NCBI GenBank assembly: GCA_030595835.1
Contig: JAUVLG010000013.1
Coordinates: forward strand, 1-45,378
DNA length: 45,378 bases
Reading direction: 5' to 3'
DNA from: Candidatus Eiseniibacteriota bacterium
GTDB lineage: Bacteria > Joyebacterota > Joyebacteria > Joyebacterales > Joyebacteraceae
Part shown: piece after piece, positions 1 through 45,378 of the stretch
Layout: each line of letters starts with the position of its first letter
Position numbering within the stretch: the stretch's first letter is position 1
Translations under genes and position numbers: made by a program
The notes under the pieces: generated by a model
Told to the model about the DNA's origin: nothing
Databases searched by the model: none
What the model saw: the letters and a program-made list of their open reading frames with translations, nothing else

Positions 1-15
1 ATCCCCCTGCGAGCG

Positions 16-1257
16 CTACGACCTCCTCATGCCCGTCCGGATTGCTCCACCGAGGTGGAACACCGGCAGGAACATCGCGACCAGCATTATCGCAATGATG
101 CCACCAATGAGCACGATGAGAAGCGGCTCGATGATCGAGGACAGCCCCTCGATCGACGCGCCAACTTGTTCGTCGTAGTAATCCGACAGGTTCGCGAGCA
201 TCTCTCCCAGCGTGCCCGTCTCCTCACCCGTCGACACCATCTGCACCACGATCTCCGGGAACACCCCGGTGCTCGCGAAGCTCTTGGACAGACTCGAACC
301 GTGCGAGACCATGGTGCCAATCTTGCCGGACGCCTGGAACACAACCTCGTTGCCCGACGATCCTCCCGCCAGCTCCAGCGAGTCGATGACGGGGAGCCCA
401 CTCTCTACAAGAACCCCGAGGGTACGCAGGAACTTCGCGGTCACGACCTTCTTGACGATTCGGCCGAAAATGGGGATTCTCAGCTTGAAAGAGTCCAGGA
501 CATACCTGCCAGCGGAGTTCCGCATCATGATGCGCCAGACCACTATCAGCACGATGAGCAGCAGTATTGGTACCCAGATATACTCCCCCACGATCCGGCT
601 GGCCGTTATGACTATCTGGGTCGGCCTGGGCAGTTCGGCGCCGAGCTTGTCGTAGATCCCCGCCATCATCGGGACGACCTTGAGGAAGAGCACCGAACTC
701 GCGATCACCGAGAAACCCACGACGAAGGCAGGATAGGTCGTCGCAGACCGCACCTTGCGCTTCACCGCCTCGGTCCTGTCCATGTACCGCCCAAGGTGGC
801 GCATAATAGTGACGAGCTTTCCGCTCTGCTCGCCCGACTTGATCATGCTGATGTAGAGCCGCGGGAACGCTCCCGGGTGCCTCCCCATCGCCGACGAAAG
901 CGTCTCCCCACCCTCGATGTCCGTGGCCACCTGCACCAGGAGGTTACTCAGCGTCCCGTTGCCCTCGTCCCTCGCGAGGCTGTAGAGCGCCCTCGTGAGA
1001 GGGAGTCCGGCATGCAGCATGGACGTGAGCTGTTTCGTGAACAGCGCGATCGCCCCGGCGGGAACCCGACCCCCGAATGCGCGCTTCTCGGGCGCCTTCG
1101 ACTTCTCCTTGGCGGACCCCTTAACCTCCCTGATGGAAAGCACCACCAGCCCGTCCCTGTGGAGAATGTCGGCCGCGGCCGTAGCAGACTCTGCGTGGAG
1201 GAAGCTGGTCCTCTGTGCGCCTGAGGTGCTTTTGGCTACGTACTCGAACCGTGTCAA
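16..1257 (-). CDS. pilC: Type IV pilus / T2SS inner-membrane platform protein (PilC/GspF)
   Basis: Polytopic inner-membrane platform protein that couples the cytoplasmic PilB/GspE motor to assembly of the pilus or pseudopilus. The protein has the two tandem T2SSF domains of the family, each opening with a helical bundle (FTKQLTSMLHAGLPLTRAL near residue 75; FLRTLGVLVESGLPVIDSL near 280) and followed by hydrophobic segments; a last membrane segment lies near the C-terminus. The longest frame opens at 1329, but I chose TTG at 1255-1257 because AGGAGG lies 7 nt upstream (1265-1270) and the frame then starts LTRFEYVAK, as in PilC proteins. That gives 413 residues, normal for the family. It starts 34 nt after pilB. 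Downstream of its stop an AGGGGG at the window edge suggests another pilus gene follows. Identity is secure; pilus versus secretion role is not. Confidence 0.93.
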   Translation of the reverse strand: MTRFEYVAKSTSGAQRTSFLHAESATAAADILHRDGLVVLSIREVKGSAKEKSKAPEKRAFGGRVPAGAIALFTKQLTSMLHAGLPLTRALYSLARDEGNGTLSNLLVQVATDIEGGETLSSAMGRHPGAFPRLYISMIKSGEQSGKLVTIMRHLGRYMDRTEAVKRKVRSATTYPAFVVGFSVIASSVLFLKVVPMMAGIYDKLGAELPRPTQIVITASRIVGEYIWVPILLLIVLIVVWRIMMRNSAGRYVLDSFKLRIPIFGRIVKKVVTAKFLRTLGVLVESGLPVIDSLELAGGSSGNEVVFQASGKIGTMVSHGSSLSKSFASTGVFPEIVVQMVSTGEETGTLGEMLANLSDYYDEQVGASIEGLSSIIEPLLIVLIGGIIAIMLVAMFLPVFHLGGAIRTGMRRS

Positions 1258-1291
1258 GTTGTTTCCTCCTGCCTTGCCCCTTGCTGTGCGA

Positions 1292-3070
1292 CTAGATCGT
1301 TTCAGTGGAGACGCCCAGCGCCTCCTCAACCGTGGTTATGCCGTCGAGTGCCTTCTTGGCTGCGTTCTCCCTCAGCGTTACGAATCCCGCCTCTATCGCC
1401 TTGTCCCGCAGGGCGCTGGCGGTCGAGCCCTTCATTATGAGCTCGGAGAGCTCAGGGGTTATCTCGAGCATTTCGAAGATCGCGGTCCTCCCGAGGAAGC
1501 CACGGCCCTTGCACAGCTTGCACCCCTCACCCTTGTAGAAGGTCGCGCCATCGTGACCCTCCCCGAGGAGTGCCATGACGGCCTTGACATCAGGCTCGTA
1601 GGGTACCTTGCAGTGCGTGCAGATCTTCCGGACGAGTCTCTGCGCCATGACGAGGTGTACCGCGCTCGTGACAAGGAACGGCTCAATGCCGATATCGACA
1701 AGTCTCGTCGCGGTCGCCGGCGCGTCGTTCGCGTGGACCGTGCTCAGTACCAAGTGGCCGGTCAAGGCACTTCTGATGGCCAGCTCCGCCGTCTCCATAT
1801 CGCGAATCTCGCCGACCATGATGATGTCGGGGTCCTGCCTGAGGATCGACCTCAGACCGGATGAGAACGTCATGCCCGCCTTGCGGTTGACGTTCACCTG
1901 ATTGACGCGGTCCAGATGATACTCGACCGGGTCCTCCAGTGTCGTGATATTCCTTCCGATGCGGTCCAGTTCGCCCATGCCGGCGTAGAGCGTCGTGCTC
2001 TTGCCCGAGCCGGTCGGACCACTGATCAGTATCATGCCGTAGGGGCGTCTGAGCGCCCTGCGGAAGATCTCCTGAGCGTAATCCTCGAAACCGAGCTCGG
2101 TAAGGGTGACGATCGTCCCGGACTTGTGCAGCAACCGCATGGCCACCTTCTCGCCATAGATGGTCGGCAGAGTGGAGACTCTGATGTCTACTTCCTGATC
2201 CTCGAATCTCGCCGTGAAGCGACCGTCCAGCGGTATGCGCCTCTCAGCCACGTCCATCTCCGAGAGGATCTTGATCCTGACGACTATGGCCTCGTGGAAA
2301 CGCTTCGGAGGCATCGTAGTGTCGTAGAGGAGGCCGTCCACCCTGTAGCGCACGACGACCTTCTTCTCGAGCGGCTCGATGTGAATGTCCGTCGCCCGCT
2401 CTGCGATGGCCTGCCCAAGGATCAGGTTGACCAGCTTGACGATGGGGGCGTCCCCCGCCCGGTCCCTCAGCTCTCGTTCGGAGAGCTCCTCGAGCCCCGA
2501 GGAGTCCTTGATGCCCAGCTCAACGCGCGCGGCCTCGGTTACATCCTCGAGGTTCTGGTCGGCAGTTGCGTCTCTGTAGGCCGTGGCTATCGCCGCCTCG
2601 ATGTCGCTCGCGAGACCCACCTGAATGGAAATCTCGCACTTCGTGGCCACTCTCAGATCATCGATCGCGACGAGGTCGAGCGGGTCCGACATCGCGACAA
2701 TGAGCTCGTTGTCCTTTCGCGCGATTGCCAGCACGCAATGGTGCCTGGCCATATGCTCGGGGATGGAAAGAACGGTGTCGGACTCGATCGTCCCGGTGAC
2801 AAACGGGTCGAACTTCCCAATGCCCAGCTGTCCCGAGAGGGCATCGACGATGTCGGTCTCCGCGGCCAGCTCCAGCTTGACCAGAGCTTCGCCGAGCCGC
2901 TCACCGGTCTCGCGCTGGGTCTCGAGTGCCCGCTGCAGATCTTCGTCGGTGATCACGGCGGCCTCGATGAGCAGTTCACCGAATCGCTTGCCCTCGAAGG
3001 ATGGGCTCACCTCGCCTCCCTCGTTCCGACGCTCTCGCTGGTCCTGAGATTTCTGTCGCCTTTTGCTCAC
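1292..3070 (-). CDS. pilB: Type IV pilus / T2SS assembly ATPase (PilB/GspE)
   Basis: Hexameric cytoplasmic ATPase that powers pilus or pseudopilus extension. With the chosen start (592 residues) it has an N-terminal MshEN/GspE-N domain (about 31-86, FGELLIEAAVITDEDLQRAL), then the secretion ATPase core: Walker A GPTGSGKST at 351-359, Walker B IIMVGEIRD at 416-424, a His box (STVHANDA), and a zinc-binding tetracysteine (CxxC at 484/487 and 517/520) typical of PilB and GspE, not of the retraction ATPase PilT. The GTG at 3070 has GGGAGAAGG just upstream; a second GTG at 3010 (572 residues) also has GGAGG 4 nt upstream and is a real alternative. The longest frame runs to 3322 but overlaps the preceding gene. 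It sits between the PilX-like genes and pilC. Confidence 0.94.
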   Translation of the reverse strand: MSKRRQKSQDQRERRNEGGEVSPSFEGKRFGELLIEAAVITDEDLQRALETQRETGERLGEALVKLELAAETDIVDALSGQLGIGKFDPFVTGTIESDTVLSIPEHMARHHCVLAIARKDNELIVAMSDPLDLVAIDDLRVATKCEISIQVGLASDIEAAIATAYRDATADQNLEDVTEAARVELGIKDSSGLEELSERELRDRAGDAPIVKLVNLILGQAIAERATDIHIEPLEKKVVVRYRVDGLLYDTTMPPKRFHEAIVVRIKILSEMDVAERRIPLDGRFTARFEDQEVDIRVSTLPTIYGEKVAMRLLHKSGTIVTLTELGFEDYAQEIFRRALRRPYGMILISGPTGSGKSTTLYAGMGELDRIGRNITTLEDPVEYHLDRVNQVNVNRKAGMTFSSGLRSILRQDPDIIMVGEIRDMETAELAIRSALTGHLVLSTVHANDAPATATRLVDIGIEPFLVTSAVHLVMAQRLVRKICTHCKVPYEPDVKAVMALLGEGHDGATFYKGEGCKLCKGRGFLGRTAIFEMLEITPELSELIMKGSTASALRDKAIEAGFVTLRENAAKKALDGITTVEEALGVSTETI

Positions 3071-3129
3071 TGCCTTCTCCCTGAATGGATCAAGCCTCCA
3101 ACGGCACGATATCTTCGGCCCACGCCGTG

Positions 3130-4521
3130 TCAGCTCTCTATCTGCGGAGGAACAACTTCCTCCCAGCCGGCGACAATGTACGTGCCCGTGTACGGGAAGT
3201 AGGGCGGGGGCATCGTGAACAGTCTCGGGTCGTAATGAAAATCCCTCAGGTACCCTGAACTCACGACGCCCTCCCTGTACTCGGCGATGTGGATCGCGTA
3301 GTCCACGACCATGCCGCCCCACACTATGAGGTCACCTCGCACGCCGCCATGCTGGTAGTCCTCGGCCTCGATGTTCTTCTGAAGCGCCATCAGAACACCG
3401 TGAATCTCGCAGTCGTTGTCGTTCGCGGAGTTGCGCTCGATTATGATGTCGCCGTCAGGGTGACCGGCCGCGACCAGCCCCAGGACATCGTCGCAGCCAG
3501 GATTCGGTCCGCTGCCCGGAGAGGAATCGAAGTAGAGGATGTCGTCGGTGATGATGATGTCACCGTCGACGCCTATCGTCAGTTCCCCGTCCACCACGCC
3601 CGAGATCTCGATGGGCGCGTCGAACCACACTGCTCCGTTCGACACAGAAAGGTCGATGGTCGCCGGTGCACCGACCATCTGCCCGGTCTCCTTGGTCTCC
3701 CTGTACCAGATGTAACCGGCGGACGGCTTGCCCAGCTCAACGGTGTAGTATCTCTTGTTCGGCAACACGGGGGCGAGATGACCGCCGGGCGCCAGCGCCT
3801 CCGCCCTCAGCGTGGCCCGTATGCACGTCTGCGACGGGAGCTCGAGCTGTTCCACGTTCAGTTCGTAGCCACGTTCAAAGGTCGGGTTGCTGCCGGCAGT
3901 GAGGGTGATCCCCCCACCCGCACGCACCAGGTTTCCGAACCAGGGGTCACCGTCAATCATGATGCTGCCGTTGATGTGCACGGGGCCCTCGAAGCGCTCA
4001 CCGGTGCGGAACCACGAGTAGCCTCCGCCGGCGCTCTCGATGAACCACTGGTACCTCGCGAACGTCTCAGCCACCATGGTCGACTTCACCTGCCGCACGA
4101 CGCCATCGACCTCTCCGGTCGATACAACGTCGTAGGCACCGATCCAGCCGCCTCCGCTCGCGTCATTCACCACCGTCGCGGTGTATGTTCCCCCACCGAG
4201 CCTCTGGTCCGCGAAGGCCCTACCGACCGGGTTCGCCCCGGGATCGACCGTCGCAAGCTCCCCCAGCCAGCCGCGCGTGCGCTCGAGACCGCCCTCAGCG
4301 ACATAGAATGCACGAGCATCGTCGACCGCGTAGTCGACGATGTCGCTCTCCGAGTAACCCAGAATGAAGATGGCCATTCCCACCAGCAGCACCGCCGTGG
4401 TAATCCCCATCACGCCGACCAGCGCGAAGCCGCGATTGCTCCGTGATTCGCTCGGAGTGAGCACCGAGGATCTTGTGCGCTCTCTGTGGCTGCGGCGTCG
4501 CCGCGCTGTGATGTTCAGCAC
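3130..4521 (-). CDS. PilX/GspK-like minor pilin, paralog 1 of 3
   Basis: A large (463 aa) pilin-like exported protein. It has a basic N-terminal leader, then NRGFALVGVMGITTAVLL, a class III signal followed by a hydrophobic helix; processing is predicted between Gly31 and Phe32. Glu at +5 is missing, as in GspK-type tip pseudopilins. The PilX-type block AFYVAEGGLERTRGWL follows. The large ectodomain carries FRTGERFEGPVHING and IDGDPWFG, resembling DUF4900-type regions, a conserved cysteine pair (about 343 and 371) and the C-terminal motif MPPPYFPYTG...WEEVVPP. I chose GTG at 4521 because GGAGG inside the end of the upstream gene lies 9 nt away; it starts 4 nt after that gene's stop, so translation is probably coupled. 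Role (tip initiator, adhesin or structural subunit) is inference. Confidence 0.78.
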   Translation of the reverse strand: MLNITARRRRSHRERTRSSVLTPSESRSNRGFALVGVMGITTAVLLVGMAIFILGYSESDIVDYAVDDARAFYVAEGGLERTRGWLGELATVDPGANPVGRAFADQRLGGGTYTATVVNDASGGGWIGAYDVVSTGEVDGVVRQVKSTMVAETFARYQWFIESAGGGYSWFRTGERFEGPVHINGSIMIDGDPWFGNLVRAGGGITLTAGSNPTFERGYELNVEQLELPSQTCIRATLRAEALAPGGHLAPVLPNKRYYTVELGKPSAGYIWYRETKETGQMVGAPATIDLSVSNGAVWFDAPIEISGVVDGELTIGVDGDIIITDDILYFDSSPGSGPNPGCDDVLGLVAAGHPDGDIIIERNSANDNDCEIHGVLMALQKNIEAEDYQHGGVRGDLIVWGGMVVDYAIHIAEYREGVVSSGYLRDFHYDPRLFTMPPPYFPYTGTYIVAGWEEVVPPQIES

Positions 4522-4525
4522 TTCA

Positions 4526-5887
4526 CTACACCTCCGGAGGAACAACTTCCTCCCAACTGATGATCAGATATCTTCCCGTCAAAGGGAAGAACGGCGGGGG
4601 CATCGTCAGCATCCTGGAGTCCCAGTTGTAGTCTCGCACGTACCCCGAGAGCAGATTGCCGTCGTTGTCGTACTGCCCCAGATGAATGCTGTAGTCTGCG
4701 ATAAGCCCGCCGTGCATTTCCATCACTCCCCGAGGAGAATGGTGCTGATAATCTTCGGCCTTTATGCTCTTCTCCAGCGCCATCGCGACGCCGTAAAACA
4801 TGCAGTCGTTGTAGTTCGGAAACACGTACGCAATTACTATGTCGCCGTCGGCTATGAGCCCCAGCACATCGTCGCAGTCGGGCGGCGGTGTGCTGCCCGG
4901 CGGAACGCCGTCGTACAGGACGTCATCGATTATCTCTATGTTCCCCTCGACCCCGATGGTCACCTGACCATCGAGAGTCCCCCATATCCGAATGGGCTCT
5001 GCGCTCCAGATGGCGCCGTTCAGTGTCGAGAGGTCCTCCAGCTCCCACGGTGACGTTACATACACCCCCCCGACCTTCCCGTAGCTCTGCCAGCCGAGGA
5101 GACCGGGGCCGAAGTGGTCGAGTTCGATGAGGTACTTGGCTTCCTTCCCAACCAGCGCCGGGAGCGGAAGGCCGCCCGACATCGCCGCGGGCTTGATCGT
5201 GTCGGTCACGTAGCTGTCGTCCGGAAGCGGGATGTTCGCGACGTGCAACTCGTATCCCATCTCGAATACGGGGTTGCTCCCCGCCTTCTCCGTCAAACCA
5301 CCTCCGGCCGTGACCGGACCGCCGAACCACGGGTCACCGTCGATCTGGAGGTTGTGGTTCACGTGCACGGGCCCCTCGAACCTCTCGCCCGTCCTGAACC
5401 ACACCCACCCGGCCTTCTCGACGAAAACCTGGTATCTGGCGAAGGTCTCCGCAACCATCGCCGCACGCACCTGGCGCACGACGTTGTCCACGTAGCCGGT
5501 CGAAACGACCCAGTAGGCACCCGGCCAGCTACCGCCGCTGACGTCGCTGGTCACCTCCACCGTGTAGGTCCCGCCGCCCAGGAGCTGGTCCTCGAACTTC
5601 TTCCCCAGCGGGTCTCCCGTCGCATCGTCCGAGTGGAACTCGCCCAGCCACCCGCGCATCCGCTCCAGTCCACCCTCGGCGATGTAGAACGCCCGACTGT
5701 CGTCGACACTGTGCTCGACGATGTCACCCTCGGAATGCCCGAGGATAAAGATGGCCACGCCTATCAGAAGGACGGCCGCGACGATCGCCAGGACCGGTAC
5801 GAGCGCGGAACCCCTGCGACGCGTGCCCTTCCCGCGGCGCGGCTCCGTGCATTCGTTGTCCGATGATGTCCTCGTCCGCCTGTTCAA
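4526..5887 (-). CDS. PilX/GspK-like minor pilin, paralog 2 of 3
   Basis: Second tandem paralog, 453 aa, with the same architecture: basic leader, RRRGSALVPVLAIVAAVLL (predicted cleavage Gly26/Ser27, no Glu at +5), the block AFYIAEGGLERMRGWL, then FRTGERFEGPVHVNHN, IDGDPWFG, a cysteine pair at 338 and 362, and the terminal MPPPFFPLTG...WEEVVPP. It is the most divergent in the middle: the stretch between the cysteines is four residues shorter than in the flanking copies. The start is TTG at 5885-5887 with GGGAGAGGG 8 nt upstream; it begins 28 nt after paralog 3. Exported, with the N-terminal helix expected in the inner membrane before assembly. No function is established for this copy. Confidence 0.77.
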   Translation of the reverse strand: MNRRTRTSSDNECTEPRRGKGTRRRGSALVPVLAIVAAVLLIGVAIFILGHSEGDIVEHSVDDSRAFYIAEGGLERMRGWLGEFHSDDATGDPLGKKFEDQLLGGGTYTVEVTSDVSGGSWPGAYWVVSTGYVDNVVRQVRAAMVAETFARYQVFVEKAGWVWFRTGERFEGPVHVNHNLQIDGDPWFGGPVTAGGGLTEKAGSNPVFEMGYELHVANIPLPDDSYVTDTIKPAAMSGGLPLPALVGKEAKYLIELDHFGPGLLGWQSYGKVGGVYVTSPWELEDLSTLNGAIWSAEPIRIWGTLDGQVTIGVEGNIEIIDDVLYDGVPPGSTPPPDCDDVLGLIADGDIVIAYVFPNYNDCMFYGVAMALEKSIKAEDYQHHSPRGVMEMHGGLIADYSIHLGQYDNDGNLLSGYVRDYNWDSRMLTMPPPFFPLTGRYLIISWEEVVPPEV

Positions 5888-5915
5888 GACAGATTCCCTC
5901 TCCCTGAGATCTGAC

Positions 5916-7310
5916 CTACGACGGCATCACTACCGGCACAACCTCTTCCCACATCTCAACGGAGAAGCTCCCCGCGAACGGGAAGAACGGTGGCGGAAGC
6001 GTCGCCACGCGCGGGTCGAAGTGATAGTCCCTGCAATAACCCGAGATGACCACGCCGTTGCTGTACTGCCCCAGGTGGATGGCGTAGTCCGCGAGTATGC
6101 CGCCGTAAATGATGAAATCACCGCGAACCGCATAACGCATGTAGTCCTCGGCCTCGACGGTCTTCTGAAGAGCCATCATAACGCCGTGGACCTCACAATC
6201 GTCCTGGTTCGGAGTCGTGTAGTCGATGATGATATCGCCCTTCGGATGCCCGGCGGCGATAAGCCCGAGTATGTCGTCGCAATCGGGATCCGGCCCGTTC
6301 CCCGGAGACGACCCCGCGTAAAGGATGTCGTCCCTGATGTGTATGGTGCCGTCCACGCCGATCGTCACCTCACCGTCGAGCGTCCCTGAGATGTGAATGT
6401 CCTCCTCGGACCACACTGCCCCGTTGAGGCTCGAGATATCCACATAGCCGCCGCAGCCGTTGGTGCTGCCGTCCTCGTTGTATCCCTGCCATTCCATCTC
6501 GCCGACGGAAGGCTCGCCCAGCTCTATCTTGTAGTAGGTTTTGTTCCCCAGGGCAGGCAGAACCAACCCGCCCAGTTGCTGGGCCGCCGCCTTCAGCGTG
6601 GAGAACACATAGGCCCGGGTCGGCAGACTGACTGGATCCACGTGGAGTTCATAGCCCCTCACGAAGGTCGGGTTGCTGCCTGCCGTCATGTTCAGATCTC
6701 CGGCGGCCCGGACCTCGCCCCCGAACCAGGGGTCACCATCGATCTTGAGGTCGCCGTTGACGTGTATCGGCCCCTCGAACCGCTCGCCCGTCCGGAACCA
6801 GGAGTAACCGCCGCCACCGCTCTCGATGAACCACGAGTACATCGCGAACGTCTCGGCCACCACGGTCGCCTTCACCTGCCTGACGACACCATCCTTGTCG
6901 CCGGTCGAAACGACCACGTAGGCGTCGAGCCAGCTCCCGCCGCTCGCGTCCTCCTTCACCAACACGTCGTAGTCCCCACCGCCCGGCAGCTGCCCGGAGA
7001 AGGTCCTCCCGATCGGGTCGGCGCTCGGGTCGTCGAGCTCCAGCGCCGCGAGGTAGCTCCGTACACGCTCGAGCCCGCCCTCTGCGATGTAGAACGCCCT
7101 GCTGTCATCGACGGCGTACTCGACCACGTCTCCCTCGGCATGCCCAAGAATGAAAATGGCCACTCCCACGAGCAGGACCGCAGTGATGATGCCCATCACC
7201 CCGACCAGCGCAGACCCGCGCACCGATAGTGCGTACGGACCCACGGAGAGAACACGCCGCCTCGCCACTCCCCCGGCACGCGTCTTCAGAAGTCCCCAGT
7301 ATGTAGACAT
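5916..7310 (-). CDS. PilX/GspK-like minor pilin, paralog 3 of 3 (first in the operon)
   Basis: First gene of the pilus cluster, 464 aa. The leader is followed by VRGSALVGVMGIITAVLL (predicted cleavage Gly32/Ser33), then AFYIAEGGLERVRSYL, FRTGERFEGPIHVNGD, IDGDPWFG, cysteines at 344 and 372, and LPPPFFPFAG...WEEVVP at the C-terminus. In the middle and C-terminal regions it resembles paralog 1 more than paralog 2 (for example GLIAAGHPKGDIII against GLVAAGHPDGDIII), so the three may have arisen in two duplication steps. It carries extra cysteines (NGCGGYVD and GYCRDY). ATG at 7308-7310 has GGAGG 5 nt upstream. The 270 nt before it hold the only non-coding gap large enough for a promoter for the whole cluster. 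Confidence 0.77.
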   Translation of the reverse strand: MSTYWGLLKTRAGGVARRRVLSVGPYALSVRGSALVGVMGIITAVLLVGVAIFILGHAEGDVVEYAVDDSRAFYIAEGGLERVRSYLAALELDDPSADPIGRTFSGQLPGGGDYDVLVKEDASGGSWLDAYVVVSTGDKDGVVRQVKATVVAETFAMYSWFIESGGGGYSWFRTGERFEGPIHVNGDLKIDGDPWFGGEVRAAGDLNMTAGSNPTFVRGYELHVDPVSLPTRAYVFSTLKAAAQQLGGLVLPALGNKTYYKIELGEPSVGEMEWQGYNEDGSTNGCGGYVDISSLNGAVWSEEDIHISGTLDGEVTIGVDGTIHIRDDILYAGSSPGNGPDPDCDDILGLIAAGHPKGDIIIDYTTPNQDDCEVHGVMMALQKTVEAEDYMRYAVRGDFIIYGGILADYAIHLGQYSNGVVISGYCRDYHFDPRVATLPPPFFPFAGSFSVEMWEEVVPVVMPS

Positions 7311-7515
7311 TCTGACCTCCCAAGCCCCTCAAAGCAGTTGCCGCAAGCCTCCCACTCGGGGAAGCTCGACCCGGTGAAATGCAAGTTCCATGCCACGCAC
7401 AGAGCGCCAGCGGGCCTCCAAACCCAGTAGGCATAAGCGATTGCCGAAGCTACGGGAGCTGAGCTGCTTCCCAACGACTACGCCTCACCTCGAATCGCCA
7501 AAGTCTCGTTGTGGC

Positions 7516-7547
7516 TGGCACGTGTGTCAATGCTCAATTGCGTGCCA
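7516..7547. promoter_or_regulatory. Inverted repeat with embedded TTGACA upstream of the pilus operon
   Basis: Perfect 7-bp inverted repeat, TGGCACG (7516-7522) and CGTGCCA (7541-7547), separated by 18 bp. On the minus strand a consensus -35 hexamer TTGACA (7525-7530) lies inside the loop, reading towards the first PilX-like gene, but no good -10 is found 16-18 bp on. It could be an operator. The rest of the 7311-7580 gap shows no recognisable riboswitch or RNA. Confidence 0.35.
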
Positions 7548-7580
7548 AAGTGCGGTTCCAGCCCCATAATGAGGGCCTAC

Positions 7581-9167
7581 TCAGCTTCTTCGCTCGCGTG
7601 GCCGGGCGCGGCCGCCGGTCGGTCCTGACAGACCTGCCACCAGCATCAGCCCGCCCACGACTGTCGCACCCCAGGGAAACACGTCCCCGTACATCGAGTA
7701 GAACGTCCTGCTGCTCACTACAGGAAGGTTCTCAATAAGAAACCCCTCCTCGAATATGCCCAGCCGCGACAGGACGCGCCCGTATGGATCGACCATCATC
7801 GACACCCCGCTGTTCGCGCTTCGTGCCAGACTGCGTCTGTTTTCAACGGCTCGCATGACGGCCATCGATGCGTGCTGGAAGGGCATCGACGTACGCCCGT
7901 ACCAGACGTCGTTCGTGACATTGACCAGCAACTCTGCGCCGCCGGCGACGAACTGACGCGCCAGACGCGGGAAGATAGACTCGTAGCAGATGAGCGCCGA
8001 GAAGGCCCCGTTGCGGTGTTCGAAGACCACACGTTCACTCCCGGGCCAGAAATCCGCTTCGCCGAAATTCACCTCTTTGAGAAACGGTATTACGGTCTCG
8101 AACGGTATGACCTCACCGAACGGAACGAGCTTGATCTTGCTGTAGGCGGCCATCGGAATCCCATCGGCACCTATCAGGAGAACGCTGTTCAGCGGCCTGC
8201 CTGCCCCCTCTTCCGCATCTGCCGCGATCAGATCGGGGCAGCCCGTCAGTATCGGGACGCCCACCTGACGCGCGACGGCGGCGACACGCTCCAGATCCTT
8301 CGGCTGGCGCAGCAGGTAGCTGGGCGCGGCTGTCTCGGGCCAGATAATCAGATCCGGCTTCTGGTCCGCTGCCTCGAGGGACAACCTGCCCAACGTCTCG
8401 AAGCTCTCGCTCTTGTAGCGGGCGTCCCACTTCGTCTCGCCCGAGATGTTGGGCTGGATGACCGCCACGCGCATGCTCCGCCCCGCGACCTCTCCATCCT
8501 CTCCGCTCCCGCCCCCCCGCATCACGAGACTCCCGTGCAGCACGGGCAGGAGCAGCACCACAACCAGACCGGCAGCGAGCGCGCCCCGTCGCCTCCGCGC
8601 GGACAGAACCTCCAGAACGAGCGCGTTCGAGAGCGCGAGCCAGAGCGAAACCCCGAAGACGCCCGTGATGGAGGCGAATTGGATGGCCCTCGGTACGTTG
8701 ACGGCCGCGTAACCCATTGCGCCCCAGGTGAACCCCATCACACCCAGCGACCGCAGCTGTTCAAACGCCACCCAGAGCACTGGCAGGACCACGAACCACG
8801 GAATCCGCGTCCTGTGACCCACGAACGACGCGGCCGCTGAGAAGAGCCCCCAGTAGGACGCCTGCAGGAGCACCGCCAGAAGGAGCGGTCCGCTCATTAC
8901 AACTGGATTGTCCATCTGCGCAGATGAGAGGAGCGCCAGCCAGTACAGAAGGAGCAGGAAGAACGTGATCCCGGCGACGAAGCCCGGGCGGAATCCACTC
9001 CAGAACCCGCCACTCCTCGCGTTCCTTATGATGTAGAAGAGCGGAATGAGCGCGACGAACGCCGCCGGCACGAGGTCGATCGGCGGGAAAGCCAGGACGA
9101 GGCACGCCCCGCTCGCGATGGCGAGCAGCAGTTCTCTGGAGCGTGGCATTTCGTCGTGCGCTACCAT
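7581..9167 (-). CDS. lnt: Apolipoprotein N-acyltransferase
   Basis: Inner-membrane enzyme that transfers a fatty acid from phospholipid to the N-terminal cysteine of diacylated apolipoprotein, the last step of lipoprotein maturation in diderm bacteria. At 528 residues it is family length: about six or seven membrane segments over residues 10-215, then a periplasmic nitrilase-like domain from about 230 to 490. The catalytic triad is visible: Glu278 in IIWPETAAPS, Lys344 in AYSKIKLVPFGE, Cys394 in ALICYES. ATG at 9167 lies 15 nt after the apgM stop, with AGAGGA upstream. The protein continues for about 25 residues after a final hydrophobic segment. Together with the lipoprotein at 34528-36693 it supports an outer membrane. 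Confidence 0.96.
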   Translation of the reverse strand: MVAHDEMPRSRELLLAIASGACLVLAFPPIDLVPAAFVALIPLFYIIRNARSGGFWSGFRPGFVAGITFFLLLLYWLALLSSAQMDNPVVMSGPLLLAVLLQASYWGLFSAAASFVGHRTRIPWFVVLPVLWVAFEQLRSLGVMGFTWGAMGYAAVNVPRAIQFASITGVFGVSLWLALSNALVLEVLSARRRRGALAAGLVVVLLLPVLHGSLVMRGGGSGEDGEVAGRSMRVAVIQPNISGETKWDARYKSESFETLGRLSLEAADQKPDLIIWPETAAPSYLLRQPKDLERVAAVARQVGVPILTGCPDLIAADAEEGAGRPLNSVLLIGADGIPMAAYSKIKLVPFGEVIPFETVIPFLKEVNFGEADFWPGSERVVFEHRNGAFSALICYESIFPRLARQFVAGGAELLVNVTNDVWYGRTSMPFQHASMAVMRAVENRRSLARSANSGVSMMVDPYGRVLSRLGIFEEGFLIENLPVVSSRTFYSMYGDVFPWGATVVGGLMLVAGLSGPTGGRARPRERRS

Positions 9168-9182
9168 ACGTGGTTCCTCTTC

Positions 9183-10382
9183 TCAGGCACCGAACTTCTT
9201 CAGTCGCCCGGCGTGCGCGAGCATGAGCGGCATCAGGTCGATCGCTCGGACGGTGCCCAGCGAACCGCGCAGGCACGCCGACTCACCGAACGTCGCGACC
9301 TCGTCCACGCGCGCGTTCGCGGCGCGCACGAGCACCGGCACCGAGTGCCAGCTGTGCGTCGCCATCATCGACGGTGTCGAGTGGTCGCCCGTAACCAGCA
9401 ACACGTCCGGGTTCACGCCCCGAACACGTGCCGCCACCTCGTCGAACTCCTCAGTGGCCGCCACCTTCGCATCGAACGAGCCGTCCTCGCCGGTCGAATC
9501 GGTCTTCTTGAAATGGACGAAGATGAAATCGTAGTCCCGATACGCCGCCCGCAGCCCCTCCTCCACCTCGTCCGCCGTCTCCACCATCGAGAGAACGTCC
9601 ATGCCAACGAGTCCGGCGACCCCGCGGTACATCGGGTATCCCGCCAGAGCCGCCGCCTTGATCTTGAAGCGCTCACCGACCGATGGTATTTCCTCGAGCG
9701 CCGCAATGCCTCTCATCGTGATCGCGTTGGCCTCAGGCTCGTCCTTCAGGAGCTCCCCGGCCGCGCCCAGAAAAGCGTTCAGCAGGTCGGCGGTCCGCTC
9801 CTGCGCCCCATCCGTAATCTCGACCGGGAGTGGTGGCACGCCGGTCGCCTGCGGGTCGGTATCTCTTAGCCCTCCGGCCAGCCCCGCACCTCTTAGCACG
9901 ATGACCGCCCTGTGCTCCCTGACGGGCCGCACGAACACCTCGACCAACGGCATCTGGATCTGGTCCAGCCGGGCCGTCAGCTCCTCGCACTTCGCAGTCG
10001 AGATCCTCCCCGCACGCCTGTCGGTTATCCGACCTTCCTTGTCCACGGTCGCGAAGTTGACGCGTATCGCCACATCTCCCAGCCTGAGGTCGAATCCGAT
10101 GCCCAACGCCTCGAGAACACCCCGGCCTATCTCGTAGCGCACCGGGTCATAGCCGAAGAGCGCCATGTGCGCCGGTCCGCTGCCGGGCGTTATCCCGGGC
10201 GCGATGGGCACGTGCAGACCGCAGGCAGCTTCCCCGGCCAGCGCGTCGAGATTAGGCGTCCGCGCGGTCTCGAGCTCCGTGAGCCCGGTCTCCGGATGCG
10301 GCAGACCTCCGAGCCCGTCCGCGACCAGTAGCACTATCTTCCCACCGGACTCCGCCGCAATGCTGTCAACCAGATTGGCCAT
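9183..10382 (-). CDS. apgM: 2,3-bisphosphoglycerate-independent phosphoglycerate mutase, archaeal (ApgM) type
   Basis: Interconverts 3- and 2-phosphoglycerate in glycolysis and gluconeogenesis. It belongs to the alkaline-phosphatase superfamily: metal-ligand motif VLLVADGLGGLP at the N-terminus, the GSGPAHMALFGYDP region holding the phosphoserine nucleophile, and LLVTGDHSTPSMMATHSWHSVPV near the C-terminus with the second metal-ligand set. About 400 residues is the size of the archaeal-type enzyme; the GpmI type is longer (about 510). ATG at 10382 is preferred because the protein then starts MANLVDSIA; a GTG at 10427 would add 15 residues and overlap tgt. It begins 19 nt after the tgt stop and runs into lnt, presumably as part of the same transcript. 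Confidence 0.92.
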   Translation of the reverse strand: MANLVDSIAAESGGKIVLLVADGLGGLPHPETGLTELETARTPNLDALAGEAACGLHVPIAPGITPGSGPAHMALFGYDPVRYEIGRGVLEALGIGFDLRLGDVAIRVNFATVDKEGRITDRRAGRISTAKCEELTARLDQIQMPLVEVFVRPVREHRAVIVLRGAGLAGGLRDTDPQATGVPPLPVEITDGAQERTADLLNAFLGAAGELLKDEPEANAITMRGIAALEEIPSVGERFKIKAAALAGYPMYRGVAGLVGMDVLSMVETADEVEEGLRAAYRDYDFIFVHFKKTDSTGEDGSFDAKVAATEEFDEVAARVRGVNPDVLLVTGDHSTPSMMATHSWHSVPVLVRAANARVDEVATFGESACLRGSLGTVRAIDLMPLMLAHAGRLKKFGA

Positions 10383-10401
10383 GCTGTTCGTTTCCCTTCC
10401 G

Positions 10402-11541
10402 TCAGTCTGCCCCGGTCCCGCTTCCACCGCTCTCTTGGTACTTGGACAGGAACGACCGCCGCCAGTCGCCGAAACTACCGTCGATTATGGCGGCACGCAT
10501 CTCACGCATCATCGTCACGTAGAACGTCAAGCTGTGAAGCGATGCCAGCCGCGCGCCGAGCGTCTCACCCGCGGCAAACAAGTGTCTGATATAGCCGCGT
10601 GAGAAGTTCCGGCACGCGTAGCAGTTGCACTCCGGATCCATCGGACCGTGGTCCGAGGCGTAGGCGGCGTTCTTGACAACCAGCTTCCCGCGCGACGTGA
10701 ACACGGAGCCCTTCCGCGCGTTGCGTGTCGGCATGACGCAGTCGAACATGTCGATTCCCTGAACCACGGAACCGATAATGTCCTCGGGGAAACCCTGCCC
10801 CATGAAATAGCGGGGCTTCGCCTCAGGAAGCTCCTCCACGGCGGCCTCGACCATCTCCCGCATGGCCCCCTTTGGTTCGCCGACCGCCAGACCGCCGATG
10901 GCGTAGCCCGGGAAGTCCATCTCGGCCAGCGCCGCCGCCGACTCCCTGCGGAGATCCGCATAGGTCGCCCCCTGCACGATCCCGAAGAGAGACTGCTCAC
11001 CGGGTCGCTCCCTCCATGCGCCGAGGGCGCGCGCCGCCCACTTCAACGTCAGCTCGTGGGACCGCTGTGCGTAGCTGCGCTCCGCCGGATACGCCACACA
11101 CTCGTCAAGAACCATGATGATGTCCGCCCCGATGTCCCGCTGCAGCTCGACGTTCTGTTCCGGTGACATGAAGTGCCTGGATCCGTCCAGGTGCGACTGG
11201 AACTCCAGGCCGTCGTCCGTCACGCGATTCAGCCGCGCCAGACTGAAGATCTGGAAGCCGCCACTGTCAGTGAGTGTGGCCCGCTTCCACCCCATGAAAC
11301 CATGAAGACCCCCGGCGTCCCTGACAGCTCCTGACCCGGGACGCAAGTATAGGTGATAGGCATTGGATAGGATGATCTGCGCGCCGATCTCCTCGAGATC
11401 GGAAGGGGCGAGCGTCTTCACGGTCGCCTGAGTGCCGACCGGCATGAACACCGGTGTCTCGACAACACCATGGGGCGTCACGATCTCCCCGGCTCGCGCG
11501 TTCGTCTCCGCATCTACAGCAACGATTCGGAACTTGAGCAA
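10402..11541 (-). CDS. tgt: tRNA-guanine(34) transglycosylase
   Basis: Exchanges guanine 34 of GUN-anticodon tRNAs for the queuosine precursor preQ1. 379 residues, family length. Visible residues: Asp92 in TDSGGFQ (base binding and catalysis), nucleophile Asp267 in DMFDCVMPTRNARKG, and the zinc site Cys305/Cys307/Cys310 (CNCYAC) with His336. The common GVGxPED stretch reads MGQGFPED here. The start is TTG at 11539-11541, with GGAGG 5 nt upstream and the protein beginning MLKFRIVAVD. It is separated from queA by 129 nt holding a candidate promoter, so tgt-apgM-lnt may also be transcribed independently. With queA and queH it covers the last three steps of queuosine synthesis. Confidence 0.97.
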   Translation of the reverse strand: MLKFRIVAVDAETNARAGEIVTPHGVVETPVFMPVGTQATVKTLAPSDLEEIGAQIILSNAYHLYLRPGSGAVRDAGGLHGFMGWKRATLTDSGGFQIFSLARLNRVTDDGLEFQSHLDGSRHFMSPEQNVELQRDIGADIIMVLDECVAYPAERSYAQRSHELTLKWAARALGAWRERPGEQSLFGIVQGATYADLRRESAAALAEMDFPGYAIGGLAVGEPKGAMREMVEAAVEELPEAKPRYFMGQGFPEDIIGSVVQGIDMFDCVMPTRNARKGSVFTSRGKLVVKNAAYASDHGPMDPECNCYACRNFSRGYIRHLFAAGETLGARLASLHSLTFYVTMMREMRAAIIDGSFGDWRRSFLSKYQESGGSGTGAD

Positions 11542-11581
11542 TGCAACCTCCGGCTTCTCGTACGCCCAACGGGGCCCGCGT

Positions 11582-11610
11582 ACTCTATAGGCGGCCTCTC
11601 AGGCTGTCAA
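11582..11610 (-). promoter_or_regulatory. Candidate sigma-70 promoter for tgt-apgM-lnt
   Basis: On the minus strand a perfect TTGACA (11605-11610) is followed after 17 bp by TAGAGT (11582-11587), or after 15 bp by TATAGA (11584-11589). The start would fall near 11575, about 35 nt before the tgt TTG. It lies in the largest gap between the genes of this run, which otherwise mostly overlap or abut. Confidence 0.5.
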
Positions 11611-11670
11611 GCGGATTGCCGTAATCGCGAGCATATGCGGGAATAGCGGGGACTAACAGCAGCAGGTTGC

Positions 11671-12699
11671 CTAGAGGAGCAGCATTGCGTCGCCGTAGCT
11701 GTAGAACCGATAGCGCTCCCTGACGGCCTCGGCGTAGGCGTCGAGGACCCGCTCGCGGCCGGCGAACGCGGACACCAGCATCAGAAGAGTCGATTTCGGG
11801 AGGTGGAAGTTGGTGAGGAGTACGTCCACACACTTGAAGCGGTAGGGCGACCGAATGAAGATGTCTGTGGAACCAGAGCCGGGCTCTATGTGTCCGTCCT
11901 CCCCCGCGACCGACTCGAGCGTCCGGACGGACGTGGTGCCAACCGCGATCACCCTCCCGTCGGCGCCCCGAGCCGCATTGATCGCGTCCGCGGCCTCCGC
12001 CGGGACATCAAAGCGCTCGCTCTCCATCGGGTGATCGGCCGGGTTCTCGACGGCGACCGGACGGAACGTCCCTATCCCGACGTGGAGCGTGAGCCGCGCC
12101 GTCGCGACGCCGGCGGCCCCGAGTTCGGAGAGAAGCTCCTCGGTGAAATGAAGCCCGGCCGTGGGCGCCGCCACCGCCCCCGGAACGCGGGCATAGACCG
12201 TCTGGTAGCGCAGGCTGTCCGCGGGCTCGGGCTCTCTGTTGATGTAGGGTGGCAGCGGAATGGCCCCCAGGCTCTCGGCCGCCGCCGCGACATCTCCGGG
12301 AGCCGATAGCGAGACCACGCGTTTCCCGTCTGCAAGAACCTCCTCCACGCGCGCAGTCAGCTGCCCGTCACCAAAGGAGAGCTCCGCCCCCTGCCGGATC
12401 CTGGCCCCTGGACGCACCAGAACCTCCCAGCGGTGGTCCCCGAGACCGCGCAGAAGGAACATCTCGGCCCGCCCTCCGCCGCTCCTGCGGCCCAGCAAAC
12501 GAGCGGGTATCACCTCACTATCGTTGACGACGAGCACGTCGCCGGACTCGAGGTACTCCCCGATATCGCTGAACAGGCGGTGCTCCAGTGCGCCTCCATC
12601 CCTCCTGACGACCAGAAGGCGCGACTCGTCGCGCCTGTCAGCCGGGTACTGGGCGATGAGCTCACGAGGGAGCTCGTAATCGAAATCGGAAGTTCTCAC
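11671..12699 (-). CDS. queA: S-adenosylmethionine:tRNA ribosyltransferase-isomerase
   Basis: Transfers and isomerises the ribosyl moiety of SAM onto preQ1-tRNA to form epoxyqueuosine. 342 residues with family motifs: FDYELPRELIAQYP near the N-terminus, LVVNDSEVIPARLLG, AAPTAGLHFTEELL, LHVGIGTFRPV, GTTSVRTLESV and LLTNFHLPKSTLLMLVSAF. The chosen start is GTG at 12697-12699, which overlaps the queH stop in a GTGA junction typical of translational coupling. A GTG at 12717 in the same frame would add six residues but lacks a ribosome site. The next gene, tgt, is 129 nt downstream. Confidence 0.97.
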   Translation of the reverse strand: MRTSDFDYELPRELIAQYPADRRDESRLLVVRRDGGALEHRLFSDIGEYLESGDVLVVNDSEVIPARLLGRRSGGGRAEMFLLRGLGDHRWEVLVRPGARIRQGAELSFGDGQLTARVEEVLADGKRVVSLSAPGDVAAAAESLGAIPLPPYINREPEPADSLRYQTVYARVPGAVAAPTAGLHFTEELLSELGAAGVATARLTLHVGIGTFRPVAVENPADHPMESERFDVPAEAADAINAARGADGRVIAVGTTSVRTLESVAGEDGHIEPGSGSTDIFIRSPYRFKCVDVLLTNFHLPKSTLLMLVSAFAGRERVLDAYAEAVRERYRFYSYGDAMLLL

Positions 12700-13223
12700 T
12701 CTCTGTAGCGCTCCCACTCACTGTAGATACAACCGCAGTACTGCTGACGGTAGAGACCCATCTCCTTCGAGGTCCTCACGCCCTCCATCACACGCGGCCG
12801 GAAGTCGCGGTACTCGAACTCGACACCGTGAGCCGCCGCCGCGGTCTCCCCCGCCCGACGGATGCCCTCGTGGTCCTGATACGTCGACACCAGCATCGAT
12901 GTCGAAAAGGCATCGAACCCGCGTGACGCCGCCAGCTCCGCCACGCGGTCGAGTCTCATCGCATAACAGATGGGACAGCGCTCGTCCTCGTGGCCTACCA
13001 CCGCGCGCATGAACTCGGTCAACCCGTATCCGTCCTCGTGTACGATCTCAACACTCAGTGCCTCGCACGCCTGCCGCGCCGCCTCGAGTCGCAGCTCGAA
13101 CTCACGGTACGGATGGATGTTGGGATTGACAAAGACGCCGGCGACCTCATGCCCCTCTGCAAGAAGCTCCCGCATGGGAACGAGGGCGCAAGGCCCGCAG
13201 CAGATGTGTAGGAGGATCTTCAT
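12696..13223 (-). CDS. queH: Epoxyqueuosine reductase QueH (DUF208 family)
   Basis: Reduces epoxyqueuosine to queuosine on tRNA; QueH is the non-orthologous replacement for the cobalamin-dependent QueG. 175 residues with the family cysteines: ICCGPCA near the N-terminus (Cys8, Cys9, Cys12), RCPICYAMRLDR mid-protein and QQYCGCIYSEWER at the C-terminus, consistent with an iron-sulfur enzyme. Also seen are NPNIHPYREFELR and STSMLVSTYQDHEGI. ATG at 13221-13223 gives MKILLHICCGPCA; upstream codons in the same frame are translated from an inverted repeat and are not credible. It overlaps queA by 4 nt. Genomic placement beside queA and tgt supports the assignment. Confidence 0.94.
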   Translation of the reverse strand: MKILLHICCGPCALVPMRELLAEGHEVAGVFVNPNIHPYREFELRLEAARQACEALSVEIVHEDGYGLTEFMRAVVGHEDERCPICYAMRLDRVAELAASRGFDAFSTSMLVSTYQDHEGIRRAGETAAAAHGVEFEYRDFRPRVMEGVRTSKEMGLYRQQYCGCIYSEWERYRE

Positions 13224-13258
13224 GGTGTGTGTCCGTCCGGTCTCAGGTGGATTGCTGA

Positions 13259-13334
13259 GCGGTGGGGCGGGCCATCTGCGGCCCGGTTTGCGAGCAGTCG
13301 GAGCGCTAGGGCCGCAGATGGCCCGCCCCGCCGC
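13259..13334. repeat. 26-bp near-perfect inverted repeat between ruvB and queH
   Basis: Arms 13259-13284 and 13309-13334 are reverse complements over 26 bp with one mismatch that can form a G-U pair in the minus-strand RNA or its complement; the loop is 24 nt. The arms contain GGGCGGGCCATCTGCGGCCC. The repeat starts 6 nt after the ruvB stop and ends 35 nt before the queH start. There is no U-tract on either side, so it is not a standard terminator. It may be an mRNA hairpin, a processing or stabilising site, or a REP-like or mobile palindromic element. Confidence 0.85.
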
Positions 13335-13339
13335 CACGC

Positions 13340-14368
13340 CTACAGAAGCTTCTCCTGCTCGCCGGGTCCGCCGCCGTCCCCGAAGTACTCGTACGCAGCG
13401 GGCGTCGCCTCGCGCCCTCGCGACGTTCTCTTGAGAAGCCCCTCCTGGATCAGGAACGGCTCGTAGATCTCCTCGATGGTGTCGGCTTCCTCGCCAACCG
13501 CCACGGCCAGGCTCTTGACGCCGACCGGCCCGCCGCTGAAGCGCTTGATGACGGCCTCCATGATGCGGCGGTCCATCTCGTCGAGCCCGCGCTCGTCCAC
13601 CTCGAGCCTCAGAAGCGACTCGTGAGCGACCTCCGTGGTGACCCGCCCGTCACCCTCCACCTCGGCGAAGTCGCGCACACGCCGCAGCAGTCTGTTCGCG
13701 ATCCTGGGGGTCCCCCTCGCCCGTCTCGCCAGTTCGAGGGCCCCACCGTCCGTGATGGGCACACCGAGGATGCCGGCCGATCTCAGAACTATCTGCGCCA
13801 GCTCCTCCGGGTCGTAGTAGTTCAACCGCTGCGCCACGCCGAAGCGTGACCTGAGTGGCGACGTAAGGAGCCCCGCCCTGGTCGTCGCACCCACGAGCGT
13901 GAAGTGCTCCAGGTTGAGCTTGACGCTTCTGGCGGACGGTCCCTTGTCCAAAACTATGTCGACGGAGAACTCCTCCATCGCGGGATACAGATACTCCTCC
14001 ACCACGTGCTGGAGCCGGTGTATCTCGTCTATGAAAAGCACGTCACCGCGCTTGAGGTTTGTCAGTATGCCCGTCAGGTCGTAGGCGCGCTCGATGACCG
14101 GTCCCGAGGTCGAGACAAGCTCGGTCCCCATCTCCGTGGCAATGATGTACGCCAGTGTGGTCTTGCCCAGGCCCGGCGGTCCGTAGAACAGACAGTGGTC
14201 CAGCGGCTCCTCGCGCTTCCGCGCCGCCTGGATGAAGACCCGAAGATTCTTCAGAAGGGTCTCCTGACCCACGAACTCGCTGAAGCTGGCCGGCCGAAGC
14301 TTGGTATCAAATCTGACGTCGTCGCTGGATGGTGCGGGTGCGGTCACGCGCCCCGTCGTCTCGCTCAT
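13340..14368 (-). CDS. ruvB: Holliday junction branch migration helicase RuvB
   Basis: AAA+ motor that drives Holliday junction branch migration with RuvA. 342 residues. Motifs: N-terminal [13 protein letters not shown], Walker [10 protein letters not shown] (63-71), Walker [10 protein letters not shown], sensor 1 LVGATTRAG, the arginine-finger region SPLRSRFGV, sensor 2 [19 protein letters not shown], and the winged-helix C-terminal domain [27 protein letters not shown] at 14368 is 3 nt after the ruvA stop. Third gene of a ruvC-ruvA-ruvB set, followed by the inverted repeat and queH. A C-terminal extension of about 12 residues, rich in Gly, follows the winged helix. Confidence 0.98.
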
Positions 14369-14371
14369 CCG

Positions 14372-14962
14372 TTAGGCTCCCCTCCTGAGCGCGCGCCTGA
14401 CCAGTTCCTCCACCGGCAGCTCGCAGCCGGCCTCGCTCTGCACGCGCAGCACGGCCTCCCGAGCAGTGTTCCGGTTCATACCCAACGACACGAGCGCGCG
14501 AACCGCGTCGCCCGCGTCCTCTCTCCCGCCTCCCGCGCCGCCGATCGACGAAACGTCGAGACCGGAGAGCCTGTCCTTGAGTTCAACTATCATCCTCTGA
14601 GCCGTCTTTCGCCCTATGCCGGAAACGCTGGTCAGAAGTCCCATGTCCTCTTCGATAACGGCCTGATGGAAGACCTCGGGAGACAGCCCCGACAGAACGG
14701 CCAGGGCCAGCTTCGGGCCGATGCCCGAGACCGATATCAGCTCACGGAAGATGGACCGTTCGGCCTCCGTAATGAAGGCGAAGAGATTCAGCGCGTCCTC
14801 CCTGACGTGGAGGTACGTGAAGAGGTGCACGTCCGACCCCTCGTCGCCCAGTTCACGGAACGTCGAGAGCGGTACCAGCATGCTGAACCCGATACCTCCG
14901 ACGTCCACCACGACGCCGGCCGGGCTTCTCTTGAGAAGGCTACCCTTGAGCTCTGCGATCAT
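14372..14962 (-). CDS. ruvA: Holliday junction DNA-binding protein RuvA
   Basis: Tetrameric protein that binds four-way junctions and loads RuvB. 196 residues, family length. Domain I (OB fold) starts MIAELKGSLLKRSPAGVVVD; the two helix-hairpin-helix motifs are visible as LISVSGIGPKLALAVLSGL and LTSVSGIGRKTAQRMIVEL; domain III, which contacts RuvB, is the C-terminal helical part (DAVRALVSLGMNRNTAREAV). The ATG overlaps the ruvC stop in an ATGA junction, and ruvB follows after 3 nt, so the three genes are translationally coupled. Confidence 0.98.
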   Translation of the reverse strand: MIAELKGSLLKRSPAGVVVDVGGIGFSMLVPLSTFRELGDEGSDVHLFTYLHVREDALNLFAFITEAERSIFRELISVSGIGPKLALAVLSGLSPEVFHQAVIEEDMGLLTSVSGIGRKTAQRMIVELKDRLSGLDVSSIGGAGGGREDAGDAVRALVSLGMNRNTAREAVLRVQSEAGCELPVEELVRRALRRGA

Positions 14963-15456
14963 GCGGGTGTGGTCCTGTTTCGTTTGTGAAGGTGGCAGAT
15001 GGCGACGGCCACCGCGTCGGACTCGTCTTCGAGCAGCTTCTGCCCCGAGAGTTTCAGGAGCCGGTCGACCATAGATGCGACCTGGAGCTTCGTCGCCGAC
15101 CCCGTGCCGACGACCGACTGCTTCACCTCGCGCGGCGCGTATTCGAAGATGGGGAGTGCGGCCTGTGCCGCGGCGAGCAACGTCACCCCACGCGCGTGGC
15201 CGAGCTTGAGTGCGGACCTGACGTTCTTCGCCTGGAAAACATCCTCGACGGCGACCTCGTCAGGCCGGTGCGCGTCGATCATCCGAACGGTCTCAGCGTG
15301 GATCCTGTTGAGACGTTCAGCCAGCGGCGCCTTGGACGAGGTCCTGACGCTGCTCCAGGCGACAAGCCTCATCCCGCCTTCGTCCTGCTCGACCAGTCCG
15401 AACCCCGTCACGATGCTGCCGGGGTCGATTCCGAGCACTAGCACCTTGCCGGCCAC
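14959..15456 (-). CDS. ruvC: Crossover junction endodeoxyribonuclease RuvC
   Basis: Holliday junction resolvase of the RNase H fold, which cuts symmetrically across the junction. 165 residues. The acidic catalytic residues are in place: Asp11 in LGIDPGS, Glu71 in VAVEDVFQAKN, and Asp144/Asp147 in EDESDAVAVAICH. GTG at 15454-15456 follows the yebC stop by 4 nt with GAGGGG overlapping the end of yebC. It overlaps ruvA by 4 nt. The order yebC-ruvC-ruvA-ruvB is a common bacterial cluster. Confidence 0.98.
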   Translation of the reverse strand: MAGKVLVLGIDPGSIVTGFGLVEQDEGGMRLVAWSSVRTSSKAPLAERLNRIHAETVRMIDAHRPDEVAVEDVFQAKNVRSALKLGHARGVTLLAAAQAALPIFEYAPREVKQSVVGTGSATKLQVASMVDRLLKLSGQKLLEDESDAVAVAICHLHKRNRTTPA

Positions 15457-15460
15457 AGCG

Positions 15461-16216
15461 CTACCCCTCGCTCTTGAGGGTCTCCATTATCTCATCGGAG
15501 ATATCGATGTTCGCGGAAATGTTCTGGACGTCGTCGAGGTCGTCGAGAATGTCTATGAGCTTCAAGACCTTGCGCGCGGTGTCCTCGTCCAGCTGGACGG
15601 TCGATCCGGGAATGCGCGTGACCTCGGAGTGGTTCACGACAATGCCGGCCGCGTTCAGGGCGTCACGCACGGCGGCGAAGTCCTTCGGGTCAGTCGTTAT
15701 CTCGAAGTTGTCGCCCTCGGTGCTGAGATCCTCGGCTCCGGCGTCGAGCACAACCTCGAGAATGCTGTCCTCGTCGTGCCCCTCGGACGGGATGGTGATC
15801 ACGCCCTTCTGCGTGAAGTTCCACGCGACGCATCCACTCTCACCCAGATGTCCGTTGTGCTTGCCCAGGATGTTGCGGATCTCGCCGACCGTCCGGTTCT
15901 TGCTGTCCGTCAGCGTGTCGATCATGAGCGCCACGCCCTCAGGACCGTAGGCCTCGTAGACCGCCTCTTCGTAGATCACACCCTTGATCAGCCCCGCGCC
16001 CTTCGCGACGGCCTTATCTATCTTGTCGTTGGGCATGTTCGCCGATTTGGCGGCCTGCACCTCGGAACGCAGTCTCACGTTCGTATCGACGTCGGCCCCG
16101 CCCGCCCGCGCCGCAACTTCGATGAGCCGCGCGTGCCGGTTGAAGATCTTGCCGCGCTTGGCGTCAAGGGCGCCCTTCTTGTGCTTGATACTGGCCCACT
16201 TGGAGTGTCCTGACAT
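15461..16216 (-). CDS. yebC: YebC/PmpR family protein
   Basis: Conserved bacterial protein of about 250 residues, described as a DNA-binding transcriptional regulator in some species and more recently linked to translation of proline-rich stretches; its role here is not defined by sequence. It starts with the family hallmark MSGHSKWASIKHKKGALDAK and contains NMPNDKIDKAVAKGAG, YEAYGPEGVALMIDTLTDSKNRT and ILGKHNGHLGESGCVAWNF. ATG at 16216 has GGAGG 6 nt upstream. Coupled to ruvC. The 71 nt back to the fusA-like gene hold no clear promoter or terminator, so read-through from fusA is likely. Confidence 0.97.
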   Translation of the reverse strand: MSGHSKWASIKHKKGALDAKRGKIFNRHARLIEVAARAGGADVDTNVRLRSEVQAAKSANMPNDKIDKAVAKGAGLIKGVIYEEAVYEAYGPEGVALMIDTLTDSKNRTVGEIRNILGKHNGHLGESGCVAWNFTQKGVITIPSEGHDEDSILEVVLDAGAEDLSTEGDNFEITTDPKDFAAVRDALNAAGIVVNHSEVTRIPGSTVQLDEDTARKVLKLIDILDDLDDVQNISANIDISDEIMETLKSEG

Positions 16217-16287
16217 ACCTGTCCTCCCTGTCCGGGCGCCGCTGCGTCAGGGACCGCCCGTGAAGTGTTGCATCGACGAACCCCGCG

Positions 16288-18369
16288 CTACGCGTCTTCT
16301 TCCGCCTTCTCGGACGCGGCAACGACCTTCGCCTGAACCTCGCCCGGTACCTGCTCGTAGTGCGAGAAATCCTGCTCGTAGAAGCCGCGTCCCTGCGTGA
16401 TGGACCGGAGATGCGTCGAGTATTTGTAGAGCTCTGCCAGCGGCACCTGCGCGGTGACCACCTGATAGCGCCCCTTCTGCCCCGTCTCGCGGATCTTGCC
16501 GCGGCGCGACGACACGTCGCTCATGACGTCACCGAGGTACTCCTCCGGCACGGTCACAGTGATACTATAGATGGGCTCCAGGAGCACCGGTTTCGCGTCG
16601 GCAGCCGCAAGCCTGAAGCCGATGGACCCCGCCATCTTGAACGCGTTCTCGTTCGAATCGACCGGATGGAACTTGCCGTCGTAGACCGCCACCTTGACGT
16701 CAACGACCGGGTAGCCGGCCAGGATGCCCTGTTCCATCCGCTCCCTGACGCCCTTCTCGACGGCCGGGATGAACTTGGAAGGAATGGAGCCGCCCACGAC
16801 CTCGTTGGCGAACTCGAAACCGGACCCGCGCTCGACCGGCTCGAGCCTGAGCCACGCGACACCGAACTGGCCACGTCCGCCGGTCTGTTTCTTGTACTTG
16901 CCTTCGGCGGATGCCGTCCCCCGGATGGTCTCACGGAATGGGATCCTCGGCTTCTCGCGATCCAGCTCAACGCCGAACTTGTCCTTCAGCTTCTCGATCA
17001 TGACGTCAAGGTGAAGAACACCCAGCCCGGAGATGATGGTCTGCTTGATGACACGGTCGTATCCGGCCGTGAAGGTAGGATCTTCCTCATGTAGCTTCGC
17101 GAGACCGGTCGCTATCTTCTCCTCGTCACCCTTCGTCTTCGACGTCACCGCCTCGGACAGCACGGGCTTCGGAAGAACGAAGGCCGGCAGCACGATCGGG
17201 TCCGCCTTCGTGCACAGCGTGTCACCCGTGGAGGTGACCTTGAGCTTCACCACGCCCGCGATATCGCCCGCCGAGACCAGCTCCATCTCCTTGCGGTCGT
17301 GCCCGATGAGGGCGTAGATGCTGCCCATCCGCTCGCTCTCGCGGTTCGTCGAGTTCAGGATGTCACTCCCCGAGCTTATCGACCCGGAGTAGACGCGGAA
17401 GAACAGAAGCTCGCCCACGTGCTGCTCCGAAACAGTCTTGAAGACCAGAGCCGAGAACGGCGCGTCTGGAGTGGCCGAGAGCGTGACCTCGTCCTCTTCG
17501 CCCGGCTTCGTGCCCCGGATCACGGGGGCATCCGCCGGAGCGGGCATGACTCCCGCCACCAGGTTCAGGAGCGGCTCGACACCGGCAGCCGAGATTGCGA
17601 CGGTGGCCACGGCGGGCACGATCGTCGCCGCGGCGACGCCGGCCCTGAGTCCCCCGCGGATCTCGTCCGGACTAAGCTCCTCATCACCGAAGAACTTCTC
17701 CATCAGCTGTTCGTCCGACTCCGCCGCAGCCTCGATCAGCTGGGTCCTCAGCTCGGCCACCTCGTCGGCCATATCGGCAGGGATGTCTTCCTTCTTGGCC
17801 TTTGCGGAGCCATCCGAGATGTAGGCCTTCTGCTCGATGAGATCCACGACGCCCTTGAAATCCCCGGCTGCGCCAATCGGGATCACGACGGGTACGACAC
17901 GCGCGCCCAGAACCTCAGTGGCAGCATCGAGGCACTTCCTGAAATCGGCGTGCTCCTTGTCCATCTTGTTCACGCAGATCATCCGCGGCAGGTTCTCGGA
18001 CTCAATGAACTGCCAGACCAGCTCGGTCCCGACCTCCACACCGGACGGTGCGGCGATCACGACGATAGCGGAGTCGGCAACACGGAGCCCGGCCTTGACG
18101 TCACCGTAGAAATCGGCATATCCAGGGCAATCGAGAATGTTGACCTTCGTCCCGTTCCATACGCAGTGCCCCAGCCCGAGATTGATGGTTATCTGCCGTT
18201 TCTTCTCGTTCTCGGCGAAATCGAGAGCGGAGGAGCCATCGTCCACGTTGCCCATGCGTGACACTGCCCCGCCGACGAACAGCATAGCTTCTGCCAGGGT
18301 CGTCTTGCCTGCGTCGCCGTGGGCAACCAGGGCGACGTTGCGGATCTTGTCTGGTGACAACGACTTCAT
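16288..18369 (-). CDS. fusA: Elongation factor G-like GTPase (EF-G-2 type paralog)
   Basis: Ribosome-associated translational GTPase related to EF-G, 693 residues. All five EF-G domains appear present: GTPase G1 AHGDAGKTT (16-24), G2 around QITINLG, G3 DCPGYADF (80-87), G4 NKMD, then domain II, and domain IV with KYKKQTGGRGQFG and the C-terminal domain V. The G3 motif has Tyr84 where classical EF-G (DTPGHVDF) has the catalytic histidine; the EF-G-2 subfamily known from Thermus also carries Tyr here, so I place it there. This is probably not the housekeeping EF-G, which normally lies with rpsL-rpsG-tuf; no such genes are nearby. Its own promoter lies at 18438-18466, with a leader of about 60 nt. 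Confidence 0.9.
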   Translation of the reverse strand: MKSLSPDKIRNVALVAHGDAGKTTLAEAMLFVGGAVSRMGNVDDGSSALDFAENEKKRQITINLGLGHCVWNGTKVNILDCPGYADFYGDVKAGLRVADSAIVVIAAPSGVEVGTELVWQFIESENLPRMICVNKMDKEHADFRKCLDAATEVLGARVVPVVIPIGAAGDFKGVVDLIEQKAYISDGSAKAKKEDIPADMADEVAELRTQLIEAAAESDEQLMEKFFGDEELSPDEIRGGLRAGVAAATIVPAVATVAISAAGVEPLLNLVAGVMPAPADAPVIRGTKPGEEDEVTLSATPDAPFSALVFKTVSEQHVGELLFFRVYSGSISSGSDILNSTNRESERMGSIYALIGHDRKEMELVSAGDIAGVVKLKVTSTGDTLCTKADPIVLPAFVLPKPVLSEAVTSKTKGDEEKIATGLAKLHEEDPTFTAGYDRVIKQTIISGLGVLHLDVMIEKLKDKFGVELDREKPRIPFRETIRGTASAEGKYKKQTGGRGQFGVAWLRLEPVERGSGFEFANEVVGGSIPSKFIPAVEKGVRERMEQGILAGYPVVDVKVAVYDGKFHPVDSNENAFKMAGSIGFRLAAADAKPVLLEPIYSITVTVPEEYLGDVMSDVSSRRGKIRETGQKGRYQVVTAQVPLAELYKYSTHLRSITQGRGFYEQDFSHYEQVPGEVQAKVVAASEKAEEDA

Positions 18370-18437
18370 GGTGCGTCCTTCCCAAAAGATCGAGCGTCTC
18401 GACAGTGATTCAATGCTAGGACCGTATCAAACGATAG

Positions 18438-18466
18438 AAGATACCAGCTGTACAGGCGCCAGTCAA
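18438..18466 (-). promoter_or_regulatory. Sigma-70-type promoter for the fusA-like operon
   Basis: On the minus strand TTGACT (18461-18466), a 17-bp spacer, then TATCTT (18438-18443), preceded by TGG as an extended -10 (TGn). Transcription would start near 18431, giving a leader of about 62 nt. The same nine bases TGGTATCTT occur in the divergent promoter on the other strand. Confidence 0.65.
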
Positions 18467-18487
18467 CCTGAAACTCCTACATTCAGC

Positions 18488-18516
18488 TTGCCTGAAGCCC
18501 TTCCTCGTGGTATCTT
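18488..18516 (+). promoter_or_regulatory. Sigma-70-type promoter for the PpiD/SurA-like gene
   Basis: TTGCCT (18488-18493), a 17-bp spacer, TATCTT (18511-18516) with extended -10 TGG. Start near 18523, leader about 113 nt. It is divergent from the fusA promoter, with the -35 boxes 21 bp apart. Confidence 0.55.
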
Positions 18517-18635
18517 CATGAGGTTGTAGCGGTCCGCTGGTCTCGATCGCGCCGAGACCCCGACGCGCGGGCTCGGACCAGTTCATCATAAAGAGCGACT
18601 CGCTGAGAGCAATCACGCACGGAGGCACTACCTTG

Positions 18636-20468
18636 ATGCTAGACAAGCTCCGCTCGAACATGAAGTTCTTTCTGTGGGTAGCGGCCGGCGCCTTCATAGT
18701 CAGTATCGGTGCTGGCACCATATTCGGCAGCCGCCGTCGCGACCAGAGCCAGTCGCCCGAACAGGGACTGATCGGCTTTGTCGAGGGCGTGCCCATTCAG
18801 TACCGCGACTTCTCTGAGGAGTACAGGCAGAGGACCGTCAACTACGCGCAGCAGAGCGGCACGGAGGTCTCCGAAGCCACGCGGGACGCCATCCGTGAGG
18901 AGACCTGGAACTCGATGGTGACCAACATACTCGTCACCAACCAGATCAAGAGACTGGGCATCGACGTGTCCGACCAGGTGGTCTTCGATATCCTCTGGAA
19001 CAACCCTCCCCAGTCTGTCTACCAGTCGCCGGCCTTCCAGGACGCGGATGGGAACTTCAGTTTCGACGCGTATCACCGCGAGATCCAGATGCACCCGGAA
19101 CGCTGGGACGGCGTCGCCGACTTCTACAGAAGCTCACTGCAGCGCCAGTTACTCCAGCGTGAGATCCAGTCGGCCGCGATGGTCAGCGACAACGAGCTGT
19201 GGGACGAGTTCGTGGCGAGAAACGAGAAGGTCCGCGTCTCCTTCGTGGGCATCGATCCGCGCAGACTTGAACGGGAGCCCCTGAAACCGACCGAGGAAGA
19301 GGCACGCTCGTACTTCCGGACCCACAGGGCGGACTTCGAGCGACCGGCGACACTGGTCCTGAGCTTCATCGACCTCCCGAAGATCGGAACGCCCGAGGAC
19401 GAGGAAGACATCGTCCTGAGACTCGAGGAGCTGGCATCCGCCGTCCGGGACGGCGAGGATTTCGCTGAGCTGGCCAGGATCTACTCCGAGGGACCGAGCG
19501 GACCGCAGGGCGGCGACCTGGGTTTCTTCGCCCGCGGCGCCATGGTTGAGGAGTTCGACGAGGTCGCGTTCGGGCTCGATATCGGCGAGGTCAGTGACCC
19601 CGTCAAGACGCAGTTCGGATACCACATCATCAAGGTCGAGGACAGGAAGACCGAGAACGGAGAACTCCAGATCCACGCGCGCCACATACTGATGGAGCTC
19701 GGACCCAGCGAGCAGACCCTCGTCGAGCTCGAGAGCGATCTGAGGGAGCTCTCGCAGCTGGTCGAGGAGAGCGGCCTTGCGGCCGCCGCCGAGGCACTGG
19801 GCTACGACATCAAGGCCACCCGCCCCTTCGTGGACGGACGCTACATCCCGGGCATCGGCAATCTGAGGCCCGCTGTCAAGGCAGCGTTCGAGAGCGAGGT
19901 GGGCACATCGGTCGGTCCGTACGTCACCGCCGATGCGTACTACATGTTCGAGGTGGCGGAGAAGTTGCCGAGCGCCCTTCCGACCTACGACGACCTCGCC
20001 GCAGAGTTCAAGGGAGAGAACCCCGAGCACCCCGCGGCGACGGCCCTGATCCTGGAGCGTCAGGCCGACCGAGCTTCCGCTCTCGCTGAGGAGATGGCGG
20101 CCGCGGTCCGGTCCGGTCAGCATCTGGAGGAAGTCGCAGCCGCATGGGACTATCAGGTCACGCAGTCGCAGCCCTTCTCGCGGAAGGACTACGTGCCGGG
20201 TGTAGGCTCCGGGAACGCGTTCGTCGGCGTCAGCTTCGGACTCAGAACGTCAGAGACGAGCGGAGCCGTTCACGTCGAGAACCCTGACCGCTACTACCTG
20301 ATCCGCGTCGAAGAGAAGATAGCCGCGAGCCAGCAGGAGTTCACCGAGCAAGAAGCGCAACTGCGCTCAGAGCTCCTGCAGCGCGAGCAGATGCAGGTGT
20401 TCTCCTCGTGGCTGGAAGACCTGACGGCGGACGCGAAGATCGACGACTACCGCGACTCGTTCTTCTAG
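18636..20468 (+). CDS. Membrane-anchored periplasmic peptidyl-prolyl isomerase (PpiD/SurA-like)
   Basis: Predicted periplasmic folding factor of 610 residues. One N-terminal membrane anchor ([17 protein letters not shown], about 11-27) leaves the rest in the periplasm. A SurA-N/PpiD-N-like chaperone region follows (about 45-210), then a parvulin PPIase domain (about 220-345) with the family stretch [40 protein letters not shown] and IIKVEDRK. After that come two more segments that look like degenerate parvulin-type repeats, each with a hydrophobic FxxGxYIPGIG- or YVPGVG-like stretch (about 395-410 and 520-535). ATG at 18636 is 10 nt from GGAGG; TTG at 18633 is 7 nt away and equally possible. 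A terminator follows at 20539. Likely substrate: outer-membrane or exported proteins. Confidence 0.85.
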
Positions 20469-20538
20469 AGGGAAGAGCTTGGCAGAGGGAAAAGCCTGGC
20501 GGGCCCGAGACCGGGTCGGCATTCAGACAAGAGGAGAG

Positions 20539-20568
20539 ACCTGCCACCTTCGGGCGGCAGGTTTCTTT
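20539..20568 (+). terminator. Rho-independent terminator after the PPIase gene
   Basis: Ten-bp stem ACCTGCCACC / GGCGGCAGGT with one mismatch and a TTCG tetraloop (20539-20562), followed on the plus strand by TTCTTT. It lies 70 nt after the PPIase stop and faces the convergent LytR_C operon. On the minus strand no T-run follows, so it works in one direction. The gap to 20709 also holds a 9-bp hairpin (GCCTGGCGG / CCGCCAGCC, about 20622-20650) with no T-run. Confidence 0.75.
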
Positions 20569-20664
20569 CGTGTCGCGCAGGCTTGTTGTGCATCAGACTC
20601 CGCGGGACGTACGCTGCCTCCGGCCTGGCGGAACGCACGCTCCCGCCAGCCTGTCTGACACGCG

Positions 20665-20727
20665 GCGTCAGCTCTCGGCAAGCCAGCGTCAGCTCTCGGC
20701 AGACCGGCGTCAGCCTTCGGCAAACCA
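20665..20727. repeat. Three 21-bp tandem repeats spanning the LytR_C stop codon
   Basis: Three consecutive 21-bp units at 20665-20685, 20686-20706 and 20707-20727, each of the form GCGTCAGCTCTCGGCA plus five bases. The unit at 20707-20727 holds the last codons and the TGA (20710-20712) of the LytR_C gene; the other two are copies beyond the stop, each with a TGA in the same register. The outer copies differ by a few substitutions. Confidence 0.85.
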
Positions 20728-21165
20728 GGAGTGGTCGGCGCCCACGATGATGATGATGTCCACGAGCGGCGTCTCCGGGATCTGCTGGATGACGTTCGGA
20801 ATGCGAAGCATGCGCGCCACTTCTATGGCAGCACCCATGTCTCCCGCGCGGTCCACCACGATCGTCTCCTCGTAATCGAAACTGTCCGCGTTCCTGAAGT
20901 CCACGACGTCGAGGCCGTGCTCTCGCAGATAACGGGTAGTCAGAAGACCGATCTTCTCGGTTCCGCAGCCATTCAGCACGAGGACGGCGGACTCGACCTC
21001 CCTGCTCGGACGCGGGGCCACAAGCCCGTAGACCGAGACCCCAACGTAGACGACGGCCGCCAGAAGGACGAACACGCCGACGCCGTAGAGCGCCGACGAG
21101 GGCGTCGTCTTGCGCTTGCGTCTCGTCCCCGGTTTCTTCTTGCGTGCGGTACGCTTCGTCGCCAC
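20710..21165 (-). CDS. Membrane-anchored LytR_C domain protein
   Basis: A 151-residue protein: very basic N-terminus (ATKRTARKKKPGTRRKRKTT), one membrane segment (ALYGVGVFVLLAAVVYVGVSV), then a LytR_cpsA_psr C-terminal domain (PF13399-like) with VLNGCGTEKIGLLTTRYL, VDFRNADSFDYEETIVVDR and the terminal IIIIVGADH. The catalytic LCP domain that usually precedes this module in cell-wall ligases is absent. GTG at 21165 has GGAGAGGA upstream and starts 10 nt after the HIT gene stop; longer in-frame starts would overlap that gene. It is the last gene of the operon. The domain's function alone is not established; envelope location is inferred from topology. Confidence 0.8.
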   Translation of the reverse strand: MATKRTARKKKPGTRRKRKTTPSSALYGVGVFVLLAAVVYVGVSVYGLVAPRPSREVESAVLVLNGCGTEKIGLLTTRYLREHGLDVVDFRNADSFDYEETIVVDRAGDMGAAIEVARMLRIPNVIQQIPETPLVDIIIIVGADHSWFAEG

Positions 21166-21175
21166 GCTTCCTCTC

Positions 21176-21655
21176 CTACTTGTCGAGGTGCGCCTTGAGG
21201 CGGTGATAGGTCTGCTGGAGCGTCTCGGGCAGGACTCGCGTCTCCCCGACGACGGGCATGAAGTTCGTGTCGCCCTCCCAGCGCGGCACGATGTGGACAT
21301 GAACGTGTCCGGGAACGCCCGCGCCCGCACAGTGACCCAGGTTGGCGCCCACGTTCATCCCTTGCGGAGAGAACGCGCGCTCCAGAATGCGTTCCGCGTG
21401 AGCGATGTTGTCCATGACATCGCAACGTTCCTCGACCGTCAACTCGGTGAAACTACCGACGTGTCTGAACGGGACGATCATCAGGTGGCCGTTGTTGTAC
21501 GGGTACGCGTTCAGCATGATGAACGAGTGTGCTGTCCGGAGGAGGATGAGGTTGGTCTCGTCGTCATTCTGAGGCGGTTTCTGACAGAAGATGCAGCCTT
21601 CGGAGCTTCCCGACATCAGGTACTCCATTCTCCAGGGCGCCCACAATCTGTTCAT
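21176..21655 (-). CDS. HIT-family nucleotide hydrolase or transferase
   Basis: 159-residue histidine-triad protein. It begins MNRLWAPWRMEYLM, has a CIFC zinc-binding pair, the central YPYNNGHLMIVPFRHVGSF, and the catalytic triad in GHVHVHIVPRWEGDTNF. This layout (LWAPWRMEY plus CxxC plus HxHxHxx) belongs to the bacterial Ap4A-phosphorylase-like HIT branch rather than HinT. Likely acts on dinucleoside polyphosphates or nucleotide conjugates; the exact substrate cannot be read from sequence. ATG at 21655 has GGGGAGAGGG immediately upstream, and it starts 10 nt after panC. Confidence 0.9.
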   Translation of the reverse strand: MNRLWAPWRMEYLMSGSSEGCIFCQKPPQNDDETNLILLRTAHSFIMLNAYPYNNGHLMIVPFRHVGSFTELTVEERCDVMDNIAHAERILERAFSPQGMNVGANLGHCAGAGVPGHVHVHIVPRWEGDTNFMPVVGETRVLPETLQQTYHRLKAHLDK

Positions 21656-21665
21656 CCCTCTCCCC

Positions 21666-22511
21666 TCACCCCCCGAGCACCAGGTTATCGATCAGCCTGG
21701 TCTTCCCGAAGAAGACCGCCAGCACGAGCATGGTCCCCGCGCGAAGCTCAGTGACGTCGTCCAGCGACTTCCAGTCGACGGCCGAGATGTACTGCACACG
21801 GGCGTGCGGCTTCGATTCGATCATCGCGCGAACTGCACCCAGTACCTTCGCGGCGTCGGTCTCGCCGGAATCGTACAGAGAGCGGGCGTGCTCGAGCGAC
21901 GCGTACAGCACGGGAGCTTCCGCTCGCTCCTCATCGCTCAGGTAGTTGTTGCGCGAGCTCAGTGCGAGACCGTCAGGCTCGCGCACCGTCGGACCGCGGA
22001 TTATCCGGACGTCCATTTCCAGGTCCGCGACCATGCGCTCGAGGATGGCGGCCTGCTGTCCGTCCTTCTGCCCGAAGACGGCCAGATTCGGACGGACGAT
22101 CTCGAAGAGCTTGGCGACGACGCTACAGACGCCGTCGAAATGCCCCGGCCGAAACGCGCCGCAGAGCTTCTCACCGAGCCTCTGCACATGCACGACGGTC
22201 GCGTAGCCCCGTGGATAGATATCGGACGCCTCGGGCGCGAAGACGATGGCGGCACCCGCGTCCTCGAGCAGAGCAACGTCCCGCTCCAGATCGTGCGGAT
22301 ACCGGTCGAGATCCTCGTTCGGCCCAAATTGCGTGGGGTTGACGAAGATGCTCACGACAACGCTGTCAGAGAGCTCACCCGCCATCCGGACCAACGACAG
22401 GTGCCCCTCGTGAAGAGAACCCATCGTCGGCACGAAACCGACGACGCTCCCGTCGCTCCGGAGCGCCCGTGCCCTCGCCTTCATCTCTTCGACCGTGCGA
22501 ATGATCTCCAC
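21666..22511 (-). CDS. panC: Pantothenate synthetase (pantoate-beta-alanine ligase)
   Basis: ATP-dependent condensation of pantoate with beta-alanine. 281 residues. Motifs: VPTMGSLHEGHLSLVR (HIGH-type), IFVNPTQFGPNEDLDRYP, KLFEIVRPNLAVFGQKDGQQ, and DGLALSSRNNYLSDEER (KMSKS-type loop with SSRN). The start is GTG at 22511 behind GGAGAGG. It is separated from panB by 75 nt containing a short tandem repeat, and is followed closely by the HIT gene. With panB and the aspartate-derived beta-alanine supply it completes pantothenate synthesis for coenzyme A. Confidence 0.97.
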   Translation of the reverse strand: MEIIRTVEEMKARARALRSDGSVVGFVPTMGSLHEGHLSLVRMAGELSDSVVVSIFVNPTQFGPNEDLDRYPHDLERDVALLEDAGAAIVFAPEASDIYPRGYATVVHVQRLGEKLCGAFRPGHFDGVCSVVAKLFEIVRPNLAVFGQKDGQQAAILERMVADLEMDVRIIRGPTVREPDGLALSSRNNYLSDEERAEAPVLYASLEHARSLYDSGETDAAKVLGAVRAMIESKPHARVQYISAVDWKSLDDVTELRAGTMLVLAVFFGKTRLIDNLVLGG

Positions 22512-22536
22512 TACAGCCTCTCCGATGCGCCCCGCC

Positions 22537-22576
22537 GCTCTTCAGCTCTTCGGCTCTTCAGCTCTTCGGCTCTCCG
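22537..22576. repeat. 8-bp tandem repeat between panB and panC
   Basis: A 16-bp unit GCTCTTCAGCTCTTCG occurs twice in perfect tandem (22537-22552, 22553-22568), itself two near-identical 8-mers (GCTCTTCA, GCTCTTCG), with a degenerate fifth 8-mer GCTCTCCG after it. The minus-strand transcript is purine-rich here (GAAGAGC). A length-variable spacer between panB and panC. Confidence 0.8.
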
Positions 22577-22586
22577 GCCCTCCAGC

Positions 22587-23390
22587 TCAGTAGCTCTCGT
22601 CGAGATCCGGATACGCGCCGGACTTGACGTCCTTGACGAACCCAAGGGCGGCCTCGGAGACAACCTTGCCCGCGTCCCCGTAGCTGCGGACGAACTTCGG
22701 CATCGGTCCATCCGTGTATCCGATGATGTCGTTGATCACAAGCACCTGGCCATCGCAGTGAGGCCCCGCTCCGATGCCGATCGTCGGGACCGATACCGCC
22801 TCCGTTATCTCACGTCCGAGCTGCTGCGGAATGGCCTCGAGCACCATCGAAAAGCACCCTACCTCCGCGAGCGCCCGCGCGTCGTCGAGCAGTCGTGCGC
22901 GCGTCTCGTCGTTCTTGCCCTGCACGTGGTAGCCGCCGAGTTCGTGGATCGACTGAGGTGTCAGACCGATGTGCCCCATCACCGGAATCCCGGCGTCCAG
23001 CACCGCTTCGATCTTCTGCAGGATCTTCCGGCCGCCCTCGAGCTTGACCGCTCCGACGCCGCCCTCCTTCACCATCCTCCCCGCGCTTCGGACGGCATCA
23101 GCCGCCGACGCCTGATACGACATGAACGGCATGTCGCCGACGACGAGCGCGGTTGTTTTGGCCCGCGCGACCGCCGCGGTCAGCATCACCATCTCATCGA
23201 GGCTAACGGGCAGCGTGTTCTCGTGCCCAAGCACGACCATCGCGGCAGAGTCACCCACCAGGATCACGTCGACTCCAGCCGCGTCGACCAGCTTCGCTGT
23301 CATCACGTCATAGGCGGTGAGAACGGCTATCTTCTCTCCCGCCTTCTTCATGGCCGCTATCGCAGGCGCGGTGCGCTTCTTGCGTTCCAT
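22587..23390 (-). CDS. panB: 3-methyl-2-oxobutanoate hydroxymethyltransferase
   Basis: First committed step of pantothenate synthesis: transfers a hydroxymethyl group from 5,10-methylene-THF to ketoisovalerate to give ketopantoate. 267 residues, decameric TIM-barrel family. Motifs: ITVLTAYDVMTAKLVDAA-like start (KIAVLTAYDVMTAKLVDAAG), VDVILVGDSAAMVVLGHENT, VVGDMPFMSY, GGVGAVKLEGG, GIPVMGHIGLTPQS, MVLEAIP and TIGIGAGPHCDGQVLV. ATG at 23390 gives MERKKRTAP; the ribosome site is weak (GAGAAAGA). Longer in-frame starts have no support. The methylene-THF cofactor links it to folK and folB in the same operon. Confidence 0.97.
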   Translation of the reverse strand: MERKKRTAPAIAAMKKAGEKIAVLTAYDVMTAKLVDAAGVDVILVGDSAAMVVLGHENTLPVSLDEMVMLTAAVARAKTTALVVGDMPFMSYQASAADAVRSAGRMVKEGGVGAVKLEGGRKILQKIEAVLDAGIPVMGHIGLTPQSIHELGGYHVQGKNDETRARLLDDARALAEVGCFSMVLEAIPQQLGREITEAVSVPTIGIGAGPHCDGQVLVINDIIGYTDGPMPKFVRSYGDAGKVVSEAALGFVKDVKSGAYPDLDESY

Positions 23391-23482
23391 ATTCTTTCTC
23401 TGACGAATGGTGTGGTGACTTCGCAGGGCCCGGTCGGCGTTCCGCCCGCGGCGCTCGGCCCGCAACTAATCGCCGTGCCGCG

Positions 23483-24127
23483 TCAGCTCCGCGTGCCGAT
23501 GGGAACGTAGTAAGCGGTCCCCGTGTCGTGTTCCTCGATCTCCCGTGCGAGTTCCTCGAAGTCCGCGGTGTTCTCAACGAAGTTGATGTCATCGGTGTTG
23601 ACGACGATCAGGGGTGTGTCTTTGTAGTGAAAGAAGAAGTAGTTGTACGCCTCGTTCAGCGTTCCGATGTACTCGGTCGAGATGTCGCGCTCGAAATCGC
23701 GGCCGCGCTTCCGTATGCGCTCCATCAGACTGTCGACCGACGCCTGAAGGTAGACGACGATGTCCGGCTTCGGTACCTCACGCTCCAGCAGATCCGCCAG
23801 GCGCTTGTAGAGCGCCAGCTCGTTGTCGTCGAGGGTGATGTTCGCGAAGATGCGGTCTTTGGCGAATACGTAGTCGCAGACGACACGTTCCATGAACAGG
23901 TCGAACTGCTTGAGCTCCGATTGCTGGCGGTGACGCGAGAGCAGGAAGAAGAGCTGCGTCTGGAAGGCATAGCCTCGCATGTCCTGGTAGAACTGCGCGA
24001 GGAACGGGTTCTCCTCCACGACCTCGAGCTTGAGGTGCGCGCCCCATTCCTTGGCGAGCAGCGTCGCCAGGGTTGTCTTCCCCGCCCCGATGACGCCCTC
24101 GATGGCCACGTAGTTCTTCCTGGGCAC
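23483..24127 (-). CDS. Deoxynucleoside kinase (dNK/dGK family)
   Basis: Phosphorylates deoxynucleosides for salvage. 214 residues. P-loop IEGVIGAGKTTLATLLAKEWG at the N-terminus, the substrate-pocket Glu in VVEENPFLAQFYQD, a catalytic/lid region ERVVCDYVFAKDRIFA (the DRS-like motif reads KDR) and the lid arginines MERIRKRGRDFERDI. The start is GTG at 24127, with GGAGG 4 nt upstream (the frame begins MPRKNYVAIEG). It lies between folK and panB; folK-dNK-panBC neighbourhoods recur in several phyla. Base specificity cannot be inferred. Confidence 0.92.
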   Translation of the reverse strand: MPRKNYVAIEGVIGAGKTTLATLLAKEWGAHLKLEVVEENPFLAQFYQDMRGYAFQTQLFFLLSRHRQQSELKQFDLFMERVVCDYVFAKDRIFANITLDDNELALYKRLADLLEREVPKPDIVVYLQASVDSLMERIRKRGRDFERDISTEYIGTLNEAYNYFFFHYKDTPLIVVNTDDINFVENTADFEELAREIEEHDTGTAYYVPIGTRS

Positions 24128-24223
24128 GTTCCCTCCGCTGATGCGGTCGATGTCCTGCGCCGCCCCGTGCTCTCCTGCGTCGCTCTGTCGGGCGGTACCG
24201 TGTCCGGCCGCGCTCCGCCGGCT

Positions 24224-24730
24224 CTACGCGGGGCTCGGCGGGTCTCCTACCCGCCGCACGCTGCCGGCGAGATCACCCAGCGCCGCCGCCCTCTCGCGCA
24301 CCGTCTCTGTGTCACCGGGAAGACTGAGGTCCGGTGCTACTTCCGCGAGCGGGACCAGCACGAACGCCCTCCCCCACGCGCGGGGATGCGGCAGCGTCAG
24401 TTCCTCCGTCTCCATCTCAACGTCGTCGTACAGAAGCAGGTCGAGGTCAAGCGTACGAGGACCCCAAACGTCCGTTCTGACCCTGCCGCACGACGCCTCG
24501 ATCTCAAGGAGCTTCCGCAGGAGCTCGACAGGCCCGATATCGGTCGACAGCTCCGCCACCGCGTTCAGGAACCGAGGTTGGTCGGTCACGCCAACCGGGA
24601 CCGTGTCGTAAGTGGACGAAGTCGCCACGAGCTCCGTGTCGGGCAGCGCGTCCATCAGCCCGAGCGCACGGCGGACGTACTCCAGCCGGTCCCCCATGTT
24701 CGAACCGATGCCGATCCACGCTCTGGGCAC
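24224..24730 (-). CDS. folK: 2-amino-4-hydroxy-6-hydroxymethyldihydropteridine pyrophosphokinase
   Basis: Pyrophosphorylates 6-hydroxymethyl-7,8-dihydropterin in folate synthesis. 168 residues. Starts PRAWIGIGSNMGDRLEYV (family GSN-GDR motif), contains STYDTVPVGVTDQPRFLNAV, and the catalytic RVRTDVWGPRTLDLDLLLYD region with the two Asp that bind magnesium, then LTLPHPRAWGRAFVLVPLAEV. GTG at 24728-24730 has GGAGG 7 nt upstream; a longer frame to 24778 has none. folB is 63 nt upstream on the same strand. Confidence 0.96.
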   Translation of the reverse strand: MPRAWIGIGSNMGDRLEYVRRALGLMDALPDTELVATSSTYDTVPVGVTDQPRFLNAVAELSTDIGPVELLRKLLEIEASCGRVRTDVWGPRTLDLDLLLYDDVEMETEELTLPHPRAWGRAFVLVPLAEVAPDLSLPGDTETVRERAAALGDLAGSVRRVGDPPSPA

Positions 24731-24793
24731 TGTTTCGCCTCCACCGCAGCGTTCCACCCAACCGGCGGAGTACCACAAGCAAGCAGCGCGGAC

Positions 24794-25156
24794 TTACGCC
24801 GTGTGAACCACCTCGATCTCAACGTGGTCTATCGAACCGGCGATCGGAACGCTGGGCTTCCGTATCCTGACCACAACCTCGAGCGCACCGAACTCCTTGA
24901 GCACGTCACGCGCGATCTTGTCCGCCATGGCCTCGAGCAGGTGGTACTTCTGGTTGACGACCTCGGACTCAACGAGCCTGTAGACCTTCTCGTAATTGAC
25001 GGTCTTCTTCATGTCGTCGGTCGCGACCGCCTCAGAGAGATCGGCGATGATCTCGACGTCGATCTCGAACCGCTGTCCCAGCTCGCGCTCGTTCTCCGAC
25101 GCGCCGTGATAGCCGTAGAGCCTGATGTTCTCGAGCGAGATTCTGTATTCAGCCAT
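24794..25156 (-). CDS. folB: Dihydroneopterin aldolase
   Basis: Converts 7,8-dihydroneopterin to 6-hydroxymethyl-dihydropterin, the step before FolK. 120 residues, tunnel-fold family size. Motifs: LENIRLYGYHGASENERELGQ with the conserved substrate Glu, FEIDVEII, TVNYEKVYRLVESEV, LLEAMADKIARDVL and VRIRKPSVPI with the catalytic Lys. ATG at 25156 with GGAG upstream (8 nt). Directly between dapL and folK, which supports folate function. Confidence 0.96.
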   Translation of the reverse strand: MAEYRISLENIRLYGYHGASENERELGQRFEIDVEIIADLSEAVATDDMKKTVNYEKVYRLVESEVVNQKYHLLEAMADKIARDVLKEFGALEVVVRIRKPSVPIAGSIDHVEIEVVHTA

Positions 25157-25200
25157 GGTCCACGCTCCTGGTTCGGGAAATGCGAGTCAGCGCCCAGACC

Positions 25201-26364
25201 CTACAGCATTCGCGTGATTCTCGCAACCGCCTCGGCGATCCTGTCCTCGGTCGACGTCAGAGCCATGCGCATGTAGCGGTCGCCAGCCGCTCCGAACCCG
25301 ACGCCCGGGGTCGTGACGACGTGCCCGTCACGGAGGAGCCGCGCGCAGAACTCCTGCGAGCGTTCTGCGGTCGGTATCCGCGCCCAGATGTAGAACGTCG
25401 CGCGCGGTCTCGGCACGTTCCAGCCAGCCTTGTGAAGGCCGTCGACCAGAACGTCCCGTCTTCGCCTGTAGATCTCCACCTGCTCCGCCAGACGGCTGTC
25501 GGGCAGCGCAAGCGCCGCCTCCCCCGCCCTCTGAATAGCTGTGAAGACACAGGAGTCAACGTTGTCCTTGACGGTGGCCAGCGCCTCGATCGCCTCCGGG
25601 TTGCCGACGGCGAATCCCAGCCGCCAGCCGGTCATATTGAAGGTCTTCGAGAAGGAATGGAACTCGATGCCCACGTCCTTCGCACCGTCAATCTGAAGAA
25701 GCGACACGCGCGGACCCTCGTAGATCACCTCGGAGTAGGCCGCGTCGTTCAGCACGAGGATGCCGTGCTCACGCGCGAAATTGACGGCGGTCTTGAAGAA
25801 CGCCTTGTCGGCCACGGCGCCGGTCGGGTTGTTCGGGTAGTTGAGGAACAGGAGCTTCGCCCTGTCCAGGTCGCGCGGTGTGAGTCCCGTGAAGCTCGGC
25901 AGGAAGCCCTCCTGTTCGCTCAACTTGATCAGGTGGACCTTGCCGTCGGCGAGCCACGTGGCCGCGGGGTAGATTGGAAACGCCGGATCGGGAATCAGCG
26001 CCACGTCACCCGGGTTCATCACGGCCAGCGGCAGGTGCCCAAGCCCCTCCTTGGTGCCGATGAGCGGAAGCACCTCCCGCTCCGGATCGAGCGCCACGCC
26101 GTAGCGGGCCTCGTACCAGCGCGCGATGGCGCGCTTGAAGGAAGGGTCGCCGCGCTGAAGCGGGTATCGGTGCGTCGCGGGGTCCGTGCAGGCCTCTCGC
26201 AGCGCCGACACGACCTCCGGGAACGTCGGCAGATCGGGGTCCCCTATCCCCAGGTCGACGACATCGGCGCCGGACTCCACAAGTTCGTTCTTAACCCGGT
26301 CGATCTCCACGAAAAGATACGGAGGGAGCTTGCCCAACCGTTCCGAACGTCTGATTCGGCTCAT
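25201..26364 (-). CDS. dapL: LL-diaminopimelate aminotransferase-like PLP enzyme
   Basis: Class I/II fold type I aminotransferase of 387 residues. Motifs: RRSERLGKLPPYLFVEID, DLGIGDPDLPTF, RYPLQRGDPSFKRAIARWY, PLIGTKEGLGHLPL, DPAFPIYP, FLNYPNNPTGAVADKAFF, and the PLP lysine Lys240 in FHSFSKTFNMTGWRLGFAVG. The combination IGDPDxPTP-like plus GTKEGLxHLPLA is typical of DapL, which makes LL-diaminopimelate directly from tetrahydrodipicolinate for lysine and peptidoglycan. Other subfamily members act on alanine or aspartate, so substrate is inferred. First gene of the folB-folK-dNK-panBC operon, with its own candidate promoter upstream. Confidence 0.8.
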   Translation of the reverse strand: MSRIRRSERLGKLPPYLFVEIDRVKNELVESGADVVDLGIGDPDLPTFPEVVSALREACTDPATHRYPLQRGDPSFKRAIARWYEARYGVALDPEREVLPLIGTKEGLGHLPLAVMNPGDVALIPDPAFPIYPAATWLADGKVHLIKLSEQEGFLPSFTGLTPRDLDRAKLLFLNYPNNPTGAVADKAFFKTAVNFAREHGILVLNDAAYSEVIYEGPRVSLLQIDGAKDVGIEFHSFSKTFNMTGWRLGFAVGNPEAIEALATVKDNVDSCVFTAIQRAGEAALALPDSRLAEQVEIYRRRRDVLVDGLHKAGWNVPRPRATFYIWARIPTAERSQEFCARLLRDGHVVTTPGVGFGAAGDRYMRMALTSTEDRIAEAVARITRML

Positions 26365-26425
26365 TGCTCTGGTTTCCCTAAGGGGTTGTCCACAGGGGCC
26401 GTCTGCTCACCGTACGCGACGTGAG

Positions 26426-26453
26426 CGTATCCCGCAAATTCGCGGGGTGTCAA
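26426..26453 (-). promoter_or_regulatory. Candidate dapL operon promoter with a palindrome in the spacer
   Basis: On the minus strand a perfect TTGACA (26448-26453), a 16-bp spacer and GATACG (26426-26431). The spacer holds a 16-bp palindrome with one mismatch, CCCGCGAATTTGCGGG, positioned where a repressor would block RNA polymerase. The start would lie near 26418, about 55 nt before the dapL ATG. The -10 is weak. Confidence 0.4.
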
Positions 26454-26486
26454 GCGGAAAGGGGCTCGCGTGGGGCGCCATACGAA

Positions 26487-26517
26487 AGCCCGGCCGACAT
26501 CAAGTGCCGGCCGGGCT
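26487..26517 (-). terminator. Terminator after the secreted-protein operon
   Basis: Perfect 10-bp arms AGCCCGGCCG / CGGCCGGGCT, extendable to 13 bp with one mismatch around a five-base loop. On the minus strand the stem is followed by TTTCG. It lies 32 nt after the stop of the 26549-27910 gene and before the dapL promoter, so it separates the two transcripts. The T-run is short. Confidence 0.65.
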
Positions 26518-26548
26518 CGTTGAAGCGCTCTCTGGAAATGAGCGGTTC

Positions 26549-27910
26549 CTACCGGTTCTCGAGTTCCGCCTTCTTCCTCAGGAACTCGATGTCCTCCCCT
26601 TCGTCCGATCTCACGGGCATCGGGTACGGGTAGTAGATGCCAGTCATCTGCGCGAACCAGAACCTGTCACCCGAACTCTGCCCGCTCGACATCTGTCCGA
26701 CGAGGTAGTAGGTGTACGTTCCCGAGCCGGTCACTTCGTGGACGCTGTGAACACTGAAGGTTCTTTCGATCTCGGAGACGGACGGCCACGAGGAGGGAAT
26801 CTCCTCGTCAATCCTGTCGTACGACGTGCCCAGGCTGGTCGGGGTTGTCCCATGGGCCAGCTGGATGTTGTCCATCGTGCCGCTCGTGTGGTTGATGTGC
26901 ACGCGCACGTTGGAGTTCACCACGATGTACCCCGGACCCGGCACGGTTAGTGTGACCTGGCAGTCGTCGTACTGCGTGGGGCTGCTGCCGATGCCCGTCG
27001 TCGAGCCCTCGTTGTGCGTGTCGATGATGTTCGGCGGACCCCACTCCGCGTTGCCCCACTCGTCGGCGCACCGCAGGACGTAGCCCTCGACCGGGTTCCG
27101 TGTCATCCAGATACCCGAGCAGGTGAGGGTGCCCGCGGCAGCGATGGAGTGCTCAACCTGTAGCGACCGGCCCTTGATGATACCCTGCACCAGCATACTG
27201 TCGCTGACGGTCACCGAGCCGTCGAACACGCCGGCGTAGCCGGAGCCGTTCGCTACGCCCCTGATGGCTGGCCCCGTGCCGCTGTGCCAGCCGAGAACTG
27301 CGGTGCCAGGCCCATTGTGCATCCCATAGAGCGAGGCCGCCGTGCTGCCGGCGTTGTTGATGATGAAGTATCCGCAAACGTTGGGGCCGGTGTTCGTGAT
27401 CTGGAATGCGTGGCCGCTGGTCCCGAGGGTCCCCGAATACGGCAGGTCGAGACCGTTGTCCGCGCCGAGCGACTGGAATGCCGACGGCACGCTCGCGAGC
27501 TTGAGCCTTGGAGTGAGCATCTCACTGTCGATCGTCAGTTGCAGGTAGTACGGGGGCGCGTCGAACGCCGGAAGTCCACCCAAGACCGAGCCAAGCTCGA
27601 TATTGAACCAACCATCCATAATGACCGTGGCCACATGCGTCTCCGGACCCCAGACGGTCGCGCCGCCAAACTCGGCGTCGTACATCCTCGCCGTGACCGT
27701 ATAGGTGGCGTTGATGGGCTCACTGGTGCCCGCGTCCGCCACAAATCCCTGGAACCAGATGGTCTCCTGTATGTCTCTCGACGGATCCCCGTCCCCAAAC
27801 ATGGCTCCCTCGCCGAGTTCCATCGACCGTGCTCCTGCGGTCCCTGCAAGACCCAGAGTCAGAACAAGAACACCAGACATCACCACACTGACAGCAGTCT
27901 TCGTTGACAT
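26549..27910 (-). CDS. Secreted multidomain protein with beta-rich repeats
   Basis: 453 residues with an N-terminal signal peptide (hydrophobic VVMSGVLVLTLGLAGTAGA). After it comes a module of about 110 residues (FQGFVADAGTSEPINATYTV to LTPRLKLASVPSAFQS) recognisable from many secreted proteins of uncultured bacteria by its FQG...Y.VT...YD..FGG..VWGPE and PRLKLASVP ending. Next is a Gly/Asn-rich beta-helix-like part (GTAVLGWHSGTGPAIRGVANG and AGVFDGSVTV), then a C-terminal domain with TVPGPGYIVVNSNVRVHINH. ATG at 27910 has GGAGG 8 nt upstream. It follows 56 nt after a sorting-domain protein. No enzyme motif is visible; surface or tail-fibre-like structural role is inference. Confidence 0.75.
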   Translation of the reverse strand: MSTKTAVSVVMSGVLVLTLGLAGTAGARSMELGEGAMFGDGDPSRDIQETIWFQGFVADAGTSEPINATYTVTARMYDAEFGGATVWGPETHVATVIMDGWFNIELGSVLGGLPAFDAPPYYLQLTIDSEMLTPRLKLASVPSAFQSLGADNGLDLPYSGTLGTSGHAFQITNTGPNVCGYFIINNAGSTAASLYGMHNGPGTAVLGWHSGTGPAIRGVANGSGYAGVFDGSVTVSDSMLVQGIIKGRSLQVEHSIAAAGTLTCSGIWMTRNPVEGYVLRCADEWGNAEWGPPNIIDTHNEGSTTGIGSSPTQYDDCQVTLTVPGPGYIVVNSNVRVHINHTSGTMDNIQLAHGTTPTSLGTSYDRIDEEIPSSWPSVSEIERTFSVHSVHEVTGSGTYTYYLVGQMSSGQSSGDRFWFAQMTGIYYPYPMPVRSDEGEDIEFLRKKAELENR

Positions 27911-27966
27911 CCCGTTTCCCTCCTCGGTGTTTCACTTCCACAGCTTCAAACGCTCCGGACGCAACG

Positions 27967-28764
27967 CTATCTCAGGTAGACCAGCCTGCCTGTCTCTCTC
28001 ACTCCTGCTGCCTCGAGCGCGATGAAATAGACGCCCGATGCCACACGCTGACCGCGGTCGTTCGTGCCGTCCCACGTAACACTGTGGCGACCCGGGCGCG
28101 CGACTTCCGTGTTGAGTGCCGTCACGACGCGGCCGGCGATGTCGTAGATCCTGAGACTGATGCCCCGCGAAGCCGAGGCGACGTCCAGCTGGATAACCGT
28201 GCCGTCGCTGAACGGGTTCGGGTTCGCGTTGTACAACTTCGTGGCTAGCGTGCCGTCCGTCCTGAGCATCACGGTCTCGCCTACAACGTCCTCGCTGCCG
28301 TCGCCGAGGACACCGCGGAGCTCGTACCAGAACGACGAGCCAGGCCATACCGTCGTGTCCTCGTAGACGCCGGGAGAGAACGGTGGCAATCTTGCCTCGT
28401 TCAGTCTCTCAAACGGACCATCCTCTGCCCAGGCCCTGTAGATGTTGAAGCTCGAGATCCCTCCGAACGATTCCACGGTCCACCTGAGAGTCACGATGAG
28501 CGGCTCGGTCTCCGTGGCCACGAATGCTCCCTCAACCGGAGTGACGCTGCAACCCCACAGCGAGAACGAGGCGCTCTCGGCGCTGCCGACGAAGGAACCT
28601 CCAAGTCTGGAAACCATCTCGAAGTTCGCGGATGTGCTGTGCGAACTACCGTCGGCTGGCGCGGCCGCGGTCGTCGACCACGTCCGAAGCTCAAAGCCGG
28701 CTCCAGACGCAACGGCGGCAGCAAGAAGCGCGAGCAGTACGCAGATGACGCACTTCACCTTCAT
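27967..28764 (-). CDS. Secreted protein with FlgD/T9SS-type C-terminal sorting domain
   Basis: 265 residues. Signal peptide VICVLLALLAAAVASGAG at the N-terminus. A first part (about 25-75) has the S-T-SANFEMVSRLGGSFVGSAESASFSLWGCS pattern common in secreted proteins with such tails. A fibronectin-type or Ig-like segment follows (TLRWTVESFGGISSFNIYRA to FWYELRGVL). The C-terminus (about 185-265) is a FlgD-Ig/T9SS type A-like domain: LYNANPNPFSDGTVI, ISLRIYDIAGRVV, GRHSVTWDGTNDRGQ, VASGVYFIAL. ATG at 28764 has GGGGGA 4 nt upstream. The gene leads a two-gene unit behind a promoter at 28837-28866. No catalytic residues are seen. The tail suggests export by a type IX-like route, but no T9SS genes are in the window. 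Confidence 0.85.
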   Translation of the reverse strand: MKVKCVICVLLALLAAAVASGAGFELRTWSTTAAAPADGSSHSTSANFEMVSRLGGSFVGSAESASFSLWGCSVTPVEGAFVATETEPLIVTLRWTVESFGGISSFNIYRAWAEDGPFERLNEARLPPFSPGVYEDTTVWPGSSFWYELRGVLGDGSEDVVGETVMLRTDGTLATKLYNANPNPFSDGTVIQLDVASASRGISLRIYDIAGRVVTALNTEVARPGRHSVTWDGTNDRGQRVASGVYFIALEAAGVRETGRLVYLR

Positions 28765-28836
28765 GACGTCCCCCTTTCGTGTGCGGGATCAAGACCTCGC
28801 GAACGTGTGGAGAGTCCACTACCCCTCGCAAGTCGC

Positions 28837-28866
28837 ACAGTAGTCGCGCCCGACTCGAGCTGTCAA
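28837..28866 (-). promoter_or_regulatory. Candidate promoter for the two secreted-protein genes
   Basis: Minus-strand TTGACA (28861-28866), an 18-bp spacer, TACTGT (28837-28842). The start would be near 28830, 66 nt before the ATG at 28764. The -10 is poor (3 of 6). Confidence 0.4.
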
Positions 28867-28935
28867 GCACGAATCCCACCGAATTCCCCGCGGTGGACGC
28901 GCCCCCACGACCTGTTGTAGTGTTGCGATGGTAGT

Positions 28936-28966
28936 CGGTGTGTGGTGCCGCGCGACCGACACACCG
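28936..28966 (+). other. Hairpin upstream of the UbiA-TPR gene
   Basis: Perfect 8-bp arms CGGTGTGT (28936-28943) and ACACACCG (28959-28966), 15-bp loop. It lies in the divergent gap 28765-29039, about 75 nt before the chosen start of the UbiA-TPR gene. I found no convincing plus-strand -35/-10 pair beside it. It could be a leader hairpin or an operator. Confidence 0.3.
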
Positions 28967-29039
28967 GCCCCAGGGTCGAGCGGGTTCAGCCACGAACATG
29001 CTGCCACGTCAACATGCTGCAGGGTTCTGGAGCACCGGA

Positions 29040-31544
29040 GTGAAGAGAGATCTGATCACAGTGATCGAGGGTGCTGAGCGCTCTCCCCTGCCGTGGGGCT
29101 ACGTGGCCGCGACGTTCCTGGCACTGGTGCTCGCGCGCAACCTGCTCGAGGGCGCGCTCGGTCCAAACGGCGCAATCGGGTTCGTCTACTTCTCCTCCCC
29201 GTCGGCACTCATGGTGCTTGACCACTTCGTCCTGTTCTATCTGAGCCTCTTCCTCTCGTTCGCGCTGGTCCTGTCCACCCTCACACGGGAACGCATAGGC
29301 CGTGTGATGAGGGTGATGACGCCCGCCTGGATTCTTCTTCTGATTCCTCCCGTGCTCGACTATATCCTGACCGGCGGCGAGGGCATGGCAATCACGTACG
29401 TGCTCGAGCTGCGACCGGTGGTACTGCGGTTCTTCGACCCCAGAGTGAGCTTCGAGACCATATCCCCGGGACAGCGCGTGGAGATCCTCGGAGCCTGCCT
29501 GCTCGCGGCAACCTACGTCAGGCTGAAGACAAGGAACTGGGCGCGGACCGTCTCTGGCTTCATCGCCGTCTACCTCGTGCTCGCACTGCACGGCGTCCTG
29601 CCCAGCCTCCTCGCCAGGGCATCGTGGGCGCTGACGCGCGCCGCCTCCGCCTCCGCTGAACTCGCGTACCTCACCGCGTTCAAGTCGGGAGGTCTGGTTG
29701 CTGACGAGAGCCGAAAGCTCGCGCTCGTCTTCTTCCTGACCACGGTCGCGCTGGGCTGGACCGCCTTCAGACGCCACTCGCCGGACAGGGAGAGGGCGAT
29801 GCGGCGGAATGTGCGCCCGCTCCGGTCCCTTCACTACCTGGGGCTAACCACCTTCGGGATCGCGTTCGGCTGGGCGCTCTTCTCGCGGTACGGCGTCGAG
29901 TTTGCGGGAGCAGGCGACGTCCTCGGGGTACTCGCCACATGCATCGCGACGTTCTTCGCCTTCCAGGCGTCGGTCGCGATCAACGATCTCTTCGATGAGG
30001 AGGGCGATCGTATCTCGGAAGAGGCACGGCCGCTCGTGTCCGGCGCTCTCGAACGGCGGGACCTCGTGGGTCAGGCGGTCGTCTTTTCGCTGGCGGCGCT
30101 CTTGCTCGCGCTCAATGTCAAGTACTCGACGTTCCTGTTCATGGTGCTGACGCTCATCGTCTCGTTTGTCTATTCGGCGCCGCCCGTCCGACTCAAGCGT
30201 TTCCCGATCATCGCGAGTCTCTCGCTCGGTGTCGTGTCGCTCCTCGCGTGCCTGGTCGGGTTCTCCGTCTTTGCGGAGGAGCGGGCCATGGCGCTCTTCC
30301 CCACCTCCCTCGCGTGGGTCCTCGTGCTGTCGTTCGGGCTCGGATTCGTCGCGAAGGACCTCAAGGACATCGACGGCGACAGGGCGACGGGCGTGTGGAC
30401 GCTGCCCGTGCTGCTCGGTCCAGCCGCAGGTAAGGCGGCGGTCGCGTTGCTCGTCTTCCTGGGCTATCTGTCGGTCGCACTGCTCCTGCCCTACCCGATG
30501 CTCAAGGCGCCAGCAGTAGTGTTGGGACTTGCCAGCGCGGCAACGGTCCTGGTGTGGCGCAGAAAGCATCTCGCCGAGCTGCTGCTCGCCGTCTGCCTGC
30601 TGTTCACCGTCGTCGTGGCACTCTCGGTGCTGTTTGGCATCGACTCGCTGCTGGAGATCGCCGGCCCGGAGTCCCACGGCGTGCGCGAGGCCAGGGCGGC
30701 CGAGTTCAGGGCAGGTCGCGCCGAGGCCCGACACAACTGGGTGAGCGCGTCGTCCGGTTTCACCGAAGCCGCGCGGGTCTTCCGGGACGACCCCGACGTG
30801 CAGCTCCGCGCGGGCGCCACGCTCTTCGAGCAGGAACGATACGCCGACGCGCTGCCCTACCTTGAGCATGCGGTCGACCTCGACGGGTCGTCTCCCATCG
30901 CGCTCGAGTATCTGGCCAAGACGGAATCCAAGCTGGGCCGCCTCGACTCGGCGGAGTGGCTCATGCATGAGGCCATCAGGCAGGGCGTAAGGCCGGGGGT
31001 CTTCTATTCGGTGCTCGGCGAGCACTGCATGGGGACCAGCGGCCCCGAATCCGCGGCGCGCGCGTTCCGACGCTCGCTTGTCCTGGGACGGCCGGATATC
31101 CCAGCGCGGCTGCGGCTGGCGGACGCGCTCCTGGCCACGGGCCACAGGGATGAGGCCCGGGCGGAACTCAAGACGGCGGTGACGCGGCGACCGTCGTCGC
31201 CCGCTGCACACGATGCTCTGGGGAGGTTCCTGGCTGCCACGGGGAACGCGGACGGTGCGGTCGTTGCGCTGCGGCAGGCCGTCGAACTTGACGACGAGGA
31301 GTCCATCTACTGGAACAACCTGGGCGCGGCACTGCGGATGACCGGACGCCACGGTGAATCACTGGACGCCATCGACGAAGCTACCCGTCTCGACCCTCGC
31401 GCATCGGAGCCCTACTACAACCGTGGCCTCACGCTCGAGGCGACCGGCCGTACGAACGAAGCGAGGAGACAGTATCTCCTCGCTCTGGAACTCGACCCCA
31501 TGAACCTGCCGGCCAGGTCGGCGCTGGGCCGGTCGAGCGAATGA
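29040..31544 (+). CDS. UbiA-type prenyltransferase fused to a TPR domain
   Basis: 834 residues. The N-terminal 240 residues form an unassigned block of about six hydrophobic helices. Then comes a polytopic UbiA-like domain (about 260-545): first Asp-rich motif NDLFDEEGD at 315-323 followed by RISEEARPLVSGALERRDL, and second Asp motif DLKDIDGDRATGVWTLPVLL at about 440-459. These match prenyl-diphosphate and magnesium binding in UbiA enzymes. Residues 566-834 are about seven or eight tetratricopeptide repeats (for example YADALPYLEHAVDLD, WNNLGAALRMTGRHGESLDA, YNRGLTLEATGRTNEARRQY). The chosen start is GTG at 29040 with GGAG 7 nt upstream; longer frames (ATG at 28998, GTG at 28938) lack support. 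The membrane-plus-TPR fusion is not a common UbiA form. Prenyl acceptor unknown. Confidence 0.8.
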   Translation: MKRDLITVIEGAERSPLPWGYVAATFLALVLARNLLEGALGPNGAIGFVYFSSPSALMVLDHFVLFYLSLFLSFALVLSTLTRERIGRVMRVMTPAWILLLIPPVLDYILTGGEGMAITYVLELRPVVLRFFDPRVSFETISPGQRVEILGACLLAATYVRLKTRNWARTVSGFIAVYLVLALHGVLPSLLARASWALTRAASASAELAYLTAFKSGGLVADESRKLALVFFLTTVALGWTAFRRHSPDRERAMRRNVRPLRSLHYLGLTTFGIAFGWALFSRYGVEFAGAGDVLGVLATCIATFFAFQASVAINDLFDEEGDRISEEARPLVSGALERRDLVGQAVVFSLAALLLALNVKYSTFLFMVLTLIVSFVYSAPPVRLKRFPIIASLSLGVVSLLACLVGFSVFAEERAMALFPTSLAWVLVLSFGLGFVAKDLKDIDGDRATGVWTLPVLLGPAAGKAAVALLVFLGYLSVALLLPYPMLKAPAVVLGLASAATVLVWRRKHLAELLLAVCLLFTVVVALSVLFGIDSLLEIAGPESHGVREARAAEFRAGRAEARHNWVSASSGFTEAARVFRDDPDVQLRAGATLFEQERYADALPYLEHAVDLDGSSPIALEYLAKTESKLGRLDSAEWLMHEAIRQGVRPGVFYSVLGEHCMGTSGPESAARAFRRSLVLGRPDIPARLRLADALLATGHRDEARAELKTAVTRRPSSPAAHDALGRFLAATGNADGAVVALRQAVELDDEESIYWNNLGAALRMTGRHGESLDAIDEATRLDPRASEPYYNRGLTLEATGRTNEARRQYLLALELDPMNLPARSALGRSSE

Positions 31545-31572
31545 CCCTCTCGGTCACCCTACCACCTGACCA

Positions 31573-32433
31573 TCAGAAGCCCGCCCGCTCCTGAACGACG
31601 ACGGCCCCCATCTCACACCCGATGTCCCGCGCGATGACCGGGCACTTGACCTTGAGCACGAAGAATATCCGGCCGGGCGCCTGGCTCAGGGTCTCGTAAT
31701 TGCCCTGTCCCTTCGCGATGACAATGCCCGCACGCAGGAAGCGCTCGCGGAACTCCGGGGAGCAGTCGTCGAGGATCGTCCCCGGGGCGTCGGACCCGTT
31801 CTCGATGACGGTAACGAGGTCGGTCATACCCACCTCCACCGCGTCACGCATGGTGGCGTCGTTGATGATGGGAGCGCCCCTGACGGCGAAGGTCACCTTG
31901 TCCGTGTCCATCTCCTCGATCAGCACCCTGTCGAAGACGATCTCGCCAGCGTTGTCCCCAACGTAGAGGATGTCGTCCGCCGAATCGACGGCGCGTCTCA
32001 ACGCGTCGAGCGCTCCGTCTTCCAGTGGCCACGCGAGGCTCTCAGAGATGGACCGCTCCACGCCCTCATCGTCGATGTCCGACGTGACCCCGAAATCTAT
32101 GATGTTGCCCGCGACGGCCAGACGAACAGCGGTACCAAACGGGTCGTCGGACTCAGCGACCATGCTCTTCAGCCGCTCGTACAGAGAGAGCGCCAGCGCG
32201 TTGAAACGGTCCTTGACCTCGCGGTAGGGGTCATCCACACCCGTCGCTTCTCTGACGACCCTGTGGATCACCTGCCCCATCGACGGCGGCGTGTCGTCCA
32301 TATCCATCTCGGAGACGGCTTCCGCCACCGCCCGAAGCACGCGGGCGTGCGCCTCGGTATCGTCGCTCGCCATTCGAGCGGCGCCAAGCGCCTGTTTCAG
32401 AAAGCAGGGAACGCAGTCCAGGAATGTCTTCAC
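31573..32433 (-). CDS. DUF89 / ARMT1-like damage-control phosphatase
   Basis: 286 residues of the DUF89 family, metal-dependent phosphatases proposed to hydrolyse damaged or misphosphorylated metabolites such as sugar phosphates. Hallmarks: N-terminal CVPC, GNIIDFGV, the metal and phosphate site ILYVGDNAGEIVFDRVLIEE, IINDATMRDAVEVG, VIAKGQGNYETLSQAP and LKVKCPVIARDIG. Stand-alone bacterial or archaeal size, with the CxxC subfamily form. It is the last gene of the operon starting at 38870, 39 nt after the PHP gene. Substrate is unknown. It converges on the UbiA-TPR gene with only 28 nt between stops and no clear terminator. Confidence 0.9.
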   Translation of the reverse strand: MKTFLDCVPCFLKQALGAARMASDDTEAHARVLRAVAEAVSEMDMDDTPPSMGQVIHRVVREATGVDDPYREVKDRFNALALSLYERLKSMVAESDDPFGTAVRLAVAGNIIDFGVTSDIDDEGVERSISESLAWPLEDGALDALRRAVDSADDILYVGDNAGEIVFDRVLIEEMDTDKVTFAVRGAPIINDATMRDAVEVGMTDLVTVIENGSDAPGTILDDCSPEFRERFLRAGIVIAKGQGNYETLSQAPGRIFFVLKVKCPVIARDIGCEMGAVVVQERAGF

Positions 32434-32472
32434 GTTACCTCGGGGGAACCGCGGGCGCGGCCGTCCTGCCCG

Positions 32473-33402
32473 CTAGGGTCGCGCCGCCTTCAACGCCTTC
32501 ACGAGCGCGTATCTCGCATCGACCTCCCCGACCTCGATCTGGGGTTTCGTGTCGCCGTGGAAGTCGGTGCCACCTGTCTTGAGCATGCCATGCTTGCTTG
32601 CCAGCGAGGCGTAGTGCCCCACGAGCTCGCCGAGTTCCGCCTTCGAGATGAGCGGCTCCCCTTTGAAATAGGGACGGTTCTTGTCGTACGTGTAGTAGAC
32701 CTCAAGTCCCTTCACGCCGGCGCCGGCGCACGTGGCGATGATCTCGTCGACGATGGGGTCTATCATGCTGCCGCCCTTGGCGAACGTCGTGTTGTAGGCC
32801 CCAGGGTGAGCGAGCACGGGCACGCCGCCCGCGCGCTCGATAAGTTCAACGCACTCCTCGAGCTCTAGGCTGAAGCTCTTCGTCACGTGCCACTCGCCAC
32901 CGTAGGAGGTCTTGTCGAAGAACTCCTGAGACGGGAAGTCCGGGTAGTAACGATGCAGCACCTTCCAGATGTGAGGTCTCCGCACCGTATCGCCCGCCGC
33001 CACGTCGAGTACCTCGTCCGCCTCTATCGGAAGCCCGTTCTCCGCAAGTACGGCGATCTGCTTGATGAGCTTCCCGTTCTTCGCGTCCTGAAGCCGCTGA
33101 AGCACGTCCTCGAGTTCATCGAAGTCCGGGTCAACAAAATACCCCAGGATGTCTATCTCGATCAGGTGCCTCTCGGGGTCGTGCGCGATGCCTATCTCCA
33201 CGCCCGGGATGACCTCGACGCCGTACTTCTCCCCCGCCGCAAGTGCCTCGCGGACGGAACCGGTGGAATCGTGGTCTGTGATGGCGATGGCGGCGAGCCC
33301 GAGCGACTGCGCCTTGCGCACGAGCGTCTCCGCGGTCTCGGAGCCGTCGGACGCGATGGTGTGCATGTGCAGGTCAACCATGGAACCGTCTGAGATGGCC
33401 AA
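32473..33402 (-). CDS. PHP-domain metal-dependent phosphoesterase
   Basis: 309-residue phosphoesterase with the PHP metal ligands in order: DLHMHTIASDGS, AIAITDHDSTGSV, VIPGVEIGIAHD, PVLAHPGAYNT and GGTDFHGDTKP at the C-terminus. Closest in layout to the TrpH/YciV-type PHP enzymes (5'-3' exonuclease or nucleotide phosphatase); an insertion of about 80 residues (HLIEIDILGYFVDPDFDELE to HRYYPDFPSQEF) precedes the later ligands, as in TrpH. I chose TTG at 33402 because GGAGG (33408-33412) is 5 nt upstream and right after the stop of the preceding gene; ATG at 33381 would give the more usual MVDLHMHT start but has no ribosome site at proper distance. Substrate is not defined. Confidence 0.88.
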   Translation of the reverse strand: MAISDGSMVDLHMHTIASDGSETAETLVRKAQSLGLAAIAITDHDSTGSVREALAAGEKYGVEVIPGVEIGIAHDPERHLIEIDILGYFVDPDFDELEDVLQRLQDAKNGKLIKQIAVLAENGLPIEADEVLDVAAGDTVRRPHIWKVLHRYYPDFPSQEFFDKTSYGGEWHVTKSFSLELEECVELIERAGGVPVLAHPGAYNTTFAKGGSMIDPIVDEIIATCAGAGVKGLEVYYTYDKNRPYFKGEPLISKAELGELVGHYASLASKHGMLKTGGTDFHGDTKPQIEVGEVDARYALVKALKAARP

Positions 33403-33415
33403 ACCGTCCTCCCCG

Positions 33416-34246
33416 CTAGACCTCAATGCCGAAGACACCCTTCAGCGCGAAGCCGGCTGCGACCGAGATGACAAAGAACGCAAGAAGCCAGTTGATGGTG
33501 AGCCCGAGGAACCTGAGCTCGCGGTGCGGGTACGTGACCTGGATCGACTCGATGATCGAATCTGAAGGAACGGGCGGTTCGGCCGGATAGAGGAACGCGT
33601 TCCACGAGTTGGCGCGCGCCTTGACGGCGCCGACCTTGCCCAGCTTCCGCTCGGGGCCGACGTCCAGCGACTTCTGAACCGTCCCCGCGGCCGTCACCAG
33701 CGCCAGCTGATGGTGTCCGGACTGTTCCGCCATGATTTCCCAGTTCACCTCGTTCTTCGAGTCGATGCGAAGCGCAGGCGACACGACCCGGACGCCCTCT
33801 GCCGCGACGAGGTCAAGCGAGGTCTGGGACGGGGCCGTTCCCTCTTTGAGCTTCACCGAGACCACGGCCGTGTCCCCGGGCGCGAGAGGCTCGTTCGCGT
33901 AGCGGATGCCGAGCTGCACCATGATAACGAGCACGGGCAGAAACAGGAACACGAGCGGGCGCAGCGAATGACGCAGGTACTGCAGGTTGCTCCTGATCAC
34001 GCTCCCGATGGCCGAGAACATCACAACGGTGTCATTGCGGAAGATCCACATCTCCATGATGTAGGCCTTGAGCTTGTCCTTTGCCTCGGCGATCTTCTGC
34101 TGGTTCGACGTCTTCCCGAATATCAGAAGCATGACGACGCCGGTCACGACGGACACGACCGTCAGCCCCACCCACGGGTGGAGACCGGCGAACGGTGTCA
34201 GGATGGCGTCAAACGCCCTGGTTATCGCTCTTAGAATCGGCCACAT
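33416..34246 (-). CDS. Three-helix membrane protein, Oxa1/EMC3-like layout (uncertain)
   Basis: 276 residues. Membrane segments: TM1 about 25-43 (VGLTVVSVVTGVVMLLIFG), TM2 about 96-117 (RPLVFLFLPVLVIMVQLGIRYA), TM3 about 252-271 (NWLLAFFVISVAAGFALKG). Between TM1 and TM2 is a Lys/Gln-rich, probably coiled-coil stretch (QQKIAEAKDKLKAYIMEMWIF). The region from about 120 to 245 between TM2 and TM3 is a beta-rich soluble domain (TAVVSVKLKEG, LGKVGAVKARANSWN). TM followed by a cytoplasmic coil and a pair of TMs recalls the Oxa1/YidC/EMC3 insertase superfamily, but I cannot confirm homology. It starts 1 nt after the 64-aa gene and is followed by the PHP gene, so is tightly coupled. I do not know its function. 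Confidence 0.6.
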   Translation of the reverse strand: MWPILRAITRAFDAILTPFAGLHPWVGLTVVSVVTGVVMLLIFGKTSNQQKIAEAKDKLKAYIMEMWIFRNDTVVMFSAIGSVIRSNLQYLRHSLRPLVFLFLPVLVIMVQLGIRYANEPLAPGDTAVVSVKLKEGTAPSQTSLDLVAAEGVRVVSPALRIDSKNEVNWEIMAEQSGHHQLALVTAAGTVQKSLDVGPERKLGKVGAVKARANSWNAFLYPAEPPVPSDSIIESIQVTYPHRELRFLGLTINWLLAFFVISVAAGFALKGVFGIEV

Positions 34247-34247
34247 A

Positions 34248-34442
34248 CTATGAGATGTACCCCAGCCCCTTCAGCTTGTCCTTGATCTCTTCTTCGGAAT
34301 CGGACTCTTCGAGCTTCGCTATCTCACGCTCGAGCGCGTGCGTCACGAACTCCTCGGGTGACGAGTAGCCCGCGAGCTTCGCGAACTTCTTCACCTTCTC
34401 GAGAAGCTCCTTGTCTACCTTGAGGTTACCTCCACCGAACAT
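34248..34442 (-). CDS. Small protein with ribbon-helix-helix-like core
   Basis: 64 residues. The part LKVDKELLEKVKKFAKLAGYSSPEEFVTHALEREIAKLE reads like the strand-helix-helix of MetJ/Arc-type DNA-binding or antitoxin-like proteins; an acidic linker (ESDSEEEIKDK) and LKGLGYIS end it. ATG at 34442 has GGAGG 5 nt upstream. Its stop is 1 nt from the start of the three-helix membrane protein, and no toxin gene is adjacent, so a toxin-antitoxin role is not supported. It could be a regulator of the operon or an accessory subunit. The tail LxxLGYxx recurs near the N-terminus of the upstream phosphatase (ALASLGYVA). Confidence 0.7.
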   Translation of the reverse strand: MFGGGNLKVDKELLEKVKKFAKLAGYSSPEEFVTHALEREIAKLEESDSEEEIKDKLKGLGYIS

Positions 34443-34496
34443 CTCGTCCTCCTTCGCGGCCGCCGCTCGCAAACCGAGGGGGCGGCGCCTGTGTCA

Positions 34497-34518
34497 CGCG
34501 CGGCGTGCGAGCCGCGCG
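34497..34518. other. Hairpin in the gap before the 64-aa gene
   Basis: Perfect 8-bp stem CGCGCGGC (34497-34504) / GCCGCGCG (34511-34518) with loop GTGCGA, located 10 nt past the stop of the lipoprotein phosphatase. No T-run on either strand, so it is not a classical terminator. It may set relative mRNA levels between the phosphatase genes and the distal part of the operon. Confidence 0.45.
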
Positions 34519-34527
34519 AGCCCACCT

Positions 34528-36693
34528 CTACTCGAACACGGACGTCCCTATCATCCAGCTACGCTTCGCGATGCCGAACTCGGCCAGCAGAGTCGGCGCC
34601 ATATCGTAGAGCGACGGGGCTTCGTGCGTGATCGGCTTGTTGGTAAACAACACACCCGGCACGTGGCGGTAGTCCGCACAGTGGTCCCCGCTCCATTTGT
34701 CCAGGTTGTCGCTGACGAGTTCCCCTGGTATCTGGCCCGTCGCCGTCTTGTCCGAACCGCGGTAGCCCCAGCCGTACCCGACGACGATATCGGGAGCGGT
34801 GCTCGTGTACGGCCCGTGGTACCACTCGGTCGCCTTGTAGGCCTTCACGACCATCTGCTGGTCCGTCTTCGGATCGCGCACCAGTTCGAGCTTCGCGGCG
34901 ACCTCATCGATGAGTTCAGTGGCCTCGCGCCCCGGTTGGACGATGCCCTGTCCCTCCCGGTTCGCCGTGTTGACGTAGAGCGCGTTGATACCGAGCCCAT
35001 AGACCGTCGTCTGCGACCAGTCGACTCCGAGCAGCCACTCAACGTGCTCGGGGCGCACTCCGGGCTTGAGAACGAGATACCCCTCGTCGTAGAGCCAGCG
35101 GTTCAGATGGAACTGCCGGTAGTAGGGTGCGAACCCGTGGTCGGACAGCACGATCAAGGTCGTGTTCTCGTCCAGCGAGCGCATGACCTCGCCGAGCACG
35201 CCGTCGAACTTCACGTAGAGATTTTCGAGGAAGTCAGAGAACTCTGCGTCTTCCTCGGGGTTGTAGGCCGGGTGCCCGACGTCCATGCAACGCCACATCA
35301 TGTGCGTCGACTGATCCAGCGAGCCGAAGTAGAAGTAGAGAAGCCCCTCCTCGAATTCCGACAGCTCGTACCTGAAGCACTCGAGCCGCTCGTCGAACAC
35401 GATCGTCGACTGCTTGGTGAAGATCGCGTTGTCGAAGATGCCGTGCTCAAGCGCCTTCGTGTCCTCGGGCATGTTCTGGGTGTAGAAGTACCCGACGGCA
35501 TCGACCAGCTCGGCCCCGTACTCGGGCGGGTCCGTGATGGGCAGCACCTGATTGGCCGGGTTGATCTGGACCGGCGTGATGTAGAGCTCGAACTCGGGGT
35601 GCGCGGACTTCAGATAGAAGCGCGCCAGCCCGCTGACGGTCACGAGGTTCGGGACCATCACGAATTCGACCTCGACCCACTCGCTGAATTCGCCCTCGGT
35701 GAGAAGGACCTCGGCATCGCCGATGTCCACGCGGGCGACCGGGTTCGCAGGATCGACGTAGACCTCGAAATCGATACCCACCTTCTTCTCACTGTAGGAA
35801 ATGGTCGCGCCCTGTCTTTCCTCTATCTTCTCGTAATCCTTGAAGTCGTTCGGCGGCCCGTAGAGCGTCGCGTGCACGACTCCCGCCTCGACCCTGACCG
35901 GGTAGACATAGCCGCCGGAGAGGTCATCCGAACCGGGCCAAGGATCGGTGGTGTAGAAAGAGAACGTCCCGTACGTCCCGAGGATGTCCGGCGTGCCCAT
36001 GCCTGACATGCTCCGCACGAGTCCGCCGGCGCTCGTCACCGGCGGGAAGTTCGACGGGATCTTGAAGATGGTGCACGGGACGTCGGCCGCCTCAAGCACC
36101 TGCCAGAACGCGACGCCCTTTCTCAGGTTCAGGGTCGCGCCCCCGGCCAGCGGGAACACGTAGTCGGTGAACGGCATGGCGAACTGGTTCCTGACCGGGA
36201 TCCCCAGCACCCGCGCCTTCTCGGGCGCCGGCTCGACCTTTGAGGTCGAAAGATAAGGCAGGTAGGTATCGCGGTTGCGGTGGACGAAGTCGAAGATGCC
36301 GTGGCCGCCAGGATCCGCGCCCGTGATGAAGTTCGACCACGCCACGGGACTCTGCGGCGGGATACTCGACAGGAGCGAGCTCATGCCGCCCTCGTTTGCC
36401 AGTGCCCGGAAATGCGGCAGCTTGCCCTCGTCCATGAGCCGATTGGTAATGAGCCAGTCCATTCCGTCGATCCCCAGGACCAGCACGCGCTTCTCGGTGT
36501 CGGCCCCTCCGCTCTCTCGAAGCTCATTCGCGACGTAGCCGAGCGACGCGAGCGCCGCTCTGTCCTCGTCGGCCAGTTCCGGCTCCGGCGTATCGGCCGT
36601 GCAGCCGGGAAGAACCAGCACGGCCACGAACACCGCCAGCGCCAGGGGAACCGGAGCGGCCCGGGTGATCATGTGTCTTTGCCTCTGGCGCAT
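34528..36693 (-). CDS. Lipoprotein alkaline-phosphatase-superfamily enzyme
   Basis: 721 residues, COG3379-type (type I phosphodiesterase/nucleotide pyrophosphatase-like). A signal peptide with lipobox VLVLPGC places a lipidated Cys at residue 31, so the enzyme is membrane-anchored outside the cytoplasm. Catalytic core: LVLGIDGMDWLITNRLMDEG (metal Asp76), the nucleophile region SIPPQSPVAWSNFITG (Ser115 is the candidate), GSLDQSTHMMWRCMD, LIVLSDHGFAPYYRQFHLN and WSGDHCADYRHVPGVLFTNK. It shares this layout with the next upstream gene. ATG at 36693 has AGAGGA 8 nt upstream; GTG at 36714 is possible. Substrate (phosphodiester, phosphoglycolipid or phosphonate) cannot be read from the sequence. Confidence 0.85.
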   Translation of the reverse strand: MRQRQRHMITRAAPVPLALAVFVAVLVLPGCTADTPEPELADEDRAALASLGYVANELRESGGADTEKRVLVLGIDGMDWLITNRLMDEGKLPHFRALANEGGMSSLLSSIPPQSPVAWSNFITGADPGGHGIFDFVHRNRDTYLPYLSTSKVEPAPEKARVLGIPVRNQFAMPFTDYVFPLAGGATLNLRKGVAFWQVLEAADVPCTIFKIPSNFPPVTSAGGLVRSMSGMGTPDILGTYGTFSFYTTDPWPGSDDLSGGYVYPVRVEAGVVHATLYGPPNDFKDYEKIEERQGATISYSEKKVGIDFEVYVDPANPVARVDIGDAEVLLTEGEFSEWVEVEFVMVPNLVTVSGLARFYLKSAHPEFELYITPVQINPANQVLPITDPPEYGAELVDAVGYFYTQNMPEDTKALEHGIFDNAIFTKQSTIVFDERLECFRYELSEFEEGLLYFYFGSLDQSTHMMWRCMDVGHPAYNPEEDAEFSDFLENLYVKFDGVLGEVMRSLDENTTLIVLSDHGFAPYYRQFHLNRWLYDEGYLVLKPGVRPEHVEWLLGVDWSQTTVYGLGINALYVNTANREGQGIVQPGREATELIDEVAAKLELVRDPKTDQQMVVKAYKATEWYHGPYTSTAPDIVVGYGWGYRGSDKTATGQIPGELVSDNLDKWSGDHCADYRHVPGVLFTNKPITHEAPSLYDMAPTLLAEFGIAKRSWMIGTSVFE

Positions 36694-36722
36694 ACTAGCT
36701 ATCCTCTCGCGCACGCATCTGA

Positions 36723-38870
<2,148 letters not shown>

Positions 38871-38907
38871 TGCTCTCCTGACATCTCTCCTCGTGCACGC
38901 ACTACCT

Positions 38908-38936
38908 ATAATAGACAGAGACCGCCCCGCTTTCAA
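38908..38936 (-). promoter_or_regulatory. Strong sigma-70 promoter for the phosphatase operon
   Basis: Minus-strand TTGAAA (38931-38936), a 17-bp spacer, TATTAT (38908-38913; five of six bases match consensus). Start near 38901, leader about 31 nt before the ATG at 38870. One of the best promoter matches in the window; no operator is obvious. Confidence 0.7.
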
Positions 38937-39144
38937 GCTCGGGACAGCCCGCTAGGCGTGACCGGGGTCAGTACCGAGAGACGGCCGACACCACTCCGGC
39001 GACATGGCCTTCGCTCAGGAATACGATCCCGGCAGACAGACAGCGTCCACGGGCTGCAGAACGCGCCCGATACCGGTTCCCAGCGAATCGCGGCCCGCGT
39101 ATAACCGCGGACTCATGCAAGATGGATGCCCAAAGGAGGGCCAT

Positions 39145-39324
39145 ATGGCCCCAGCCAAGCCCGGGCACACGGACCAACGCGGACGTCCGGACGACCGCCC
39201 GCACCTCAGCCGGCTGCTCCTGAACGAAACGCTCTCACCCAGGGCTCTCGTGGGCTGTGCGCTCATGCTGGCCGGCGTCATAGTCTCGCAGCTCAGGACC
39301 CGGAGAAGAGCTGTCTCGGTCTGA
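39145..39324 (+). pseudogene. EamA/DMT-type transporter C-terminal remnant, or 59-aa small membrane protein
   Basis: The frame ends LLLNETLSPRALVGCALMLA (from 39214) followed by GVIVSQLRTRRR, which matches the last helix of EamA/DMT transporters (E-LSPRALVG-ALMLAGV pattern). The rest of the transporter is missing. A 59-residue reading starts at ATG 39145, with AAAGGAGGG ending 5 nt upstream, but its first 23 residues (PAKPGHTDQRGRPDDRPHLS) do not look like a transporter. Either this is a decayed copy with a chance start, or the tail is expressed as a one-helix protein. Confidence 0.55.
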
Positions 39325-39396
39325 ACACGCGACACCCCGCCGCCGTCCAATACGCCAACGGACGGGCCCGGACGGCGGCCTCCTGACGCTCCTCGG

Positions 39397-39425
39397 TTGA
39401 CATAGTCCCGCCGCGCCGGTACGCT
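39397..39425 (+). promoter_or_regulatory. Candidate promoter for the secreted protein and nucleotidyltransferase
   Basis: Perfect TTGACA (39397-39402), 17-bp spacer, TACGCT (39420-39425, three of six). Start near 39432, leader about 70 nt before ATG at 39502. It would drive both 39502-40380 and the overlapping 40380-41324 gene. Confidence 0.5.
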
Positions 39426-39501
39426 TTATGTATCAAGCAACAGGCAGTCACCCAGTACGACGATTCCGGACCGCGGGCGGGTCCGGGGAGAGGGAGCATC
39501 C

Positions 39502-40380
39502 ATGAGACGGCACCGGAGAACCACACGGACCACCTGCATGCTGACGGCATTCACGCTCGCAATCACCGTGGCTCTGACCTGGACGGCCTTCGCTCAGACC
39601 GGCGGCTCGTCAGCGACGTCGAGCGCCACAGCGAGTGTCACGCTGGTCAAACAGACGGAGGAACCCGAAGCTCTGATGGGACCCGTTCCCTACAACATGC
39701 TGGACACGGCAGACGACGACCTGGTTCTCGCCCTGATGGGTTGGACCTCGAAGTACCGGATTGGTCTGGACGTGCAGGACGGCGACTGGGTCAGGTACGA
39801 GTCGGTCGGTGACGACCCGAAGGAGACACTCGAGATCCGCGCGTCGAAGACCGACGCGGGCGAGACGTGGATCATCGAGACGCGGACGAAGGCAGGCAGC
39901 AAGAGCAGCACGGAGCTGCACTCACTCTTCTCAATGGGCAAGCCAAAGCTGCTCGCGGCATTCCGCATCGGCGAAGACGGAACCCGTGAGGACATCACTC
40001 CGCTGGACGACGAGCGCTCCGGCGAACTCTTCCTCGAGGCACGACAGACCGCCCTGGACGCGCTCGGCGGCAATCGTAAGGAGATAAAGGTCATCGACTG
40101 CGGCGACGCGCACAAGATCGAGGGACCGTTCGGAACAAAGCTGTGCAGGGGCATCGAGGTGCAGGTCGCGGAGGACCTCGATCCCATCTCATTCGCCAGA
40201 CGGAGACGATGGCTTTCCGAGGGAACCCTGATCTGGCTGAACAAGGACGTACCGAGGCTCATCCCGATGTCGGCCGTGCTCCTGCCGGCTCTCCTCTCCC
40301 CCGACGATATGATGATGGAGCCGGGAGGGATGGTCCGCTCGCCCTACCATGTGCTCATCGACTACAAGGGCCGGAACTAG
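39502..40380 (+). CDS. Secreted protein of unknown function
   Basis: 292 residues. A cleavable signal is likely: basic MRRHRRTTRTT, hydrophobic LTAFTLAITVALTWTAFAQ with a possible AFA-Q site. A Ser/Thr/Ala-rich linker follows (SSATSSATASVTL), then a soluble domain with many charged residues; CGDAHKIEGPFGTKLCRGI has two cysteines that could pair in the periplasm. No known catalytic motif is seen. ATG at 39502 has GGGAG 5 nt upstream. The stop overlaps the GTG of the nucleotidyltransferase by one base, so the two are translated in one unit. I do not recognise the family. Confidence 0.75.
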   Translation: MRRHRRTTRTTCMLTAFTLAITVALTWTAFAQTGGSSATSSATASVTLVKQTEEPEALMGPVPYNMLDTADDDLVLALMGWTSKYRIGLDVQDGDWVRYESVGDDPKETLEIRASKTDAGETWIIETRTKAGSKSSTELHSLFSMGKPKLLAAFRIGEDGTREDITPLDDERSGELFLEARQTALDALGGNRKEIKVIDCGDAHKIEGPFGTKLCRGIEVQVAEDLDPISFARRRRWLSEGTLIWLNKDVPRLIPMSAVLLPALLSPDDMMMEPGGMVRSPYHVLIDYKGRN

Positions 40381-41324
40381 TGACGGTCGCTGGAAGCGCT
40401 GACGCCGCTCGCGCGGGAACGCCGGACGCCGGTCCCAGCCTGGTCGTGATGGCCGCAGGTGTAGGCAGTCGCTATGGCGGTCTCAAGCAGATCGACCCCG
40501 TCGGCCCGTCCGGCGAGATAATCCTGGACTACTCGGTGTACGACGCGATCCGGGCCGGTTTCGGCAGGGTCGTGTTCGTCATACGCCCTGAGATCGAGTC
40601 GGACTTCCGCGATACAATCGGCCGGAACGTCGAGGCCCACATCGAGACGGCCTACGCCTTCCAGAAACTGAACGCACTCCCCGACGGCTTCACGCTTCCA
40701 CCAGAACGGAAGAAGCCGTGGGGCACCGCACACGCCGTGCTCTGCGCGCGAGACGAGGTCCCGGGCGCGTACGCTGCCATCAACGCCGACGATTTCTACG
40801 GCGCGGGCGCGTTCACGGCGATCGCTAAGCACCTGGCCGGCGCATCGGACGAGTATTGCATGGCGGGCTATCTGCTCAAGAACACGCTGAGTGAGCACGG
40901 GCATGTGTCGCGGGGCGTCTGCGAGGTAACGGCGGACGGCTTCCTCACCGGGATAGTCGAGCGTGAAACCATCAGACCCTTCCCCGACGGTGTCAAATAC
41001 GAGGGACCCGACGGCGCCTGGACACCCATCCCAGCAGACTCCACGGTATCAATGAACATCTGGGGCTTCGGAGCGGACTTCTTCGGACATCTCAATGAGG
41101 GCTTCCGCGATTTCCTCACGCGCGACATCGACACACCAGGAGCCGAGTGCTACCTGCCCGCCGTCGTGAACAACCTCATCGACGACGGCCGCGCGCGCGT
41201 GCGCGTGCTCCCGACGGACGAGCGCTGGTTCGGCATCACGTATCGAGAGGACATGTCGACGGCGAGGGACTCGATCAGGCAACGCGTGGACAGTGGCGTC
41301 TACCCGGAGAAGCTCTGGGGCTGA
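40380..41324 (+). CDS. NDP-sugar synthase-like nucleotidyltransferase
   Basis: 314 residues of the NTP_transferase family (GlmU/RmlA-like). The signature is VVMAAGVGSRYGGLKQIDP with the following GPSGEIILDYSVYDAI; later INADDFYG is the metal-binding Asp region, and PTDERWFGITYREDM ends the domain. It is the GxGSRYGGLKQ subfamily whose sugar specificity is usually unassigned. GTG at 40380 overlaps the upstream TAG by one base, with AAGGG upstream; a longer in-frame stretch runs back over the previous gene and is not used. Likely cytoplasmic, making an activated sugar for a surface glycan, but the substrate is inference. Confidence 0.87.
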   Translation: MTVAGSADAARAGTPDAGPSLVVMAAGVGSRYGGLKQIDPVGPSGEIILDYSVYDAIRAGFGRVVFVIRPEIESDFRDTIGRNVEAHIETAYAFQKLNALPDGFTLPPERKKPWGTAHAVLCARDEVPGAYAAINADDFYGAGAFTAIAKHLAGASDEYCMAGYLLKNTLSEHGHVSRGVCEVTADGFLTGIVERETIRPFPDGVKYEGPDGAWTPIPADSTVSMNIWGFGADFFGHLNEGFRDFLTRDIDTPGAECYLPAVVNNLIDDGRARVRVLPTDERWFGITYREDMSTARDSIRQRVDSGVYPEKLWG

Positions 41325-41400
41325 GCGGGCCGCCGCGGCTCAGGGGTTGAGCGAGCACCGGGACTCAGGCACAGACAGAGGCTCCCGCACCACACAGCAC

Positions 41401-43383
41401 CTACACCTCCGCCCCGCCCCGGTGCGGGCGCGACGGATATTCCACACCACCCATTCCCAGGTGCTCCTTCTTCTTCTCGGTCTGAAGGAACTCGCGGTAG
41501 GTCTCGCAGCGCTGCACGAGCTCACCGTGCGTACCCTGGTCGACGAGCTGTCCATCATCCATCACGAGGATGGTGTCGGCCCGGCGGATGGTCGCGAGCC
41601 GGTGGGAAACTACGAAGCAGATGCCCTCGCTGAACTCCTCATCGAGCCGGGTCCAGAAGCGGTCCTCGTTCTGCGCGTCGAGTGCGGCGGTGCAGTCGTC
41701 GAGCAGTAACACCTGCGGGCGACCCGCGAGGGCGCGCGCGATCGCGATGCGCTGTTTCTGCCCGCCCGAGACGAGCCCGCCCTTCTGTCCCACGACCGTG
41801 CCTATCCCTCCCGGTAAGGTTCCGAGATCGGCGTCCATTTGCGCGACCGACAGGCAGTAGCGCGCCCACGACTCGGCGACGCGACGTTCGGCCTCCGTCG
41901 AGGGCGACGTGTCGTCCGCGTGGACGACCGCTCGGTCGGGCGCGTCGGGGGGAATGATGTTGACGAACCAGTCCTCGTTGAACACCTCTTCCGGCGGGCG
42001 CCTTCCGAAGAGCACGTTCCCCTCGATCGACTGGGAGAAGAGCAGCGCCTCCTGCGGGACGTAGCCGATGAGCTTCCGGTACGAGTCCCAGTCCCACTGG
42101 GTCAGCGGCTCGCCGTTGATGAGGATGCGCCCCTCCTGCGGCACCAGAATACCTGCGATGAGCTTGAGGACCGATGATTTCCCGCTCGCGACGGGACCGA
42201 CCACCGCCACCCGCTTCCCGAGCGGCACCGTGAAATCGACCTTGTCCACGTTCTTCCTGGACCCATCGTACGAGAACGTCACACCCTCGAACGAGAGCTC
42301 ACTGATCTCCTCGAGCCTCTTCCCCGTCGGGCGGGTCTCGGTCACGGGGTAGCCGCGGATCTCCTCGACGCGGTCGACCGACACGAACGCCTGCTGTCCC
42401 GTCATGAACAGGAACGGCACGTCCATCATCGGGCCGGTCAGCATATCGAGGTAGACGTAGAACGCGAAGATGGTCCCGATGGTCAGGTCACCCCTGATCA
42501 CGAGGAAGCCGCCGTAGGCGATGACGACCATCTGGCCGAGCCGGCTCGCGAACGTGTCGAGCGAGAACATGATGACCTGGAGCTTCACGAGCCCGAGAAG
42601 GACGCGGATGCGCTCCCTTAGTACCGCCGAGAGCTTCCCCTCCTGCGCATCCTCCGCGCTGAATGCCTTGACGATCCGGATACCCGAGAAAGCCGCCTCG
42701 AGGAGGTTGTTCGTCTCCGAGACGCTCTGCTGCGACGCCTCCATGTAATAGCGCATCTTGTGGCGCAGCCCGTAGAAGATCCACATCATGATGGGCATCG
42801 GTATCACCGAGACGAGCGTCAGCTTCCAGCTCATCATGAACATCGCGCCCAGGCAGAACACGAGCTTCGAACTGGACTCGATCGCGCGGAAGATGCCCGA
42901 GCACGCGAACCACGCGATCTTCGGGAACTCGCCGATGTCGTCCGTGAGCCGCGTGACGATGTCGCCGGTCCGGAACTGGTTGTTGAAGTGGTAGTCCTTG
43001 TCCATCAGCTCGCCGAACACGTCGTCGCGAACGTCGCGCTCGAGCCGCGCATTCATCATCGCGCGCGTGGCCGGATAGAGCCGTGAGATGAAGTAGCCGA
43101 CCAGAATGAGCGTGAGAATCTGCATCACCTGGCTGATGTCGGTGTCCGCGTCGCCCGCCTCCAGCATCTCGGAGACGCGGTCGATGACCATGCGGAAGAC
43201 GAGCGGATAGGCGACCGCGACCGCGGTCGACACGAGCGTGAAGAGCGCAAGGAACACGAGGATATGCTTGTGCGGCTGCCAGTAGCGCCACAGCCACCGC
43301 ACGTGCTCCTTGAAGGTGAGTCTCGGAGCGCGCTCCTCGCCGCCGAGCTCGTCCCGGTCTATGTCGTGCTCGCGCCCGCTCAC
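41401..43383 (-). CDS. Heterodimeric ABC exporter subunit with degenerate Walker B
   Basis: 660-residue ABC half-exporter: about six transmembrane helices (45-310) and an ATPase domain. Walker A GPVASGKSS (396-404), Q-loop YVPQEALLF, signature VSGGQKQR (538-545) and H-loop FVVSHRLAT. The residue after the Walker B Asp is Asp563 (VLLLDDCTAALD), not the catalytic Glu, so this subunit supplies a degenerate nucleotide site; this is usual in heterodimeric exporters such as TM287/288. Between the Q-loop and signature there is about 30 residues more than normal (RRPPEEVFNEDWFVNIIPPD and following). The GTG start overlaps the partner's stop (GTGA) with GGAGG 4 nt away. Substrate unknown; lipid, drug or peptide export are all possible. 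Confidence 0.9.
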   Translation of the reverse strand: MSGREHDIDRDELGGEERAPRLTFKEHVRWLWRYWQPHKHILVFLALFTLVSTAVAVAYPLVFRMVIDRVSEMLEAGDADTDISQVMQILTLILVGYFISRLYPATRAMMNARLERDVRDDVFGELMDKDYHFNNQFRTGDIVTRLTDDIGEFPKIAWFACSGIFRAIESSSKLVFCLGAMFMMSWKLTLVSVIPMPIMMWIFYGLRHKMRYYMEASQQSVSETNNLLEAAFSGIRIVKAFSAEDAQEGKLSAVLRERIRVLLGLVKLQVIMFSLDTFASRLGQMVVIAYGGFLVIRGDLTIGTIFAFYVYLDMLTGPMMDVPFLFMTGQQAFVSVDRVEEIRGYPVTETRPTGKRLEEISELSFEGVTFSYDGSRKNVDKVDFTVPLGKRVAVVGPVASGKSSVLKLIAGILVPQEGRILINGEPLTQWDWDSYRKLIGYVPQEALLFSQSIEGNVLFGRRPPEEVFNEDWFVNIIPPDAPDRAVVHADDTSPSTEAERRVAESWARYCLSVAQMDADLGTLPGGIGTVVGQKGGLVSGGQKQRIAIARALAGRPQVLLLDDCTAALDAQNEDRFWTRLDEEFSEGICFVVSHRLATIRRADTILVMDDGQLVDQGTHGELVQRCETYREFLQTEKKKEHLGMGGVEYPSRPHRGGAEV

Positions 43384-45176
43384 GCTGCCTCCTGCGCCGC
43401 GAACTGAAGATCAAAGAGGTCACGGTAGATACCACCCGCGGCGTAGAGCTCGTCGTGCGAGCCTTCCTCCACGAGCCGGCCCTCGTGCATGACGAGGATC
43501 CGGTCCACCGTCTTGATGGTCGAGAGCCTGTGCGCCACAATGAGCGACGTGCGGCCCTCGAGCAAATGGTCCAGCGAATCTTGTAGTCTGCGCTCGGTCG
43601 CCGGGTCGACCGACGACGTCGCCTCGTCGAGGATCAGAATGTCCGGGTCGTCCACGATGGCGCGCGCGAAGCACAGGAGCTGCCGCTCCCCCATCGAGAG
43701 GTTAGACCCGCCTTCCGAGAGCTCGGTCTCGTACCCGTCCGGCAGCCGCTCTACCATGGCCTCCGCCTGCACGACGCGCAGCGCTCGGTCCATCGCCTCG
43801 CGCGGGATGTCGTCGCGGAGCACCCTCAGGTTGTCCTCGAGCGACCCGGGGAACAGGTGGATGTCCTGAAGCACGAGCCCGATCTTCTTCCTCCACTCCT
43901 TCTGCTGGTAGCGACGGACGTCGTGGCCGTCGATGGTGATGCTCCCGCGGGTGGGGTCGTAGAAGCGGAGAAGCAGGCTCGTGATGGTCGTCTTCCCGCC
44001 GCCCGACAGCCCGACGAGCGCCACCTTCTGCCCCCTCGGCACATCGAAGCTCACACCGTCCAGCGCCTTCGCGCCGCCGTCGTACTCGAAGGTCACATCC
44101 TCGAACGCGATCGAGTCCCACTCACGCGGGATGTCGCGAACCGCGTCGGGGCGGTCCGCCGTACGAGACGCCGTGTCGAGAATGCCGAACACCCGGTCGG
44201 CGGAGGCGAACGCGCGCTGCAGGAAGTTGAGCTGCTCCGAGAACATGATGAGCGGGAAGAAAAGCCTCCGCGTGTACTCGATGAAGAGGACGAGCGTGCC
44301 TACGGTCATCGCGACACCGAAGACGCTGCGCGCTCCGATCCAGATAATGACCATGACGGCCGCGATCTCGGCCGAAGCGAACGCGCCCCAGAACGCGTGC
44401 TGCCGGAAGTAGACGCGTATCTCCTTCGCGTACTTGTCCGTGTTGAGTTTCGCCAGGTCCATCTGGGCCTTCTCGGTGTAGCCGAAGATCTGGAGCACCG
44501 GGATGCCCTGGACGTACTCCGCAAGAAACGTCGAGATGCGTGCGTAGAGCTTCCGCACGGTGTGAAACGCGCCGCGGATGTACTTCAGGAAGAAGTAGGT
44601 CCCGATCACGATGGGCAACATCAGGACGATGATCGAGAGCGTCACCTTAACGTCCACGGCCAGCATCACGCCGAGCGTGCCCGCGAGGAGCACGACGTTC
44701 CGGAACAGCGCAATCGCGAAATCGGAGAAGAGATTCCTCAGGCGCTCGACGTCCGCCTCAACCCGGGCCATCAGCTTGCCCGGAGGGTTCTTGTCGAAGT
44801 AGGCAAGCGAGAGCCCCATCAGGTGGCTGAAGACCTGTTCGCGCAGCTTGGTTATGATCTCGAGGCCGACGCGGGAGACCATGATGACCTGTATGTAGGC
44901 GACCCACATGCCCACGGCGTAGAGGGCGGCGTACATGAGACCCCGGATGAGGACGCCGGTCCCGTCCTTAGCCGGGATGTCGGTGTCGAGCACGTGACGT
45001 ATGATGAGCGGTCCGCCCAGCTCGGCCGCGACCGTGATGAAGAGCAGCGCGAGCGCTCCCGCGAGCGTTCGCCTGTGGGGTTTGAAGAGCGGCAGGATAC
45101 GCCGGAGCATCACGCGGAGCGGTATCCTCCGTACGTGCTGCTCGTCCTCTTCGATGTCTTCGTCGTGCCACCACAT
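43380..45176 (-). CDS. Heterodimeric ABC exporter subunit with canonical Walker B
   Basis: 598 residues. Transmembrane domain about 35-340, ATPase domain after that: Walker A GLSGGGKTT (389-397), Q-loop LVLQDIHLF, signature LSMGE (493-497) in place of LSGGQ, Walker B ILILDE (513-518) with the catalytic Glu518, D-loop SSVD and H-loop IVAHRLST. The degenerate signature pairs with the partner's degenerate Walker B to form one inactive site, leaving one active site per dimer. ATG at 45174-45176 has GGAGG 11 nt upstream; an upstream ATG at 45230 lacks a ribosome site. First gene of the pair. The N-terminus WWHDEDIEEDEQ is acidic and probably cytoplasmic. Confidence 0.9.
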   Translation of the reverse strand: MWWHDEDIEEDEQHVRRIPLRVMLRRILPLFKPHRRTLAGALALLFITVAAELGGPLIIRHVLDTDIPAKDGTGVLIRGLMYAALYAVGMWVAYIQVIMVSRVGLEIITKLREQVFSHLMGLSLAYFDKNPPGKLMARVEADVERLRNLFSDFAIALFRNVVLLAGTLGVMLAVDVKVTLSIIVLMLPIVIGTYFFLKYIRGAFHTVRKLYARISTFLAEYVQGIPVLQIFGYTEKAQMDLAKLNTDKYAKEIRVYFRQHAFWGAFASAEIAAVMVIIWIGARSVFGVAMTVGTLVLFIEYTRRLFFPLIMFSEQLNFLQRAFASADRVFGILDTASRTADRPDAVRDIPREWDSIAFEDVTFEYDGGAKALDGVSFDVPRGQKVALVGLSGGGKTTITSLLLRFYDPTRGSITIDGHDVRRYQQKEWRKKIGLVLQDIHLFPGSLEDNLRVLRDDIPREAMDRALRVVQAEAMVERLPDGYETELSEGGSNLSMGERQLLCFARAIVDDPDILILDEATSSVDPATERRLQDSLDHLLEGRTSLIVAHRLSTIKTVDRILVMHEGRLVEEGSHDELYAAGGIYRDLFDLQFAAQEAA

Positions 45177-45244
45177 GCTTCGGTTCGCCTCCAGGCGGAG
45201 CGGGCGGGACAGCCGGGCTGCCCCGTTCATACTTGTGATATGCG

Positions 45245-45269
45245 AAAACGGCACGCTTTCGCGGTGCCG
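45245..45269 (-). terminator. Stem-loop with T4 in the ABC leader
   Basis: On the minus strand CGGCAC, a bulged C, GC, GAAA tetraloop, GC, GTGCCG, followed by TTTT (45245-45248). It looks like an intrinsic terminator or attenuator between the predicted promoter and the ABC gene. If transcription starts near 45268 as predicted, the hairpin is at the very 5' end and would more likely stabilise the RNA than terminate it. Confidence 0.5.
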
Positions 45270-45274
45270 TGCAG

Positions 45275-45303
45275 ATTGTAGTGGTTGGGACGCAACGATG
45301 CAA
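45275..45303 (-). promoter_or_regulatory. Candidate promoter for the ABC exporter pair
   Basis: Minus-strand TTGCAT (45298-45303), a 17-bp spacer, TACAAT (45275-45280, five of six). Start near 45268, leader about 92 nt with the hairpin at its beginning. The -35 is weak (three of six). Confidence 0.5.
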
Positions 45304-45339
45304 AGGAATAGGGGCCTCTGAGCGGCCGCACGCACGGAC

Positions 45340-45369
45340 AGAGACCCGGGGCAACCGCCCCGGGCCTCT
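45340..45369. terminator. Hairpin at the right edge
   Basis: Stem CCCGGGGC / GCCCCGGG with AACC loop, extended by an AGAG / CTCT pairing after one mismatch (45340-45369). It may end a minus-strand gene lying beyond the window, or act in either direction: T-rich bases follow on the plus side (TCTTG) and on the minus side (GTCCG follows TCTC). The upstream gene is not visible. Confidence 0.5.
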
Positions 45370-45378
45370 TCTCTTGAC

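Follow-up and report, generated by a model that had tools for sequence, protein, structure and literature searches.

A conserved, unclassified membrane domain joined to a UbiA-type prenyltransferase and a TPR arm

The window analysed here is a stretch of 45,378 nucleotides from the Candidatus Eiseniibacteriota bacterium assembly GCA_030595835.1 (contig JAUVLG010000013.1, positions 1 to 45,378 of the forward strand). Positions 28938-31544 of its plus strand form an uninterrupted open frame that, read from a GTG at 29040, encodes a protein of 834 residues, and an ortholog alignment shows that this start agrees with those of the orthologs. The initial annotation described the product as a fusion of a UbiA protein with an additional membrane block and with TPRs, and the open frame, Pfam, a structural model and the orthologs all bear this out. 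The gene and its parts are as follows.

29040..31544, plus strand: N-block–UbiA–TPR gene, GTG start, 834 aa, with a longer start possible at 28938 (open frame, ortholog alignment)
29040..29807, plus strand: N-block (residues 1-256), of no known family, with six transmembrane helices predicted at 19-246
29817..30635, plus strand: UbiA domain with nine helices predicted at 260-532 and a Pfam match at 284-509
29982..30008, plus strand: first Asp motif, residues 315-323 (NDLFDEEGD)
30357..30380, plus strand: second Asp motif, residues 440-447 (DLKDIDGD)
30669..31538, plus strand: TPR arm (residues 544-833) of about eight helix pairs, placed by prediction outside the cytoplasmic membrane

Pfam places UbiA (PF01040) at residues 284-509 (E 1.6e-30, 106.6 bits against a cut-off of 34.2); several TPR models match within residues 592-830, TPR_2 with 88.6 bits against a cut-off of 27. 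A full-length AlphaFold2 model of the 834 residues, made from 18 aligned sequences (mean pLDDT 87.3, pTM 0.81), contains six upstream helices (19-246), nine in the UbiA part (260-532) and TPR pairs thereafter (544-833). Nine transmembrane helices in the catalytic domain are a feature of the UbiA superfamily, and the predicted helices at 260-532 match it. Both Asp motifs are intact in the window protein (N315-D316-x2-D319-x3-D323 and D440-x2-D443-x3-D447), as first claimed and now confirmed in the ortholog alignment. We also ran the check for a frameshift or join that the initial annotation had set beforehand, and found no join. In a search of 41 genomes the protein was found in the window's family, with many copies as a single long frame at 46-78% identity (12 of them aligned to the window protein), and G+C by codon position is similar across the N-block, UbiA and TPR parts. 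The three-part protein is therefore genuine; the alternative that it is a frameshift or an assembly join of two or three genes, which nothing in the window supports, is refuted by open, colinear ortholog frames in many assemblies and in other phyla, and we give it practically no credence. Only genome G016 has its window-type gene (L029) and its paralog (L057) each split across frames, by sequencing error or decay.

We compared a profile of 22 UbiA parts with the PDB and obtained matches to digeranylgeranylglyceryl phosphate (DGGGP) synthase (E 1e-27), chlorophyll synthase (1.2e-22), the prenyltransferase 4tq3 (6.6e-21) and 4od4 (8.8e-16), followed by UBIAD1 and decaprenyl-phosphate phosphoribosyltransferase. 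Every curated NCBIfam enzyme cut-off was missed by far, the best score being 86.9 of 269 bits. The models for DGGGP synthase (PRK12882, 63.8 of 296 bits; PRK12883, 62.6 of 353), ChlG (PRK07566, 85.2 of 313), MenA (PRK06080 models, 28.6 of 555 and 27 of 277) and EboC (33.2 of 250) all stayed below their cut-offs, as did UbiA-proteo, whose 40.3 of 275.45 bits is lower than the scores of the DGGGP and chlorophyll types. Judging from its sequence, the protein is by motif and family a UbiA protein on the lipid and pigment side rather than the quinone side. DGGGP synthase (PDB 6m31) and chlorophyll synthase (9sau, 9sas) share the UbiA domain and both Asp motifs with it, but their chains of 283-295 residues carry neither an N-block nor TPRs. 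EboC is likewise UbiA-like and, according to excerpts of its description (PMC6282210), belongs to a system that carries a precursor into the periplasm; these excerpts place EboC near the DGGGP synthases, discuss TPR-like helices in the ebo cluster and, in contrast to the window protein, report no fused N-block. We found no description of a UbiA-TPR fusion, or of UbiA with an extra domain, in the open-licence PMC literature.

The block upstream of UbiA, first described as about 240 residues with several helices, does hold six helices; what has changed is its standing, since it proved to be a conserved family-wide domain that never occurred in our sample without at least a UbiA-like remnant. Within the family (Ca. 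Effluviviacota), we counted the window-type protein in 18 of 20 genomes, several copies being cut by contig ends; it is absent from G003 and G015 (57% complete). A scan of named genomes placed it in Ca. Eisenbacteria and Ca. Effluviviaceae assemblies. Beyond the family, a 22-member profile detected the N-block in 15 of 366 genomes of a broad bacterial sample, in 7 of the 17 genomes of the phylum of L118, in 8 of 87 from an archaeal phylum (that of a Diapherotrites archaeon) and in one of 80 from the phylum of a Krumholzibacteriia genome, namely that genome itself. Wherever the frame could be read through, the N-block was followed by a UbiA-type region, recognized by Pfam in some cases and by alignment in the rest. 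This pair continues into a TPR-type arm, or a C-terminal arm of similar length, in L115, L117 and L185-L193; by Pfam, L190 has no TPR and L192 has one that stays under the threshold. Armless N-block–UbiA proteins are found in L149-L167 (as far as these are complete), L194, L195, L197 and L198, whereas L196 and L199 keep the N-block and only a short UbiA-like remnant, judged by eye where Pfam gave no match. The archaeal members have no TPRs. The window protein is best explained as a member of an old membrane-protein family consisting of N-block plus UbiA.

Two further loci were considered alongside these. At L168:135-1681, a separate 278-aa UbiA-like protein lies immediately next to a membrane protein of 235 aa that has an R-N-x-x-E motif; we tried the pair as a split version of the fusion, and an hhalign probability of 1.7% left the shorter protein unsupported as an N-block. 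In the window's own genome, a further UbiA-family frame (L061:7256-8704; G000:C224) has matches that begin near residue 185, and its upstream part gave no N-block match.

We could not match the N-block to any described domain and leave it unclassified. Among 13 members no Pfam family in the matches reported scored above its cut-off (there were three stray sub-threshold families only), and no PDB sequence matched up to E 10. Because TPR and other repeat matches swamped a full-length fold search, the N-block was modelled alone (pLDDT 80.6, pTM 0.83). This model gave no significant fold match: the best Foldseek E value was 1.4, and the best Z of 4.5 may reflect only a common helix arrangement. 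Several of the top rows were ABC-2-type exporter domains, none of them significant. An alignment of 72 proteins, which leaves out fragments (family proteins below 700 aa, including the L024, L025, L036-L039 and L057 pieces, and the cut L168 N-block), showed strong conservation of several positions among rows with a letter: R33 in 70/70, E37 in 68/70, H62 in 64/70 (replaced by S in four), P104 in 70/71 and D107 in 69/71. Y120, G144, E148, Y159 and P188 also stand out over the 72 proteins, and R146 is kept in 55 only. It is from these conserved polar residues only that we infer enzymatic chemistry in the N-block.

The N-block invites comparison with the Lipocone domains (VanZ, PTDSS, YfiM-1), which, in the sections of PMC12419801 available, have outer-leaflet polar pockets and act on phospho- or polyisoprenoid-lipid head groups. 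The same sections describe a four-helix cone with His (H2), Glu (H3) and Asp (H4) in the pocket, and a YfiM-1 family coupled to a UbiA-like gene with a PHP protein. As far as they go, the likeness is of the works-like kind only: a helical membrane domain with a conserved His and acidic residues on the predicted outer-leaflet side. The N-block differs in having six helices and its polar residues in another order. Its H62 is predicted to lie in helix 2, D107 where helix 3 ends and E148 in helix 4; fold searches gave no significant match. An assignment as VanZ/Lipocone was rejected: hhalign returned a probability of 0.2% for 25 VanZ sequences, VanZ being the sole Lipocone family compared, against 3.3% for a reversed control.

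Loop charges suggest how the protein lies in the membrane. Counts of K+R, 31 on inner against 11 on outer loops, fit a predicted N-in topology in which the UbiA motifs would face the cytoplasm and the last helix would leave the TPRs outside. The prediction puts R33, E37, H62, D107, R146 and E148 towards the outer side within their helices, and Y120 on a loop facing outward. Thus the polar residues of the N-block and the TPR arm are predicted on the outer side, opposite a cytoplasmic UbiA active site. The initial annotation had proposed to predict which face the arm lies on and had cast it as a binding arm that could link prenylation to a protein partner. The arm is there, with partner binding a putative role for it; however, predicted to be extracytoplasmic and opposite the UbiA motifs, it would not simply hold an acceptor at the UbiA site.

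A paralog about 30% identical over residues 6-525 is present in 19 of the 20 family genomes, the exception being G018 (73% complete). It has both the N-block and the TPRs, but the first Asp motif is missing in all 18 sequences and the second is mostly gone. The copy in the window's genome lies here.

L040:8603-11128 (G000:C212): paralog with N-block and TPRs, no first Asp motif, adjoining polysaccharide genes

The paralog adjoins genes of the SLBB/Poly_export, GNVR/Wzz and polysaccharide flippase families, and nearby genes named from their sequence are presumably UDP-sugar dehydrogenase-like and RmlC-like; its surroundings are a polysaccharide locus. Among 17 paralogs the mean pairwise identity is 0.72 in the N-block against 0.49 in the UbiA part, whereas the values for 14 window-type proteins are 0.60 and 0.59 (L029, L034, L056 and L059 excluded). 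The UbiA part thus seems to have come under weaker constraint after the motif was lost.

In a tree of 70 rows drawn from N-block columns only (L034 and L059 left out as truncated), the Asp motif is missing in 28 rows by a lenient rule that scores it as present with N at 315, D at 319 and D at 440; some rows scored as present, such as L161-L164, carry N at 316 or no D at 323. The 23 Asp-less proteins with an arm form one group (99/99), whose members come from the window's family and from f103, f118 and f121, three further families that lie outside it. The window protein belongs to a group of 21 rows (100/99), 20 of them with Asp motif and arm and the last, L116, a fragment at a contig end. The arm itself needs two changes on this tree. 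Since the Asp-less armed proteins form a single group, we read the motif loss as one event, and the motif was apparently lost once among armed proteins. R33, E37, H62, P104 and D107 persist even where it is gone. Prenylation, the role first suggested, remains compatible with the intact motifs of the window protein, but with a sister clade that has no Asp motif it cannot be the only role of this architecture.

The genes next to the fusion do not explain its substrate, in agreement with the initial annotation. All of the neighbours listed lie on the minus strand.

26549..27910, minus strand: the other protein on the divergent side, without a Pfam match, in a cluster that recurs beside orthologs
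27967..28764, minus strand: divergent neighbour with an FlgD_ig domain (C-terminal sorting-tag type), in the same recurrent cluster
31573..34246, minus strand: convergent side, with an ARMT1-like phosphatase domain protein, a PHP protein and a 276-aa protein, recurrent in part of the family
33416-34246, minus strand: the 276-aa protein, without a Pfam match above cut-off, found next to the fusion in 8 loci
34528..38936, minus strand: tandem pair of type I phosphodiesterase family members (728 and 737 aa) without an equivalog name, seen repeatedly beside orthologs in part of the family

The 276-aa protein may resemble small Oxa1-like membrane proteins. Elsewhere in the window (3130-7310, minus strand), three consecutive DUF4900 proteins adjoin T2SSE and T2SSF genes.

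Neighbours vary between and within lineages. In another part of the family the neighbour is a subtilase with FlgD_ig. Outside the family, L185 adjoins a C25 peptidase, L186 a metallo-beta-lactamase fold protein that carries FlgD_ig, and L192 a TMEM260-like protein; L116 and L189 stand next to subtilases with FlgD_ig (below cut-off for L189). By our own after-the-fact count, which includes partly sub-threshold scores, an immediate neighbour carries FlgD_ig or Por_Secre_tail in 7 of 12 lineages: the window type, the L027/L031-L035 type (the neighbours of L031 and L033 judged from C-terminal letters and cluster, not by scan), L116, L186, L188 (about at the Pfam cut-off), L189 and L192 (both below it). 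We give no weight to the p-values computed for such a count, which took 8 of 12 lineages and a rule drawn up with the data in view. No tag neighbour was seen for L193, a close relative of L192, or for L115, L117, L190 and L191, with one side only visible in L115 and L117. Next to the family paralog, a tag neighbour stands in four loci (L044, L057, L058 and L059) and is further off or unseen elsewhere. FlgD_ig is common in such genomes: matches number 86, at least 150 (from 150 of 178 candidates scored), 121 and 21 in four genomes. We found nothing on FlgD-type sorting in candidate phyla in the open-licence PMC literature.

A PorU-like sortase of type IX secretion is encoded in the window's genome (G000:C172:56018-59356; 524.1 bits against a curated cut-off of 420). 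PorU-like matches occur in 20/20 family genomes (partial matches only in G005 and G006) and, at E 1e-50, in 9/9 TPR-bearing genomes outside the family, so that all 29 genomes with TPR-bearing forms in a sample of 386 have one, a pattern confounded by kinship. Among the 366 genomes outside the family, 12 of 15 with an N-block have a match at E 1e-50 (the exceptions being G033, G370 and G510), compared with 87 of the 351 others (one-sided Fisher 2e-5, ignoring kinship). At the curated cut-off the contrast is weak (5/15 against 53/351, p 0.07, again ignoring kinship). The archaeal genome tested had no PorU and archaeal members lack TPRs, so a link to type IX secretion cannot be general. Together, the sorting-tag neighbours and the co-occurrence with PorU point to a surface role, without amounting to proof. 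Since neighbours often bear C-terminal sorting tags, such a role looks likelier than respiratory quinone synthesis. Of the quinone, lipid or sugar acceptors first considered, quinone now looks less likely, and the UbiA part is nearest to DGGGP and chlorophyll synthase.

Our best reading, which we hold tentatively and at somewhat less than even confidence, is that of a two-faced membrane protein that would prenylate a lipid on the inside and handle a head group or partner on the outside, for cell-surface assembly. This reading builds on the observed architecture, conservation, intact motifs and motif loss in the sister clade and on a predicted topology, and we infer all of its chemistry. The UbiA domain would prenylate an acceptor in the membrane, in a reaction that most resembles prenyl transfer of the ether-lipid or chlorophyll type. 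At the outer leaflet the N-block may bind or act upon a lipid head group that carries phosphate, and the TPRs might dock an extracytoplasmic partner, with the product serving cell-surface protein or polysaccharide assembly. The paralog without the Asp motif would keep the outer-face function only. A bolder form of this proposal, which we regard as quite improbable, is that the N-block is a new outer-leaflet membrane enzyme, that in type IX-like bacteria the fusion makes an isoprenoid anchor or loads it on sorting-tag cargo, and that the Asp-less clade performs the outer-face step for polysaccharides with a lipid made elsewhere.

The protein may instead be a UbiA prenyltransferase of the ordinary kind, acting on a lipid- or pigment-like molecule. 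The N-block would in that case be a passive membrane scaffold that serves dimer contact or binds a partner, and the TPRs would do no more than gather the protein with other envelope proteins. The intact Asp motifs, the nearness of the UbiA part to known lipid and pigment prenyltransferases and the lack of a fold match suggesting an N-block enzyme are all consistent with this account. However, a mere support role leaves unexplained why charged N-block residues are kept in bacteria and archaea and remain after loss of the Asp motif, and we judge it rather unlikely. More doubtful still is a role in the quinone pathway, as a prenyltransferase like DmkA or MenA that has gained regulatory parts and would feed the extracellular electron transfer suggested for this phylum. 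DmkAB genes are reported in Ca. Effluviviacota in the part of PMC11323493 available, but the MenA-type and UbiA-proteo scores given above fall below those of the DGGGP and chlorophyll types, the window's genome has 8 UbiA matches so that other enzymes can serve quinones, and the motif-less sister clade and surface-type neighbours are left unexplained.

Returning to the two-faced membrane protein, the finding is that a protein of a seep bacterium reveals a membrane domain that is conserved, remains unclassified and accompanies UbiA in both bacteria and archaea. In one lineage the enzyme core lost its catalytic motif and the unclassified domain stayed, a pattern suggestive of a step at the membrane's outer face that has yet to be studied. 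If the outer-face role is true, one polypeptide would join isoprenoid lipid chemistry inside the cell to surface assembly outside it, and this would bear on how type IX-like bacteria outside the well-studied groups anchor their cargo.
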